Shown here in pieces: positions 1-64,000 of a stretch of DNA of 64,000 nucleotides. Every line of letters starts with the position of its first letter. Position 1 is the stretch's first letter. The stretch is from Ignavibacteria bacterium (GTDB taxonomy: Bacteria > Bacteroidota > Ignavibacteria > Ignavibacteriales > Ignavibacteriaceae), in the NCBI GenBank assembly GCA_021286645.1, contig JAJTBZ010000035.1, positions 1 to 64,000 on the forward strand. The letters run 5' to 3'. The notes under the pieces were generated by a model. That model was not told where the DNA came from. It was given only the letters and a program-made list of their open reading frames with translations, and did no database searches. The position numbers and the translations under genes are program-made.

Positions 1-3000
1 TCCCGCGATGGAGGGTGAAGCACCAATTCCCGAAACTGCAATATTTTGTGTAGTCGCCCCGCTGCTAACATGAGTGATATTGCCTGACTGTGAACCTGCA
101 ATTGAAGGCAGGAAACGAGTATATATAGTAGTTACAGGCACTATGCCAACATTGGGGTTTAATGTTACCGAAGTCGTGTACCCGCTGGCAAGGGCAAGAG
201 ATACCTGGAATCCTGATGGGGCCGTTATAACAATTGAACCGGATAAGTACGCACCTGCAACAGTGTAAGATCGGCTTAAGCCGGTATTCACAGTAACTGT
301 TCCAAAATTTATTGCAGTTGAAGGATTAAGAGTTATCTGTGGCGCATTGCCTGAACCATTGACCAATACCAGTTTGGTGGCAAGTCCCGATGTAGCGTTA
401 CTTATCGATGCACTCTTTAGCCCGCCTGATACCGGCACCAGTCGTACATATATGGCTGTTGTTGCCACTGTTCCATTACTCGGCGCCAGATTTATCGTGT
501 TCGTCCAGCCGCTTGTTGATGATAGCGATATCTGGTAATCGGCCGTTCCCGTTACTACGATATTTCCCGCTAAACCCGTTCCGCTTACCGTATAACTCTT
601 TACTGCCGATGCATTATACAGGGCTACTCCTCCGAAGTTCGGTAAACTGTCTGCCGATACTGTCATCGAGGGCACCACCCCTGCCCCGCTTACCGGGATG
701 CTTACCGTACCGGCTCCACTGCTGCTTAAGACGATATTACCACTTTGTGAGCCCGTGGCCGTTGGCGTGTACTGCACATAGACTGTACAGATTGCTACAT
801 TTCCTCCGCTTTGCGTTAAGGTTATCCCGTTGCTGTATCCGCTGCCCGCGCTGAGCGATATCTTAAAATTTGTCGGACTGCTTATACTGATATCTCCACT
901 GAGGTAACTACCACTTACGGTAAAACTCTTTGCTGCCGAGCTTTGATTTACTGCAACATTACCAAATCCTGTTATACCCAACGAATTCGTACTTATTGTT
1001 GGCGCATATCCTAAGCCCGTTACACTTACCGACTGAGTTGTTGCTCCACTACTTGTATTGGTTATTGCCGCTGCATTGGTACCTACGGATGCAGGACTGA
1101 AACGTACATACACCGTTGTATTACTTACGCTTCCACTACTCTGCGTTAATGTTAACTGACCTGCATACCCGCTTGAAGAACTCAATGATACCTGATAACC
1201 CGTGGGAGCACTTACCGTTATATCACTACTCAGCGAACTTCCGCTTACCGTATAACTCTGTGAGCTGCTTGTATTACCCACTAAAATATTTCCGAACGAA
1301 CTTAAACTCGATGGGCTTACTGTTATCTGTGGCATGACACCCGCTCCGCTTACCGCTATATTCTGCGTTGTTGCATTCGTACTTGCATGGGTGATGTTTC
1401 CACTATAGCTTGTTGCTGCCGGCGGCATAAATCGCGTATATATTGTTGTACTCCCTACTACTCCTACGTTCGGATTCAGGGTCAGGGAGGTTGCATATCC
1501 ACTGGTTAATGCCAGGGATACCTGAAAACCTCCGGGCGCCGTTATTACTAATGGGCCCGATAAATATTGCCCCGATACGGTATACGACCGGCTCAGTCCT
1601 GTGTTTACTGCAACATTACCGAAATTTATTGCTGTTGACGGAGTTAAGGTTATCTGTGGTGATTGTCCTGAACCATTGACCAATACCAGTTTGGTGGCAA
1701 GTCCCGATGTAGCGTTACTTATCGATGCACTCTTTAGCCCGCCTGATACCGGCACCAATCGTACATATATCGCTGTTGTTGCCACTGTTCCATTACTCGG
1801 CACCAGATTTATCGTGTTCGTCCAGCCACTCGTTGAGGATAGCGATATCTGGTAATCGGCCGTTCCCGTTACTACGATATTTCCCGCTAAACCCGTTCCG
1901 CTTACCGTATAACTCTTAACTGCCGATGCATTATACAGGGCTACTCCTCCAAAACTCGGTAAACTATCTGCCGATACTGTCATCGAAGGTACTACCCCTG
2001 CCCCGCTTACAGGGATGCTTACCGTACCGGCTCCACTGCTGCTTAACACGATATTACCACTTTGTGAGCCCGTGGACGTTGGCGTGTACTGTACATAAAC
2101 TGTACAGATTGCTACATTTCCTCCACTTTGCGTTAAGGTTATCCCGTTGCTGTATCCGCTGCCCACGCTGAGCGATATCTTAAAATTTGTCGGACTGCTT
2201 ATACTGATGTCTCCACTAAGGTAACTACCACTTACGGTAAAACTCTTTGCTGCCGAACTTTGATTTACTGCAACATTACCAAAAGCAATTGTTGCAGTAG
2301 AACTAACTGCAATAGTTGGCGCGTATCCCCTTCCGGTAACACTGATAAACTTAGCACTGGCACCGGGACTGGTAATTTGAATTGAACCGGTATATACCTG
2401 CGATAACCCTGGTACAAATTTCACATAGACAGTTGTTGTATTAACGGTACCACTACTTTGAGTGAGCGTGAGAACTGAACCATAGCCACTCGAAGCTGAA
2501 GAAGATACCTGGTATCCTGTGGGTGCAGCTATTGTTATATCGCCTGAAAGAGTGGATCCACCAACAGTAAATGATTGTGCAGTAGATGAACTGCCGACTA
2601 AAACATTACCAAATGATGTCAATGAAGTAACCGAAGCAATAATTGTTGGTAAAACGCCTGTACCATCAACAGCAATTGTTTGCATTGTAGCGCCATTGCT
2701 TGTATGGGTAATTACGCCACTTTGGTACCCTGCAAACGCCGGTAGAAAACGGGTATAGATTGCAACATTATTAAGAGCTCCCGCGCTTGGAGCAAGACTT
2801 ATCGAAGAGGTGTAGCCGCTGGATAAAGTTGTCGAAACCTGAAATCCTGTCGGGGCAGTAATGATAACGTTCGATGTAAGGTTTGAACCCGAGACAGTAT
2901 AAGAGCGGCTTAAGCCTGTATTCACCGCCACATTGCCAAAATTTATTGCAGAAGACGGGTTTAATGTTATCGTAGCTACCGGAGATGTGTTCACAGTGAA

Positions 3001-4542
3001 GCCAATAGATGATCCCGCCGAAGTTCCAATCCCGGTAATTGCTACATTTCCCGAAGTGCCATTCGATAATAACAAGGCAGGATTGCCCGTTGGCGATATC
3101 GAAGTTCGTCCCGATTCCGAACTTAAGAAAGCGAGGTTGGTATTGCCGTTTGATGAATTACTGCCGCCTGGTCTGAATACATACAACTCATCCGGAGGGC
3201 CATTCGAGTTTCCGGCACCATCCCGGGCAGTATTAACACGGTATACAACCAAACCACTGCCCGGTACGCTGCTTTCAAAGGTACCTGATTGCTTTCTATA
3301 TTCTAATACAAAATATTCTGAAGAAGAATTAGATGAATTGATTCTATAGCAGTTATTTGTTGATGATGTAAGAGCGTTAAGAGTATAATTGCCGCTGCCA
3401 ATTACCGGAATTGAATTTATCCAATGACCATATCTAAACTTCATATATGCGCTCATGTGCTGCGGCGGGTTCGCATTCTGCTCCATTAAATCCCATGGAC
3501 CGACTGGAGAAAATCCATCATAACTGTAGTGATATAAATCCGGCGCTCCCAGTGTATGAAACATTTCATGGCAAAGAACCCCGGCACCGCTGCCAGTAAG
3601 AAAATTCTGTAACTGCAAATTGTAATTATAAACACGTTTGCCGTTTATTGTAACTGTCTGAGAATACAGAGACCACATATGAGGCCATAATAGATCAGCC
3701 CAGGCACCGGGGCTGCCCGATACAACAAAACACACATTATCAACATAACCATCGTTATCTGAATCAACATTAAGATTTGCCGGAATCTGTCCTGAAACTG
3801 CATTTACAGCATTGCGGAGTAAGGTATGCTCGCGGTTCATTCTATCGGTTGAAGTTTGGTATCCATTGGGATTAGTTACCGCGTTATAAGTTAAATAGTA
3901 GCCGCGTGGATTAGGATCCTGATATGAGACAACTGTACTCCCTCCCGCAACCGGGTAAAAATAAGTTTGGATATTCAGTTGATTATACGATGCCTCGAGA
4001 TAATAATTATGCATTGAGTTTGCGCCAGTTGCTGCATTATTATACATATTATCATACAAGGAATTAGCGTCGGTATACTCAGCCTCGCCAGAAAAGCGAA
4101 TGAAAATAACAATATTGTTTAATGTTCCTCCCGTAGGCGACTTTTTAGCTTCATACGAAAACATTGAACGGATCTTTTCATTTCGGATCTGTTCTATTTG
4201 AGAAATTGGAGGATGAAGATCCGGTTCCAGCTTTGTTGTTGTAGGATCCGTAATGCCTACAACATAATCACTTGCCACAAGTGTTCCACTTTGAAGACTA
4301 GCGTACACGTAGAACCCGGTGGTTTTATTTTGAACAATTGTGTAATTCTTGGCATCATGTACCCAATTATAATGCTCATCACCAGACAGGAATGCATTAA
4401 TGACTTTATTATCCGGTTGTTTAAGAGTGATAGGAAAAAATCTGATGGGAGCAGCGGTTACAATTGCGTTTAATGTAACCATGTACAAGGATACCCACAT
4501 AAGTACCCTGAGATTTGCCAAGATTGTCTTACGAAATTTCAT
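1..4542 (-). CDS. Secreted M6-family metalloprotease with long Ig-like repeat array (partial, C-terminus beyond window)
   Basis: Reading leftward from the ATG at 4542 the frame stays open to the window edge (over 1,500 codons), so the C-terminus is missing. Residues 1-31 look like a signal peptide ending near VTAAP. The catalytic region has HEMFH at residues 325-329 (HExxH zinc site), followed by TLGAPDLYHY and GPWDLM, the arrangement of M6 (immune inhibitor A-like) peptidases. From about residue 500 the protein is a chain of Ig-like/choice-of-anchor type domains of 104-116 residues, each with an xFGNVxV start, an SxTVSGSxL strand and a VYVRF strand. Nine such starts are visible. A T9SS sorting domain would be expected beyond the edge; this is an inference. 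The likely role is extracellular proteolysis or adhesion. The upstream neighbour (YeiH-like) is 315 bp away, so this is probably its own transcript. Confidence 0.88.
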   Translation of the reverse strand, partial: MKFRKTILANLRVLMWVSLYMVTLNAIVTAAPIRFFPITLKQPDNKVINAFLSGDEHYNWVHDAKNYTIVQNKTTGFYVYASLQSGTLVASDYVVGITDPTTTKLEPDLHPPISQIEQIRNEKIRSMFSYEAKKSPTGGTLNNIVIFIRFSGEAEYTDANSLYDNMYNNAATGANSMHNYYLEASYNQLNIQTYFYPVAGGSTVVSYQDPNPRGYYLTYNAVTNPNGYQTSTDRMNREHTLLRNAVNAVSGQIPANLNVDSDNDGYVDNVCFVVSGSPGAWADLLWPHMWSLYSQTVTINGKRVYNYNLQLQNFLTGSGAGVLCHEMFHTLGAPDLYHYSYDGFSPVGPWDLMEQNANPPQHMSAYMKFRYGHWINSIPVIGSGNYTLNALTSSTNNCYRINSSNSSSEYFVLEYRKQSGTFESSVPGSGLVVYRVNTARDGAGNSNGPPDELYVFRPGGSNSSNGNTNLAFLSSESGRTSISPTGNPALLLSNGTSGNVAITGIGTSAGSSIGFTVNTSPVATITLNPSSAINFGNVAVNTGLSRSYTVSGSNLTSNVIITAPTGFQVSTTLSSGYTSSISLAPSAGALNNVAIYTRFLPAFAGYQSGVITHTSNGATMQTIAVDGTGVLPTIIASVTSLTSFGNVLVGSSSTAQSFTVGGSTLSGDITIAAPTGYQVSSSASSGYGSVLTLTQSSGTVNTTTVYVKFVPGLSQVYTGSIQITSPGASAKFISVTGRGYAPTIAVSSTATIAFGNVAVNQSSAAKSFTVSGSYLSGDISISSPTNFKISLSVGSGYSNGITLTQSGGNVAICTVYVQYTPTSTGSQSGNIVLSSSGAGTVSIPVSGAGVVPSMTVSADSLPSFGGVALYNASAVKSYTVSGTGLAGNIVVTGTADYQISLSSTSGWTNTINLVPSNGTVATTAIYVRLVPVSGGLKSASISNATSGLATKLVLVNGSGQSPQITLTPSTAINFGNVAVNTGLSRSYTVSGQYLSGPLVITAPGGFQVSLALTSGYATSLTLNPNVGVVGSTTIYTRFMPPAATSYSGNITHASTNATTQNIAVSGAGVMPQITVSPSSLSSFGNILVGNTSSSQSYTVSGSSLSSDITVSAPTGYQVSLSSSSGYAGQLTLTQSSGSVSNTTVYVRFSPASVGTNAAAITNTSSGATTQSVSVTGLGYAPTISTNSLGITGFGNVAVNQSSAAKSFTVSGSYLSGDISISSPTNFKISLSAGSGYSNGITLTQSGGNVAICTVYVQYTPTATGSQSGNIVLSSSGAGTVSIPVSGAGVVPSMTVSADSLPNFGGVALYNASAVKSYTVSGTGLAGNIVVTGTADYQISLSSTSGWTNTINLAPSNGTVATTAIYVRLVPVSGGLKSASISNATSGLATKLVLVNGSGNAPQITLNPSTAINFGTVTVNTGLSRSYTVAGAYLSGSIVITAPSGFQVSLALASGYTTSVTLNPNVGIVPVTTIYTRFLPSIAGSQSGNITHVSSGATTQNIAVSGIGASPSIAG
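350..967. repeat. Long direct repeat, copy 1 (within Ig-like array)
   Basis: About 620 bp almost identical to 1667-2284; by eye only around twenty substitutions and no frame-changing indel. It encodes about two Ig-like units of the M6 protein. The offset between copies is 1317 bp (439 codons), exactly four Ig-like units, so reading frame and domain register are preserved. Similarity drops sharply on both sides. Confidence 0.9.
1667..2284. repeat. Long direct repeat, copy 2 (within Ig-like array)
   Basis: Partner of 350-967. The sharp edges inside an otherwise diverged domain array suggest recent duplication or gene conversion rather than uniform conservation. Confidence 0.9.
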
Positions 4543-4857
4543 CTGTCATCCGATATACTTTTTTACCCATTACCCATAATTTTTATAAACCATGGGTAAC
4601 GTGAGAGCCCCTGACTCCGTTCAGGGACAAACAAATTACCAATCACTCAGCGGGTATCAGTACAAAACCACAATTAATGGAAAATTATATAGGTTACCCC
4701 ATATTCCATTATTCATAAACGTAAAGGTGTGATTCTGTACTGAAATTATCGGGAAATTTCACAAAAAGTTTAGAGAATTGAATGTTATTAATTGACAAAC
4801 AAGCCGTTAGAATGTTCTAAATCACAATTTTGGATATTTCTATCTGCCGCGCATTAT
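4543..4857. other. Intergenic region with an inverted repeat near the M6 gene start
   Basis: 315 bp without a gene. TTACCCAT at 4570-4577 and ATGGGTAA at 4592-4599 form a perfect 8-bp inverted repeat with a 14-bp spacer. The repeat lies 28 bp upstream of the M6 protease start on the minus strand. TACCCAT is also directly repeated (4564-4570, 4571-4577). A second small hairpin pairs CCCTGA 4609-4614 with TCAGGG 4621-4626. These could be an operator or leader hairpin. Nothing else is recognisable. Confidence 0.35.
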
Positions 4858-5790
4858 TTAAATGAAAACAATTAAAGAAATCGTGGAAATAATACACCAT
4901 AGTAGTATGCCCATAATAAATGGCTTAATTCCAACTGTTTTCAGTGTAGCGTATGTAATATTACTCCCTATCAGGAATAAAGTTACTACTAATCCCTGCT
5001 TGGAGATTAGATAAATTACATGAAAAGCCGGCTGCAGTCCAATAAAAAAAGTGTTAATTATCATTGCACCGAAGAACGCGAAGATAAAGTATGGGATTTT
5101 GTATTTTTTAACATTGGATTTGAATACCAGCCCGGAGATAAAAGCAACAGGAATAATCCACAATGCCCTTGTCAGTTTTACAGTAGTTGCTATCGCCAAA
5201 GCTTCTTTACCATAACTGGATGCGGCTCCGACTACTGAGCTGGTATCATGAATGGCAATGGCAGCCCACAGGCCGAATTGCGACTGACTTAAATTTAGCG
5301 CGTGCCCGATGAGGGGGAAAATAATTAAGGCAAGACTATTGAGGATAAAAACCACACCTAATGCAACCGATGTTTCTTCACTTTTCGCATCAATTACCGG
5401 AGCAACCGCTGCTATAGCGCTACCCCCACAAATTGCAGTTCCACTTGCAATAAGGTAGGCCGTTTTCTTCTCTAATTTTATATATCTGGCAATTACTAAA
5501 CCGATGGTAAAAGTAAGAATTATTCCTGATACGGTATAAGCCAAACCTTTGGTTCCGGCATCAAGTGCAACTAGTGCATTCATGCCAAATCCGAGACCTA
5601 CTACTGAAAACTGTAATAGTGAATGCGTGGCCTTTCTGGTATATTCAATTACCGGATTTCCAAACAGCAAAGCCACGGAGATTCCTAATAACAAAGCAAT
5701 CGGGGCTGTAATTTGGGGAAACATGCATAGTACAATAAAAATAATAATCAATTCGCGGGTGTATTTAAAGGAAAACAATAGTATGCTCAA
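4858..5790 (-). CDS. YeiH/UPF0324-family putative inner-membrane transporter
   Basis: A 310-residue, very hydrophobic protein with about nine to ten membrane segments. The family signature is clear: FGNPVIEYTRKATHSLLQFSVVGLG near the N-terminus, GTAICGGSAIAAVAPVI in the middle and IHDTSSVVGAASSYG further on. Members are annotated as putative sulfate exporters (YeiH, PF03601), but the substrate is not well established. Length matches the family. It is monocistronic: 349 bp separate its start from the lysozyme gene's start-distal end at 5924 minus the gap, and both genes point the same way with no overlap. Confidence 0.88.
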   Translation of the reverse strand: MSILLFSFKYTRELIIIFIVLCMFPQITAPIALLLGISVALLFGNPVIEYTRKATHSLLQFSVVGLGFGMNALVALDAGTKGLAYTVSGIILTFTIGLVIARYIKLEKKTAYLIASGTAICGGSAIAAVAPVIDAKSEETSVALGVVFILNSLALIIFPLIGHALNLSQSQFGLWAAIAIHDTSSVVGAASSYGKEALAIATTVKLTRALWIIPVAFISGLVFKSNVKKYKIPYFIFAFFGAMIINTFFIGLQPAFHVIYLISKQGLVVTLFLIGSNITYATLKTVGIKPFIMGILLWCIISTISLIVFI

Positions 5791-5882
5791 AAATATATTA
5801 ATGATGTGATAAGATACGATTTGGAAATAATTAGAAAAATATAAAATTCCGGTACTTTTTGGGCTATGTATAAGAACAAATT

Positions 5883-5918
5883 AGCCGGGAAAGCAATTCG
5901 CAAAATGCTTCCCCGGCT
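5883..5918 (-). terminator. Rho-independent terminator-like hairpin downstream of the GH25 gene
   Basis: AGCCGGGAAAGCA at 5883-5895 pairs with TGCTTCCCCGGCT at 5906-5918 (one mismatch). It lies 5 bp after the lysozyme stop on the minus strand. The tract that follows is T-rich but interrupted. Confidence 0.65.
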
Positions 5919-5923
5919 GCGTG

Positions 5924-6574
5924 TTAATACTTATCGAAAAAATCCTGTGTCATAACATTAAGATCGAATTGCCCACCGGGAACACTTTGCAACACACCAT
6001 GCTCAGAATACTGCCAAACATCCCATGCCTGCCAGCCAATCGGGCATGCTGGCGGGTTTTCAATATTAAATGTATTTGGATACCGAGCAATCCATAGTGG
6101 ATATTGCCCCAAATCATGGCTCGAAGGTAGCTTTGACTCAAGGTAACTTTTCGTAGCATAAATCATAAATCCATATCCGGCTTCTTCAATAACCTGAGCG
6201 AAGATATGTACCCAATTCAAAGCTTCGACAGGATTTAGTACCATATTGGGATCTTCAAAGTCCAATACCAAAGGGAAATTAGCTTTGGGGAATTCTCCAA
6301 CTTTTGAGATGAAATAATTTGCTTCGCTCCGCGCATCGGCTTCCACGCTACTATTTTTTCCGGGGCGTGAATAATGGTAATAACCGATTTTAAATCCCGC
6401 AACACCTGAATCATGTGCCTGAATTTTTGCTCCATCGATATACGATTGATTATATGATGAGCCATCAGTAACTTTAATGAATGTAAACCTGTACCCTTCG
6501 TTCAGTACCCCGTCCCAGTTAATGTGGGTCCCCTGGTAACGACTAACATCAATTCCATTAATATACTCTGGCAT
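5924..6574 (-). CDS. GH25-family lysozyme (muramidase)
   Basis: 216 residues forming a single GH25 domain that hydrolyses beta-1,4 bonds in peptidoglycan. GIDVSRYQG lies at residues 7-15, with D9 as the usual first acidic residue. The catalytic DxE motif is D105-F-E107 in LVLDFED, and the C-terminal WQYS and DLNVM match the family ending. No signal peptide is visible, so export would need holin-like release or another route; it could be a phage-derived or intracellular-stored enzyme. The start at 6574 is supported by a strong AGGAGG ribosome site 5 bp upstream. It is a single gene with its own terminator-like hairpin. Confidence 0.93.
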   Translation of the reverse strand: MPEYINGIDVSRYQGTHINWDGVLNEGYRFTFIKVTDGSSYNQSYIDGAKIQAHDSGVAGFKIGYYHYSRPGKNSSVEADARSEANYFISKVGEFPKANFPLVLDFEDPNMVLNPVEALNWVHIFAQVIEEAGYGFMIYATKSYLESKLPSSHDLGQYPLWIARYPNTFNIENPPACPIGWQAWDVWQYSEHGVLQSVPGGQFDLNVMTQDFFDKY

Positions 6575-6709
6575 GTGTCCTCCTGATTGAATAGATTAAA
6601 GTTTTACCGGCTAACCGGTATGTAATAAACAGCTTTAAGAGAAAATTTCAGAACCCTGAGTTTGAATAAACAGCAATTGTATAACCAGTATAACATTTTT
6701 TTCTTTCAT

Positions 6710-6746
6710 TAAAAACAAAAAAGCGTTGGACCCGATGCCAACGCTT
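6710..6746 (-). terminator. Rho-independent terminator of the 6773-8254 gene
   Basis: AAGCGTTGG at 6721-6729 pairs perfectly with CCAACGCTT at 6738-6746. On the minus strand it is followed by a T-rich run (A-rich 6710-6720 on the plus strand). It lies 27 bp after the stop codon. Confidence 0.85.
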
Positions 6747-6772
6747 TTCCGAAGGAATGATTATATGAAAGG

Positions 6773-8254
6773 CTATTTCAATAGAACCATTTCCCGATTG
6801 ATTACATCGTTACCAGCTCTCAGGCTGTAGATGTACGTACCACTCGCCAGGTTATTCGCACTAAATACAATTGAGTATTCTCTTGGATTTAAAACCTGAT
6901 TAATTAAGACTGCCACTTCCTTTCCCAGCATGTTATATACCCGCAAAGTAACATGCTCCTGTTGAGGCACATTAAATCGAATGGTAGTGGCAGGATTAAA
7001 AGGGTTAGGATAATTCTGTTCCAATATCAAAGAACCCGGCTTACCAATAGTACTTTCGGAAACACCGGAAGCGGCGGCTATTTTAAGAGACATATAAGTA
7101 ATAATCGGAGTCCCGATCGAATCACTGACAGTTATCATAATCGATAAATTAGTCTTTATTACCGGAACGCCAGAGAATGTTTTTGTACTATTATTATATG
7201 TTAACCATGCAGGCAACGGATTGCCATTGGCCAAATTTACTGTATAAGTAAGTTGAGAATTACCATCATCATCATTAAACATTGTGTCAGGAATTGTGTA
7301 AGTAAACATTTTACCAACTGTTGCATTTTGGGTCGGTATGGTTCCAACCATATAAGGATCAAAATTTGTATGTTTTAAACTATCCAGCAAATGATCAAAG
7401 CGAACCCAATAAACATTGTACGAGTTCCATGCTACCCCACCACGGCTAAAAAACAAATATTTTCCATCGTCCGTAATATGATGACCATATTCCCAGTTAG
7501 GATAATCCGTATTTATCGGAGAGCCGAGATTTTTTGGATTAGTCCACTTACCATTCGTTTTTTTGTATGCAACAAATATATCACCCGGTACACCAGCGTT
7601 ACTACGCGATAGAAGCATGTACGATTCATCTGGGGCTACGAAGAAATCATTTTCATCGTAGTCCGGAGTATTTATGGGGGCCCCTAAATTTTGCATCAGC
7701 GTGTCCGTACCATTACTATACATATAGTATAAGTCACGCATATTGTTCGCCCCGTTCGAGGAGCAATACATGTGATTTAATCCGGTGACCTGAAAATAAT
7801 GTGTACTTAAATCTTTTGAAAAGAGCTTAACCGGCGTTGTCCATCCATTTCCCGAGCGATGAGCAACATATTCAACAGTTATATTATTTACATCTCTTTG
7901 CATAAATATTGTACTGTCATCCGGCGAAAGTTTAACCCCAAAAAAGCTCTCAAACGCAACAGTCGGCCCTACCCAGTGATTGTTCTGATATTTAAAACAT
8001 TTAATTCGAAAATTTGATGGGGGATAATTGTTCAGTTCTGAATAATACAATTCCTTGCCGTCATGGGTAATGGCAATTCGTTCCATAGGACGCAGACCGC
8101 CGTTAATTGGCAAATTGAATATTTTCGGATTATAATCTGGTTTTGATTGGCCTAAATACATGCTATCTACAGGAATCGCTTGCGCGAATGTACCACCCGA
8201 TATTACCATACACAATACAAAAGCCGCCGAAATTGCAGAGTATATTTTGTTCAT
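6773..8254 (-). CDS. Secreted PD40/WD40-like propeller protein with cadherin-like Ig domain and T9SS sorting domain
   Basis: 493 residues. The signal peptide is at residues 1-25 (ending GGTFAQA). Residues 40-300 contain PD40-type propeller blades such as ITHDGKELYYSE, LSPDDSTIFMQRD, APDESYMLLSRS and DDGKYLFFSRGG. Residues 310-395 resemble a He_PIG/dystroglycan cadherin-like Ig domain (FTYTIPD, LPAWLTYN, FSGVP). The last 85 residues are a type A T9SS domain starting LEQNYPNPFNPATTIRFNVP and ending in a strand rich in V and L. It is probably an outer-surface or secreted binding protein; no catalytic motif is visible. It is monocistronic, with its own terminator. Confidence 0.9.
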   Translation of the reverse strand: MNKIYSAISAAFVLCMVISGGTFAQAIPVDSMYLGQSKPDYNPKIFNLPINGGLRPMERIAITHDGKELYYSELNNYPPSNFRIKCFKYQNNHWVGPTVAFESFFGVKLSPDDSTIFMQRDVNNITVEYVAHRSGNGWTTPVKLFSKDLSTHYFQVTGLNHMYCSSNGANNMRDLYYMYSNGTDTLMQNLGAPINTPDYDENDFFVAPDESYMLLSRSNAGVPGDIFVAYKKTNGKWTNPKNLGSPINTDYPNWEYGHHITDDGKYLFFSRGGVAWNSYNVYWVRFDHLLDSLKHTNFDPYMVGTIPTQNATVGKMFTYTIPDTMFNDDDGNSQLTYTVNLANGNPLPAWLTYNNSTKTFSGVPVIKTNLSIMITVSDSIGTPIITYMSLKIAAASGVSESTIGKPGSLILEQNYPNPFNPATTIRFNVPQQEHVTLRVYNMLGKEVAVLINQVLNPREYSIVFSANNLASGTYIYSLRAGNDVINREMVLLK

Positions 8255-8451
8255 ATAACTTCCTCGCTAAAAAATTTAATGTTTAACCGTGCAACAGAAA
8301 TTTCTCTGAAGCATGGTACAAACTATTAAATGGAGTTAAGCGAAAGGGATTTTGCTTGTGAATTGCACAGGCAATATGCAAATTTCACTTCAATATGTAT
8401 AAGCGGATCAGAAAAGCTATAAAGGACAGGCAAATTACAAATATGTAATTA

Positions 8452-9153
8452 CTAAATCGTGAGATCGTCCTTAAGTTCCTTGAAACAGTATCTACTTACC
8501 GGTAATACATCACCTGTTTCAAGAATTACCCGATATTGCCCCCCACCCAAATTCTGAAATGAGGCGATGTGATCTACGTTAATGATATACGATTTATGAA
8601 TCCGCGAATAACGTGCAGGTAGTAATGGTTCCAGCTGGCCAAGTGGTTTATCATAAATTGCAACTCCCCCATCCCGCAAATGAAGTTCTACATAAATATT
8701 ATCTGATTTGAAATATCTGATATCTTCCAACGGAATTAAATGGATGTCGAATCCTCTCTTTACCGAAAGATACTTTATCGCGTGCCCGTCGGTTGCGTGA
8801 TTATCTTTTAATCGGTTAAATGCGATTTGCAGCCGCTCCGATGAATACGGTTTTGGAATGAAGTCCAAAACTCCATATTCGAACGCCTCAATAGCCCGAT
8901 GTATATTTGCCGAGATAATTATTGTATGAAAAGAGCGGCTGACAAGCTGCTGCAATATTTGGAAACCATCTTTCGCATTTAGGTTGAGATCAAGTAACAA
9001 AACATCAATCGTTTTTTCTTTTAAAAAAATCAGAGCATTCTCGAGAGTATGCTCCATATGAAGCATTGTAATTTCAGTACCCAGCAATTCACGCACTAAA
9101 AATGCAATATCTTCTGCAGTAGGCCGTTCATCTTCAACAATGAGGATACGCAT
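8452..9153 (-). CDS. LytTR-family response regulator
   Basis: 233 residues from the ATG at 9153, which gives the normal receiver start MRILIVEDE. The receiver domain spans 1-115 with acidic pocket E7/D8, phosphoacceptor D55 in LLLDLNL and lysine in PKPYSS. The LytTR DNA-binding domain spans about 130-230 (FKSDNIYVELHL, YSRIHKSYIINVDHI). LytTR regulators bind direct repeats upstream of target genes. The gene starts within the stop codon of the upstream kinase (TAATG), so the two are translationally coupled and form a two-component system. A longer in-frame start at 9186 exists but would overlap the kinase and add residues foreign to the receiver fold. Confidence 0.93.
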   Translation of the reverse strand: MRILIVEDERPTAEDIAFLVRELLGTEITMLHMEHTLENALIFLKEKTIDVLLLDLNLNAKDGFQILQQLVSRSFHTIIISANIHRAIEAFEYGVLDFIPKPYSSERLQIAFNRLKDNHATDGHAIKYLSVKRGFDIHLIPLEDIRYFKSDNIYVELHLRDGGVAIYDKPLGQLEPLLPARYSRIHKSYIINVDHIASFQNLGGGQYRVILETGDVLPVSRYCFKELKDDLTI

Positions 9154-10868
9154 TAATTTCCTTTTAGTATAATTTCTGTCTGCCAACCACCTTCAGTTCG
9201 CGCTCCCGAGGTTATTGCCCATTTTCCTGGGAAACTCTCTTCAAGACGTCCCTGAATATACTTCATCCCAAAGCCACTGGCTTCGGGTGACTCGCCATTT
9301 GAGAAATCGCCATCATTTAATACTGAAATGGCAAAACCGAACTGATTTTTTTTACAACTAACCGTGAATACACCATGCATTTTTTGGCTGTAACCATGGG
9401 TAATTCCATTTTCTATTAAGGTGTGTAGAATCATCGGCGGAACCATAATATCCTCTTTAATGCCCTCTGAATCAAGTTGAAATTCCGCACCCTTTCTCAA
9501 ACTCATAATATTTAAATGCATCCTGCATAAATCCAACTCCTGGAAAAGATGTATGAGCTTAAGCGCGGATATTTGATTCACCATCCTAAATTCCTGAGCT
9601 AATGACTCAATGAGTTTTATTGCAGAGCCCGGTTCTCTGCGCAACCATACAATAATTGAAGTTAGTGAATTCAGTAAAAAATGCGGACTGATATTTTTTT
9701 TCAGTAATTCATTCTCAAGATGAGCCGAACGTAACTCCGATTCGTGTAAAGTCCTTTCCTGCCTTACGAAACGCCTGGCTATTGAAAGACTAACGCATAC
9801 TACCATTGTGGCTGAGAAGCCATTGAAAACAAAATTAACCGCGTACGCTATCCATGCTACAACAATCCCACCTGCAATCATCAGACTGTCTTCCCTTCGT
9901 TTAAACAGAGCCCAAACAGTTAAAAGACTTGCCTGTATTAATAATAGCAATGACATTCTTTGAAATATGGTAAGTGAGTCGGTAAATACGAAAAATGTAA
10001 AAAGATTTAGTATTACAATCGCCCAGATTACTTTTTTAGATTGCTTAAAAGTAAGTACAAAAAAGACCGGGAAAAGAGTACTGAAAAGGAGTGTTATTAA
10101 CTGGTATATCCTGTACATAGAATATATTGATGTATTCGACAGCGCGTAAAGGGATGGTAACTGCCCGGTGAAAGCATCAACAATTACCAACAAACATAAA
10201 ATGCTAAAAATCAAATGTTCTGGTTTATGCTTTCTGTTAAAATATAGAAACAAGTTAAATATCAATGGAATTAGCACAAATCCCACTACCAGTGCTGCAA
10301 TGTAACCCTCCTTAAGAATAATATCCGACTCATATTGATACGAGCTTATATAGGGGCGAGAATAATACCAATACCATAAAGGATTTATATGATGCGTAGA
10401 AAAACGCAATACTATTTCATGACTGCCTGGAGTAAGAACAGATGCGGAGAGATTTGTGTACCCATTGAGCTTTCCGGGTAATTCGCTAAGTTCATTATAT
10501 CCTATTCGTCCATTCTGTTGAAGTAACTTTCTATCCCAATAGATTTGGTAGGCCGAGATCAAGTATTGAGTGTACAGGGCATACGCGGTATTTGCCTGCA
10601 AGGTATCGGGAATTAAAATGGACGATTTGAGAATCCAATTACCATATCGGTAAGTTGTATCCGGATTTTTAAAATCAAAGGGCCGCCATGCTGAATCTGT
10701 AGGCATACATAAATCGCCTGCCGGATTTGGATCAGGTGCAATTTCAATATGCTTCAGCACGGTTCTCCCAATCGGTTGCAGTTCTTTGATCTCAACTCGC
10801 TGCCCAGCGAATACACGCCCAATTAAGAGAAGAACAAAAATGCAAACGAACTTCTGAATTTTACTCAT
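9153..10868 (-). CDS. LytS/YehU-type sensor histidine kinase with 7TM region
   Basis: 571 residues from the ATG at 10868, chosen because AAGGA lies 5 bp upstream and the protein then begins with a signal-like segment; an ATG 18 bp earlier is possible. Residues 20-180 form an extracytoplasmic sensor similar to 7TMR-DISM ligand domains (LPG.LNGYTNL, GSHEIVLRFS). Residues 188-364 contain about seven membrane helices. The His_kinase (PF06580) box follows: KKNISPHFLLNSL with H396. The ATPase N-box LIENGITHG (about 484-492) and G-box GFGMKYIQGRLEE complete it. It phosphorylates the adjacent LytTR regulator. The signal is unknown. Confidence 0.92.
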   Translation of the reverse strand: MSKIQKFVCIFVLLLIGRVFAGQRVEIKELQPIGRTVLKHIEIAPDPNPAGDLCMPTDSAWRPFDFKNPDTTYRYGNWILKSSILIPDTLQANTAYALYTQYLISAYQIYWDRKLLQQNGRIGYNELSELPGKLNGYTNLSASVLTPGSHEIVLRFSTHHINPLWYWYYSRPYISSYQYESDIILKEGYIAALVVGFVLIPLIFNLFLYFNRKHKPEHLIFSILCLLVIVDAFTGQLPSLYALSNTSIYSMYRIYQLITLLFSTLFPVFFVLTFKQSKKVIWAIVILNLFTFFVFTDSLTIFQRMSLLLLIQASLLTVWALFKRREDSLMIAGGIVVAWIAYAVNFVFNGFSATMVVCVSLSIARRFVRQERTLHESELRSAHLENELLKKNISPHFLLNSLTSIIVWLRREPGSAIKLIESLAQEFRMVNQISALKLIHLFQELDLCRMHLNIMSLRKGAEFQLDSEGIKEDIMVPPMILHTLIENGITHGYSQKMHGVFTVSCKKNQFGFAISVLNDGDFSNGESPEASGFGMKYIQGRLEESFPGKWAITSGARTEGGWQTEIILKGN

Positions 10869-11112
10869 GAATTTCCTTCCAGCCATCAGTAAAGTTTGGC
10901 TTTTGTGACTATAATATAAATAAAAGCTATACCAGTGTAAATATCCTTACACTTGATTTGATCAATCAAACTACTGTGCCTGATTATTATTTCATTGCAA
11001 AAGCCTGTTTTTATGACAAGCGGTATTATCAGATTATAAGCTGATTGTTTGGATAAATATCTATCCATAGTTTGTATCATTAATTTTTCAATTTCCCGGA
11101 GAACAATCGAAT

Positions 11113-12108
11113 ATGAGAGCAATAGTTCTGACAAAGTACGGCAATCCGGATGTATTAGAATTATTAGAGAAACAAACACCGGAACCACGTGAGCACGAAA
11201 TTCTAATTAAGATAATTGCTACACCGGTTTCTTATGCTGACTTATTGGTTCGAAATCTTCGAGCAGTAAAGTATTCCGATTTCAATATGCCGGGTATCTT
11301 TCTCTTCCTCGCCAGATTTGCTTTTGGTTTTTCCAAACCAAAAATTAAAGTCCTTGGAAGTGAATTTGCCGGCGAAATTGTAAAGGTTGGCAGCTCCGTT
11401 ACCCGATTCGCCACCGGAGATCTTGTATTCGGCTACCTCGGGCAAAACATGGGTAGTTATACGAGCCACCTATGTATTCCTGAATCTGCAATGCTTACAA
11501 CAAAGCCTTGTAATATCTCTCCCGAACAGGCCTGCTGTGTTCCGATGGGAGCCTTAATGGCAATGGAAATTTTAAAACAAGTTCCTTTGCAAAAAGGGAA
11601 CCGTGTACTAATTATTGGCGCCAGCGGAGGCATCGGCTCTGCTCTTATTCAATTATGTAAACTTCAAGGAGCCCATGTAACCGGAATTTGCGGCACTGAG
11701 CGCGTCTCCTATATACAAAATCTGGGCGTTGATAATTTTTATGATTATCAAAAATCTAACTTCCTGCAATCAGACAATACATATGATTTTATCTTCGATG
11801 TCTTGGGCAGATACAGTTTCAAAGATTGTAAAGCAAGACTTACTACAAACGGGAAAATGATTTATATTAGTTTTAAAACAAAGCAACTACTTCAAATGAT
11901 ACGCACGCATTTTTTCGGGAAACAAAAGGTCTTGTGCTTGCTTGGATCCGAAAAATTAGAAAACCTTGAAAAGCTAAAAGCACTCATCGAATCAGGCAGC
12001 TATACCGTGAAGCATGGGAAAGTGTTCCCAATGAACGAAGCTCCAAAGGCCCATCGATACGCTGAAAGTGGTAAAAAAGATGGCCCGGTAATAATAAAAA
12101 TGATTTAA
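11113..12108 (+). CDS. MDR-superfamily NAD(P)H-dependent alcohol dehydrogenase / quinone oxidoreductase-like
   Basis: 331 residues. The N-terminal GroES-like domain (MRAIVLTKYGNPDVLEL, LGSEFAGEIVKVG, GDLVFGY) is followed by a Rossmann fold with GASGGIGSALIQL near residues 173-185. The catalytic zinc ligands and the four-cysteine structural zinc lobe of classical ADHs are not apparent, which points to the zinc-independent quinone-oxidoreductase branch. The substrate cannot be predicted. It is divergent from the kinase/regulator operon (244-bp gap), so it could be a target of that LytTR system, but no evidence beyond position supports this. Confidence 0.88.
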   Translation: MRAIVLTKYGNPDVLELLEKQTPEPREHEILIKIIATPVSYADLLVRNLRAVKYSDFNMPGIFLFLARFAFGFSKPKIKVLGSEFAGEIVKVGSSVTRFATGDLVFGYLGQNMGSYTSHLCIPESAMLTTKPCNISPEQACCVPMGALMAMEILKQVPLQKGNRVLIIGASGGIGSALIQLCKLQGAHVTGICGTERVSYIQNLGVDNFYDYQKSNFLQSDNTYDFIFDVLGRYSFKDCKARLTTNGKMIYISFKTKQLLQMIRTHFFGKQKVLCLLGSEKLENLEKLKALIESGSYTVKHGKVFPMNEAPKAHRYAESGKKDGPVIIKMI

Positions 12109-12252
12109 CATTCCAGTTGTTTGTCCCGCTTCCGTCGATACCTGATCTAATACATCTTAGACTTCCTGATACTGCATTGCTCAGTTGCAGTAATTGTATA
12201 TGTACTCTTTAACTTTATTTTACTATTTATTTCATATACAAACGAAAAGAAT

Positions 12253-13398
12253 TTATTGAGTATTTGTAGCTGCCTTCATTTTTTCCAACAAACTTTTTGC
12301 TCTGTTCATGCCAGGATCAATCTTCAAACATTTTTCCAAATATTCCTCTGCTGCTTTCAGATTACCCATTTGATAACAGGTAAGTCCGAACCCATAAAAG
12401 TAGAAAGCGTTTTTCTTTTCAATAGTTATAAGATAATTGAACAGACTAATAGCACGTTCATAGTTTTTTTGGCCGCCCATTTCCATAGCCAAATCAAAGA
12501 TGACTCCACTCTGCGGCGTTATGGTAAAACCCAATTCTCGTGAAAGGTTCTCGAAATGTTTCTTTAAAGAATCTACACTCCAAGCTCTTTTATCTTTGGA
12601 TATTGTACATTCTGAAAAAAAATACAATAAAGCATTATGAAGGGTTAAATATGGCACATGTCCGTCATTGTTTACCATTTCGAACTTCCAAGTTGAGGTG
12701 GGCATGGATAAGTTCATGATTACACTTTCAAATTCATGAATTCTTCCAAGGACCTCTTCATAATCTAACTGACCATACGCAACATATACTTTCTTATGCA
12801 GCCACTCGGTATTGGTAACCGAGTTTTCTATCAGCCGGAAATAATAATCACCGCACCAATTTAACATCGGACTGGCAATAACGTAATTGGTAAATAATTC
12901 ATTATGTCTTAACAATATATTCAGTGTTAATAAACCACAGTTTGATTGCCCGAAAAGTATTCTGTAATCATTCGTCCGAAACTGTTTTTTCACCTCCGGC
13001 AGTAATTCATTTTGCAAAAAATTTCCGAACTGCTCAGCTTTTTCAAGTCCGCCAGGTCGATCAGGGCATGCAATGATATTATTGAATGGATTTCCCGCCG
13101 GTATCCCAATTAGAATAAAATTGGGAATTCTTTCAACGGACAAATTATCCAACGTAGCAGCGGCATTAGCAAAGTTGCTAACGTTGTCACCATTTAAAAT
13201 ATATACCACAGGATATTCTTTGCCGGATTGCTCATACCCATCGGGTAAATGAACCAAGTAAGTAACAGGAGCATTATATATTGTTGATTGAATACTGCGG
13301 TATTCTCCCAATACAACTTTGTCTTGCCCTGAAATCTGTAAGGATAACAAAACAATCAAGAAGACAATCATTTTGTTGTAAGTCATTAAAATACTCAT
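12253..13398 (-). CDS. Secreted esterase-D-like alpha/beta hydrolase with C-terminal TPR
   Basis: 381 residues. A signal peptide spans about 1-24. The PF00756-type esterase domain runs from 30 to 265: YLVHLPDGYE, YPVVYILNG (oxyanion strand), nucleophile S152 in FGQSNCG and a late histidine in NNDGHVPY. Residues 300-375 form TPR-like helices (AISLFNYLITIE, AAEEYLEKCLKIDP). This architecture recurs in Bacteroidota secreted esterases of unknown substrate. It starts 21 bp after the S41 peptidase gene and is the last of a three-gene operon. Confidence 0.85.
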   Translation of the reverse strand: MSILMTYNKMIVFLIVLLSLQISGQDKVVLGEYRSIQSTIYNAPVTYLVHLPDGYEQSGKEYPVVYILNGDNVSNFANAAATLDNLSVERIPNFILIGIPAGNPFNNIIACPDRPGGLEKAEQFGNFLQNELLPEVKKQFRTNDYRILFGQSNCGLLTLNILLRHNELFTNYVIASPMLNWCGDYYFRLIENSVTNTEWLHKKVYVAYGQLDYEEVLGRIHEFESVIMNLSMPTSTWKFEMVNNDGHVPYLTLHNALLYFFSECTISKDKRAWSVDSLKKHFENLSRELGFTITPQSGVIFDLAMEMGGQKNYERAISLFNYLITIEKKNAFYFYGFGLTCYQMGNLKAAEEYLEKCLKIDPGMNRAKSLLEKMKAATNTQ

Positions 13399-13419
13399 TA
13401 CTGATATTGGATAATCATA

Positions 13420-14466
13420 TTATTTATGCCTGACCAGGAATTCAATTCCTTTTTCAAGAATTTTATCCACCCCATTTGCAGAATCTGCCATCGTTGTTTG
13501 CACCGCTATATCGGGTATAATTCCATTACCTTCAATTATTCTACCTGCTACATCAGAGTAGAATCTGGTAGAAAGTCTAAACGTCCAGCCATTGGGAAGT
13601 TCTCTATATACAGGACTTCCAACTCCCCCACCGGTTGTATCACCAATGATAGTTACGTTAGGTAGTGTTCTCATAGCCAACACGAACATTTCCGCACTAC
13701 TGGCGGTAGAGCGGCTTGTAAGAAGAACTATAGGGTTATGATATTTTTGAGAACCAGCGGGATTTATTGTACTCACTCTCCACTCGGAGAAATCATTTCT
13801 ATCCGGGCCGATTTTCTCTTTATATTTAGCGTAGACAATGCTTTCTTCAGTAAATCGTCCGGCTACGTATTCAGCATTAAACACGTTCCCGCCCGTATTA
13901 CTTCTAAGATCAATTATCAGTCCTTTTTTCTCTCTAAAGCAGCTCAATATATTATCGATAATATCATATCGCCTGTCCAAAAAGGATAAATTATCTCCAT
14001 CGCCGCTAAAAGACGGAATAAGAATATATCCAAAATCCGCATTTTGACAATCACGATATTCCATAACTGAATTTTGGCTCTGACCACATTTAAGGTATTT
14101 ACAAGAATTGATTAGCCGCATACTCGGATATGCGGCGGGATAAGCACTGTTCCTACTAACAATTCCCAAAGGTGTATACAAATTTACATGCATATCATTT
14201 AGATTAATTACAATTTCCCTGAAAATGCTGAATAGCCGAGATTGCGAAGTATTGGAATTTATCTCAGGATAGTAAAAAGTGTACACGGAATCCCAATCAA
14301 GGTCTTTCAGTGGAAACTGTGCATAGTTCCTGTTGAAATCATTCCAAAAGATTGAGAAATTTACCTGCGGAGAATTTTCCGGATCGGGGCCTAAGAATGT
14401 TTCTGCACAACCGGCAAAAGTGAGAACTGTTAAAATATATAGAATTATTTTGCTTCGTGTGTTCAT
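13420..14466 (-). CDS. S41-family (C-terminal processing-like) peptidase lipoprotein
   Basis: 348 residues. The N-terminus has a lipoprotein signal with a lipobox (LTFAGC, C20). There is a helical tri-helix-like N-domain and then the S41 core: GYILIPSFSG, GLIIDLRSNTGGN, and the Ser-rich nucleophile region SRSTASSAEMF. The downstream strand GDTTGGGVGSPVY and GIIPDIAV are typical of tail-specific protease relatives. No PDZ domain is evident, so it belongs to the shorter Bacteroidota S41 group. It overlaps the upstream gene by ATGA (14463-14466), implying coupling with the outer-membrane-like protein. Confidence 0.88.
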   Translation of the reverse strand: MNTRSKIILYILTVLTFAGCAETFLGPDPENSPQVNFSIFWNDFNRNYAQFPLKDLDWDSVYTFYYPEINSNTSQSRLFSIFREIVINLNDMHVNLYTPLGIVSRNSAYPAAYPSMRLINSCKYLKCGQSQNSVMEYRDCQNADFGYILIPSFSGDGDNLSFLDRRYDIIDNILSCFREKKGLIIDLRSNTGGNVFNAEYVAGRFTEESIVYAKYKEKIGPDRNDFSEWRVSTINPAGSQKYHNPIVLLTSRSTASSAEMFVLAMRTLPNVTIIGDTTGGGVGSPVYRELPNGWTFRLSTRFYSDVAGRIIEGNGIIPDIAVQTTMADSANGVDKILEKGIEFLVRHK

Positions 14467-15323
14467 AAATCCACCACAATTCCCCAGAGAATTTGTTGAT
14501 TTATGTCTTTGGCTCGATATAGTGATTTATACTGATTGAAATAATAATATTGAAATCCATACACCACATTTATCCTGAAAAACTGGCTTAACCGGAAGAA
14601 ATAGGTCAATTCTGCCTTGATGAGAAAAAGTTTATCGGGCAGAACTATATCCCCATTGGCAAATAACTGCATAAGCATATTTTCTTTATAATCAAGATTA
14701 TCAAATTTTTCACTTACATTCGCATTAAATCTTCTGGTAAGGACAGCATAATTAATAAGTGGCAAACTTATCTCTGCAATAAGATTGTGAGTACAGTCAT
14801 GGGTTAGAAATGTTTCACTACGAAAATACAGTCCAATACCTGTCATTAGCTCAGCTGAGGTTTGCTTTTTATCTATGAGCAGCCGATAATTCCGAAAATT
14901 AAGCATACTTGCCAATCTTGCACCACCAAACAGAGCTGAATTATACTTTTCTATATCGGTGATGTGAACTGCCCAACTAAAACTCGCATCCATGTTGAAA
15001 TTATTTGCTTCATGGGCACCGGGAAGAACATTGCTTATTGCCGATTCCATATTGCCGCTTGAAAAATTGAACACAATACCGAAACGGTTCTGTGTACCCA
15101 GATATTCGTACGCAAGCCTAAGTGGAATTAATGTTCCGGAATATTTCATCGGTGTCATCATTTGATCCCGCTCTGAATGGAAACCTAACCCGACTAATAG
15201 GTTTAACTCATGCAACCCATGATTATATTTGTATTCCTGGATATCTTGTGCCGATATCAGGCAACCGGCTCCGGAAAATATTACCAATATATACGCATAT
15301 AGCTTGTTACATCTAAGACACAT
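14463..15323 (-). CDS. Putative outer-membrane beta-barrel protein of unknown function
   Basis: 286 residues. The signal peptide ends at LISAQD. The remainder is rich in alternating aromatic/hydrophobic strands (GFHSERDQ, LRLAYEYLG, FGIVFNFSSG, YFFRLSQFF, GFQYYYFNQ) and ends LWGIVVDL, as expected of a small outer-membrane barrel, but I recognise no named family. It is the first gene of an operon with an S41 peptidase lipoprotein and a secreted esterase; the shared cell-envelope location suggests a joint envelope function. Confidence 0.6.
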   Translation of the reverse strand: MCLRCNKLYAYILVIFSGAGCLISAQDIQEYKYNHGLHELNLLVGLGFHSERDQMMTPMKYSGTLIPLRLAYEYLGTQNRFGIVFNFSSGNMESAISNVLPGAHEANNFNMDASFSWAVHITDIEKYNSALFGGARLASMLNFRNYRLLIDKKQTSAELMTGIGLYFRSETFLTHDCTHNLIAEISLPLINYAVLTRRFNANVSEKFDNLDYKENMLMQLFANGDIVLPDKLFLIKAELTYFFRLSQFFRINVVYGFQYYYFNQYKSLYRAKDINQQILWGIVVDL

Positions 15324-15800
15324 ACATGGCTTACCTATACGATATCTACTTTTTCAAAAATTATCACTGCATACCATTTCTGGTTTATACCAACAAAATA
15401 TGGAGTTTGAGGTGAACAGATTTTTAGAATCTTGTCAAGTGCACAATTTTCTTGTGAAAATCACTAATGCTGCCATATAATTGACCGCTGGATTGAACAA
15501 GTATCGGAATATTCGGAAAGATCAATTTTGCGAATTATTTTTGAATTGGTGAGGCAAATTCAAGTCATGGTAATATCTGGAGTTGCAGAAACTATATTTT
15601 CAATATGCTTATAAATTCTTCTAATTTCGTTTTTCATGAATTATGCCGGTAGAAATTCCTGCTTTGGTATTTTGCTTATTCTCTATATATTAGAAAAAGC
15701 ATATTTTGAAATGAAATCATTTTCTGATACGCATATGTTCATTTCAAAGATTTAATACCAGTTATTTAATTGGTTAAACCATGATGATGAATTCACTTTT
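15324..15800. other. Divergent intergenic region
   Basis: 477 bp between the barrel gene (minus) and the 122-residue gene (plus). It is AT-rich with no convincing small gene or RNA. An 11-bp inverted repeat near its right end is listed separately. Confidence 0.5.
15705..15748. promoter_or_regulatory. Inverted repeat upstream of the STAS-like gene
   Basis: TTTGAAATGAA (15705-15715) and TTCATTTCAAA (15738-15748) are a perfect 11-bp inverted repeat with a 22-bp spacer, ending 52 bp before the start at 15801. The spacing fits a dimeric-regulator operator or a leader hairpin. Confidence 0.4.
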
Positions 15801-16169
15801 ATGTCAATATCGTACGCTATAACAAATACACCTCAATTTCTCAATGTAGTTGCCGAGGGCAAAGGGAATCGAATCGATGAAGTGCAAAAGTATGTTCAGG
15901 CTGTAATTCTGGCAATTCAAGAAAATAAGGCTAAAAGGATTTTTTGCAACGAAATCAACTTAACACATGAACTCACCGGAATCGATACTTACGTTCTGGG
16001 TGAAATGGTCTCGCAATATGCCGTACATGTTGAAAAAGTAGCTGTTGTCTGTTCAGTTTCGGATTTACCAAAAGAAAAATTCTATGAGTTAGTCACATCA
16101 AATCGTGGTCTCTATATTCAAATATTCACAGACCTTAGTGAGGCTAAAAATTGGCTTTTATTCCCTTGA
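15801..16169 (+). CDS. Small STAS/SpoIIAA-like protein (tentative)
   Basis: 122 residues, soluble, alternating alpha/beta. The end FTDLSEAKNWLL resembles the closing helix of STAS/SEC14-like (SpoIIAA-like, PF11964) proteins, where a conserved F-x-D-x-x-x-A-x-x-W-L is common. A conserved phosphorylatable serine is not obvious. The gene is single, convergent with the large sensor kinase at 16326, and preceded by an inverted repeat. Function unknown; the family call is weak. Confidence 0.5.
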   Translation: MSISYAITNTPQFLNVVAEGKGNRIDEVQKYVQAVILAIQENKAKRIFCNEINLTHELTGIDTYVLGEMVSQYAVHVEKVAVVCSVSDLPKEKFYELVTSNRGLYIQIFTDLSEAKNWLLFP

Positions 16170-16325
16170 AATTGTAGCCATTTCCACGCACTTTCCGCCC
16201 TAATTATAATATATTATAGAACAGTACAGATACATTTTGAATGTAATAGGAAAAGCGCAGGACTCCATTTACATCACACAGGTTTCTATATATATAACTT
16301 TATTGTTAGCGGTAATTGAGCCGAA

Positions 16326-18365
16326 TCATGTAGTTGACTTCGGAAATGCCAGGTTGAAGGTTGAACCAAAACCGACCTTACTGTCTATTGATAAATGCCC
16401 ATTGTTCTTTTCGATGAACTCTGTACATAACATTAATCCGAGGCCACTTCCTTTTTCTCCGAGTGTCCCCGAAGTAGTGTAAAAAGACTGTCCGGTGAGT
16501 AATTTGTCAATTACTTCCTGTGAAATACCAACCCCGGAGTCAGTTATTTTAAGGGTTACTATGTTTTCTGAATCTATTGCAGAAATTACTATTACTGATT
16601 TGGACGGAGAAAATTTTATTGCATTAGAGATTATATTTCTGACGATAATTCTGAGCATGTTTCGGTCTGCAAATATTGACTGTTTATCATCTATTTCATA
16701 AATAAGGTTAATCTCTTTTCTCTTAGCAGTTTCCTGTAGGAGATTAAATGTGGATTGCAATTCGTCCTTGATCTGGATTATTTCCGGCCTGCAAATGATA
16801 CTGTCATTTTGTATTCTACTCCAGTCCAACAAATTTTCCAGTAGGTTAAAAGTATCGCGTGATACCTGATTCATTCCCTGAATTATTGATTTTTTTTCGC
16901 CTTCCCCGAGCGAATCGAAATCAGTTTTTAATACATCAGAATACCCGATAAGAGCTGTAAAGGGGCTTCGCAAATCATGAGCAATAATTGAAAAGAGCCT
17001 GTCTTTTACACCATTTATTCTGGTTAAATCGTCTTTCGCCAATCGGAGTTCCTTCTCAGCCCGCGTTTTTATTCTATACTTTAGAAACAGGAATGAGGCG
17101 AGACTAAGTAACGATATTACTATAGCCAAAGATAAAAAAAGCAGTGTTTTATTCCGTTGTTGCAGTAATTTATTCTCTGTTAGCTTATTATATATAGTCT
17201 CGCGGTTTTTAACTGACTCGCGTAAAGTAGCCAAACCGGATTCCATAACTAAATTTTTCTGTGTCTCGGTAAGAGAGTCAAATTCGGCAAGATATTGGAT
17301 TGATTTTAATTTATCTCCATTTACCGTTGCAATTTTCATTAACAGCATTAAAGCTTTTAGCCGCTCATCGAAAAAGCTCTTACTGTTCGCCAGCGCTAGT
17401 GCCTTATCCGCGTAAGTATCGGCAACACGATAGTTATGTTTATTAAAATTGTATTCGGCAAGCAAATTATATGTTTCGCATAAAATTTGATTTTGGTAAT
17501 ATTTCTCCGCTGTATACATTGCCAACGCGAAATAGCTCAAACCGGTTTTATCATCACCTTGCTCGATATAGCATTGAGCTAAAAGATTATAAATTTCTAC
17601 CAGAATATATTTCGCTCCACTATATGGAGTATTACTCGTAAGCTGTTCTGCAACTTTCAATATTTGTATAGCAGCTTTAAACTCTCCTTTTTTCAGTTTG
17701 ATTCTGCCAATATATTTTAGCGAGTGCCCATAATAGTAACATGTATCGATGTTATTTACTTTATGCCGTACCATTAATCCCTGCTCAAAACAAAGAAGGG
17801 CTGAATCCAGCGCCCCCTTTTTTTCCAGTACTAATCCGAGATTGTTTAAGCCTGTTGCCATTCCCAGATTATCATGTAATGTGTTAAATGATGAAACAGC
17901 ATCTTTATAGTATGGCACTGCTTTATCGAACATTTTTAGCGAGTAATAGACATTTGCCAAATCAATATATTCATAAGCAAGTGCCGAGATAAATTTAGCA
18001 GAGCTTTCAGGTCTTCCCTGGGTAAGAAAATCAATGGAGATTAAAAAGTAATTACTAGCCGCCATCTGATTGCCGGCTCGTAATTCAATGTGAGCTTTAG
18101 CATAATAGTATGAGCCTAAGAACCGTGAAGACTTTGGGACCAGAGTATAGGCTGCATTATATAATGGTGGTAATAATTCACGCGATCTCGCCGGATCTTT
18201 ATCAAGGTAATAAATAACCTGATTATATGCTCGCAGAAATACCAGATACTCGTCACCAAACTCTTTGAATTCTCCGCGTTGGAACTCATTTAGAGTATCC
18301 GCTCCAAAGGCAACTCTTACAACACAAATTACCCATAAAAAAATAATAAGGAGAATCGGTTTCAT
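16326..18365 (-). CDS. Periplasmic-TPR sensor histidine kinase
   Basis: 679 residues. The signal peptide ends near VAFGAD. Residues 40-380 carry several TPR units (AVPYYKDAVSSFNTL, MATGLNNLGLVLEKKG, GLSYFALAMYTAEKYY). One membrane helix (LLFLSLAIVISLLSLASFLF, about 405-425) is followed by a coiled coil. HisKA contains FSIIAHDLRSPFTALIGYS. HATPase_c has N-box IISNAIKFS, G1 DSGVGIS and G2 GSGLGLMLC. TPR kinases of this design are common in Bacteroidota. No response regulator is adjacent, so it is an orphan here. Confidence 0.92.
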   Translation of the reverse strand: MKPILLIIFLWVICVVRVAFGADTLNEFQRGEFKEFGDEYLVFLRAYNQVIYYLDKDPARSRELLPPLYNAAYTLVPKSSRFLGSYYYAKAHIELRAGNQMAASNYFLISIDFLTQGRPESSAKFISALAYEYIDLANVYYSLKMFDKAVPYYKDAVSSFNTLHDNLGMATGLNNLGLVLEKKGALDSALLCFEQGLMVRHKVNNIDTCYYYGHSLKYIGRIKLKKGEFKAAIQILKVAEQLTSNTPYSGAKYILVEIYNLLAQCYIEQGDDKTGLSYFALAMYTAEKYYQNQILCETYNLLAEYNFNKHNYRVADTYADKALALANSKSFFDERLKALMLLMKIATVNGDKLKSIQYLAEFDSLTETQKNLVMESGLATLRESVKNRETIYNKLTENKLLQQRNKTLLFLSLAIVISLLSLASFLFLKYRIKTRAEKELRLAKDDLTRINGVKDRLFSIIAHDLRSPFTALIGYSDVLKTDFDSLGEGEKKSIIQGMNQVSRDTFNLLENLLDWSRIQNDSIICRPEIIQIKDELQSTFNLLQETAKRKEINLIYEIDDKQSIFADRNMLRIIVRNIISNAIKFSPSKSVIVISAIDSENIVTLKITDSGVGISQEVIDKLLTGQSFYTTSGTLGEKGSGLGLMLCTEFIEKNNGHLSIDSKVGFGSTFNLAFPKSTT

Positions 18366-18489
18366 GCGTCAATTGAAATTAAAAAAAGTCTGGATTTGCT
18401 CTCCTAATTTACCAGAATTTTCTCACAATCAACTACCTTTTCTCACCTGCCGTATATTGACGAATGTTGTATTCAGTCTAACCAGACCA

Positions 18490-18537
18490 AAAAAAAACTT
18501 CCGGCAGCCGATAGTATACAGCCTACCGGAAGTTTTT
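18490..18537 (-). terminator. Rho-independent terminator of the 18567-20972 gene
   Basis: AACTTCCGG near 18497-18504 pairs with CCGGAAGTT near 18526-18533, flanked by an A run on the left and a T run on the right. It can therefore work in both directions. It sits 30 bp after the minus-strand stop. Confidence 0.8.
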
Positions 18538-18566
18538 ATATCACTACCTTTGGTAGAAAATTCTGT

Positions 18567-20972
18567 CTACTTTAACATAACCATTCGCTTGGTTTGCTCA
18601 AATGCAACCGACCCATCTGAAGGTAGCACTCTCAAAGTATAATAATAAATACCTGAGCTCAATCCCCTGCCATCAAAGCTAACCATATAATTTCCGGCCA
18701 ATTTGCTGTCGTGTTCCAATACTGCAATTTTCTGTCCAAGCATATTGTATATGTCCAATACCACGTCAGCATTCTTTGCCAGGGAATATTGAATAGTAGT
18801 TGAAGGATTGAATGGGTTAGGATAGTTTTGATCGAGAGAAAACCGGGCAGGCGGCAAAACTTTTACTTCTATTGTGTGCGAATATTCGATTGATCCCGAA
18901 TTATCTACCTGGCGTAGTCTATATAAGCAGCTCCCCGATGTTACCGCATGATCAATGAACGTGTAGAGATTTTCTACACTCGAATAACCGTGTCCCTTCA
19001 GAAAACCAATCTCTTTCCATATTGAATTCTGGGCAGTATTATCGTTTTCCAGTTTCTCAACAAAAAACCCTGAGTTATTAACTTCAGTTGCTGTTGACCA
19101 TTGTAATTTAACACCATCTTTCAGTACCTGAGAAGAAAAAGAGGTCAATTCAACCGGTAGCGCCTGATCAGTATTGTTCAGTATAACTGCACTGGCTCCT
19201 ACTACAAATATATTATTGAAATTCTGTAAAACAACTGCCCGAAGATTATTCGTGGTCCCACTTGTTTGGGCAGTCCATGTACTGCCGCCATTTGTAGTAA
19301 CTAAAATTGTTCCAGATATTCCAACTGCTATACCGCTACTTACGTTACCAAAACGCACGGCGCTTAGTGCATTTATAGTACCACTGGTAAGTGTTGACCA
19401 ATTAGTTCCCCCGTTCGTAGTTTTTATTATTGTTCCTGCTGAACCAACAGCATAACCATTGTTGTCATCAATAAAATATATACTGCTAAGAGACGCGGTA
19501 ACTCCGGTAGATAATGCAGTCCAACTTGTACCTCCATTAGTTGTTTTGCGTACAACTCCGGCAGTACTGCAAAAATAGCCGATATTTGCACTGGGGAAAG
19601 AAAGCGCATTAATGTTTGAAGTAACCCCGCTTGTTAGCGCTGTCCAGCTTGCACCTCCATCAGTTGTCTTTCTCAGATTTCCTGTACTCGCGCCAAAAAA
19701 TCCTGTGTTAGCATCCAGAAATTTCATAGATAAAATGGTAACAGAAACACCCGAGGTTAAACTACTCCAAGACGATCCGGCATTCGTTGACTTTAGAATT
19801 GATCCATTTAACCCGGCCGCATAAATTGCAGATGCTGAAGGTGCTTCAATACAATTTAATGAACTGGAACTTGAAATACCCTGCACTATTGACCAGGTAT
19901 TACCGCCATCGGTTGTTTTCTGCACAATTGAATTAGCCCCGACAGCATACCCGGTGGAGGCACTAGTAAATGTCACTCCATTTAATTGTAAATTATTATT
20001 CACTGCAACCCAGGTTTGCCCGCCATCACTCGTCTTGTAAAATAAACCACTACTACTAGAGATAAGGCCTTTATTGGCGTCACTAAATACCATATCATAA
20101 TTAGATATAGATGCTGTAGGATATACGTTCATCTGCGTCCAGGTTGTCCCTCCGTTAGTCGTTTTCGCCACATAACTGCTGCTTCCATAAATAAAACCGG
20201 TGCTGCTGTTTTGGAAAAAAACTCCGGTTAATGTTACACTTGTTCCTGTTGTTACCTGAGACCAGCTGCCACCTCCGTTTGTTGTTTTATATAATAAACC
20301 ACTGCCACCAGAAGCGTATCCATTATTGGCATCGATAAAAAAAACATCATAGAGAATAGAAGCAGCGCTTAATTGAGTATAAGTCCAATTTGCACCTGCG
20401 TTCGTAGATACCCAAACACCTCCATCTGACCCGGAAGCAGAGCCGCAGACAACTGCTTTGGTTGATGAAAGTACCGCAGCGCTATACTGAAAACCACTCA
20501 CACTGATTTCCGACCAACTGCCCCCCCCATTTGTAGTGCGTGCAAAATACGCAAAACCACACGCGAATGCAGTATTGGCATCAAATATACCAATTGAGTA
20601 CAAATATGAGCTTGATCCGTTTTGATAGACTTTAGTCCAACTACTGCCACCATTTGTCGTTTTAGCAATTTCACCGTTAAAACTACAACAGTAACCTACA
20701 TTAGCATCATAAAACTTAACATCATATGTCGCATTGGTACAGCCGGCATTTATCTTCGTCCAACTATCTCCAAAATCAGTCGTTTTTAACAATGAGCCAA
20801 TACCTCCGGTATTGTCGCCTAATGTTGCAAATCCAAGAGTGGAATTGAAAAAGTACATTCTTTCAACAAAACTGTTTATTGTACCTTCCTGTTTTTTTAC
20901 CCATGTCTGCGCATGCACCCGTGGCAATAATCCACACAAAATTAGTAGTATAAAGTATTTTATTTTATACAT
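18567..20972 (-). CDS. Secreted YCF48-like (BNR/PSII stability factor-type) repeat protein with T9SS sorting domain
   Basis: 801 residues. The signal peptide ends at RVHAQT. About fourteen repeats of roughly 42 residues carry the pattern KTTNGGxxW and FxDxNxGYAVG, typical of YCF48/HCF136-like and BNR seven-bladed propellers, covering residues 25-610. An Ig-like strand region (LPVELTSFSSQVLKDGVKLQW) follows. The type A T9SS tail starts FSLDQNYPNPFNPSTTIQYS. AAGGAG lies 9 bp upstream of the ATG. It is likely surface-exposed with no enzymatic motif. The large near-identical repeats are a target for copy-number change. Confidence 0.9.
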   Translation of the reverse strand: MYKIKYFILLILCGLLPRVHAQTWVKKQEGTINSFVERMYFFNSTLGFATLGDNTGGIGSLLKTTDFGDSWTKINAGCTNATYDVKFYDANVGYCCSFNGEIAKTTNGGSSWTKVYQNGSSSYLYSIGIFDANTAFACGFAYFARTTNGGGSWSEISVSGFQYSAAVLSSTKAVVCGSASGSDGGVWVSTNAGANWTYTQLSAASILYDVFFIDANNGYASGGSGLLYKTTNGGGSWSQVTTGTSVTLTGVFFQNSSTGFIYGSSSYVAKTTNGGTTWTQMNVYPTASISNYDMVFSDANKGLISSSSGLFYKTSDGGQTWVAVNNNLQLNGVTFTSASTGYAVGANSIVQKTTDGGNTWSIVQGISSSSSLNCIEAPSASAIYAAGLNGSILKSTNAGSSWSSLTSGVSVTILSMKFLDANTGFFGASTGNLRKTTDGGASWTALTSGVTSNINALSFPSANIGYFCSTAGVVRKTTNGGTSWTALSTGVTASLSSIYFIDDNNGYAVGSAGTIIKTTNGGTNWSTLTSGTINALSAVRFGNVSSGIAVGISGTILVTTNGGSTWTAQTSGTTNNLRAVVLQNFNNIFVVGASAVILNNTDQALPVELTSFSSQVLKDGVKLQWSTATEVNNSGFFVEKLENDNTAQNSIWKEIGFLKGHGYSSVENLYTFIDHAVTSGSCLYRLRQVDNSGSIEYSHTIEVKVLPPARFSLDQNYPNPFNPSTTIQYSLAKNADVVLDIYNMLGQKIAVLEHDSKLAGNYMVSFDGRGLSSGIYYYTLRVLPSDGSVAFEQTKRMVMLK

Positions 20973-21235
20973 ACAGTTTTTCTCCTTATAGTTTTATTAT
21001 TATTTTCTTTTAATTCAATAGCCTGGTAACTGACTACTATTCTTAGCATCGATTTATATACATCGATTCCATAGCAAAATGTAATCGGAACCAATTCTAT
21101 AGAATGAACGAACGCCATTACTGAAAACTTATTAAATAAAGCCGAGTCGTAATTGCTTAATAACCGCCCATAGTTATTAAATACAAACTCTTCCAGTTAA
21201 CAAGCTGGCAATAAGGCAGGAATACTTAATTCACG

Positions 21236-21445
21236 CTACTCAAAGCATCGATATTCTATCGAATTCTTATCAATTTCTTGTATTGTGATTAATTTGGCAG
21301 GTAGTCTAATGCTTCTGGCATTTTGCTTGGTTTCACAAGCCACAGACAGGGCATCAGTACTGCTTTGGTGGTTTTCAAAAAGCAGATGGAAGACAAAAAA
21401 ACTAAAAATTACCGCTAAAACGAGATAAAAAATCCTTGATTTCAT
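21236..21445 (-). CDS. Small single-pass membrane or secreted protein, unknown
   Basis: About 69 residues from the ATG at 21445, which has GGAG 7 bp upstream; another ATG lies 12 bp earlier. One hydrophobic helix (FYLVLAVIFSFFVFHLLF) is followed by a short polar tail with two cysteines. I recognise no family. It is isolated between the YCF48-like gene and the XRE regulator. Confidence 0.4.
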   Translation of the reverse strand: MKSRIFYLVLAVIFSFFVFHLLFENHQSSTDALSVACETKQNARSIRLPAKLITIQEIDKNSIEYRCFE

Positions 21446-21636
21446 ATCATGCTCCATTGTTCTGACTAATTAATAATTAATCGATAAGTAGAATCAGTGA
21501 TTCCTGAATTAAAATATAAATAATTCAGGAATAATTATAATTATTTTTATAATTACATGGGTCATTTATTTCCCCCTACTTCCATTTTCAATAGATGCTT
21601 GTTTTTTTATAGGTTAGAGTGTATTGTTTTTTATAT

Positions 21637-21658
21637 TATGTTAGGTTTTTCTAACATA
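21637..21658. promoter_or_regulatory. Inverted repeat upstream of the XRE regulator
   Basis: TATGTTAG (21637-21644) and CTAACATA (21651-21658) form a perfect 8-bp inverted repeat with a 6-bp spacer. It starts 73 bp before the regulator ATG and is a plausible autoregulatory operator for an XRE dimer. Confidence 0.45.
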
Positions 21659-21730
21659 TAGTTATTGGATTATACTAATACCTACTGATTTACTAATTCA
21701 ATGAAGTTTTTATCTATATAGAGTATAACT

Positions 21731-21919
21731 ATGGATAATTGTATTAAAATATTACGTGCAAAATTCAACTTATCTCAGGCGGATTTGGCCAAAATGGTAA
21801 AGGTACGCAGAGAAACAATAGTGTTTCTTGAAAAAGGCAAGTATAATCCTTCATTGCAACTTGCTTATGATATTTCAAAGGTTTTCAATCTTCGGATTGA
21901 AGAAGTATTCCTTTTCTAA
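21731..21919 (+). CDS. XRE-family HTH transcriptional regulator (single-domain)
   Basis: 62 residues forming just one Cro/CI-type helix-turn-helix: [29 protein letters not shown]. The C-terminal LRIEEVFLF is shared with many small YozG-like regulators. It binds DNA as a dimer, probably at the inverted repeat 73 bp upstream. It lies 31 bp before peptide deformylase on the same strand, so the two are likely cotranscribed. There is no toxin-like partner of the usual type. Confidence 0.9.
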
Positions 21920-21950
21920 CTACTAATGGTATAGCTTTACTAAATGAAAG

Positions 21951-22481
21951 ATGTTTACATTGAGCAAATATAAAATATTCCTATTTGGCACGGAGATTCT
22001 GAGAGAGAAATCTAAACCGGTTACAGTTTTCAATAAAAAACTGCACGCGTTGCTTGATAACCTATATCATGTTTTATATGAAAGAGGCAATGGGGCGGCT
22101 ATTGCCGCACCTCAGATTGGTATAGCCAAAAGAGTTATTGCAATCGATTATTTAGGTGAAAAACTAGAGCTTATTAATCCTGAAATATTAGCCAAACAAG
22201 GAACTAGCTACGAGTATGAAGGATGCCTTTCACTACCAGGATTCGTAGGAAAAGTACGAAGAGCTGAAACTGTTTCTATTCGATTCCGGGATCGATACGG
22301 AATTGAACAGACATTGACCCGTTCAAAAGAAATGGCTCGATGCATTCAACACGAAATCGATCACCTTGAAGGCATTTTGTATACTGACCTGGTTGAAGAA
22401 TCATTTCTCATAGAAGAGGATACCGAACAAGAAAAGCCGCTTTCATTTTTTCAGGAAATTACAGCAATAAAAAACAAATAG
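21951..22481 (+). CDS. def: Peptide deformylase
   Basis: 176 residues. It removes the N-formyl group from nascent proteins using a metal held by Cys and two His. All three motifs are present: motif 1 GAAIAAPQIG (48-57, second Gly of GxGxAAPQ replaced by Ala), motif 2 EGCLSLPG (90-97), and motif 3 QHEIDHLEG (133-141). The C-terminal acidic extension is slightly longer than in minimal enzymes. It sits behind an XRE regulator instead of next to fmt, so it may be a second, regulated copy; this cannot be judged from this window. Confidence 0.95.
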   Translation: MFTLSKYKIFLFGTEILREKSKPVTVFNKKLHALLDNLYHVLYERGNGAAIAAPQIGIAKRVIAIDYLGEKLELINPEILAKQGTSYEYEGCLSLPGFVGKVRRAETVSIRFRDRYGIEQTLTRSKEMARCIQHEIDHLEGILYTDLVEESFLIEEDTEQEKPLSFFQEITAIKNK

Positions 22482-22594
22482 CATGGGCATAATTACAGTT
22501 ATTGAGTGCTCAGCATAATTTTTCTTTCTATGCGTTTATATTTAAACCAAAAAATGGTTAGTAGTGTCCTATTACTACACAATAACGAAGGATT

Positions 22595-23977
22595 ATGAAA
22601 CTACGAAACATTTTACTCTTAATACTATTATTTTCTATTTCATACATTGCTCCACTTTCAGCACAAAGTATGTATTTCCCACCTGCTCAGGGTAATTCAT
22701 GGGATACTCTTTCCCCCACTTCATTAAACTGGAACGTAAAATTATTTGATTCGTTATTCTCCTTCCTGAAAACAAATAATTCTAAAGCATTTATTGTATT
22801 GCAAAATGGAAAAATTGTTGTCGAAAAGTATTTTGACTCATTTACCCGTGATAGTGTCTGGTATTGGGCATCAGCAGGAAAAACACTAACTGCATTCGCG
22901 ATTGGTCTGGCAAAGCAAGAAGGTTTGCTAACATTATCTGATACATCTTCTCATTATTTAGGAAATGGCTGGACTTCGTTACCGCTCGCGAAAGAACAGG
23001 CAATAACAATTAGGCATCAACTTACTATGACAACCGGATTAAATGATAATGTACCTGATCCGGACTGTACGCTGCCGGACTGTTTAACTTACAAGGCTGA
23101 TGCCGGCACCCGATGGGCTTATCATACGGCTCCGTATACCCTGCTCGATAGCGTAATTTTTCGCGCAAGCGGTCAATCGCCAAGTGTATTTCTGTATCAA
23201 CGTTTACATGCAAAAACGGGATTTAATGGTTTATTTATACGCTCGGGGTATAATAATGTATTCTATAGTACTCCGCGTAATATGGCACGATTTGGCCTGT
23301 TGCTGCTCAATCATGGCACTTGGGATAATCAGCAAATCCTCTCGGATACTTCCTATTTTTCAGCTATGACTCATCCATCGCAAAATCTTAATCTATCGTA
23401 TGGGTACCTTACGTGGTTAAACGGTCAATCCTCATTTATGATACCGCAAACTCAATTTGTATTCCCCGGCCCTCTCTGCCCTTCTGCACCTCCGGACATG
23501 TACGCGGCTCTCGGGAAGAATGGACAGTTTATTAACGTAGTTCCCTCAAAAAATATGGTTTGGATAAGAATGGGAAATGCACCCGATAATTCACTGGTTC
23601 CATTCCTACTCAATGAACAAATCTGGCAGATACTTGCCCCAATTATCGCCGGCACAGGATCCTCGGTTACAGGTGAAACAAATCCCCGCGATAATAATGT
23701 GTTAAATGAGTTAATTGCATACCCTAACCCGGCAAACCCGGGGACCTGGCTTACTTTTTCGACATCCGGGAATAATAATTCAGTAACACTAATCATCTAT
23801 GATATTTTAGGGAGAAAAATTACGGAACTGTTCAATGGAGAATTGGCTCCAGGTTCGCATCGTTTGTATTGGAATGGTATGACATGCAACGGGCAACCGG
23901 CCCCGACCGGAATGTATATCGCGAGGATATATGGTAAAAATTTGGATGGTGCAGCAAAGATTATATTAGTGAGATAA
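22595..23977 (+). CDS. Secreted beta-lactamase-fold serine hydrolase with T9SS sorting domain
   Basis: 460 residues. The signal peptide ends at LSAQSM. The class C beta-lactamase/esterase fold has S93-A-G-K96 (SxxK) and the Tyr motif Y176-H-T, with GLARFGLLLLNHG-type surroundings (NMARFGLLLLNHGTW). The C-terminal about 95 residues form a FlgD/T9SS type A domain beginning ELIAYPNPANPGTW and ending YIARIYGKNLDGAAKIIL. It probably acts on peptides or esters outside the cell. It is monocistronic and convergent with the thioredoxin gene. Confidence 0.9.
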   Translation: MKLRNILLLILLFSISYIAPLSAQSMYFPPAQGNSWDTLSPTSLNWNVKLFDSLFSFLKTNNSKAFIVLQNGKIVVEKYFDSFTRDSVWYWASAGKTLTAFAIGLAKQEGLLTLSDTSSHYLGNGWTSLPLAKEQAITIRHQLTMTTGLNDNVPDPDCTLPDCLTYKADAGTRWAYHTAPYTLLDSVIFRASGQSPSVFLYQRLHAKTGFNGLFIRSGYNNVFYSTPRNMARFGLLLLNHGTWDNQQILSDTSYFSAMTHPSQNLNLSYGYLTWLNGQSSFMIPQTQFVFPGPLCPSAPPDMYAALGKNGQFINVVPSKNMVWIRMGNAPDNSLVPFLLNEQIWQILAPIIAGTGSSVTGETNPRDNNVLNELIAYPNPANPGTWLTFSTSGNNNSVTLIIYDILGRKITELFNGELAPGSHRLYWNGMTCNGQPAPTGMYIARIYGKNLDGAAKIILVR

Positions 23978-24028
23978 GGAAGATTTTTTTATCCTTCCAA
24001 CCGAACTTCCCATTATTATTTTATTCTA

Positions 24029-24066
24029 AGGCGCCAGTAATTCACTTATTGTGAAATTACAGCGCC
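24029..24066. terminator. Long hairpin between convergent genes
   Basis: AGGCGC...TAATTCAC pairs with GTGAAATTA...GCGCCT around the loop TTATT, with a small internal mismatch. It lies between the stop codons at 23977 and 24121. A clear T run is absent, so it may act as a bidirectional transcription barrier or mRNA end protector. Confidence 0.55.
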
Positions 24067-24120
24067 TCATTATAAACATTCTATTAATAAAGCAAAGATG
24101 GTTGTAATGCTTGTTAACCG

Positions 24121-24666
24121 CTACTGCTTTGGTGCATTCTGTATCAGGTAATCGGTAATGGCTGCCGCCTGAACAACGGAAAGCTTTTTTGAAGCTTTTT
24201 TAAGCATTGCAACGAATAATTGAATCTCATCTTTACTTCCGGGATACCCGATATTTGATTTATCCGGCATTTGATTTGAATCGGTTATTTTCATTCCGGT
24301 TTTACTAAGGAAAACACAGAAAGGCAAACCGGCTTTTTCACCTGCCCACTTTTTCATTAATTCTCTGCCGCCCGGGTTCTCAAGCGAATCAATTTTTCCC
24401 TGCCTCTCCAACACATCCACATAGGTAATTACAAAGTTATCGGATATGATTTTGTGTAATTCAGGGCTGTCAAAAGCCTTTTCCAAACGCTTACACCATT
24501 TGCACCATGAAGCATGAAATATCACCATTACACTTTTATTTTCTACTTTTGCCTGGTGTACCGCCGATTTTACAATTACTTCCGCGCTTTCCGGTTTACT
24601 GGTTTGAGCCGAAAGAACTAATGTAAAAATAAACATCAATGATATATACACAGATTTCTGCAACAT
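24121..24666 (-). CDS. Exported thioredoxin-fold protein
   Basis: 181 residues. The signal peptide ends at LVLSAQT. The thioredoxin_7-like domain has the redox motif WCKWC in VIFHASWCKWCKRLEKAFD and the cis-proline region AGLPFCVFLSK. It is related to DsbD C-terminal and SoxW-like periplasmic reductases. No partner gene is adjacent. Confidence 0.9.
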   Translation of the reverse strand: MLQKSVYISLMFIFTLVLSAQTSKPESAEVIVKSAVHQAKVENKSVMVIFHASWCKWCKRLEKAFDSPELHKIISDNFVITYVDVLERQGKIDSLENPGGRELMKKWAGEKAGLPFCVFLSKTGMKITDSNQMPDKSNIGYPGSKDEIQLFVAMLKKASKKLSVVQAAAITDYLIQNAPKQ

Positions 24667-24767
24667 AGTTTATCCTTTGATATTGAAAATGAACTGTAAA
24701 TATAAAAATATTTCGCTGATAGTTTGAATATCAGTAATTTATAAATGATAATAACCATAACCTCTAT

Positions 24768-26018
24768 ATGAATAGATTATATGCACTCGTATTACTAATT
24801 CTGTGCATGTTGTTGCCGGCATGCAAGAAAAAAGAAAAAGAAGCGGATTTCCCTGAATGTCATCCTACAATTATGGAAGCAAATTCTTCATCAGTACAGT
24901 TATTTGCGGACTCATTACGCGGGCTTCCATTAGCTAAACGATCGGTAGCAGTTACCAAATTCATTGCTACTCACCCGCACTCCCCCATTTTTAATGAGCG
25001 CGGTATAGTGGGTATATGGTGGTACGGCCGTGCACGTTCTGTGCTCATTAATGGTGATGTTCCTAACGGCTGGAATACTACTGATACTTTAAAGACTATA
25101 GGTTGTGGCGATAGTACCTTTTTCTATATTGTGTATCAGCTACCCGAATATGGCCGGTATGATTACCTGTTGAATATTGATGGAAATCTAACACCCGACC
25201 CGAGGAATGTCATCATAACACCCAGTGGTTTCGGACCACACTCAGGTATCCTGATGCCTCTTTTCGTTCCAAATCCTATATCTGCAAATCGTCTGGGAAT
25301 AGAACATGGAACCATTGATTCTTTCTCAGTGCCCGAAGCTCTTACAAAGACGGATAAGAGTAGAAAAATCAACATCTATTTTCCACCGGGCTACTCACGC
25401 AATAAAAAATATCCTGTAATGTATTTTCTGGATGGAATAGAAAGTTGCAAATACGTAAATATCACAGCTATATTAGATAATCTGCTGAGTGAGAACAAAA
25501 TTGATCCGTTTATCGCCGTTCTCATTGATGCAGCACAAAGTGATCAAAAGAGTTTCCCAAAGATTGATACTTCATTTAGCAAATATCTTGTTGATATAAT
25601 AGTACGAAGTGTTGATCAAAAATATAACACACTGGCTGAACCAGGCCAAAGAGGAATTTATGGCGTTTCAATTTTTGGCAATATGGCTGCCTGTACCTGC
25701 CTGATGCATCCTGATGTTTTTGGATATATGGCTGGCCAATCTATTTCCGTTACCAGAGAACTTTTTGAAATTGCTCCCAATTCAAATACTGGTACAATGC
25801 CCCCGGAATTTTTCCTTCAGGTTGGTGATTTCGATCTGGGGGTATTAATATATAGGGACCAATGCTTTTGCAGAGCCAACCTGTCTTTCGCAAACTATTT
25901 AATTCGAAAAGGCTATACTACTACAATAATGAAATATCATGGCGGGCACCAATGGTCCGATTGGAAAGAATATCTCGATCAGTTAATTATCGGGTTTTCG
26001 AACTTTAGGAAAAAATAA
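24768..26018 (+). CDS. Enterochelin-esterase-like lipoprotein hydrolase
   Basis: 416 residues. The lipobox is LLPAC at 15-19. The N-terminal beta domain resembles the Fes N-domain (YQLPEYGRYDYLLNIDG) and is followed by a PF00756 esterase: IYFPPGYSRNKKYPVMYFLDG, nucleophile Ser in IYGVSIFGN and the late catalytic His in MKYHGGHQWSDW. Trilactone siderophore cleavage is a family activity, but many relatives act on other esters, and no siderophore genes are near. It is a single gene, divergent from the thioredoxin gene. Confidence 0.87.
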   Translation: MNRLYALVLLILCMLLPACKKKEKEADFPECHPTIMEANSSSVQLFADSLRGLPLAKRSVAVTKFIATHPHSPIFNERGIVGIWWYGRARSVLINGDVPNGWNTTDTLKTIGCGDSTFFYIVYQLPEYGRYDYLLNIDGNLTPDPRNVIITPSGFGPHSGILMPLFVPNPISANRLGIEHGTIDSFSVPEALTKTDKSRKINIYFPPGYSRNKKYPVMYFLDGIESCKYVNITAILDNLLSENKIDPFIAVLIDAAQSDQKSFPKIDTSFSKYLVDIIVRSVDQKYNTLAEPGQRGIYGVSIFGNMAACTCLMHPDVFGYMAGQSISVTRELFEIAPNSNTGTMPPEFFLQVGDFDLGVLIYRDQCFCRANLSFANYLIRKGYTTTIMKYHGGHQWSDWKEYLDQLIIGFSNFRKK

Positions 26019-26105
26019 TGAATGTACTTAAGAATACGGTGAATTTTTTATTGAACTTCTTTTGAAGATTTCGATGTTAAACCGTAAAACTATTTTGAGG
26101 AAAAT

Positions 26106-26510
26106 ATGATTGAATTCGATTTTGGTAATGATATAACTACACTTTGTATAATTGCGGAAAGTTTCCCCGATGGAATTTCTGATGCATATCAAAAACTGAA
26201 TACGTTAGTACCGGTGAATCCCGAACGTCGTTGTTTCGGATATTCACGTCCTGAAAACGGAAAGATTGTGTATCGCGCGATGGCCGAGCAGTTACAATCT
26301 GATCAGGGTGAACAGTATGGTTGCGAGATTTTTACTATTCCCGCCGGTAGATATACCGGAAAGAAAGTTGAAAATTACCATGAAAACCTTACGGATATAA
26401 TGAATAATTTTCAGGAACTAACTACTTTGCAAAATATAGACCCTGTTGGCTTTTGCCTTGAATGGTATCTTAATGAAAAAGATATGTATTGTCTGATAAA
26501 GTTAGTCTAG
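26106..26510 (+). CDS. GyrI-like small-molecule-binding protein (tentative)
   Basis: 134 residues. FGYSRPENGKIVYRAM, FTIPAGRYTGKKVENY and GFCLEWYLNEKDMYCLIKL resemble the strands of the GyrI/AraC effector-binding fold used for sensing ligands. There is no DNA-binding domain. AGGA lies a few bases before the ATG. It may be cotranscribed with the following M23 peptidase gene (42-bp gap). Confidence 0.55.
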   Translation: MIEFDFGNDITTLCIIAESFPDGISDAYQKLNTLVPVNPERRCFGYSRPENGKIVYRAMAEQLQSDQGEQYGCEIFTIPAGRYTGKKVENYHENLTDIMNNFQELTTLQNIDPVGFCLEWYLNEKDMYCLIKLV

Positions 26511-26552
26511 GTTACTACTATTTTTACCGCTGCCCATATGAGAGGATACACA

Positions 26553-27227
26553 ATGAAAAGTGTTGCTATGCTGGCTATTATTATCTGTGTTATTAGTACA
26601 GGAGTAATTGCCCAAGAGAAAGCAGCTGACAATAATTGCAGAAATTATATTGCCGGCACCAGGACGCATTATCAAAAATACTACATTGACCGACTGCCAG
26701 GTGCCTGTACGACTCAATGGCTGCTACCCTTTTTGGTTAGCAACCGACAAAATCTAAAATATATTTCGGTAGTCAGCATTTTTGGCGATCATCGGGATTC
26801 ATTCCTGAAAAATCATATTCATACAGCCATCGACATAATACCTTCAGGTGGGAAAAAGCCTGCCGATGTTTTTGCAATGGCAAATGGTATTGTTTGCTCC
26901 ATTCATTTAGGACATCCGCATAGAACGGTCGTCATTAAGCATCTATTGCCGGATAGCACAGTAATATTTACCTCTTATAAACATTTGGCAGAAATTTTTG
27001 TTAAAACCGGGGATGATGTTACTCCTGAAACAAAATTAGGGCGATTGTACACTCAAGCGGAAACCAAAACATTGCATGGGAATTTCGATCATCTTCATCT
27101 AGAAATCAGGAAAAGTTTTGATGATTATGGATGCGCGAGTTGGTTGACTATGCAAAAATCAGAATTACTTTACTATTTTTTTAATCCACTTGAGTTTTTA
27201 CGTAAGCACCTGAAAAACCCGTCATAA
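26553..27227 (+). CDS. Exported M23-family (LytM) peptidase
   Basis: 224 residues from the ATG at 26553 (AGAGGA 7 bp upstream). The signal peptide ends at GVIAQE. The LytM core is present: H90-TAI-D94 (HxxxD) in NHIHTAIDI, and HLH in FDHLHLEIR near 180. These three ligands bind Zn in peptidoglycan endopeptidases. The spacing GDxVTPxTKLG is also typical. It is likely active on cell wall in the periplasm. Confidence 0.88.
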   Translation: MKSVAMLAIIICVISTGVIAQEKAADNNCRNYIAGTRTHYQKYYIDRLPGACTTQWLLPFLVSNRQNLKYISVVSIFGDHRDSFLKNHIHTAIDIIPSGGKKPADVFAMANGIVCSIHLGHPHRTVVIKHLLPDSTVIFTSYKHLAEIFVKTGDDVTPETKLGRLYTQAETKTLHGNFDHLHLEIRKSFDDYGCASWLTMQKSELLYYFFNPLEFLRKHLKNPS

Positions 27228-27319
27228 CCTGAGTAATTAGGAAAAAGTTTTTCTACTATTCAGTTTTCGAACAAAGGTATTTCATTCGGATTGGATATCA
27301 AAAATTATCCTTATGTATT

Positions 27320-28093
27320 TTACAGCATCAATGAAATTTGTTTCCCGAGAACATCTGCCAGCCCTTCGGGATTTTCCCATGCCATAGAATGCCCTGCATT
27401 TTCTACAATACAAACAGGCACACCATGCTTCGGTAATTCATTTTCATCAGGATCCGGCAATGAATTCCTGCCAAAAATAAAAAACTTCGGCATCGATAAT
27501 TGATACAGTAATTCTCTCCATTGCGGCATTTCTCCTTGTACCAATGACCGTGCTTCGCGATGCACTGCAAGGGCACTGCACATTTTCATACTGGTACCCC
27601 ATAATTCATTCCCCCTTTTTATATTTTCAGAAATTACCTGCATGTGCCCCGATTTCTCATATTCCGCTTCTGAAAATTCCGCTATTCTTCTGCTGAAAAA
27701 TCCGCCACCGGAGTCAAGATTCGCTTCACTTACTATCATCCCTATTACCTTTTCAGTATATATTGAAGCAAGTTTAACAGCTATTGCACCACCCATGCTA
27801 TGACCATATACAACAATATTTTCCAACCCGAGTGACTTACAAAAATCCTTTAGATATTCTGCATGCCCCGCAATGGAATAATCGAAATTTTCCGGCTTGT
27901 CGCTATAACCGCTCCCCAATAAATCAGGCAACAACCTTCGAAAGCCTGTAATAGCTTTCATGCTCGCTACACCCGGGTAGTCGAGGCTGGCGGTACATCC
28001 CAAACCATGTATAAAGAGAAGAGTAGCTTTACTTCCCGGAAAGTCGTGATAGCGCATTGTACAGTTAGATTGAGTAATCTGATACGATTTCAT
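27320..28093 (-). CDS. Alpha/beta hydrolase
   Basis: 257 residues. FIHGLGC provides the oxyanion segment, GHSMGG (nucleophile Ser about 96) the elbow, and ENAGHSMAWENPEG the catalytic His near the C-terminus. The acid is likely an Asp in FGRNSLPDPDEN. No signal peptide is present, so it is cytoplasmic. Substrate unknown. It lies 35 bp after the LysE gene and is probably in the same transcript. Confidence 0.9.
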   Translation of the reverse strand: MKSYQITQSNCTMRYHDFPGSKATLLFIHGLGCTASLDYPGVASMKAITGFRRLLPDLLGSGYSDKPENFDYSIAGHAEYLKDFCKSLGLENIVVYGHSMGGAIAVKLASIYTEKVIGMIVSEANLDSGGGFFSRRIAEFSEAEYEKSGHMQVISENIKRGNELWGTSMKMCSALAVHREARSLVQGEMPQWRELLYQLSMPKFFIFGRNSLPDPDENELPKHGVPVCIVENAGHSMAWENPEGLADVLGKQISLML

Positions 28094-28128
28094 AGTTTAT
28101 TCCACACCAATAATACTCTAGAAGTAAA

Positions 28129-28770
28129 TTATTTTGTATTTAATACATTTCGAATTATACCCCAAACAATCATCAGACAGAAAAATAGCATAAGCATGCC
28201 GGAAACCAGATCGATTTTACGCAAAATGGATGTATTAATTCTTGTTTTTAATTTTTCTGTTAAACCACTCAGAAATAGCCACCATACGCAGGAACCACCA
28301 AATATTCCAACCAGAAACAATGTTAATGATCCCAGATTCTGCCCACCGGGTAAAATTCCCACTCCAGCAAATACCGCTAAAAAAAACAAAATGGTTACAG
28401 GGTTGGTTATGGTTAATGCAAGCGTACTCAAATAATCTTTCCATAATCCTAACCCTTCTGCAGAATTGTATTCTAATCGTTTCTCCTTTTTTACAAGAGT
28501 TTTCACTGCTAAATACAAAAGGAAAAGAACCCCAACAATTTGTAATGGCAGTTTATGGTGAATCATAAAATCTGAAACTACTGTTAATCCCAAGCCGGTA
28601 ATTAGTCCATAGACGAGGTCAGCCGTTGCAGCTCCCAATCCACTCACAAATCCGGATAGAAAATTCTTGTTTATCGTCCGGTTGATACAAAGTATCCCTA
28701 TAGGCCCAACCGGTGCAGCGACTGAGAATCCAAGCACTGCCCCCTTGAATATATAATCAAATTCTATCAT
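28129..28770 (-). CDS. LysE-family amino-acid exporter
   Basis: About 213 residues with six membrane helices. The family start AAPVGPIGILCINRTI is clear, with GAATADLVYGLI and NPVTILFFLAVFAGVG following. It exports amino acids or related compounds; substrate unknown. The ATG at 28770 is chosen because AAGGA lies 12 bp upstream. A TTG codon 12 bp earlier would abut the AAGGA. Confidence 0.9.
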   Translation of the reverse strand: MIEFDYIFKGAVLGFSVAAPVGPIGILCINRTINKNFLSGFVSGLGAATADLVYGLITGLGLTVVSDFMIHHKLPLQIVGVLFLLYLAVKTLVKKEKRLEYNSAEGLGLWKDYLSTLALTITNPVTILFFLAVFAGVGILPGGQNLGSLTLFLVGIFGGSCVWWLFLSGLTEKLKTRINTSILRKIDLVSGMLMLFFCLMIVWGIIRNVLNTK

Positions 28771-29098
28771 ATTTTTTTTCAATCCTTAACCTATGGGAGA
28801 TTGTACAACAATGTGAATAGCGGGATTTGAGCATAACGACTATAGGAACCTGACATCATTAAACAGCTGCTACGCCCACAAGCACATAAAGAGTTATACC
28901 AGGCAAAATAGAAAAATCGTTACGATATACAAAATTTTTCGCGAGCGGCTTCATTTCTTTGATTTGTAAGACCGGGATCGGGTCCCTCCGTCTTCTGAAA
29001 ACAACATCGAAAAAAAAATGAGAAATTTGCAAAAATCCTTGACTATTGAATAATTTTGGTTTATATTTTAAACCGGTTTAACAAAATTAAGGATTTAT
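28771..29098. other. Divergent intergenic region
   Basis: 328 bp between the LysE gene and the membrane protein gene. It contains a perfect 14-bp palindrome near its right end (listed separately) and otherwise no recognisable feature. Confidence 0.5.
29068..29081. promoter_or_regulatory. Perfect 14-bp palindrome, candidate operator
   Basis: TTAAACCGGTTTAA is a perfect dyad ending 17 bp before the ATG at 29099 and just before the AAGGA ribosome site. Binding here would block transcription or initiation. The second gene of the operon encodes a winged-helix regulator, a natural candidate for autorepression. Confidence 0.55.
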
Positions 29099-29704
29099 AT
29101 GGAAAATCAAGTGATCGCGGATGATATTCAGTATATTCGTCAAATGATTCAAAATAATCGACGGGTACTTATTGATAATGGAGTAGCATATATTAGTGCT
29201 GGTATTTACCAGCTGATTGGTACCATCTCCTCCATTCTTTTACAAGCTGCCGGAAAAGGACAGTTTATTCCCCACATGTGGATGAGTTTCATGGCAATTT
29301 TGATCGCGGTAAATTTATACTATGGCTTACATTCCAAACAATCAAAATCCAGAAATACTTTCGCCGCAAAGCTATTTGGGGTAACATGGATTGCCTGTCT
29401 CATACCCATTCTAATAACATGCATAGTATTCTTTGTATTCAGTTCTATTACTATTACGGCTTTCTTTATTATTATTACAGCCGTTATGGGAATTGGGTAT
29501 TATATTACCGGAAGTATAAATGAACTTACTATTATGAAAGTATTTGCATTTGGCTGGTGGTTTAGTTCTCTCATTGCTGCCCTATGGACGCGTTTTGCGA
29601 AAGAATATCAACTGGTTTTATTCTTAAGTATTCTCTTTACATTATTTGAATTGATACCAGGTACCATTATATATCTGAAATGGAAAAAAATCTATAATGA
29701 CTAA
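29099..29704 (+). CDS. Multi-pass membrane protein of unknown function
   Basis: 201 residues with about six hydrophobic helices, beginning with a 45-residue soluble part (DIQYIRQMIQNNRRVLIDNG). I recognise no named transporter. It overlaps the downstream winged-helix regulator by 8 bp, an arrangement seen for regulator-controlled membrane proteins in Bacteroidota. AAGGA lies 6 bp upstream of the start. Confidence 0.8.
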   Translation: MENQVIADDIQYIRQMIQNNRRVLIDNGVAYISAGIYQLIGTISSILLQAAGKGQFIPHMWMSFMAILIAVNLYYGLHSKQSKSRNTFAAKLFGVTWIACLIPILITCIVFFVFSSITITAFFIIITAVMGIGYYITGSINELTIMKVFAFGWWFSSLIAALWTRFAKEYQLVLFLSILFTLFELIPGTIIYLKWKKIYND

Positions 29705-30023
29705 GAATTTTGATCATCACAAAATCGATGAAATTATTCATTCCCGTATTCGACTTTCGATTATGGCAGCATTGGCGACTGTTGATGTAATGGACTTCCT
29801 GACTTTGCTTGACGAAGTGAATACTACGAAAGGGAATCTTAGCGTACATCTTTCCAAACTGGAAGAGAATGGGTACATAGTCACCGAGAAAAAATTCGTA
29901 AAGAAGAAAACTCTTACTTTATGCAAAATAACCCCGGAGGGTATAACCGCTTTTCATGAATATCTCAATATGGTTGAAGAATTTGCCCGAAAAGCCGCAA
30001 CGGGCAAGGATAGTAACCAGTAG
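29697..30023 (+). CDS. Winged-helix transcriptional regulator (HTH_34-type)
   Basis: 108 residues. A MarR/ArsR-like wHTH: IHSRIRLSIMAALATVDVMDFLTLLDEV, then recognition helix TTKGNLSVHLSKLEENGYI and wing VKKKTLTLCKITPEG. It matches PF13601-type regulators, which usually control their neighbour. The start codon lies inside the upstream membrane gene, so the two are coupled. Confidence 0.9.
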   Translation: MTKNFDHHKIDEIIHSRIRLSIMAALATVDVMDFLTLLDEVNTTKGNLSVHLSKLEENGYIVTEKKFVKKKTLTLCKITPEGITAFHEYLNMVEEFARKAATGKDSNQ

Positions 30024-30167
30024 CAGTGCTTAGATTCAAAGACCAAGAGTTGAAATTAATAGCAGAATTAGTCACTCAGTCAATAATTTTCTCATATTCG
30101 GATTCTGTACAAGAAGCGGTACGTATATGATGTAAGCACCCGTGGTGTTTTCTGTAAGTTAGAAGCA

Positions 30168-30202
30168 AACAAGCCCTGGAGAAATATCTACCAGGGCTTG
30201 TT
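30168..30202. terminator. Bidirectional terminator hairpin
   Basis: AACAAGCCCTGG (30168-30179) and CCAGGGCTTGTT (30191-30202) are a perfect 12-bp inverted repeat between the convergent genes ending at 30023 and 30253. Confidence 0.8.
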
Positions 30203-30252
30203 ACTTGGAAACAAACAGCACTGAATACAGGTATCAGTAAAATATTATATTA

Positions 30253-30813
30253 TCAGGCAAAAGAACGTTCAAATAAATCAACAATAGCTTTTTTCCCGTT
30301 CTCTTGTAAGAACCGGGTACCTGTTCCTACAAAATGCATATGTGAGATGACCGGAAGGTTATCCCCTTTACACTCTACCCACTCGCTCTTCATCCATTTG
30401 AACCAGGCATCCTTCGTTTGATCGAAAACATACAGCTCCTTGTTGCACAGTTTAGCAAATTCTGCACCCCAGCCGGTACCACCTTTTACGGTATTATCCT
30501 CAAGAATCTCGCCGATTACAAAAATTTCCTGACCATTATTTATTTGATACCAAATACTCTGTAATACCTTACGAAAAACTTGTCCGGTAGTATATTTTCT
30601 GTTCATTAATTTTGAAACATATTCAAGACTCACATCGCCATTCTGCAATTCTTCATGGTTCAGCACGCGAAGTCCTCGGGTACGAACTATAGAATGACCT
30701 TCGAACGTAAAATTCACTTCTTCAATACCAAAACGTTCTGCATTAGCTCCGAATTCGGCTTCCGCTCCAACAATTCCACCGCTAAACAAAATACAATCTT
30801 CTTTTTTCATCAT
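30253..30813 (-). CDS. Conserved-looking protein with SLOG/YspA-like Rossmann features, unknown
   Basis: 186 residues. The start CILFSGGIVGAEAEFG resembles the glycine-rich nucleotide loop of SLOG/molybdenum-carrier-like folds. EIFVIGEI, TVKGGTGWGAEFA and LYVFDQTKDAWFKW fit alternating strands with a ligand-binding rim. SLOG proteins bind or make nucleotide-derived ligands and occur in defence systems, but this match is by pattern only. It is preceded by two palindromes and lies beside the RHS array. Confidence 0.45.
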   Translation of the reverse strand: MMKKEDCILFSGGIVGAEAEFGANAERFGIEEVNFTFEGHSIVRTRGLRVLNHEELQNGDVSLEYVSKLMNRKYTTGQVFRKVLQSIWYQINNGQEIFVIGEILEDNTVKGGTGWGAEFAKLCNKELYVFDQTKDAWFKWMKSEWVECKGDNLPVISHMHFVGTGTRFLQENGKKAIVDLFERSFA

Positions 30814-30863
30814 GCTCTCTTTCTAAATATAAAGTCTAAATTATTTTTTGGGATATGCTTATA

Positions 30864-30897
30864 CCCCCGGGGGCAGCAGTACACTGCAAATTGCAGT
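30864..30897. promoter_or_regulatory. Two adjacent palindromes upstream of the SLOG-like gene
   Basis: CCCCCGGGGG (30864-30873) is a perfect dyad, and ACTGCAAATTGCAGT (30883-30897) is a perfect 7-1-7 palindrome. Both lie 50-85 bp upstream of the start at 30813 (minus strand), where a promoter would be. Confidence 0.4.
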
Positions 30898-30954
30898 AAA
30901 TCGGCGGCACAAATATACGCAATTCACCGATAATTTCGAATTCCTGATGGTATC

Positions 30955-31410
30955 CTAAATCGGTCTTCTCCTGCTACGCAATGGATAAACTCCATTATTC
31001 CAGTATAATTTGTTAAAGCTTTCCGGTTCTTGGCCGTTATAGAGGTAGCGGTTACTCTGGCCGCCATCGCGCAGGCGGTAGCTTAAGCCAAACGGGTAGT
31101 ACATATCTTCCTGTGTTACTTCTGCAACAGTATTATTTACCCGGAAACTGCAACGCACGTTGCCTAAATAGTCCTTCATTTGGTACTCGTACACGAACTG
31201 CAGCCCTGTTGGCACCACTCTGCCTTCCGAAAACGGGAACTGCGTTAACACCAGCCCGCTGCCCTGCAGCTCGTATTAAAACCCGCCGCAATAATACCGC
31301 TCGTTATCCAGACGGCCATCCGCGCGGTAATAATCCGCCCGCAACTTGCTGCCATCGGCAGCATACAGGTACTCTATACGGCTGTTATCAAACCAGCTTA
31401 TCTTCACGGC
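30955..31410 (-). pseudogene. Degenerate RHS core relic
   Basis: It is nearly identical to the RHS core at 34645-35175 but damaged. The codon corresponding to the Glu in GGFEYELQ is TAA (plus-strand TTA at 31276-31278, where the intact copy has TTC). The 3' part ends after KLYWN in about a dozen unrelated residues, so the DYSARFYD...DPDG segment and any toxin tip are lost. The 5' end is also truncated. It marks the downstream end of the RHS array. Confidence 0.85.
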
Positions 31411-31546
31411 GTGTTTTTACATTCACTGATTGTTTATTTTATGGCCACTTTTAATTACGCGAATATAGTGAAATACTGCTATATGCATGCACTATTTCAT
31501 TCGCCCGTTTGCTTTTTGCTGGCTATTTCTGGTTATCCTTTACCTT

Positions 31547-32455
31547 TCAGGGTTTACCCGGTTTATCTGCCGGACGCACTTCTTCACTTTCGTTTTCAAA
31601 TTCAACTTTATAGACTTTTCCGGTTCGATCAATAAAATCATCTTCCCTGGAGAATCTTCTCATTATTCTTTCGTGCAACCCTCTTTCCAGAAACTCCATA
31701 TCACAGTTCCTGTATGAACGGATTAATAAAAATTCATCTTTTTTCCAGCGTATCCAGCCCGTTTCCACTTTTCCGGTAAGCTTCTTACACCTCTTTTTTA
31801 CTGCCTTAAGATGCATCCAATCCCCCTTAATTGAATCGGCGATAAAGTGTGTATCAAAATAGGGTTTAATTTCGCCTCCTATTATATACTTCGGATCAGA
31901 TGATGGAAATGTACTGAGTGAATTACCGTCTCTTGAAAAAGAAATGTAGCCTGAAGCTATTGCATTCCCCCATGAAGAAAAAGCCCATAATTTTTTATGC
32001 TTCGGTAAGATCTTAGTAATGTTTGAGTCCCTGTTGGTATAGATTTCATAATATTCATCGTGTATCGATTTGCATTCAAATGCTATTAACCGTTCAGGTA
32101 AATAAAATTCATACGGCATAAAATTATACCGGTACTCCAAAAGGCCGCGCATAACCCATATATCATGTAAGATTAGCTTTCTTCCTTCTATAGTTAATTT
32201 ACAATCGGAAGTCGCTACTTTCATATACTGGCTGCCATCCAGATTTTTTATAACAAAAGTATCATAATCACCTAATTCATCCATAGGAATTTCTTTCATG
32301 TAAACAATGCCCATAGAACCGAATAAAGACGGGTTTTTCTTATTTTCGGCTTCAAGTTGTGTACTAATTTTATTCTGCCCGCTCATTAGTATTGAACTAA
32401 TTGCAATTATTCCCAGAATAAATTGACCGATGACTGTTATCCTTACATATTTCAT
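31547..32455 (-). CDS. Exported candidate immunity protein for RHS tip B
   Basis: 302 residues from the ATG at 32455 (AGGAAA upstream; longer in-frame starts would overlap the toxin gene). The signal peptide spans residues 1-26 (ILGIIAISSILMSGQ). The rest is a soluble beta-rich protein without a recognised domain. It begins 28 bp after the stop of RHS gene B. The position and periplasmic targeting fit an immunity protein against a wall-degrading tip. Function is inferred from position only. Confidence 0.6.
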   Translation of the reverse strand: MKYVRITVIGQFILGIIAISSILMSGQNKISTQLEAENKKNPSLFGSMGIVYMKEIPMDELGDYDTFVIKNLDGSQYMKVATSDCKLTIEGRKLILHDIWVMRGLLEYRYNFMPYEFYLPERLIAFECKSIHDEYYEIYTNRDSNITKILPKHKKLWAFSSWGNAIASGYISFSRDGNSLSTFPSSDPKYIIGGEIKPYFDTHFIADSIKGDWMHLKAVKKRCKKLTGKVETGWIRWKKDEFLLIRSYRNCDMEFLERGLHERIMRRFSREDDFIDRTGKVYKVEFENESEEVRPADKPGKP

Positions 32456-32483
32456 TGTTTTTCCTGTCGCATTTTTTGGTTTC

Positions 32484-33464
32484 TTATGGATGATTAACAT
32501 GTAAACCCTGCACGTGAAAATGATTCGAATGTCCGGCACATTGCTTAGTATATGGTACCTGCCCTCTAATTGGGGCCGGATTAAGTAGAATACTCGTAAA
32601 TCCAAACTTATGAAGTTCCGCCGCAAATGTTGAACTTTTCTTATAAGAAAACGCAGGGTCGGTGACTAAAACCCGGTCTCCGGATTCATCGTCGCGTATA
32701 GGCCTTATATCTAGATTTCTACCATCTTTATGATGGCTGTGTCTGGGATTTCCGGGAGTAATATAATTATTGCCTGATGCCGAACTGCCATCACCAATGC
32801 CGAAGGTTGATATACCTGAATACCAGGCGGCCCCTAAAACGGCTGCAAAAACATCAGGCCGAACAAATCTCATGGCTTCTTTATCATAACAATACATTCG
32901 AAAATTATGATCCTCCCCATTTAGAATTTCAATACGAAAATCTGCTGGTATATTAATTAAACCATTGTCGTTTTTCATTAATACTGCAACTTTTTGGAAA
33001 CTTCCATCTCCTATTTGCAAAAAGAATTGATCAAACTTATCCGCTGTTTTCTCAATTGCAATTGTGCCATCTTCAGCGATCATGTAGTTATCATCATAAC
33101 ACCCATCCGGGTCAATCCGGTTTACCGGGTTGTTGGCGCAATATACGTACGGCGAGTGGAACTGGTCCGCCGGGTCTGTTACGTGCCAGCGGCCAAGCTG
33201 GCTGTCATAAAAACGGGCACTGTAGTCATTCCAGTACAATTTGTTAAAGCTTTCCTGTTCTTTGCCGTTGTAGAGGTAGCGGTTACTCTGGCCGCCATCG
33301 CGCAGGCGGTAGCTTAAGCCAAACGGATAGTACATGTCTTCCTGCGTTACCTCTGCAACAGTATTATTTACCCGGAAACTGCAGCGCACGTTACCAAGGT
33401 GCCTGTCCCCATGGGAATCTTTCATCTGGTACTCGTACACGAACTGCTGCCCTGTTGGCACCAC
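32484..33464 (-). CDS. Truncated RHS core with LAS-type (M15/MepA-like) metallopeptidase tip (cassette B)
   Basis: 326 residues. Residues 1-122 are RHS core (YEYQMKD, YYPFGLSYRLRDGG, YLYNGKEQESFNKLYWND, RFYDSQLGRW, ending DPDGC). The remaining about 204 residues are a unique tip. In it H245-x6-D252 (within SHHKDGRNLD) and NHFHVQ (315-319) match the zinc ligands of LAS peptidases, which cut peptidoglycan cross-links. The core has a 5-residue insertion (SHGDR) absent from the other copies. The protein lacks an N-terminal shell and a secretion signal, so it looks like an orphan cassette. It is followed by an exported candidate immunity protein. Confidence 0.75.
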   Translation of the reverse strand: MVPTGQQFVYEYQMKDSHGDRHLGNVRCSFRVNNTVAEVTQEDMYYPFGLSYRLRDGGQSNRYLYNGKEQESFNKLYWNDYSARFYDSQLGRWHVTDPADQFHSPYVYCANNPVNRIDPDGCYDDNYMIAEDGTIAIEKTADKFDQFFLQIGDGSFQKVAVLMKNDNGLINIPADFRIEILNGEDHNFRMYCYDKEAMRFVRPDVFAAVLGAAWYSGISTFGIGDGSSASGNNYITPGNPRHSHHKDGRNLDIRPIRDDESGDRVLVTDPAFSYKKSSTFAAELHKFGFTSILLNPAPIRGQVPYTKQCAGHSNHFHVQGLHVNHP

Positions 33465-33482
33465 CCGGCCTTCGACATAAAA

Positions 33483-34040
33483 CTAATCTTCAATATACTT
33501 TCCCTTTTTTACCGAATATTTAATGTAATCCAAAAGAATCGTCTGTATATCTCTTCGAATATCTGCTTCGTCAAGATAATCATGATCATTTTCAAAGCCT
33601 TTTGGTTTAGACTTGGAACGCCGGAATGTTTTACTAATAATCCTCCCATCATTAAAGAAATATTCCATAGTATGATACCGCATGTTTTTATTAAATCCCT
33701 TTTGAGGGAATGGTACCGAATAGAATACCAGCGAATCTTTGAAGTAGATCAAATCTTTTTCAAAATAATATGATTGGATGTATTGACCTGTTTCTGCGCA
33801 ATCTATACTTTCAATTAGTTTAATATCACCGTTTTCGTTGAAATAGAAAACCGCCTCTCCTCCTTCTAATGAATAATGCCTTTCAACAGTATCGATTAAT
33901 CTTAGGTTTCGCTTATAAGTTGCATTAATGTTTTTTACTTTGCTTATAATTGTCTGCACCTCATTTTTCTCTTGTGCATTTAATTCATTGAAGGTTACTA
34001 ATAGCATAACAAAAACAAAACTAAAAATACTTCTGCTCAT
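33483..34040 (-). CDS. Exported candidate immunity protein for RHS tip C
   Basis: 185 residues with a signal peptide (FSFVFVMLLVTFNELNAQE). The mature part is a charged alpha/beta protein with no recognised family (YFNENGDIKLIES, YFFNDGRIISKTF). It starts 22 bp after the RHS-C stop and ends 18 bp before RHS-B. The location and export fit periplasmic immunity to a peptidoglycan peptidase; this is inference. Confidence 0.6.
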   Translation of the reverse strand: MSRSIFSFVFVMLLVTFNELNAQEKNEVQTIISKVKNINATYKRNLRLIDTVERHYSLEGGEAVFYFNENGDIKLIESIDCAETGQYIQSYYFEKDLIYFKDSLVFYSVPFPQKGFNKNMRYHTMEYFFNDGRIISKTFRRSKSKPKGFENDHDYLDEADIRRDIQTILLDYIKYSVKKGKYIED

Positions 34041-34062
34041 TTAATATCTCGTTAAATACTTG

Positions 34063-35220
34063 TTATTTATTTATATAATTTTTCCACTCATACATTTGGA
34101 AGTGTGGTCTATCCTTTTTCCCTGTCCAATTGCCACCCCACTCCAATCCGATTGAATATGCATAAATGCCCAAAGCATTCCACATTAAATCATAACCACG
34201 TTTTAAGCCTATTATATCGAATGCCAAACCATAATTATGTGCACTTTCGCCACCTCGGGCCCATGTAACTTTCGCACCAGGTACTGTTCTACCTATTTTA
34301 TATATTTCGTTTTGTTCTTCCTTTGAACGAAAACCCACAGCTATTCTTAGTGGAGTTCCGGCTATTTCGCTTCCCCGTGTAATGAAATCAAATGCCTTCC
34401 CTCTTAGTTCAGGTCTAAGTGTTAAAATTCTCTCATTTGTTATTTTGTCATTAGTTTTAAATACTTCATTTGCAAATCCCAAATATTGAGAATTAATTCT
34501 TACACCATCCCAATTTATTATCCCATTCTCTGAAATATTGGCATTCATCACTTCAGCCGTTGTCTGATAAATCTTATTATCATTGATTCCATCATTGCCT
34601 ATGTAATTCCAGTATTTATCATAATAGTCACCATCCAAACACCCATCCGGATCAACCCGGTTTATCGGGTTGTTGGCGCAGTACACGTACGGCGAGTGAA
34701 ACTGGTCTGCCGGGTCTGTTACATGCCATCTTCCAAGCTGGCTGTCATAAAAACGGGCACTGTAGTCATTCCAGTACAATTTGTTAAAGCTTTCCTGTTC
34801 TTTGCCGTTGTAGAGGTAGCGGTTACTCTGGCCGCCATCGTGCAGGCGGTAGCTTAAGCCAAACGGGTAGTACATGTCTTCCTGCGTTACTTCTGCAACA
34901 CTATTATTTACCCGGAAACTACAGCGCACGTTGCCTAAATGATCCTTCATCTGGTATTCGTACACGAACTGCTGCCCTGTTGGCACCACCCGGCCTTCCG
35001 AAAACGGGAACTGCATTAACACCAGCCCGCTGCCCTGCAGCTCGTATTCAAACCCGCCGCAATAATACCGCTCGTTATCCAGACGGCCATCCGCGCGGTA
35101 ATACTCCGCCCGCAACTTGCTGCCATCGGCAGCATACAGGTACTCTATACGGCTGTTATCAAACCAGCTTATCTTCACGGGTAATTTTTCAGTCACTTTA
35201 TACTTGTTTTTAGGCCCCAT
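34063..35220 (-). CDS. Truncated RHS core with M15 (VanY/L-Ala-D-Glu-type) peptidase tip (cassette C)
   Basis: 385 residues. Residues 1-194 are the RHS core, the longest copy in the array, ending in DPDGC. The tip (195-385) has the canonical M15 signature SxHxxGxAxD: S326-A-H328-N-Y-G331-L-A333-F-D335, with the last zinc ligand H373 in RPHFQ and substrate-loop FRSKEEQNEIY. Such enzymes cleave peptidoglycan stem peptides. The upstream part of a normal RHS protein (YD-repeat shell) is missing. Confidence 0.85.
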   Translation of the reverse strand: MGPKNKYKVTEKLPVKISWFDNSRIEYLYAADGSKLRAEYYRADGRLDNERYYCGGFEYELQGSGLVLMQFPFSEGRVVPTGQQFVYEYQMKDHLGNVRCSFRVNNSVAEVTQEDMYYPFGLSYRLHDGGQSNRYLYNGKEQESFNKLYWNDYSARFYDSQLGRWHVTDPADQFHSPYVYCANNPINRVDPDGCLDGDYYDKYWNYIGNDGINDNKIYQTTAEVMNANISENGIINWDGVRINSQYLGFANEVFKTNDKITNERILTLRPELRGKAFDFITRGSEIAGTPLRIAVGFRSKEEQNEIYKIGRTVPGAKVTWARGGESAHNYGLAFDIIGLKRGYDLMWNALGIYAYSIGLEWGGNWTGKKDRPHFQMYEWKNYINK

Positions 35221-35303
35221 TTATAAATGCAAAGATATGGATTCTTTTAACTCTACTTATACTACTAATGGCACCGTGTCCATTTTTGAGGCATCGGTTT
35301 GAC

Positions 35304-35921
35304 CTACTTATACACGTAATCTATCCGGCCATTCTTGTAGATTATCATCGAATCCCCCTTAATTTTGGAGGTTATTAAAGTATCGTAGATACCTTTTTTT
35401 ATCCGAATAGATGTATAATCTCTTCCTTCACTAAGAAGCCCGTAATTATTGATCTTATAAAAGCTCTTATTAATGACATACTCACCAAATATCCAATTTT
35501 TATTAATTATACAAAATGCAGTAAAACGATTTGTTTTATATTCATTCACTGTAACATACCAAATGCCTGCAATTTCATAATGTAAACTATCACCATTATA
35601 ATTGATTAATAATGGCCTATCCTCTTTAAGTCCGACCACAGCAACGAATGTTTCTCCAACACGGTGATAATAGTACACTGTATCCATGTCGACTTCTATA
35701 CCGTGGCCTTTTGTTTCCAATTCTACACCTTTACTAAAAAGCCTTGTCCGCTTTACATGAAACATTTCGCTGTATTTTGCCCTTGTACTTGGCAAACCCA
35801 ACCAAAGAGTGTCATATTTAGTTGTATTATCATTCACTTTCTTTTGTGAATCTGGTTTTCTACAACAGAAAAAAACACCCAACATTATACAAATAAGAAG
35901 GATTATTACTTTAGTTTCCAT
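35304..35921 (-). CDS. Candidate immunity lipoprotein for RHS tip D
   Basis: 205 residues. The N-terminus is a lipoprotein-like signal (LLICIMLGVFFCC). The mature part is soluble with no recognised family. It overlaps the 3' end of the RHS-D gene by 16 bp, implying coupled translation of tip and partner, the usual toxin-immunity arrangement. Function is inferred from position. Confidence 0.6.
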   Translation of the reverse strand: METKVIILLICIMLGVFFCCRKPDSQKKVNDNTTKYDTLWLGLPSTRAKYSEMFHVKRTRLFSKGVELETKGHGIEVDMDTVYYYHRVGETFVAVVGLKEDRPLLINYNGDSLHYEIAGIWYVTVNEYKTNRFTAFCIINKNWIFGEYVINKSFYKINNYGLLSEGRDYTSIRIKKGIYDTLITSKIKGDSMIIYKNGRIDYVYK

Positions 35922-36814
35922 ACGCCTGATACTCCTCTTAATCCTGATATCTGATTCGTAACATTTTGCAGACGATGATTGCCATCAAATGCTTGAGCAG
36001 TTTTAGGAAAACTCACATATGAAAATGGCATACAATCTAACATGGCGCCGATACCAAACATAGCCCGATACGAAACGCTTACAGCATTCAGAAAGTTTGA
36101 TTGCAATTTTTGCATATTTCTTGTAGATATATTCCCTTCTTGCGATTGAATATAAGAATATGGCCCAAATTTATAGACTTTTGTCCGCATTGCATTATAC
36201 TGACCAGGAGTCAGGACGTCATCATAATTTTCTCCAAATTCTCCAGATTTATACCGATTAGTTATGCTTTCTGCAACAACACGTCTGTCAGTATTAGTAT
36301 TTCCTACTGATTTCATCTCAGCAAAAACGACACGGATCATTTTGCCTAAATAGCTATTCCAATCCAAGGTAGCTGAACTTGCACAGATGTTTTTATAAAA
36401 TACTGCATCCTTAGAAGACCAATTATTCATTGCGGTATTAGACAACGACTCTATTCTGGTAAAATCCTTGTCATTTACAAACCTTACTTCATTTACTCCA
36501 TCTTCCACGTGGACCGTCTTTCCATTTTCGAGATTTATAAAATCTGTCATTTCACATCCGTCAGGATCCGTAGCGTTTAACGGGTTGTTGGCGCAATACA
36601 CGTACGGCGAGTGGAACTGGTCCGCCGGGTCTGTTACGTGCCAGCGGCCAAGCTGGCTGTCATAAAAACGGGCACTATAGTCATTCCAGTATAATTTATT
36701 AAAGCTTTCCTGTTCTTTGCCGTTGTAGAGGTAGCGGTTACTCTGGCCGCCATCGTGCAGGCGGTAGCTTAAGCCAAACGGGTAGTACATGTAATTAGTA
36801 ATTGCGCCACACAA
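35906..36814 (-). CDS. Truncated RHS core with SleB-like hydrolase tip (cassette D)
   Basis: 302 residues. The RHS core covers only 9-87 (MYYPFGLSYRL to DPDGC); the first 8 residues are unrelated, so recombination or truncation occurred at about 36789. In the tip (88-302), VVFAEMKSVG (E166), AESITNRY and DDVLTPGQYNA follow the order of SleB/hydrolase_2 cell-wall hydrolases (xxAEaxG, vaxVilNR, dVixxxQF). The match is by pattern and moderate. It is the first cassette of the array; upstream is a divergent T9SS gene, not a full RHS shell gene. Confidence 0.65.
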   Translation of the reverse strand: MCGAITNYMYYPFGLSYRLHDGGQSNRYLYNGKEQESFNKLYWNDYSARFYDSQLGRWHVTDPADQFHSPYVYCANNPLNATDPDGCEMTDFINLENGKTVHVEDGVNEVRFVNDKDFTRIESLSNTAMNNWSSKDAVFYKNICASSATLDWNSYLGKMIRVVFAEMKSVGNTNTDRRVVAESITNRYKSGEFGENYDDVLTPGQYNAMRTKVYKFGPYSYIQSQEGNISTRNMQKLQSNFLNAVSVSYRAMFGIGAMLDCMPFSYVSFPKTAQAFDGNHRLQNVTNQISGLRGVSGVWKLK

Positions 36815-37104
36815 TTTTTTTTACTTCAATAAAAATACGAATCAGAATAGCCATTACAAAAATATTTGGCTGAGTTAAACTTTACAAAAATGATATTACT
36901 TCTGGTACTTCTAGATGCAGTTTTTCATTTTTTTACCATTATTCAATAATATCGGAACTTTCTGTCAACATGGCTGTTAATTTATTTATCAGCTGGCAAA
37001 ATTTGCGCTCCCCAAACATTTAACACTAAACAAGTTTTTCTTGTCGGGGTTTCTATTGCCGCAAATTTTAATAATATCACTAAACTAGTACAAGGATACA
37101 AGCA

Positions 37105-39828
37105 ATGAAATATGGCTCGTTACCATTTTTATTCTTTTTATTAATATGCAGCATATTTATTCAAGCCCAACCCACTAATCCGAGTCCGGATATTTGGGTA
37201 CCTGCAGGGGCAGTTCGCAAGGTATTGGTTAACAATGGATATACGTATTTTGCAGGAGATTTTACCGCATTTGGCAGAAATACCGGCTTCGGCGCTAAAT
37301 TTACTACCGATTCGGATGCGCCTGATGTGGCCTATCCCAAAGTGAATGGTACGATATATGCCGTTGCGCCCGATGGCAGCGGTGGTTGGTATATCGGCGG
37401 CAGTTTTACTCAGGTTGGCAGTTATGTGCGAAACAGAGTTGCGCATATTAAAGCAAATAAAACTGTTGATGCAAGTTGGGACCCCAATATTAACAATACA
37501 GTGCAGGTTATCGTGGTTAATGGCAGCGATGTTTACGTGGGCGGACTGTTTACCACGGTTAACGGAACGGTAACGCGAAATAATATCGTGAAAGTAAATA
37601 ATACTGACGGCACCGTGAATAGTACCTGGAACCCGAATCTAAACGGATCAGTCGGCGCTATGGTTATTGATGGAAGCGCGATGTATATCGGTGGTACATT
37701 TACCATTGTTGGCGGAAATAAAATACGGAACCGCCTGGTAAAGGTTAATTTGACTGACGGGGCGGCGGATGCAACCTGGAATCCCAACGCGAATAATGGC
37801 GTAAATACTATCGCGGTAAGCGGTTCTTCACTCTTCATCGGAGGTTCATTCACCACAATGAACGGAAGCACAACCAGAAATAATATTGCGAAGGTAAATA
37901 ATACCGATGGTACGCTGGATGCAGCTTGGGATGCAAATCTTAATGGCGCGGTAAATAAAATACTCATTGGTGGTACTAATATGTATGTTGGTGGCGGGTT
38001 TACAACCGCCAATGGAAGCACTACCAGAAACAAAGCAGTTAAACTCCGTATTACAGACGGTGTGGCAGATGCAAGTTGGAACCCAAACGCGAGTTCCGCT
38101 GCCTCCGTATACGATATCGCGATTTCGGGAAGTACAATTTTTCTGGTGGGTAGTTTTACTACAATGAATGGATCTGTTACCCGTAAATGCATTACAAAAG
38201 TAAACAATACCGATGGAACTATAATTTCCGGTTGGGATCCCGGCACTACGGCTGGCGTGCGGGCAATTGGTATTAACGGGACAGACATTTACCTCGGTGG
38301 TTCAACATCAGTCTTCGGCCTGATTACCAAAAACCGGTTGGCCCGAATTGATAACCTGGGCGGGGTGCTTGACATGAATTGGAATCCTAATTGTAATAAT
38401 ACAGTTTATGACCTTGCCGTTGGTGATAATTGCCTGTTTATTGGCGGTTCTTTTACGACGGTCAACGGGTCGGTTACCAGAAACCGCCTGGCAAAGGTAA
38501 ACCTTACCGATGGCACCGTTGATGCCGCGTGGGACCCGAACTGTTCAAATGCAGTGTACTCACTCCTCGTATATAATTCATATTTGTATATCGGAGGAAG
38601 TTTTACAACGGTAAATTCGAGCGTAGCAAGAACTCGTTTAGCCCGCTTTAGCACTACCAGTAGTACAGTTGATGCAAATTGGGCTCCTACTTCAGATAAT
38701 ATTGTATATACTTTAGCAATTAGTGGCGGCTATATATTTGCCGGCGGCGATTTTACAACCATTAACAGCACTGCCAGAAAAAAAATTGCCAAAATAGATA
38801 TTAATACCGGTGCTCTTGATGCCGGTTGGACTGATCCTCAGCTCAACTCAACAGTTTCGGCACTGGCTATAAGTGGAAGCGATTTATATGCCGGTGGCGC
38901 TTTTACAACGGTAAATAGCAGCACAACCCGAAACAGGATAGCTAAATTTAGCACGAGCAGCTCTACTGCCGATGCTAACTGGAACCCTAACGCGAACGGT
39001 AATATTAGCACTATTTCCGTAAGCGGCACGGATGTATACATTGGCGGGGCCTTTACTACTCTTGGCTCAGGTACAAGCAGGTTACGTCTTGCAAAATTAG
39101 CCGCCAGTGACGGCTCCGTTTCTTCGTGGGCTCCTACTCTGGATGCTATTTGCTCCACTCTTGTGATAAGTAACAATGATCTGATTCTGGGAGGTAATTT
39201 TACATTGATGGCATCCGGAGCTGTTACACAGCCCTATGCAGCATTGTTAACCGACCGTGTTTTACCGGTTGAACTTTCATCTTTTTCGCTTGTGCCGGGA
39301 AAAGGCTCGGTTAAACTGCAATGGACAACTGCTACAGAAGTTAAAAACTATGGCTTCGATATTGAACGCTCAACGGCTGACTCAAAGGCCGAATGGAAGA
39401 AAATTGCTTTCGTCCAGGGACATGGTAGTTCAAATGTACAGCAGCAGTATGCTTATACAGATAATGTAAATCAGCCTGGCAGGTTCCGGTATCGCTTGCG
39501 CCAAATTGATAATGACGGAAAATTTGAGTATAGTAAAGAAATTGAGGCAGAAGTTAGTTTAGCAAGTAATTTCTCACTTGCACAGAACTACCCGAATCCC
39601 TTCAACCCCTCAACAAAAATTCAATATTCGGTTGCCACACCTTCACAGGTAACCATTAAAGTTTTTGATGTACTCGGTAAAGAAATTTCAACACTCGTCA
39701 ATGAGTTCAAACCGGTCGGGAATCACGAAGTTGAATTTACCAGCGCAGGACTCGCGAGCGGGCTTTACATCTATACAATGCAGGCCGGCAGCTTCTCGCA
39801 GTCAAAGAAATTCATGCTGCTTAAATAA
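37105..39828 (+). CDS. Secreted delta-60/DUF5122 propeller protein with T9SS sorting domain
   Basis: 907 residues. The signal peptide ends at IFIQAQP. About fifteen repeats of roughly 47 residues carry GGSFTTVNGSVTRNRLAKVNxTDGTxDAxWNPN, the delta-60 (DUF5122) propeller pattern, over residues 30-710. An Ig-like segment (LPVELSSFSLVPGKGSVKLQW) and a type A T9SS tail beginning FSLAQNYPNPFNPSTKIQYS follow. It is likely a secreted or surface beta-propeller. The codon mix and tail are like the other T9SS genes here. Confidence 0.92.
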   Translation: MKYGSLPFLFFLLICSIFIQAQPTNPSPDIWVPAGAVRKVLVNNGYTYFAGDFTAFGRNTGFGAKFTTDSDAPDVAYPKVNGTIYAVAPDGSGGWYIGGSFTQVGSYVRNRVAHIKANKTVDASWDPNINNTVQVIVVNGSDVYVGGLFTTVNGTVTRNNIVKVNNTDGTVNSTWNPNLNGSVGAMVIDGSAMYIGGTFTIVGGNKIRNRLVKVNLTDGAADATWNPNANNGVNTIAVSGSSLFIGGSFTTMNGSTTRNNIAKVNNTDGTLDAAWDANLNGAVNKILIGGTNMYVGGGFTTANGSTTRNKAVKLRITDGVADASWNPNASSAASVYDIAISGSTIFLVGSFTTMNGSVTRKCITKVNNTDGTIISGWDPGTTAGVRAIGINGTDIYLGGSTSVFGLITKNRLARIDNLGGVLDMNWNPNCNNTVYDLAVGDNCLFIGGSFTTVNGSVTRNRLAKVNLTDGTVDAAWDPNCSNAVYSLLVYNSYLYIGGSFTTVNSSVARTRLARFSTTSSTVDANWAPTSDNIVYTLAISGGYIFAGGDFTTINSTARKKIAKIDINTGALDAGWTDPQLNSTVSALAISGSDLYAGGAFTTVNSSTTRNRIAKFSTSSSTADANWNPNANGNISTISVSGTDVYIGGAFTTLGSGTSRLRLAKLAASDGSVSSWAPTLDAICSTLVISNNDLILGGNFTLMASGAVTQPYAALLTDRVLPVELSSFSLVPGKGSVKLQWTTATEVKNYGFDIERSTADSKAEWKKIAFVQGHGSSNVQQQYAYTDNVNQPGRFRYRLRQIDNDGKFEYSKEIEAEVSLASNFSLAQNYPNPFNPSTKIQYSVATPSQVTIKVFDVLGKEISTLVNEFKPVGNHEVEFTSAGLASGLYIYTMQAGSFSQSKKFMLLK

Positions 39829-39843
39829 ATCCTGAACTTTACT

Positions 39844-39875
39844 AAAGGGCTGTCGGGTTATACTTACAGCCCTTT
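39844..39875 (+). terminator. Terminator of the DUF5122 gene
   Basis: AAAGGGCTGT (39844-39853) pairs perfectly with ACAGCCCTTT (39866-39875), beginning 16 bp after the stop. Confidence 0.8.
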
Positions 39876-39990
39876 ATTGGGTTACAATAAGAAAATATAC
39901 TTGTGTTGAGGGAGCGCGGCTATAACGTTTGTCGCCTGCATAATTGCGCTATTTTTTAAGAGCGTTCAGCTAAACAAATTGCAGCCTGCC

Positions 39991-40350
39991 CTACACACTG
40001 GATAATAAGGTCTGTAGAATTGTGATCTGTTCTTGCAGGAATGTTTTTTTTGCGCTATCAGTCAACCCCATTAAGGCAAGCGCCTCAGTAATATCGTCAA
40101 TTTCTTTATGAATTACCCGGAGTATATCGGATTGGTTGAGTGCTAACCGGGGTACCTCTGTTGAGCCCAGACCTTCAACTGCACCGGCAATTCTGCTTGA
40201 AACCCGGGAGTTATCAATCTGAACGACTGGCGGAGCTTGTGCATTATCTAAGGCTGCTATTACCATCCGGTAGGTCTCAATCGCAGCCCTGTCCCCGGCT
40301 TTTAACGCCTGCTGTAATCTAGCTGTGAGGGTTTTCCTGAAATTTTCCAT
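39991..40350 (-). CDS. YqeY-like protein (GatB/YqeY domain), short
   Basis: 119 residues. LTARLQQALKAGDRAAIETYRMVIAALDNA matches the YqeY start. The rest is helical with DDITEALALMG but is shorter than the usual about 150 residues and lacks part of the conserved central KR region. YqeY has been linked to tRNA amidotransferase-like domains; its function is unclear. Confidence 0.6.
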   Translation of the reverse strand: MENFRKTLTARLQQALKAGDRAAIETYRMVIAALDNAQAPPVVQIDNSRVSSRIAGAVEGLGSTEVPRLALNQSDILRVIHKEIDDITEALALMGLTDSAKKTFLQEQITILQTLLSSV

Positions 40351-40492
40351 GTAGTAAATTATGTATTTAATTCATTTTTATACGCAATATATCATTTTCC
40401 TGAAGAGAATCCTGATCGATTAATAAATCACACTGCAAAAAAAATGCGAACCCAACGCTAATTACTTATTCCGGCACTCCATACAGTGAGAA

Positions 40493-40921
40493 TTATTTAA
40501 GAGGAAAATCAACCATCCATTCAATGCCAAACTTATCCCGTAACATGCCAAAATACGAGCCCCACGTGCTTTCTGAAATTGGTATTTCAATAGTACCACC
40601 CTCAGTAAGGCTGTTGAATAGCTTGTCGGCCTCTGCCTTGCTTTCCGCGGTAATGTAAATTTTACTCCTGTTCTCGTTTTCACTAACTGTACCCATTACT
40701 TCAGGAATATCACTACCCATCAGCACATTGAATTTACCAATCGGTAACGCTACGTGCAGAATTTTATTTTCTTCATGCTTTGCATTCGGAAATCCGGGAG
40801 TGTTGGCCATATCTTTAAATCGAACAAGCAATGAAAACTCACCACCAAACACTGATTTATAAAACTCGAATGCCTCGTTGGCATTACCATTAAAATGAAT
40901 GTACGGGTTAATGTTTGCCAT
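40493..40921 (-). CDS. VOC-family PhnB-like protein
   Basis: 142 residues. It is a typical PhnB/glyoxalase-like protein: INPYIHFNGNANEAFEFYKSVFGGEF, KILHVALPIG, LMGSDIP and the C-terminal WGSYFGMLRDKFGIEWMVD. Substrate unknown; members include dioxygenase-fold enzymes and binding proteins. It follows the second VOC gene by 4 bp, so the two are cotranscribed. Confidence 0.92.
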   Translation of the reverse strand: MANINPYIHFNGNANEAFEFYKSVFGGEFSLLVRFKDMANTPGFPNAKHEENKILHVALPIGKFNVLMGSDIPEVMGTVSENENRSKIYITAESKAEADKLFNSLTEGGTIEIPISESTWGSYFGMLRDKFGIEWMVDFPLK

Positions 40922-40925
40922 AAAA

Positions 40926-41378
40926 TTACCTTAAATATTCTTCTATAATGATTTTGGTCTGTTTACTCATTACCTGCCACGAATTCGGTAAACTCATCAG
41001 TTCTGCTATATTATGGGGAATAATCTGCCAGCGCAGGCCAAACTTATCGTTACACCAGCCGCACATAGAAGCCGCGCCTGAGCCGGTAAAATAATCCCAA
41101 TATTTGTCAATTTCTGCCTGATCACTGCACCGGAGCATTAACGCGAATGAATCATTGAATTTATGATGCTCCTTAGCGGTGGTCATAATCAAATAAGGAT
41201 TTCCGAAAAGATATACGGTACACATCTCCGCGTAACCGGAAGGTGTTTCACCTAAGGGGATGGGCTTTTCAGTATGAAAATCCTCGCCGAAAATGGTTGA
41301 ATAGTATTCGGTGAGTTCTTTTATGCTGCCATCACTGGTATGGAACCATAATGCGGATGTTAGTTTTCCATGCTCCAT
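40926..41378 (-). CDS. VOC-family protein (3-demethylubiquinone methyltransferase-like fold, PF06983)
   Basis: 150 residues. LTSALWFHTSDGSIKELTEYYSTIFGEDF, FALMLRCSDQAEIDKYWDYF and CGWCNDKFGLRWQIIP are typical of PF06983 proteins (not real methyltransferases). It is paired with the next VOC gene and may form a heterodimer; this is inference. Confidence 0.92.
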   Translation of the reverse strand: MEHGKLTSALWFHTSDGSIKELTEYYSTIFGEDFHTEKPIPLGETPSGYAEMCTVYLFGNPYLIMTTAKEHHKFNDSFALMLRCSDQAEIDKYWDYFTGSGAASMCGWCNDKFGLRWQIIPHNIAELMSLPNSWQVMSKQTKIIIEEYLR

Positions 41379-41676
41379 TCTCTATTTCCTTCTACAGTTT
41401 GTTGTTAATGCACTGGTAATTTCGTGAATCAAATCTCACTTTGAATACCTCACGAAAAATTATGAATGTCTTCAACATTATCATTTCAGGGCGTGAGGTA
41501 GTTTATCCGGTAATATAGCTCTATATACCCTGAAATGGCCTAAATAGTTCCATCTGAAAATTGAAGCATCTGGTTGGCAACCGTATAAAACCACCTCAAT
41601 GAAAAATAAATCCAATACCGATTGCCAACTATCATTGGTAGCGTTTCCCGGAGTGCCTGCCGGCACTATAGTAGTA
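41379..41676. other. Intergenic region with a separated inverted repeat
   Basis: 298 bp between the VOC operon start and the kinase stop. CATTTCAGGG (41482-41491) and CCCTGAAATG (41528-41537) are a perfect 10-bp inverted repeat 36 bp apart. No gene is recognised. Confidence 0.35.
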
Positions 41677-43470
41677 TTATTTCTGTGGAATAGTAAAGTA
41701 GAACGTGGCCCCTTTTCCCGGAACACTTTCAGCCCAAATGCGTCCATTATGCAGTTCTATAAATTCCTTGCACAATAAAAGCCCCAGTCCGGTCCCCGAT
41801 TCCCCTTCCGTACCCACTGTTGAAGTTTTTTCATCTCCCGCGAACAATTTATCCAGAACATCCCGTGGAATTCCAATTCCGCTATCTGCCACTGAAATTT
41901 CGGTAAATTTATCTTTTTGAGCGGCTGAAATAATAACAGAACCTCTTTTGGGGGTAAATTTGATAGCATTTGATACCAGATTACGGATTACCGTAGTAAG
42001 CATGCTCTGATCGGAGTGCACACTAAACGCCGCCGGCACTTCATTTACTACGCTTATCGATTTATTTTCCGATAGTTGAAGCAACGGCTCCACCGCCTCG
42101 GCAACTGCATCATGTAATTTTATTTCAACGGGATTCAACGTAATACTTTCTTTCTGCAGACGCGCCCAGACTAAAAGATTATCGAGTAATTTATATACCT
42201 TTTTTATACCAGTATCAATATGTCCGAAAATTTCTTGCTGCCGTTGAAGGTTACCACTGGAAAAATTTTCTATCATCAAGTCAGAAAAACCCAATAAATA
42301 CGCGAACGGACCACGAAGATCGTGCGCCACAATAGAAAGAAACTTATCTTTGGTAGAATTGGCTTTTTCTGCTTTTATTCTCGCGGCCTCATTTTCAATT
42401 CGCAGCCTGTTGGTATAAAGTAACAGGTATAAAATTACCAGTAAAAACAGAATAGCCGCTACTGTTGGTGCAACCCGGTAGAGTATTGTCAGTAAGAATT
42501 CAGATCCGGTAGTAAAATGCAGGATATACCATTGTGAGTCGGGAATCGAAGCAACAAATACCCTGTAGTTGTTATGCCAAACAAACTTGTTAATTTCAAA
42601 TATCTTAATACTGTTTATTTCATCCTTCAGCAGCATTCGTAATGTTGGTATTGTTCCCTTGTCCGATAAATGGCTATATGTACTGGAAACAACCTGGCTA
42701 TAGTCATCAATTAAGCTGATATTCCGGTTTACGAAAGTATTACTTTTCAGGTAGCTGGCTATATCATTAAACAGCATATCCATACAAATAGTACCTATAA
42801 ATTCCCCCTTATTATAGAGTGGTATACCGGCGGTAACCATAAGGCCGTTACCACCTGCATCAATATAGGGTTTCGTCCAGAATACCGCTTTATCGGGGTC
42901 ATGCTCCGGTAACCCGAAGGTATACAAATCATATTGGTGATATTCACCAATAAAGAATGCAAATGGTTCAAAATGACGCGGTGTAATATTCCAATAATCA
43001 GATTTGGATATATAGTAAACATAAGGCGTAGTACGAAGGTTTGCACGAGTTTGAATAAATAGGTAATTCAGTTTTTCCGCGATATAAATTTCACGCAGTT
43101 TGGAATCGGTTATATCTTCCTTACACCCGAGACCTGTCACTCTGCCCAAAGCAGTTACAGAATCGTGCGTATCAGGTAATAATTCCCACCCTTTGCCGCG
43201 AACATTTATCAATCGGCCTTTTATTGAACGAACATCAACGTTTTTATCGGCAAGCAGTTCCTCAGCCCGACTCTTTAATAACTGTAAGTGAGCATTATAA
43301 ATCGTGTTAACAGAACTGATATTAAGAACAGCTTCACTAATAAAGATTTTTGTTTCCTTATCAATAGAGGTAATAGTAGTATGAACTTTATACCCTATAA
43401 AACATAGTGAAAGTATAAAGCTTATGGCAAGTATAAGATATTCTGTTCGTGTTTCTTTCGTAAATTTCAT
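41677..43470 (-). CDS. Cache-domain sensor histidine kinase
   Basis: 597 residues. TM1 spans about 11-30. A large extracytoplasmic Cache-like sensor spans 40-325 (YVYYISKSDYWNITPRH, DAGGNGLMVTAGIPLYN, GEFIGTICMDMLF). TM2 is near 335-360. HisKA has FLSIVAHDLRGPFAYLLGFS, and HATPase has N-box LVSNAIKFT, G1 DSGIGIP and G2 GTGLGLLLC. Cache domains typically sense small ligands outside the cell. No response regulator is nearby. Very similar kinase core to the TPR kinase at 16326-18365. Confidence 0.92.
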   Translation of the reverse strand: MKFTKETRTEYLILAISFILSLCFIGYKVHTTITSIDKETKIFISEAVLNISSVNTIYNAHLQLLKSRAEELLADKNVDVRSIKGRLINVRGKGWELLPDTHDSVTALGRVTGLGCKEDITDSKLREIYIAEKLNYLFIQTRANLRTTPYVYYISKSDYWNITPRHFEPFAFFIGEYHQYDLYTFGLPEHDPDKAVFWTKPYIDAGGNGLMVTAGIPLYNKGEFIGTICMDMLFNDIASYLKSNTFVNRNISLIDDYSQVVSSTYSHLSDKGTIPTLRMLLKDEINSIKIFEINKFVWHNNYRVFVASIPDSQWYILHFTTGSEFLLTILYRVAPTVAAILFLLVILYLLLYTNRLRIENEAARIKAEKANSTKDKFLSIVAHDLRGPFAYLLGFSDLMIENFSSGNLQRQQEIFGHIDTGIKKVYKLLDNLLVWARLQKESITLNPVEIKLHDAVAEAVEPLLQLSENKSISVVNEVPAAFSVHSDQSMLTTVIRNLVSNAIKFTPKRGSVIISAAQKDKFTEISVADSGIGIPRDVLDKLFAGDEKTSTVGTEGESGTGLGLLLCKEFIELHNGRIWAESVPGKGATFYFTIPQK

Positions 43471-43948
43471 CGTTATGCACTTACCCTATATACATATGAG
43501 AACACACTTGTAGCCCGGCAGCATTGCCCCGGCTGTAACGGTGCCGCCATAAATGCAAGATAGGTAAATTCAACCGTATCTCAAAAGCTGTAATTGCACG
43601 CAAAGTACAATTCATTCAGCCCAGCCAGTGTAAATGTACAGGCATACTGAATGATGGGTGTAAAATGGGCTGATATTGTATAATTCGGGTGCCTTCAGGC
43701 TAATATTGCCCATAGAGGGCTTTCGAAGCAACCTCGCTGCCCGAATACATGCACGGCTGTGCACCAAGTGCACGTGTGAGTACATGTTGAGCAGTGCAAC
43801 TTAGTTTTTCATAGTATGGAGAAAGGCTTATTTAATATATTTTTTTCATTGACCGAAAGAAACAATGTTTGCCAGACTTGGTTTCGAACTGCTTGGTAAT
43901 ATGTACCGCGGTTAGGATAACTATTCATTTAACTTTAATATTTTTTAT
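43471..43948. other. Intergenic region before the type I restriction operon end
   Basis: 478 bp. Only short GC-rich and palindromic words are seen (for example GTGCACCAAGTGCAC at about 43757-43771). No gene or RNA is recognised. Confidence 0.4.
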
Positions 43949-46900
43949 CTAGAGCTGACCACCAACACCTTTAAACTTCTCTACAAACAGTACAAGCTTT
44001 TGAAAAACACTTTGCTTTTTGGTCAAATACTGCGGGTTTAATGGACTCATTCTCGGTAAAAGCGCATTCAGTTCCGTTCCATTTTCACTGGCATATTCAC
44101 GTTTTAGCGAAGCAGCCATATATCGCTTTGCTTCTTCTTCATTTAAATTTTCTTCGGCTATTAATTCTAATGCTTCCATTTTTTGCTTGCCTTGTGCGTA
44201 TGCAAAAAATGAATCTATAACATTTACTTTATCCTGAAGGAGATCAAGGTTAGTTTCATTGATAAAATCAACAACTAAACTCTCTTTTGCCCTATTTCCA
44301 ACACTCGCACGAATAACCCGACGGATTTCTGCAATCAAAGCTTTTTTGTCTTTTGTTTTCTTATTGTGCTCAAAGATTAACTCAAGAATATAATCAAGGT
44401 TTATTTCCAGTGATTTTAACAAGTCAATTTCAAATACTACATCATCCCATTTAATTGAAGATTCTTCCGACTCTTTCCCACTCTTTTCACGTCTTAACCA
44501 GTCCCGAATATCATTATATGTAGAACGGTAATCCTGAACTGTCCGATCTTTCAATAGCTCAATTTCTTGCATTGAAATAATATCTTCATCCGTTACAAAA
44601 TAATCCTTTTTAAATTCTTCAATTGCCTCAGGATCGTTTATGTTTATTGCCTGAAATGCTTTAAGCTTTTCGAATTCATCGTAATTCTGTAGTATGTTTT
44701 CTACTCGTAAGTACTCACCAAACAATTTTGCGAATTCTTTTTTATCTTTTTCAGTTAGTATTTCATCAGGGTTTGGGAACCTTTCATTTAACTCTTTCAC
44801 TACTTCAATATAACCTCTACGTGCTTCACCGGTAACTATGTCTGTAAATCCGGCCAGATATTCTTTGTAGCTCTTTTCAAGAACAATGTTCCTGGTATTA
44901 CTGTCGCCGAACAAAGTAATAGCTTCAACTGTTGCTTTTTCTAAATCGCGAAATGTTACAATATTACCAAAAGTTTTTGTGGCATCATAGATACGATTGG
45001 TACGTGAAAAAGCCTGAATTAAACCGTGATAACGCAAATTTTTGTCAACAAACAGTGTATTCAGTGTTGGGGCATCAAAACCCGTGAGGAACATACCAAC
45101 TACAATTATCAGGTCAACCTCTTTATTCTTTACACGCTTCGCAAGATCACGATAATAATTCTGAAATTCATTACTGGCAACTCCATAGCTCGTTTTAAAC
45201 ATCGCATTATAGTCATTGATAACTTTGGTTAAAAACTCTTTGGCACTGCTTTCCAGTGCCGAAAGTTCAAAAGTTTCGTCAACTATTTCACCTATGGCAT
45301 TCTGTTCTTCGTTGGCAGCAAATGAGAAAATTGTCGCAATTTTTAAGGGCTTTTCGCTCTCTTTTTGTATGGTTTTTAATTCCTCATAGTAGCATTTAGC
45401 TGCATCAACACTACTTACAGCAAACATGGCATTAAAGCCTTTGTTGCTTCCTTGATTTCTATGCGTTTTTATCTTGAAATTCTGTAAAATATATTGAGAC
45501 ACCTCTTTGATTCGGTCAGGGTGAAGCAATTTTTTTCTATTTTCTGCTGCACTCAGCTTTCCCAAATCTTGTTCTGTTTCTATGTCCTTAAAACGTGGAC
45601 GAACATCATTATAGTCCACTTTGAATTTCAATACCTTTTCATCCCTGATTGCATCCGTAATTACATAAGAGTGCAATTCACGACCGAAAACAGTTGCAGT
45701 AGTATCTGCCCCCAAAGCATTTTGTGGAAATATTGGCGTTCCTGTAAAACCAAATTGACAGAACTTTTTAAACTTCTTTTTCAGGTTCTTCTGAGCTTCA
45801 CCAAACTGCGAACGATGACATTCATCAAAAATGAAAACCACTTGCTTTTGATAAATGGCTAAATCATTCTCGCTTTTCATAAGATTATTCAGTTTTTGTA
45901 TAGTGGTTACAATAATCTTATTGTCGTCCTTTTCAATATTTTTTTTCAAACCTGCTGTACTATCAGAACCATTCACACTATCCGGAGAAAACCTCTGATA
46001 TTCTTTAATCGTTTGATAGTCCAAATCTTTACGGTCAACGACAAAGAACACCTTATCGATAAAATTTAGTTGCGTTGCCAAACGTGCCGCTTTAAAACTG
46101 GTAAGTGTCTTACCTGATCCCGTCGTGTGCCATATATAACCCCCACCTTCTATGGTAGACCATCTTTTTGCCAGATACGAACTTTCAATTTTCCATAAGA
46201 TTCGCTCGGTTGCAGCAATTTGATAGGGCCGCATTATAAGCAAGGTATCACTGGTATCAAACACAGAATAGGTAAGCAATACTTTCAGCAATGTATTCTT
46301 CTGAAAAAAGGTCGCAGTAAAATCTTTCAGATCTTTAATTAGCGAATTATCAGCTTTAGCCCAATTCATGGTAAAGTCAAAGCTGTTTTTATCCCGCTCG
46401 ACTGTGTTTGCAAAATATCGGCTGTCGGTTCCGTTTGAAATAACAAATATCTGAATGTATTTATACAGTGAGTTTTTACTGTTAAAACTTTCTTTTGAAT
46501 ATCTGTGAACTTGGTTAAATGCTTCGCGAATTGCAACCCCGCGTTTTTTTAGTTCTACCTGAACCAAAGGCAATCCATTGACCAATATAGTTACATCATA
46601 ACGATTGGCATTTGTGCCTTTTTGTTCAAATTGCGAAATTACCTGCACCTTATTTCGCACAATATTTGTTTTATCAACTAAATATATATTCTGGATATGC
46701 CCATCATCAAAAACGAAATCGTAAATATAGTTATCGTGTATTTTTCTTGTTTTTTCAACCAGACTATCGCTTGGCTTATCTAAGTACTCTTCAACAAAAC
46801 GATTCCACTCTCCATCCGAAAATTCCATATCGTTAAGCGATTGAAGTTGTACCCGTGCATTAGCCAACAAGGCTTCGGGTGTGCGTAGATTTAACGGATT

Positions 46901-47056
46901 TTCATATCCTTGATTGGTTAGGTCCTGAATAAATTCCTTCTCAAGTGCAGCTTCTGTTTGATAAGCCCCTGGGGCCTCATTAACTTCAGAATTCCTGGTG
47001 AATTTTTCAAGTACTATAAAATTATTTGATTCTGCAATGGGTTTATACTGTGGCAT
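43949..47056 (-). CDS. hsdR: Type I restriction enzyme R subunit
   Basis: 1035 residues from the ATG at 47056 (SD-like GGAAAGAAG upstream; a longer start at 47089 would overlap prrC further). The PD-(D/E)xK nuclease has D154 and E168-L-K170 in QVELKKRG. The SF2 translocase has Walker A HTTGSGKT (310-317), the DECH box [13 protein letters not shown] and motif VI-like [10 protein letters not shown]-terminal helical domain binds the methylase core. Restriction follows translocation after recognition by HsdM2S. The start overlaps the prrC stop by 14 bp, so the operon is coupled. Confidence 0.96.
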
Positions 47057-48188
47057 TTTGTTCTTCTTTCCAATATTTACTATTAACAAGGTGTTCCAAC
47101 AAAAACCTTACGATTTGTTTTTCAGGATCTGTTGGCTCTGCTATGACTTCATTCGACAAGGTAGAGTGGCTTGTAAATTGAATCACACGGTTATAGTATG
47201 TTTTTTTATCTTCGGGTAACAAATCTGACCATCTTGGATAACCTAAAAATTGAGCTGTTTTCTCATAAAGATTTCTAAGGAGTATAAAATGGTATTTTTG
47301 AATAGCTTTACTGTCGATGGCTTCCTGAATGGTTTGCTTTAGAAAAAGGTGATATGAAAAGCTCCTGTTCGAGTCTCCTTTCTTTTCAAGAAGCTCAAAA
47401 GTTCCATCATTCAGTTTATTCAGAATATATCCTGCTTGTATATCTAATTCATTATAGAGAACATTATAAAAAAGGGGGCTATGTGTTGATACAATAAATT
47501 TTAAGCCTTTGGAATTGGTAATGAGGGTAGCTAAATTAACAGCGAGTTCAATCAAGTGATTATCATCTAACGAACTTACCGGATCATCAATAAACACGTA
47601 TTTCAAATCATTGAACTTGTCTGTTGAACGATCCACGGTTTCAAGGATTTTTAATTGTTCAACAACTTGTTCAAGCAAACTATAAAAGATACACCAAATA
47701 AAATTGCTTTCTTCTGACTTTGAAATCTTTATCTTGTCAATTTTTTCTAGATTGCCACCTTCAATAGAGAATTCTATCTCTGAATATGCTTTTATAATAA
47801 CATCATTATTATTTTCATCTTTGGCGATATATGTTTCATTGAAGCGTGGAGTTAATTTGGCACTGGTATAATGTTGGAAATTTTTAATTACGTTACCATC
47901 CAACCCTTGGTCTTTAAGAAATCCGAGAAGCATATCTGTAAATCTGTTGGGACGTATAAGGAGTTTTCTTTTTTTATCTTCCAGCAAATCATTATCCCAG
48001 TAAAATAGATCTTCCGTGAAAGCGTTGTAATAAAGGATTTTATAGTCTTCACTTTTATTTGGCGCCACGTCTTCCTTGAATACACGGGATAACCGGGTTT
48101 TCCCCGAGCCATTAAAAGCATAGATTAACTGAACCTTTTTATCAGTATTTTTAAGTTTTTGAGCTATATCAACTAATGTCTGCCCCAT
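47043..48188 (-). CDS. prrC: PrrC-like anticodon nuclease embedded in the type I system
   Basis: 381 residues. The ABC-like ATPase N-part has YAFNGSGKT (Walker A, 23-31), a signature-like [11 protein letters not shown] (154-164), Walker [14 protein letters not shown] (197-209) and switch His in VSTHSPLF (236). The C-part carries R305-x3-E309 and H341, the same spacing as the Arg320-Glu324-His356 nuclease triad of E. coli PrrC. E. coli PrrC (396 residues) cleaves tRNA-Lys and is held inactive by the EcoprrI restriction complex until a phage peptide (T4 Stp) disturbs it. Here the gene lies between hsdS and hsdR, exactly as in the prr locus. tRNA specificity is not proven by sequence. Confidence 0.9.
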
Positions 48189-48198
48189 CTTATACCCC

Positions 48199-49329
48199 TC
48201 AATTATGCTTCGGAAATGTTAGTAATAAATCACGGTAATATTCATACTGTTTCTGCCTTAACTTAATTTCTTTCGGAAGACCTTCACTAATTGAGGTAGT
48301 GAGTAGGTCGAAATTATCGAGGATATTAACAATTCGTTCTTGTTCCTCTAAAGAGGGAATTGGAATGACGTATTCCATGATTTTATTCTTATTTCCTCTT
48401 GGCATTTTAGCTCCCTTAGCGTGTTTCATGTTGAACGCAAAGAATTTATCGTCTGCTAACACATGATATAAATATCGAGGACTAATTGATACATCTATGA
48501 TGTTAATCACAAGCACGTCTCCATTTGTACCGCCAATACAATCAGCAATCCATATTTTCTTTAGATATGGCCGAATATTACCTATTAAAATATCGCAGAT
48601 ATTATATTTCACATAATTACCGGATTGTGGTAAATAAGTAGAAATTGTTTTCCCTTGTTTATTTTGTAAAAGATTATCAACACCAACATAGTTATTTTTA
48701 TCAAGTTTATCATAGCTGATTCGTTCACTAGCGTATCGGGTTACTTCCCCCAACGTCTTCCATTTCACTTCACTCTCATCGAAATTCAACAGCTGTTCAC
48801 GATAATAATTATACTGTTTTTTGCGCGCTGTTAGCTCCGCTGTTAGCTCCGCTGTTAGCTCTGTAAAGGTATCGAGAATACGAACAATCTCTTTTTGAAC
48901 AGGTAGAGGTGGAACTGGAATGGGAACTTCTAATATTTCACTTGTACGTAATGCTGGAATTCCAGCACCGTGTTGTTTTGTCATAAATCTTTCCTGGTTA
49001 AGTTTCAGGAAGTGATAAATAAATCTATTTTCAACCAACTCAATTTTTGGCAAAACAACATAACAATGGGCATTAGCATAAAATTTTGTAGTGACGAAGT
49101 TAACAAAACCAGCAGAAGCCCCTCCTTGGCTAATTATTGTTTTGTTTCCCTCATAATTGTAAACATCCGTATATCCTGAAAACGAAATACCACCGTTATA
49201 AGCAGGATACCTCCCATCATCCAAAAGTAATTCCTTGTTAAGCTGATTGCCTTTTTCAAGTCTAACAACTTCCCTCAGCATCTTCCATTCAACTGCCACG
49301 CCATGTAATAAATTATCTATTAGGCTCAT
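48199..49329 (-). CDS. hsdS: Type I restriction specificity subunit (two TRDs, type IC-like)
   Basis: 376 residues. TRD1 lies at 10-135 and TRD2 at 185-325, each followed by a conserved helix ([16 protein letters not shown] and [15 protein letters not shown]). Between them is ELTA repeated three times (157-168). HsdS reads the bipartite DNA target for both methylation and restriction. Overlaps hsdM by ATGA (49326-49329) and precedes prrC by 10 bp. The repeat resembles the TAEL spacer of type IC EcoR124-family enzymes. Confidence 0.95.
48827..48862. repeat. Three tandem 12-bp repeats in hsdS (TAEL-type spacer)
   Basis: The 12-bp unit GCTGTTAGCTCC occurs three times head to tail (the last with one change). 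It encodes ELTA/TAEL repeats in the central helix. In EcoR124-type enzymes, gain or loss of one such unit changes the gap between the two half-sites and so the recognition sequence. Confidence 0.9.
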
Positions 49330-50873
49330 GCTTCAATCTCTTTTACAATGGCAACAATTTCGGCACGTAGCTTATTTATTTTCTTCACGGTTTTAGTAAT
49401 TTCATCATTCAGTTTTGTAATATCCACCTGCTCACGATTGTCTTTTGCTTCTACATACGAACTTACCGACAGGTTATAATCATTTTCAATAATTAGCCTA
49501 TTATCAACCGTTTTTGCCACATGTGCCACATGCTGTTTACTGTTGAACAGTTGCATAATCTGCTCAATATGCTCGTCTAATAGTATATTGTTGTTGGTGG
49601 CTTTTTTAAAGAAAGCTTCGCCGCTGGCATCAATAAACTGCGTTTTATTTTCGGTTTTGTGTTTTGATAGCACAAGAATATTTACAGCTATTGAAGTGCC
49701 ATAGAATAAGTTTGGGGCTAAAGAGATAATAGTTTCAACAAAGTTGTTATCCACTAAATACTTCCTGATTTTCTGCTCCGCTCCACTACGGTAAAATATA
49801 CCGGGGAAGCAAACAATAGCAGCCCTGCCTTTACCAGAAAGATAATGGAGGGCATGTAACACAAAAGCAAAATCTGCTTTGGATTTCGGAGCCAACACCC
49901 CGGCGGGTGCAAAACGGTCATCATTAATGAGCGTTGGATCATCGTCCCCAATCCATTTTATGGAATAAGGCGGGTTTGAAACTATGGCATCAAAAGGTTT
50001 TTCATCGCCATAGTGCGGGTCTATAAGCGTATTGCCAAGTGCAAGGTTAAATTTATCGTAGTTTATGTTGTGCAAAAACATATTCATACGGGCAAGGTTA
50101 TACGTAGTATGGTTTACTTCCTGCCCATAGAAACCTTCTTCGATAATATGATTTTCAAAGTGCTTTTTTGCCTGTAACAATAAAGAGCCTGAACCCGCAG
50201 CCGGGTCATATATTTTATTTACTGTTTTCTGCTTATGCATTGCCAATTGTGCAATGAGTTTCGAAACATGCTGAGGCGTGAAAAACTCTCCTCCTGATTT
50301 TCCTGCATTTGCGGCATAATTGGAGATAAGGAATTCATAGGCATCGCCGAAAAGGTCAATTTGGTTGTCTTCAAAATTTCCAAAATTCAGTTCTTCTACA
50401 CCCTTCAAAACGGCAGCTAAACGGCTGTTTTTTGCTTCAACGGTATTACCTAATCGCGTGCTTGTTGTGTCAAAATCGGCAAACAATCCTTTTATATCAG
50501 GTTCAGATGGATAACCATTTGCAGAACTTTCAATAGCGTCAAAAATTGCTTTTAAGTCTGTATTCAGATTAGGGTTTGTATTGGCTGTTAGTGCAACATT
50601 CACAAAAAGTTGACTCGGGTAAATAAAATACCCTTTTGTTTTAATCGCATCGTCCTTTATTGCGGGTGTAATTTCTTTATCCGGGTAGTTTGCATAATTC
50701 ACGCTTTCATCACCACCTTCAATATAATTGGTAAAGTTTTCACTGATAAAGCGATAAAATAACGCGCCTAAGACAAACTGTTTAAAATCCCATCCATCAA
50801 CCGAGCCACGAACCTCGTTGGCTATTTTCCAAATTTTCGCTTGCAATTCTTGTCTTTGTGCTATGCCTGTCAT
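49326..50873 (-). CDS. hsdM: Type I restriction DNA N6-adenine methyltransferase subunit
   Basis: 515 residues. The HsdM_N helical domain spans 5-150 and the SAM-binding motif DPAAGSGS lies at 223-230. The catalytic NPPY is at 300-303, diagnostic of N6-adenine methylases, and a C-terminal helix interacts with HsdS. SD AAGGA lies 7 bp upstream. First gene of the hsdM-hsdS-prrC-hsdR operon. Length as expected for type I M subunits. Confidence 0.97.
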
Positions 50874-50909
50874 TTATTTCCTTTATTAAATCTTATAGAC
50901 TAATTGCCA

Positions 50910-50924
50910 AAATTGTAACAATTT
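50910..50924. promoter_or_regulatory. 7-1-7 palindrome upstream of hsdM
   Basis: AAATTGTAACAATTT is a perfect odd palindrome whose near edge is 37 bp from the hsdM start. Position and symmetry suit an operator for control of the restriction operon. No controller gene is adjacent. Confidence 0.45.
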
Positions 50925-52086
50925 CAAATAGACTTCTTGTATAGATTGCTATTAGTTTTGCACATAACCATAACAATGTTATGCTTTTACCATGTATTCG
51001 CACAAGCCAGGTTAACTTACTGCCCGGTTCGCGCAACCCTACCTTTAATCTGCTCAGTTGTTAAGATAATGGTAAATAGCAATGCTGGTCTAACAATATT
51101 TAGCATCTCTATTTCAAATCATCATTGTAACTGAATTACTGAATGAGTAAAAACCAAGTGTAGTTTTAGTCATTTCAGTAAATAACATTTGATTTTTATA
51201 TCCATCAGAATTCCAGTGTGTCATTGTGGGGGATTAATTCTATACGTCATTCTCCCACATGATTAACGAACAAAAGTGCAAAATTTCTTCTCTAAGATAC
51301 GAATATCTTTTAATTACATTACTTTTATTCCTGTGAAAGAATCTCAGTCCTTCAGTTGAAAGTTCAGTATTATAATAATTAGAATACGAACATTAGTATT
51401 AACGAATTAACGGATTCTTTTATCATTAAAAAGAGGTTGTGGCCCTAAATTAATCTCTTTCGGAATTGAGCTTATACCCCCTTTCACAACAACTTGAAAT
51501 CCCGGAGTTCATTTGGTGCTGTGGCTGCGCGTGCCAATCTTATCCTTCCAGGCAAACCTGCCATCCGGCAGAACCGGAACGTTCTATCCAATATCTGAGT
51601 CGTCCTGAAAATGGTTGACGTTTTTATGTACATAAAATAAGTAAATTATTCTAACAGATATTACCTGAAGTCAGTAGCCCGAAAGATGCTAATTGTTTGA
51701 ACTACCCGCAATATAATCGACAAAGAAGTGAAATAGTAGATTCGCAGGATAGATAAAAGGAGTTCACAATGGCAGAACGATTATAGACTCAACCCGCTGG
51801 TGGGCAGGCACCGCAAGTTCTGTTCTTCTCTCGCACGACTCGAATCCGAGACCGGGGAAGAAAGACGGAAATCGTAATAATTCAGTATCCCTGCCGATTT
51901 ACCGGAAGTTGTTTCCGGGTACGTTACCAAAGCCAGACAAATTTTCCGTAAAAACATCAGTATGCTGTTTATCCTATCCACCTCAAAAAGCTGTTATTCA
52001 CCTGCATTTATTTTTTTGCAGTATTGAATAAATAATACCCGAATACTGTATTTTACAGAACCATTTATTTAATACTTAGGAAAAAT
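50925..52086. other. Long non-coding stretch beside the restriction operon
   Basis: About 1.16 kb with only short, unconvincing open frames. 51480-51990 is GC-richer with fragments that look like decayed sequence. One fragment (51548-51592) resembles the tRNA-Asp-derived repeats. This suggests an eroded mobile-element flank. Confidence 0.45.
51548..51592. repeat. Possible outlying tRNA-Asp-derived relic
   Basis: On the minus strand it reads TTGGATAGAACG then a hairpin TTCCGGTTCTGCCGGA, parallel to TTGGTTAGAACG plus hairpin in the array at 52585-53117. Only the D-arm and the following hairpin are recognisable. Confidence 0.35.
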
Positions 52087-52299
52087 ATGAAACGTTTATT
52101 TATTGCTCTTTTCGTTATTGGTACTTTAATCAGCCCCAGCTTTGCACAGAATGCAGACTCCCTAAAACAACCAAAAAAACATGCGAAAGCTAAAGTTGCC
52201 GAAATGAAGGCGGAAGCAAAGAAGGCTGCTGCTGCAAATGCTGTAACTGAAAAAAAGACAACACCTGCAAAAAAAGCTGATACAAAAGATAAAAAGTAA
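52087..52299 (+). CDS. Small secreted Lys/Ala-rich basic protein
   Basis: 70 residues. The signal peptide ends at SFAQNAD. The mature part (about 48 residues) is mostly Lys, Ala, Thr and Glu without defined structure (KKHAKAKVAEMKAEAKKAAA). AGGAAAA lies upstream of the ATG. It may bind polyanions or the cell wall. No family recognised. A terminator follows. Confidence 0.7.
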   Translation: MKRLFIALFVIGTLISPSFAQNADSLKQPKKHAKAKVAEMKAEAKKAAAANAVTEKKTTPAKKADTKDKK

Positions 52300-52333
52300 A
52301 TCAAATAATCGTTAAGCAATTATCCCTGATTTT

Positions 52334-52366
52334 AGCTGTCCCGGCAATAGCCGTGGCAGCTTTTTT
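52334..52366 (+). terminator. Terminator of the small basic-protein gene
   Basis: AGCTGTCCCGGC pairs with GCCGTGGCAGCT (one mismatch) followed by TTTTTT, 35 bp after the stop at 52299. Confidence 0.85.
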
Positions 52367-52584
52367 ATTGCACGAAACCATATTAATCTATCTGTTATAA
52401 TCCACGATATAACATCGCATCAGCGAGTTAGTCATCTCGATAAAAATGAATTTCCTGCCCGAACAGTGGAATCATTTGCTTCGAAAACCTTATCATAGCA
52501 GGCACTGCCATCTTCCGGTACCCCGGTTGCAAGTGATGCTACTATGTAAAGGAAGACCGGGACGCACCTGTCGGTTGGCAGGTA

Positions 52585-53117
52585 AACTCGCGACCTTCCC
52601 GCTAGTAGCGGAACGTTCTAACCAACTTTCCTTTTAAAATGAAAAAAGCCTACCACAATGTGACAGGCTCTTAACTTTGGCGGGGCCGACGAGACTTCCC
52701 GACTACTCGTCGGGACGACCTTCCCGCCAGAAGCGGGACGTTATACCAACTTTCCTTTTAAAATGAAAAACCCGTCAAAATGTGACGGGCTTTTTAAGAG
52801 CGGGGCCGACGAGACTTCCCGACTACTCGTCGGGACGACCTTCCCGCCAGAAGCGGGACGTTCTAACCAACTTTCCTTTTAAAACAAAAAACCCGTCACA
52901 GTGTGACGGGCTTTTTAAGAGCGGGGCCGACGAGACTTCCCGACTACTCGTCGGGACGACCTTCCCGCCGAAGCGGGACGTTCTAACCAACTGTTCGTTT
53001 AAAATGAAAAAAGCCTACCACAATGTGACAGGCTCTTAACTTTGGCGGGGCCGACGAGACTTCCCGACTACTCGTCGGGACGACCTTCCCGCCTAAAGCG
53101 GGACGTTCTAACCAACT
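52585..53117 (-). repeat. Tandem array of five tRNA-Asp-derived elements with hairpins
   Basis: Units lie at 52585-52627 (partial), 52678-52751, 52800-52872, 52921-52992 and 53043-53117. Read on the minus strand, each keeps tRNA-Asp pieces: the D-arm AGTTGGTTAGAACG, variable loop AGGTCG and, in four units, acceptor end AGTCTCGTCGGCCCCGCC. The 17-nt anticodon arm is replaced by another 17-nt hairpin (TCCCGCTTCTGGCGGGA; loops differ between units, one is 16 nt). In four units part of the T-arm is replaced by TCCCGACGAGTAGTCGGGA. The 5' acceptor strand is missing. Each full unit is followed by a hairpin plus T run (52647-52669, 52771-52789, 52892-52910, 53012-53033). Confidence 0.85.
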
Positions 53118-53131
53118 GTTCGTTTAAAAAG

Positions 53132-53159
53132 CAAAAAGCCCATCTTTCGATGAGCTTTT
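53132..53159 (-). terminator. Terminator of tRNA-Asp
   Basis: On the minus strand AAAAGCTCATC pairs with GATGGGCTTTTT around a GAAA-type loop, right after the CCA end. Confidence 0.8.
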
Positions 53160-53162
53160 ACG

Positions 53163-53239
53163 TGGCGGGGCCGACGAGACTCGAACTCGCGACCTCCTGC
53201 GTGACAGGCAGGCGTTCTAACCAACTGAACTACGACCCC
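53163..53239 (-). tRNA. tRNA-Asp (GTC)
   Basis: 77 nt including an encoded CCA. The acceptor stem GGGGTCG pairs with CGGCCCC, discriminator G. D-arm is AGTTCAGTTGGTTAGAA; anticodon arm CCTGC-CTGTCAC-GCAGG gives anticodon GTC; the T-loop is TTCGAGT. Closely like E. coli tRNA-Asp. Transcribed leftward into the tRNA-derived array. Confidence 0.97.
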
Positions 53240-53332
53240 GTTATGTTCAATTTTTGTGTTGCTAAATTAGGAAATTATTGCATGATATTCAAATCTTACC
53301 CTTAATAATATGCAATATTTTTGAAAAAATTG

Positions 53333-53764
53333 TCACTTTTCGCGCACTTCAATACCTTGCATTGCAAGCGCTTTTTTATAGTCTGCAGAACATGCACTTA
53401 CCAGTTTTTGCAGTGCCGGTACATGTATATCATCCAATTTTTTAATATATAAGCACCCTTTGCCTGTCTGGAACTTACCGAGTTCAGTAAGTTGCTCAGT
53501 ATGTAGTGTCATCATTCCGGTTAAATACAAAGAGAATTTATCTTTTCGGGGAGAGAAACCGACAATACAGGTATCGCCTTCCGTGCCGGTGGGGTATTTG
53601 TAGTGATACATACCAAATGAAATGATGCTTTTGGCGTAAAGAACCGCTTCCTTTTGGGTAGCAGCGTACATTATATCAATAAGCTTTTCTGTTTCCTGTT
53701 TACGGGTTGGCGGCTGAATTTTCTCTACAAATTCCCGAACTTCGTTACTAACCGGAGCTTTCAT
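53333..53764 (-). CDS. DUF1801 (YdhG-like) protein
   Basis: 143 residues. FVEKIQPPTRKQETEKLIDIM, SIISFGMYHYKYPTGTEGD, GFSPRKDKFSLYLTG and GKGCLYIKKLDDIHVPALQKLV match the DUF1801 layout. The fold is frataxin-like in known members, with roles in metal handling suggested. Cytoplasmic; 56 bp after the MarR-like gene, maybe cotranscribed. Confidence 0.88.
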   Translation of the reverse strand: MKAPVSNEVREFVEKIQPPTRKQETEKLIDIMYAATQKEAVLYAKSIISFGMYHYKYPTGTEGDTCIVGFSPRKDKFSLYLTGMMTLHTEQLTELGKFQTGKGCLYIKKLDDIHVPALQKLVSACSADYKKALAMQGIEVREK

Positions 53765-53820
53765 GGATAACCTTTCGCTGTTTTGGTAACAAACACGGGA
53801 AATTTGTAAAAGATTCCTTA

Positions 53821-54522
53821 TTACCGTTTCAGGTACACGCAGTTTTCTTTATAATCATGGCTGCAATTCTCGCCGGTGCAAACCGGAAGATCTTCCCCTA
53901 CCATTTCCCGGTAAATATCACAAAAATCCCTGCCCTTATGTTTCTGCCATATACCCGCGAATTTACTTTCCACATCGCGCAGCAGAAGAGTGCACAATTC
54001 TATATCCTCGGGTGCCATATCATTAAATATCAATTTACTTACGCGGCCAAACACCTGATAACATTGTTGCAGTACTTCTTTACCCTGTGGTGTTACATCC
54101 AGACGCTTCGAACGCTTATCGTTTTCATCATCGGTCTCGGTAATATATCCCTGTGCTTTCAGACTGGCAATAAAATTTAATCCGGTAGAAAATTCAATCA
54201 GGTTACATTGTATAGCCTCTGTCTTCTTCGGATTCCGAAGTTTTGCTATGGAATTGAGGATAAAAAACTCATCAAGATGCCGCAGCGGCACCTGATTCAT
54301 TGAAGCCTGTAAATAAAAACGATGGAGCCGCATAATCCAGTCCAGCAGCTTGGTTAACAGAACTTGAGGAATTGGCGGGGCAATACCCTCAAACAACGGC
54401 CGCACAAACTTCAATTCTCTTTTCTTCGAGAGATAATATAGACAGAAATCCTCCAGATCAGCATTTGCATGATTACCGGCGAATTCGGCCCACTGATTTA
54501 CCAGCTCAACAGTTTTATTCAC
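53821..54522 (-). CDS. MarR-like regulator with C-terminal cysteine cluster
   Basis: 233 residues. The central wHTH has HLDEFFILNSIAKL, recognition helix region IQCNLIEFSTGLNFIASLKAQGYI and wing DENDKRSKRLDVTPQG, as in MarR proteins. It is longer than usual (about 150), with an N-terminal helical extension and a C-terminal tail carrying C201, C215, C220 and C228. It is divergent from the EmrA-EmrB-TolC genes and therefore likely represses them. The cysteine tail suggests metal or redox sensing; this is inference. Confidence 0.85.
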   Translation of the reverse strand: MNKTVELVNQWAEFAGNHANADLEDFCLYYLSKKRELKFVRPLFEGIAPPIPQVLLTKLLDWIMRLHRFYLQASMNQVPLRHLDEFFILNSIAKLRNPKKTEAIQCNLIEFSTGLNFIASLKAQGYITETDDENDKRSKRLDVTPQGKEVLQQCYQVFGRVSKLIFNDMAPEDIELCTLLLRDVESKFAGIWQKHKGRDFCDIYREMVGEDLPVCTGENCSHDYKENCVYLKR

Positions 54523-54610
54523 AAATTACCTCAAGTTTGATATATTTTTTAAATTTTTATAACATTTATTTGCAATTATAAGGAATTTTACATAGTTTCG
54601 CAATGGATTT

Positions 54611-54626
54611 ATATCACAAATGATAT
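54611..54626. promoter_or_regulatory. Candidate MarR operator in the divergent promoter region
   Basis: ATATCACAAATGATAT is a 6-4-6 dyad. A related half, TATATCATATTT, follows at about 54641. Both lie between the MarR-like gene start (54522) and the emrA start (54764). Confidence 0.5.
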
Positions 54627-54763
54627 TTTATTGAGCATTTTATATCATATTTGCTGTGTGTTACCGTGTTACAATATCAATTTCTCACGAACTACTGATG
54701 GAGTAGTTTACAGCAAATGTACTCATGTAATTAAAAAGAACATTATTTATAAAGGTATTTTTT

Positions 54764-55801
54764 ATGGAAAATGAACAGAACAAACAAGTAAATATCCGCA
54801 AAATAGTAATTCCTGCCGTGTTAGGTATATTGCTGTTATTTGTCGGTTATAAGGTTTGGAATTATCTGCGCCACGAAGAAACTGATAACGCTCAGGTTGA
54901 AATGAGGCTTGTTCCCATACTTTCCCGCGTTTCGGGTTATGTAGATAAAATTTTGGTTGAAGATTATGCTACTGTCAAAAAGGGCCAGTTATTAATGGTA
55001 ATCGATACTACCGAATTGCATTTACAGCTCGCTGAAATGGAAGCCGATTACAACCAGGCCATTGCCGATTTAGCCAATGCACAGGCTTCGTTAACGAATG
55101 CCGAGGCTGCCCTTTCCTCTACCCGCGGGCAGGCAGATGTTACTTCATTACGGAAAGAAAAGGCTACAAACGATTTCACCCGCGATAAAGAACTATTTGA
55201 ATCGAATGCCATTACAAAAAAACAATTCGATGACAGTAAATCGAACTATGATATTACAATAAAACAACTTGAGACCAGTTTTCGTGATGTGAAAGTTGCT
55301 GAAACCCGTTTAGGCATTCTGAAATCGCAGGTAAGTAAAGCACAGGCACAGGTGGATGTAAAAAAGGCTCGTCTGGACCAGCAAAAACTAAAAATATCCT
55401 ATTGCTATATTTACGCACCATCCGATGGTACTATAGGGAAACGAAATGTTGATCAGGGGCAATTTATTCAGCCCGGCGCCCCCGTTTTCACTCAGGTAAA
55501 CGGACAGGAGCTTTGGGTTGTGGCCAACTTTAAGGAAAGCCAGATTAAAAACATTCGCGATGGTAAAGAAGTAGATATTGTTGTTGATGGATTTCCGCAA
55601 TATACCATTAAAGGTAAAGTTACATCAATCTCGGGAGCTACAGGGGCAAAATTCTCGTTACTGCCGCCGGATAACGCGACGGGCAATTTTATTAAAGTTA
55701 CCCAGAGAATTCCCGTGAGAATAGAAATTCTCGAATTGGAAAAATACCGCTCTATTCTGCGCGCGGGTATGAGTGTTGACGTTACTTTATTGGCGGACTA
55801 A
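54764..55801 (+). CDS. emrA: EmrA/HlyD-family membrane-fusion protein
   Basis: 345 residues. One N-terminal TM helix (IVIPAVLGILLLFVGYKVW), then NAQVEMRLVPILSRVSGYV lipoyl half, a long alpha-hairpin (80-190), the second lipoyl half IYAPSDGTIGKRNVDQGQF and beta-barrel DIVVDGFPQYTIKGKV. It bridges the inner-membrane pump and TolC. It is followed 6 bp later by the MFS pump gene. Confidence 0.93.
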   Translation: MENEQNKQVNIRKIVIPAVLGILLLFVGYKVWNYLRHEETDNAQVEMRLVPILSRVSGYVDKILVEDYATVKKGQLLMVIDTTELHLQLAEMEADYNQAIADLANAQASLTNAEAALSSTRGQADVTSLRKEKATNDFTRDKELFESNAITKKQFDDSKSNYDITIKQLETSFRDVKVAETRLGILKSQVSKAQAQVDVKKARLDQQKLKISYCYIYAPSDGTIGKRNVDQGQFIQPGAPVFTQVNGQELWVVANFKESQIKNIRDGKEVDIVVDGFPQYTIKGKVTSISGATGAKFSLLPPDNATGNFIKVTQRIPVRIEILELEKYRSILRAGMSVDVTLLAD

Positions 55802-55807
55802 AACACC

Positions 55808-57382
55808 ATGTCAGTTACCAGAATTGCAAAAATTGTAATTGCCATTACTACCATTTCTGCCGCGATTATGGAGCTTATTGATGTATCCATAGTTAATGTT
55901 GCGTTGAACCAAATGGCAGGTACACTGGGGGCCTCCATCGAGGATATTTCCTGGGTTATTACCTCCTATGCTATTGCAAACGTGATTATCATTCCCATGA
56001 CAGGATTTCTCGCGGGATATTTCGGCAGAAAGACCTATTACATGGGCTCCATAGTTGTGTTTACACTGGCTTCCGTAATGTGCGGGCAGTCTACTTCTAT
56101 TTGGATGTTAGTTTTTTGGCGATTTGTTCAGGGACTCGGTGGCGGCGGGTTACTCTCAACCTCGCAATCAATCCTCTTCGATGCATTCCCTGTTAAGCAG
56201 CGGGGACTCGCGGGCGCTCTATTCGGTATGGGTGTAGTTCTTGGCCCGACTTTAGGTCCTACAGTAGGCGGTTTAATTATTGATAACTATGCATGGCCAT
56301 TAATCTTTAACGTTAATGTTCCGTTTGGAATAATAGCCACGTATTTAAGTTATCGTTTCATTGAATCAGATACGCCAAAGGCAGAAAAGCCGCATATAGA
56401 TTGGGTTGGAATCTTTCTTCTAGCTGCCGGAATTGGAGCACTACAATATGTACTCGAACGGGGCGAATCAGAGGACTGGCTTGAATCATCGAAAATCGTC
56501 TGGTCCGGTCTCGTAGCGTTGATTGGCTTAATCTCATTCATCTTTTGGGAATTAAAACAAAAACACCCCGTTGTGAATTTGCGAATACTTAAAGATACAA
56601 ATCTGGCTTTCACGACAATTTTAACATTTATTGTCGGCTTTGCCTTATTCACATCGGTATTCGTATTCCCGTTATTGTTACAGCGAATTCTGGGTTATAC
56701 GGCACTCGCGACCGGTATAACATTGCTGCCCGGCTCATTACTGTCACTGGTGGTAATGCCAATTGTGGGCAAACGGCTTCAGGCCGGTACATCTCCCCGC
56801 TTCTTTGTAGCTTTTGGATTTGCAATCTTTATGCTATTTGGCATTCTCATGTCCAGGGCAGATATAAACGTATCGAGTGCATTCTTCGCCATTCCCCTGT
56901 TAATTCGCGGTGCCGGCCTGGCAATGCTCATGGTTCCCTTAACTACATTGGCAGTACAGGGACTGGAGCCAAAGGATATGCCACAGGGTATTGCCCTCAA
57001 TAACATGATGCGTCAATTAGGCGGGTCCTTCGGTATTGCTATTATTAATAATTATGTAGCCCAACGCTATGTAATCCATCGTACCGATCTGGTTGCAAAT
57101 ATTTACCAGGGAAGTGCGCAATTATATGAACGTATGAGCGTGTTAACCCAGGGGCTTCAGGCAAAATTACCTGTCACCGCTAATGTGCAAAACCAGGTGA
57201 TGCAGATTTTAGATCTGACAGTAATGAAACAGGCTTACCTGCGAACATATTTAGATGCATTCCTGTTTTCATCGGCGGTAATACTCGCGGTGTTTCCGAT
57301 ATTATTCTTTACCCGTAAGAAAAAAAATTCGCAGCCATTAAACCCGGCAGAGGCAGAAGAAATTGCCGGAGCTTCACATTAA
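55808..57382 (+). CDS. emrB: EmrB/QacA-family (DHA2) MFS drug exporter
   Basis: 524 residues with 14 expected TM helices. Motif near TM1 (ELIDVSIVNVALNQMAG), motif A-like GYFGRKTYY and antiporter motif C GMGVVLGPTLGPTVGG are clear. Proton-driven efflux of drugs or lipophilic compounds in a tripartite complex with the two flanking gene products. Confidence 0.95.
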   Translation: MSVTRIAKIVIAITTISAAIMELIDVSIVNVALNQMAGTLGASIEDISWVITSYAIANVIIIPMTGFLAGYFGRKTYYMGSIVVFTLASVMCGQSTSIWMLVFWRFVQGLGGGGLLSTSQSILFDAFPVKQRGLAGALFGMGVVLGPTLGPTVGGLIIDNYAWPLIFNVNVPFGIIATYLSYRFIESDTPKAEKPHIDWVGIFLLAAGIGALQYVLERGESEDWLESSKIVWSGLVALIGLISFIFWELKQKHPVVNLRILKDTNLAFTTILTFIVGFALFTSVFVFPLLLQRILGYTALATGITLLPGSLLSLVVMPIVGKRLQAGTSPRFFVAFGFAIFMLFGILMSRADINVSSAFFAIPLLIRGAGLAMLMVPLTTLAVQGLEPKDMPQGIALNNMMRQLGGSFGIAIINNYVAQRYVIHRTDLVANIYQGSAQLYERMSVLTQGLQAKLPVTANVQNQVMQILDLTVMKQAYLRTYLDAFLFSSAVILAVFPILFFTRKKKNSQPLNPAEAEEIAGASH

Positions 57383-57398
57383 TAAATTTTGAATGATT

Positions 57399-58700
57399 AT
57401 GAAAAAGTTATTTATCCTTACCCTTTTACTGAACTTTGCCCTGCTGCATGCACAAAACATGCTGCCGGTGCCGGAGCAATTGCAGTCTTTAACAAAAGCA
57501 GCTTTACAAAATTTTCCGAAGATGCAGACACTCGATAAAATGGTACAATTAAGTACTCTGAAAACAGAAATGAGTTCAGCGGGTTATTTGCCAATTCTGA
57601 ATCTTGATGCTTCGTATGTTTACCTAAACCCTTTTTCCAGTGTAAGTATTCCTACAGGTCCAGGCGTAGTTAAGTCAATGCAAATGAATCCTGCGGATAA
57701 TTATAGTGCAATGGTAAACCTTGTGCAACCGGTAATAGATTTTAAGACCACCGCCAATGTTGAACGTGCTAAAAGTGATGAAGCGGTATCTCTTGCTACT
57801 CGAGAGAATTACCGTACCCAGCTAGCGTACCAAATTGCGCAAATATATTATAGCATAATATTCCTAAATAAGAGTATTACCGTTCAACAATTGCAACTTC
57901 ATTTAGTAAAATCGAATCTGGATTTAATTACAACAAAATTAAAAAATGGGGATGCACTTACCTACGATTTAGTCACTATGCAGGTACGGTTTACCAACAT
58001 AGAAAACTATATAACCGAATTACAAACACAATTACGTAAGCAGTATACCATATTGCAAACTCTCACCGGCATTCAGGATGGAGTTATCAATGATTCTACA
58101 TTCAGCTCCGCTTACCTTGACGCTGCAAAAGAAAGTGTTCTGGAAACTGCTTTTACAAACAACACTGATATGATTCTGGCTCAGAACAAAGTAATACTTG
58201 CAGAAAAAGATTTAACATTTGCAAAAAAATTATACTTGCCAACCTTAAGTGTTATAGCCGGAGCCGGATATAAAAACGGATTTGCTCCTGATATATTTTC
58301 GGTACAATTTAACTATAATTATGGCGTAGCGATAAACGTGCCTTTATTCCCTGCTTCCCGGCCCTATTTACAAACAGATTTAGCCGCTACCGGGCTGGAG
58401 GCCGCGAAATCAGATTTACAGTTTCAAAAAATTTCAGTCTCACGTGATGTAAACAACGCGCTGGATGAAGTTGTAAAAAATGAGAAAAAATATATGAGCA
58501 TGGATACATTATTAAAGCAGGCAAAATTGGCTGTTGAACTTGCTACTGAACGGTTTCGTGAAGGCGTAATAACAAGTGTTGAATTATTAAGTGCTGAAAC
58601 CAGTTATCAGGACGCTCAACTAAGTAAATTGCAGACTGAGTACAGTCTTCTGCTCTCCAAGCTCGAGCTCAATCGTCTCTCCGGAAAACGCTGGTGGTAA
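57399..58700 (+). CDS. tolC: TolC-family outer-membrane efflux channel
   Basis: About 433 residues from the second in-frame ATG (57399), which starts the signal peptide MKKLFILTLLLNFALLHAQ; the first ATG is 6 bp earlier. Two repeated halves have typical long helices (LDKMVQLSTLKTEMSSAGYL, LAEKDLTFAKKLYLPTLSV) and closing VELLSAETSYQDAQLSKLQ. Third gene of the efflux operon. Confidence 0.93.
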   Translation: MKKLFILTLLLNFALLHAQNMLPVPEQLQSLTKAALQNFPKMQTLDKMVQLSTLKTEMSSAGYLPILNLDASYVYLNPFSSVSIPTGPGVVKSMQMNPADNYSAMVNLVQPVIDFKTTANVERAKSDEAVSLATRENYRTQLAYQIAQIYYSIIFLNKSITVQQLQLHLVKSNLDLITTKLKNGDALTYDLVTMQVRFTNIENYITELQTQLRKQYTILQTLTGIQDGVINDSTFSSAYLDAAKESVLETAFTNNTDMILAQNKVILAEKDLTFAKKLYLPTLSVIAGAGYKNGFAPDIFSVQFNYNYGVAINVPLFPASRPYLQTDLAATGLEAAKSDLQFQKISVSRDVNNALDEVVKNEKKYMSMDTLLKQAKLAVELATERFREGVITSVELLSAETSYQDAQLSKLQTEYSLLLSKLELNRLSGKRWW

Positions 58701-58706
58701 TTACTC

Positions 58707-58741
58707 AGCCCCGTGCCTAATTACTATTTAAGCACGGGGCT
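58707..58741 (+). terminator. Hairpin after the efflux operon
   Basis: AGCCCCGTGC (58707-58716) and GCACGGGGCT (58732-58741) pair perfectly, beginning 7 bp after the tolC stop. The T tract is weak. Confidence 0.7.
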
Positions 58742-58807
58742 ATACTAATTTCCCCTGCCTTTCTCTTCCATGTCTTATTAATATTGACCTTTGCTTTATA
58801 TTTAATA

Positions 58808-59380
58808 ATGGACTTAAAATATTTTCAACAGGTATTTACAACGGATTTCCCTCTGAATAAGGACGGGCTTGATGAATTATATAGCTCATTAACGTACCGT
58901 ATTTTCCCGAAGAACTCTCTTTTACTTTCGGCAGGAGAACGCGAACAGGAATTGCGGTTTATTAATAATGGCTGCATCCGTGAGTATTATATAAAAGATA
59001 CAGTAGAAGTAAACAGCAATTTTTTTATCACTCCGCAATTTGTGAATGATTTCACTTCGTTTATCGATGCAGTTCCTTCAAAAAAATATCTCGAGACTCT
59101 GCAACAGACAGAGCTATTAACCATCAGTCGGGATGTTTTTTATAATTTACTTACTCGCTACCAATGCGGCAAAACTTTCATAGATCAGAACTTTAAGATG
59201 CTTTTAAGGGAAAAAGAAAATGAAGAGTTCTACCGCTTAACTTTCTCTCCTGAAGAAAATTATCTTTCAATAGTCAAACGCAGGCCGGAGTGGTTACAAA
59301 ATGTTCCCCAATATCATATCGCTTCATATCTGGGGATAACGCCCGAATCACTCAGTCGTCTTCGACGAAAATCCAGATAG
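58808..59380 (+). CDS. Crp/Fnr-like cyclic-nucleotide-binding-fold regulator
   Basis: 190 residues from ATG 58808. N-terminal cupin-like cNMP fold (YRIFPKNSLLLSAGEREQELRFINNGCIREYY) and C-terminal HTH (YHIASYLGITPESLSRLRRK). The residues that bind cAMP phosphate are not conserved, as in many Bacteroidota members of this family. Target unknown; it sits downstream of the efflux operon. Confidence 0.9.
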   Translation: MDLKYFQQVFTTDFPLNKDGLDELYSSLTYRIFPKNSLLLSAGEREQELRFINNGCIREYYIKDTVEVNSNFFITPQFVNDFTSFIDAVPSKKYLETLQQTELLTISRDVFYNLLTRYQCGKTFIDQNFKMLLREKENEEFYRLTFSPEENYLSIVKRRPEWLQNVPQYHIASYLGITPESLSRLRRKSR

Positions 59381-59529
59381 CTCCCCTGTTGACAGGTTAT
59401 CCTCATTTCTTCATTTCAGTTTCACGTTCACTGCCAAAAATTCTATCTGCTATTTCTTGATTTGAATCAATGGATTACTGTTCTACATTTTCTACAATTA
59501 TACTGCAATTATAATTTTTTGAGGACGAA

Positions 59530-60294
59530 TTGAAAATACATCATATCAGAAATGCCACATTTGTTTTTGAAACAAACCGGGCGAAGATACTCGTTGATCC
59601 TATGCTTGCTCCGGCGGGCAATGGATTACCATACACATTATTTCGGCATCCGGCACATAAAAACCCTTTAGTGCAATTACCCCCAAATACCGATAAAATT
59701 CTTGAGAATATTACATTCGCGGTAATCACTCATCTGCATCCGGATCACCTTGATCAGCATGGCATCGCATTTCTTATTAGCCATAAAATTCCGGTAGTTT
59801 GTTGCAAGGCACATGAAAACACTCTGAGAAAAAAAAGGTTACATATACTGGCTTCGATTGCATTGAATGAGAGTGTAAACATAATGGAATGGGAAATCAC
59901 TTCAATACCATGTCAACACGGAACTGGTTTAATCGGTAAGTTGATGGGAACAGTTTCAGGGTTCTTTTTGCAAAATGCAACTAATGAGTCTATATATATA
60001 AGCAGTGACACTATACTCACAAAGGAAATCCGTAACGCCCTGGAAATACTAAAACCGGGGATAACGGTGATAGCCTGTGGCGGGGCACAATTGGATATAG
60101 GTAAAAATATTTTAATGTCTCATTCCGATATACTTGAGACGGTTACATTAGCTCCAAATCACGTCTATGCAAATCACATGGAAGCATTGAATCACTGCCC
60201 TATAACCCGTTCTGCACTATCTCAATCTCTTGCAAGTCATGAACTTCTGGCAAGAGTATGGATTCCTGAAGACGGTGATACGAGAATATTTTAA
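59530..60294 (+). CDS. MBL-fold (UlaG/UPF0173-like) metal-dependent hydrolase
   Basis: 254 residues, starting at TTG with GAGGA 7 bp upstream. FVFETNRAKILVDPML and the zinc motif THLHPDHLD (HxHxDH) are clear; further ligands lie in SIPCQHG, ISSDTI and VYANHMEALNHC. Function unassigned; UlaG-like enzymes act as lactonases or phosphodiesterases. Single gene with its own terminator. Confidence 0.9.
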   Translation: MKIHHIRNATFVFETNRAKILVDPMLAPAGNGLPYTLFRHPAHKNPLVQLPPNTDKILENITFAVITHLHPDHLDQHGIAFLISHKIPVVCCKAHENTLRKKRLHILASIALNESVNIMEWEITSIPCQHGTGLIGKLMGTVSGFFLQNATNESIYISSDTILTKEIRNALEILKPGITVIACGGAQLDIGKNILMSHSDILETVTLAPNHVYANHMEALNHCPITRSALSQSLASHELLARVWIPEDGDTRIF

Positions 60295-60304
60295 TTTCTT
60301 ATAC

Positions 60305-60337
60305 AAAAGCGTCTTGGCATACTGCCGGGCGCTTTTT
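60305..60337 (+). terminator. Terminator of the MBL-fold gene
   Basis: AAAAGCG pairs with CGCTTTT, with an inner GGCA/TGCC stem, then a T run. It begins 11 bp after the stop. Confidence 0.75.
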
Positions 60338-60779
60338 AGCCCTCCGCCAGGGTTCCCTCCTTAGCATAGATAGTGCCGCTATTCATATATAATATTACCA
60401 ACATGCTGAAAACGTCAATCAATTCTATATTCACCCGTTAGGATTTTTCTATTGGAGTTTATTCTGTTCTTTTCACTATCCATCGAATACACGATAAGAT
60501 TCCACCCAGTTTAAGCTATGATTTAAAATTGCTAATTACTACAATACTGCCCGCTCCCATTATTAAGAGTATAGCTTTAATCGCTAGCCAGTTTCTTCAA
60601 TAAGGCACTTTATGGCTTCCACATTGTTGCGTTAGGCATAATTACCAACTCGAGAAACTCATGCGGTATTTCTACACTGAAACAAGTCAAAGCTTAAATT
60701 TTTCTATATCAGCAACACAAAATATCTTTGAACCCTTTCTGAGAACTTAATATCTCATGGATAAAATATTTGAGATATT
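60338..60779. other. Intergenic region
   Basis: 442 bp before the flavoprotein operon. AT-rich; the direct duplicates TTTGAGATATT/ATCTCATGG near the start codon are the only visible pattern. No gene recognised. Confidence 0.4.
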
Positions 60780-61946
60780 ATGAAAAATATACTTGTTGTT
60801 GGCGGTGGTTTCGCCGGTGTTCAAAGTGCAATAGAGTTAGCTAAAGAGAAAAAATTTTCGGTCACCCTTCTTTCCGATAGAGATTATCTGTTTCTCTACC
60901 CAATTTCAATATGGATACCAACAGGTGAGAAAAAATTTAAAGATGTAGCTTTACCACTTTCTGAGATAAGCAAAGCTCACGGATTTTCCCTTATAAAAGA
61001 TAAGGTTGAGAGTATTTCTGCTGCAGCAAATACGGTGATATGTACACAAAATAGTTATCAGTACGATTATCTGGTTATTGCAACAGGCGCTGCAAAAATT
61101 CAACATAAGGGTATGGGGAATACACTTTCAATTTGCGGAAATCCCGAAGTATCTCTCGACATAAAGAATAGATTAGATACATTAATTCAAAAAAAGCATG
61201 GCAAAATTGCAATCGGGTTTGGTGGCAATCCTAAGGATAAATCCGCAGTACGCGGGGGCCCTGCATTCGAGTTAATGTTTAATATACACAATTTATTAAA
61301 AAAGAAAGGAATCCGGCAAAACTTCGAGCTTACATTTTTTGCGCCAATGGAGTCACCAGGTGAAAGAATGGGGCAAAAATCGCTAAGCATGCTCGATGCT
61401 CTTTTCAAATCGTATAATATAGGAAAGATGTTTGGTAAAAAGATTACCGAATTCGCTCCCGGCGCTGTTATATTTGAAGATGGCTCACAATTGGAATCGG
61501 ATTTGATTCTATTTATACCTGCTTCTACCGGGGCCGATTTTCTTTCTAATTCCGATATTCCTCTTACCGATTCAGGATTTGTAAAGATAGATGATACCTG
61601 TCAGGTATCCGGATCTGCAAATATCTATGCAGTTGGAGATGCAGCGGCAATCAAAGGTCCGGCATGGATTGCGAAACAAGGACATATTGCAGAGATAATG
61701 GGACGAATAGCAGCTCAGAATATTGTTGCTACAGAGAATGGTATTTTACGTAAATCAACATATCCGCCGCATCTCAATATTTTATGTATTATGGATACAG
61801 GTAATGGCGCTGCTTTTGTTTATAGAGATTCAAAATATGCCTTTGCCATACCAATGCCTGGTTTGGGGCATTGGCTTAAGCGTGGATGGGGGCAGTATGC
61901 GAAGCTTACGAAAAAAGGTCTTTTTCCACGTTTACCAGGGTTGTAA
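60780..61946 (+). CDS. FAD/NAD(P)-binding oxidoreductase (NDH-2/sulfide:quinone reductase-like)
   Basis: 388 residues. Dinucleotide fold VVGGGFAGVQSAIELA at 6-21, YLVIATGA, second fold around IAIGFGGNPK and FAD-binding NIYAVGDAAAI. The C-terminal part with LGHWLKRGWGQYAKL is membrane-surface-like. Family members oxidise NADH or sulfide and reduce quinone; which one applies is not clear from cysteine positions. Forms an operon with the DUF1847 gene 5 bp downstream. Confidence 0.88.
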   Translation: MKNILVVGGGFAGVQSAIELAKEKKFSVTLLSDRDYLFLYPISIWIPTGEKKFKDVALPLSEISKAHGFSLIKDKVESISAAANTVICTQNSYQYDYLVIATGAAKIQHKGMGNTLSICGNPEVSLDIKNRLDTLIQKKHGKIAIGFGGNPKDKSAVRGGPAFELMFNIHNLLKKKGIRQNFELTFFAPMESPGERMGQKSLSMLDALFKSYNIGKMFGKKITEFAPGAVIFEDGSQLESDLILFIPASTGADFLSNSDIPLTDSGFVKIDDTCQVSGSANIYAVGDAAAIKGPAWIAKQGHIAEIMGRIAAQNIVATENGILRKSTYPPHLNILCIMDTGNGAAFVYRDSKYAFAIPMPGLGHWLKRGWGQYAKLTKKGLFPRLPGL

Positions 61947-61951
61947 GTAAT

Positions 61952-62494
61952 ATGAATTGTACGTCGTGTACTGCAAAATCATGCAGGCAGTCAATAAGTT
62001 GTGGTGCAGAGAGATTCGGTAAAGAAACACTGCAAAATACATATCAGGAGGCACCGAATCAGGCTATTGTACAGGCTGCCGCTGATTTGGTTGATAATGG
62101 GAAGGCCGGAACACTCTCCCGCTTACAGGAACTTGTTCAATTCTGTAAATCGATGAATTACCAAAAAGTAGGGCTTGCTTATTGCTATGGAATGGAAAAA
62201 GATGCTATAGCTATTAGAAATTTCTTTAAATCAAATAATATTTCAATAACAGCAATATCCTGCACCGTCGGGGGTGTAAACCAAAATGAAATAAACTCTC
62301 AAAGTTGTACCGAAAAAGTAAGTTGTAACCCGATTGGGCAGGCTGAACAACTAAATGCAGAAAATGCAGACTTTGTGATGATCATGGGTATTTGCCTGGG
62401 GCATGATATTCTTTTACAGAAAAATCTGAAATGTGATTTTTCTACGATATTGGTCAAAGATCGGGTTTATCCGAATAAGTTATCGGTAAACTAA
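61952..62494 (+). CDS. DUF1847 cysteine-rich metal-binding protein
   Basis: 180 residues from ATG 61952. The N-terminal cluster CTSCTAKSCRQSISC, then VGLAYCYGMEKDA, AISCTVGG, SCNPIGQA and MGICLGHDIL are the DUF1847 pattern, with about ten cysteines suited to an Fe-S or other metal site. It follows the flavoprotein by 5 bp, so a redox partnership is plausible. Confidence 0.88.
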   Translation: MNCTSCTAKSCRQSISCGAERFGKETLQNTYQEAPNQAIVQAAADLVDNGKAGTLSRLQELVQFCKSMNYQKVGLAYCYGMEKDAIAIRNFFKSNNISITAISCTVGGVNQNEINSQSCTEKVSCNPIGQAEQLNAENADFVMIMGICLGHDILLQKNLKCDFSTILVKDRVYPNKLSVN

Positions 62495-62545
62495 TGTTTT
62501 GCCCGAGTAGCTTATGCATCGAAATTTGCACTGTTATCTGATTTA

Positions 62546-63184
62546 TCAATCCCGATGTATTCGTGAAAATACTTGCCCGGCAGACATAGCTCCCAAAACC
62601 GGGGCTGCCAGATAAATCCATAAACTATGATAGTTACCCGAGACAACCGCGGGACCGAAAGATCTCGCGGGGTTCATGGATGCCCCGCTAACCGGACCGC
62701 CTATAAGAGCTTCTAAAAATATTATCCCGCCAATTATAAGTCCGGTATGCGATTCTATGCGCCGTGAAGAACTTGCCTGGAGAATAGCGAGCATCAACAA
62801 AAATGTAAATAGCAACTCTATTAGAAATGATTGAATTTCCGGACCAACAGGCTGCGTAGCTCCCAACCCCCTGTTCCCGGGAAAAATTATATGCAACACA
62901 AATGCCGCGCTTACCGCGCCAAGTAATTGAGCTAATATATAGCTAATAACATTCGTCCCTGATAACCGCTTAAAACGCCAGAATACAATGCTTACAGCCG
63001 GATTAAAATGAGCCCCGGAAATTTCTGAAAATAAATAAATCAATACCGCAACGGTTAGCCCAAAACTTAATGCAATCCCCTGCTGACTAATGCTGTTTGT
63101 GAATGCTTCATGAACAATTATTGCACCTGTACCGCAAAAAACAATAAAGAATGCACCGATAAATTCGACAATATATTTTTTCAT
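62546..63184 (-). CDS. MIP-family aquaporin/glycerol channel
   Basis: 212 residues, six TM helices plus two half-helices with NPA motifs: GAHFNPAVSI and SMNPARSFGPAV. Transports water or small neutral solutes. It overlaps the CobW-type GTPase gene by ATGA (63181-63184), an unusual partner. Confidence 0.95.
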   Translation of the reverse strand: MKKYIVEFIGAFFIVFCGTGAIIVHEAFTNSISQQGIALSFGLTVAVLIYLFSEISGAHFNPAVSIVFWRFKRLSGTNVISYILAQLLGAVSAAFVLHIIFPGNRGLGATQPVGPEIQSFLIELLFTFLLMLAILQASSSRRIESHTGLIIGGIIFLEALIGGPVSGASMNPARSFGPAVVSGNYHSLWIYLAAPVLGAMSAGQVFSRIHRD

Positions 63185-64000
63185 TTGGCCTGATCTGTCA
63201 ATCTATGAGTTGGATTAGGGAAGCCTGGAGTAAAATAACTTATATTTTGTTCAATTACTCTGATATTGCTTTGTGAATTAAATTCACTAATAGTATCTGC
63301 CACAATTAATCGTAATTTCTCCGGCGTTGTTTGTACCCGTGCATTCATAGCTAAATGCAGCGAACTGGCTTCATGTAACCTGATTCTATTTTCGGTGGTA
63401 TTATCTGTTATAGTTGTAAAGCTAATCTTTTGCGAGCCATCGGGGGTTTTAATCATGAATTTCACATGACCAATCGGCAGATTTAGTTCACGTACTTTCA
63501 GTATTATTGAATGAATTATATTATTTGCGGTATTAACAGTTATCTCATCATCACTCTCAATAACTACCTCTTCATCGAGCCAGGCCAGATGTGCCTCACC
63601 CGCCCCGTACTTTGTATAGTCCAACTGAATTGTTTCACGTTTCGTTTTAACAGATTGCGTTTGGAGTACATTAATCCATTTTTCAATTGACTCTGTATTT
63701 AGTGAATTCTGGTAAAGAATTATCTTATAACTTTCCAGCTTTGCAGTAAACCGCTTCAATTCCATCAACTCTTTCTCAGATAACAGATCACATTTATTAA
63801 CCACTAATATTTCTGATTCTTCCAGCTGTTTTTGCCAGATATAGTTTGTATCATCATTAAACGGCAACTGAATATCTCTCGCGAACTGTAATAGCATATT
63901 GGCATCAACAAAAACCGAATAGGTAATAGCTTCAATATGATAATGCGCGTATCGAGTGAGCGGATTGACAACAGTGGCTATCAGATCTGTGCACGAACCT
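63181..64000 (-). CDS. CobW/UreG-type GTPase (partial, N-terminus beyond window)
   Basis: The frame is open to the right edge; upstream codons read GSCTDLIATVVNPLTRYAHY, so the real start is outside. Visible are the G-domain end with G4 motif VNKCDLL and a C-terminal domain of about 150 residues ending PTHRLTDQAK. CobW-family GTPases insert metals (Zn, Co, Ni). No Cys-rich metal motif is seen in the visible part. Coupled to the aquaporin gene by ATGA. Confidence 0.85.
   Translation of the reverse strand, partial: GSCTDLIATVVNPLTRYAHYHIEAITYSVFVDANMLLQFARDIQLPFNDDTNYIWQKQLEESEILVVNKCDLLSEKELMELKRFTAKLESYKIILYQNSLNTESIEKWINVLQTQSVKTKRETIQLDYTKYGAGEAHLAWLDEEVVIESDDEITVNTANNIIHSIILKVRELNLPIGHVKFMIKTPDGSQKISFTTITDNTTENRIRLHEASSLHLAMNARVQTTPEKLRLIVADTISEFNSQSNIRVIEQNISYFTPGFPNPTHRLTDQAK

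Follow-up and report, generated by a model that had tools for sequence, protein, structure and literature searches.

Palindrome-bearing partial tRNA-Asp copies in an Ignavibacteria genome and their probable relation to a family of GIY-YIG tRNA cassettes

The tRNA-Asp array of the window

The window analysed here, i.e. the whole stretch of 64,000 nucleotides taken from contig JAJTBZ010000035.1 of an Ignavibacteria bacterium (assembly GCA_021286645.1), carries an intact tRNA-Asp gene (gtc) on its minus strand and, 3' of this gene, five units with a spacing of 120-125 bp, designated A1 to A5 beginning with the one closest to the tRNA (Table 1). The initial annotation had described tandem tRNA-Asp-derived units with exchanged arms, and alignment to the tRNA bears this out, with four near-identical units (A1-A4) and a divergent one (A5). 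In all five, the 17-nt anticodon arm CCTGCCTGTCACGCAGG is swapped for the palindrome TCCCGC(n)GCGGGA, which shows one stem change in A5. As described earlier, the stem of this hairpin is kept while its loop varies; to the three loops reported before (TTCTG, TTTAG and TACTA) the TTC of A2 has to be added, the order from A1 to A5 being TTTAG, TTC, TTCTG, TTCTG and TACTA. The hairpin had also been assigned the length of the arm that it replaces, which is correct for the 17-nt versions of A1, A3, A4 and A5 and incorrect for the 16-nt version of A2. A second palindrome of 19 nt, TCCCGACGAGTAGTCGGGA, stands for eight bases of the T-arm (CGAGTTCG) in A1-A4; the T-arm replacement, previously ascribed to all units, does not extend in this form to A5, where ACCTGCCAACCGACAGGT is found instead.

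According to the alignment, A1-A4 retain from tRNA-Asp the D-loop, the D-stem 3' strand GAAC, the segment AGGTCG and the 3' 16 bases, with extra changes in the D-loop of A4. The D-stem 5' strand GTTC is altered in all five units, which makes D-stem pairing impossible, and the D-arm is thus not the exact copy it had been taken for. Likewise, the acceptor had been regarded as conserved in four units, which applies to its 3' strand (A1-A4), whereas the 5' strand GGGGTCG is missing from all five. A5 lacks the tRNA 3' end altogether, as well as a terminator. Each of A1-A4 is closed by a hairpin and a T run, as had been noticed. At least some of these terminators, however, are not private to the units: the one of A2 matches that of a second tRNA-Asp gene (array B, see below), and the one of the window tRNA-Asp recurs in array B together with the same following bases, TTTTTAAACGAACAG. 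None of the five window units is called as a tRNA by ARAGORN or Rfam. A unit folds stably (z -3.6), which it owes to its palindromes and its terminator.

Table 1. Features of the tRNA-Asp array, in window coordinates
Feature	Position	Strand	Basis
Intact resident tRNA-Asp (gtc)	53163..53239	-	ARAGORN, Rfam RF00005
Terminator hairpin following the resident tRNA-Asp; also present in array B, outside the window	53126..53160	-	Sequence, alignment
Unit A1, comprising a head, the remnant of the D-loop, two palindromes, the 3' end of the tRNA and a terminator	53008..53125	-	tRNA-Asp alignment
A1 palindrome replacing the anticodon arm, TCCCGCTTTAGGCGGGA	53087..53103	-	
A1 T-arm palindrome, TCCCGACGAGTAGTCGGGA	53062..53080	-	
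A1 tRNA-Asp 3' end, AGTCTCGTCGGCCCCG	53046..53061	-	
Unit A2; terminator like that of array B's tRNA-Asp gene	52886..53000	-	Alignment
A2 palindrome replacing the anticodon arm, 16 nt	52963..52978	-	
A2 T-arm palindrome	52938..52956	-	
Unit A3	52766..52880	-	Alignment
A3 palindrome replacing the anticodon arm	52842..52858	-	
A3 T-arm palindrome	52817..52835	-	
Unit A4, further D-loop changes	52641..52760	-	Alignment
A4 palindrome replacing the anticodon arm	52722..52738	-	
A4 T-arm palindrome	52697..52715	-	
Unit A5, divergent and truncated	52560..52640	-	Alignment
A5 palindrome replacing the anticodon arm, TTCCGCTACTAGCGGGA	52597..52613	-	
A5 second palindrome, ACCTGCCAACCGACAGGT, of the array B kind	52566..52583	-	

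Within the genome, TCCCGACnnnTnGTCGGGA occurs in five copies, all of them inside the two tRNA-Asp arrays, and TCCCGC(n5)GCGGGA in seven, six of which lie in tRNA-Asp units and one beside tRNA-Pro. Since these copies are confined to tRNA units and their neighbourhood, a chance origin is excluded. The exact palindromes of the window are found in its genome at tRNA copies only, while the wider TCCCG..CGGGA family is scattered. Palindrome-bearing partial copies are also seen on both sides of tRNA-Pro(tgg) and 3 kb away from it (L195, L222, G000:C16), and a single one lies upstream of tRNA-Thr (L228, G000:C12). Approximately 2 kb from the window array, at 48199-50873 on the minus strand, two ORFs resemble in sequence the specificity and methylase subunits of type I restriction-modification systems.

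A family of tRNA-linked GIY-YIG cassettes

The second tRNA-Asp gene lies about 27 kb away on the same contig and is accompanied by three further units (array B); an isolated unit is found at C42:75199. Between two array B units there is an ORF of 78 aa whose residues 1-73 form a GIY-YIG domain (PF01541; 54.8 bits against a curated cut-off of 22.6, 1.2e-14). Its final codons fuse into tRNA sequence, AAATATATAGAACAATTGGTTTGCGCAGGAGGTCG, behind which come first the T-arm palindrome and then the 3' end of the tRNA. Because terminators and junctions are common to both tRNA-Asp arrays, we infer that the two have exchanged units. The unit heads GAACAGTTGG may moreover derive from the codons at the C-terminus of the nuclease, GAACAATTGG; this match is suggestive but very short. 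Viewed together, the window array is probably an ORF-less relic or satellite of a GIY-YIG tRNA cassette family, its own ORFs having probably been lost.

The family was assembled from 110 ORFs, 80 of them at named loci obtained by a search with the array B protein and 30 from the genome of the window and from related genomes. Y5, Y16, R26 and E62, i.e. the catalytic Tyr, Tyr, Arg and Glu of the GIY-YIG superfamily, are conserved in at least 99% of the 110 sequences, and pN/pS values of 0.03 to 0.34 in ten close pairs indicate purifying selection. By profile comparison, the closest solved proteins are UPF0213, then the structure-specific SLX1 nucleases and then I-TevI; as in UPF0213, there is a single GIY-YIG domain, and the array B protein has no extra DNA-binding domain. 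To our knowledge, the UPF0213/SLX1 branch has not been connected with tRNA-linked repeats. SLX1 acts with a partner on branched DNA, whereas no partner is seen beside the cassette nuclease. Members of the family are present in Bacteroidota, Ignavibacteriota, Cloacimonadota, Calditrichota and Fidelibacterota (Marinimicrobia). No relatives were found on plasmids or in IMG/VR, phages yielded two weak Staphylococcus phage matches, and anti-phage defence models gave marginal matches to one PADLOC model only.

A tRNA gene lies within 1.2 kb of 84 of the 110 ORFs, on the same strand in 84 of 84, upstream of the ORF in 76 and downstream in 8. Where a tRNA remnant could be compared with the resident tRNA, the isotypes agree in 63 of 67 cases. 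On the protein tree the isotypes are clustered, requiring 24 changes compared to 55.6 after shuffling and 38.4 after shuffling within phyla, for a tree which has few columns and many weak forks. On the tRNA strand, a full cassette consists of the intact tRNA, its terminator, an ORF for a single-domain GIY-YIG protein of about 80 aa whose C-terminus reads RKYIEWLI or similar, a stretch of about 20 nt of largely tRNA origin, a palindrome and the remaining 3' part of the tRNA, after which the same terminator is often repeated. The palindrome, mostly TCCCG..CGGGA, replaces part or all of one tRNA arm in the partial copy while the resident tRNA stays intact. Units of 73 to 450 bp occur in tandem, with or without the ORF, and hold no integrase. 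Copies of the 5' part which end in a palindrome lie upstream of some tRNAs as mirror units, namely of tRNA-Asp (L162, L164), of tRNA-Pro (L191, L192) and of tRNA-Met, where six such units of about 73 bp each are found (L203). In a separate observation, L156 (G020:C1:119300-122900) holds five tandem 450-bp units with a different GIY-YIG gene and the 3' part of tRNA-Leu(cag), CCTGCCTGCCGTCAGGCAGG being inserted in the T-arm.

The single-contig, closed genome G002 carries five near-identical 315-bp ORF-bearing units after tRNA-Asp. At the orthologous tRNA-Asp loci of three congeners (72-78% identical flank) the terminator runs directly into other DNA, and because these sites are empty, the G002 array has recently been gained or lost. 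The cassette ORFs thus share with homing genes a position beside the tRNA, their putative target, and the existence of occupied and empty alleles among relatives; a separate DNA-binding domain for a long site is absent.

Palindromes, break sites and the origin of the partial copies

At the 80 named loci, the 9.6 kb lying directly after the ORFs (120 nt after each) contain 67 TYCCG palindromes, distributed over 60 loci, compared to 5 in 240 kb of farther flank, which corresponds to a 336-fold enrichment; the median distance from the end of the conserved domain is 23 nt. Independent of any motif, we searched for partial copies of the resident tRNA which resume after a foreign segment. The foreign segment contains a perfect hairpin of at least 6 bp in 79 of 124 interrupted copies, versus 2.0 expected from shuffles, whereby both counts overstate the number of events, as copies within one tandem array are not independent. 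All 18 downstream copies of tRNA-Asp break at position 50/51 and resume at 59/60 (two at 66), i.e. in the T-arm, and this fixed break is found in Ignavibacteriota, Cloacimonadota and the window's family. Copies of tRNA-Ala mainly use the anticodon arm or the T-loop. Other palindromes occupy equivalent places, among them the CCTGCCTGCCGTCAGGCAGG of the 450-bp tRNA-Leu array, TCCGCC..GGCGGA and TTCGCCGCGGCGAA.

One of two explanations offered initially was a REP-like palindrome targeting pieces of tRNA. This comes close to what is seen: in 41 genomes of the clade we counted 618 palindromes versus 38 for a reversed control pattern, and they sit in arms and loops of tRNA copies, with a tRNA-like flank in 35 of 61 palindrome copies compared to 5 of 305 shuffled ones (two genomes). 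Like REP elements, they are short, repeated, conserved at their ends and able to form hairpins as DNA. In contrast to REP/RAYT systems, the arrays lack a RAYT, the palindromes lie inside tRNA copies and the linked enzyme is of the GIY-YIG type. The REP-associated transposase which had been suggested as a check is not found beside the array, nor is a cognate Y1 transposase flanked by palindromes: the sole PF01797 match in the window's genome lies elsewhere, at G000:C98:258172-258507 (L221), with no array palindrome near it.

In genome G008 most palindrome sites are clustered at stable-RNA genes, and a few lie at the apex of other hairpins. At L177, L178, L179 and L199, all of them away from tRNAs, the palindrome occupies the apex of the repeated hairpin GAGACGATGCA..TGCATCGTCTC. 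A further locus (L207, G008:C1:3411200-3412400) has palindromes at 448, 574 and 690 and a 5S rRNA gene at 788-904 on the minus strand; the three repeats downstream of this gene appear to resemble the 5S 3' end with TCCCGA..TCGGGA in place of an arm. Since 5S-like copies appear to carry the palindrome, the effect is probably not confined to tRNA genes. Such sites, i.e. palindromes at other hairpin apices and at 5S rRNA without a GIY-YIG ORF, would suit an origin in two layers, in which an unlinked enzyme, e.g. a Y1 transposase, puts a REP-like palindrome into hairpin-forming DNA, the GIY-YIG genes are passengers in the resulting tandem tRNA copies, and only insertions into spare copies survive. 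The occupation of equivalent places by several palindrome families and the presence of a Y1 transposase in the genome point in the same direction. We nevertheless consider this origin rather unlikely in view of the 336-fold enrichment beside the ORF, the rise of the palindrome count per genome with the GIY-YIG count (rho 0.43, p 0.005), the location of the lone Y1 transposase away from any array, and the single fixed tRNA-Asp site tied to a protein lineage which is mostly Asp-only.

The other initial explanation was a family of tRNA-like RNAs, i.e. transcripts which resemble tRNAs or act as decoys, have exchanged hairpins and terminators of their own, and are selected as RNAs. The stable fold and the terminator after each of four units are in line with it, and so is the covariation of stems among homologues: in 28 palindromes of 18 nt, the stems are paired to 100% and contain 23 double changes compared to 6.2 in shuffled sequences. 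The palindrome stems, for which a test of covariation had been suggested, do covary, but any palindrome acting at the DNA level would do so as well. A cloverleaf with both acceptor strands, as in a tRNA or tRNA-like RNA, is impossible without the 5' acceptor strand and with a broken D-stem. Moreover, the position and the kind of the palindrome vary between isotypes and copies, at least some of the terminators are copies of tRNA-Asp terminators, and the upstream mirror units have no 3' end at all. With strands missing and no tRNA call, an RNA gene was rejected, and selection of the units as RNAs seems highly improbable.

Partial tRNA 3' ends downstream of a tRNA are also the classical trace of integration, and relatives of the window's genome do possess such tRNA-Asp fragments. 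The units could accordingly represent 3' halves displaced by repeated integration of islands or phages and shortened later. Tyrosine recombinase islands and prophages resemble the cassettes in that an intact tRNA is restored, a 3' piece is left downstream and the breaks fall in the anticodon or T arm. As a control, we examined seven tRNA-Asp 3' halves located away from the tRNA gene in relatives; all seven extend without interruption from the anticodon loop as far as the terminator and carry no palindrome. Hence tRNA fragments do not generally undergo an exchange of arms. The cassettes, in contrast, form tandem units of 0.07-0.45 kb, have exchanged arms and 5' copies upstream, and contain neither an integrase nor an uninterrupted 3' half at the far end as a tRNA island would. 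An integrase footprint was therefore rejected and has very little probability. At L231-L237 and L249 of relatives, tRNA-Asp 3' halves of the classical integrative-element type start at the anticodon loop.

A homing-like model and its implications

In our preferred reading, to which we assign a probability of roughly 0.5, the window array is a DNA-level repeat and not an RNA gene, left behind by a homing-like tRNA cassette which cuts tRNA arms and leaves partial copies scarred by palindromes. On the basis of the sequences we infer nuclease action in the formation of the cassettes. Hereby, the nuclease would cut the tRNA gene within a hairpin arm, and repair would restore one intact tRNA while a partial copy stays beside it. 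Such repair would duplicate either the 3' part with the terminator or the 5' part with the leader, the missing half being copied from an intact template and joined to the old end. With the arm at the cut site turned into a palindrome, the copy could neither be cut again nor function as a tRNA, and homologous recombination might then expand, contract and exchange units. The enzyme may act on the palindrome itself as a structural substrate, as one would expect of a relative of SLX1; alternatively, the palindrome may be an independent REP-like unit.

Cut and repair would account for the strand bias, the fixed tRNA-Asp break, the one-sided duplication, the loss of arms and the tandem growth, the palindrome itself excepted. 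As the palindrome is conserved in sequence and also occurs away from tRNAs, this process alone is insufficient. Further findings argue against the cassette model. The resident tRNA is intact, though in a simple model it is itself a target for cutting; many palindrome arrays, including the one of the window and those at 5S rRNA, have no adjacent GIY-YIG ORF; and one related genome has nine GIY-YIG matches and zero TCCCGA palindromes. Due to the many arrays without the gene and the intact resident tRNA, we hold the odds that the enzyme takes part in array formation to be about even.

Among known elements, the free-standing GIY-YIG homing genes found in tRNA regions come closest; the cassette differs from them in structure and hosts. 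SegB of phages T4 and T6 is such an endonuclease, and its gene, like the cassettes, adjoins tRNA genes of many isotypes (PMC13096335, PMC2988022). In phage T6, SegB makes its cuts inside tRNA genes, and the tRNA locus is amplified in tandem through homologous recombination, a process which requires the nuclease activity of SegB (PMC13096335). SegB is a direct precedent for cutting and tandem growth. It is phage-borne, whereas the cassettes are chromosomal, and palindromes or palindrome-scarred tRNA pieces are not among the features given for it in the available portions of both sources (PMC13096335, PMC2988022). Compared to SegB as described there, the cassette enzyme is small (about 80 aa), lacks an additional DNA-binding domain and shows a link to one strand and to isotype.

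More tentatively, the family could represent a novel type of minimal mobile element in at least five phyla. In that case, a one-domain SLX1-like GIY-YIG enzyme would see the hairpin arms of stable-RNA genes as DNA structures, cut them, swap the arm for a palindrome and duplicate the flanking half, its target being set by the hairpin shape of the DNA and the isotype and including 5S rRNA genes.

tRNA genes are classic docking sites of mobile DNA, the known users being integrase islands and a few phage homing nucleases. The cassette looks like an undescribed selfish DNA element living on tRNA genes: in the open-licence literature searched, no description matches it and SegB is the sole analogue, which is weak evidence of novelty. 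What sets it apart is a nuclease gene of less than 250 bp which is found in at least five phyla, has one orientation relative to the tRNA genes it is linked to and is associated with a fixed break site in tRNA-Asp. Such an element would account for a class of unusual tRNA pieces, and of palindromic repeats, in Bacteroidota and allied phyla. It would also offer a simple system for studying target recognition by a single-domain GIY-YIG enzyme and the replacement of hairpin arms by palindromes.
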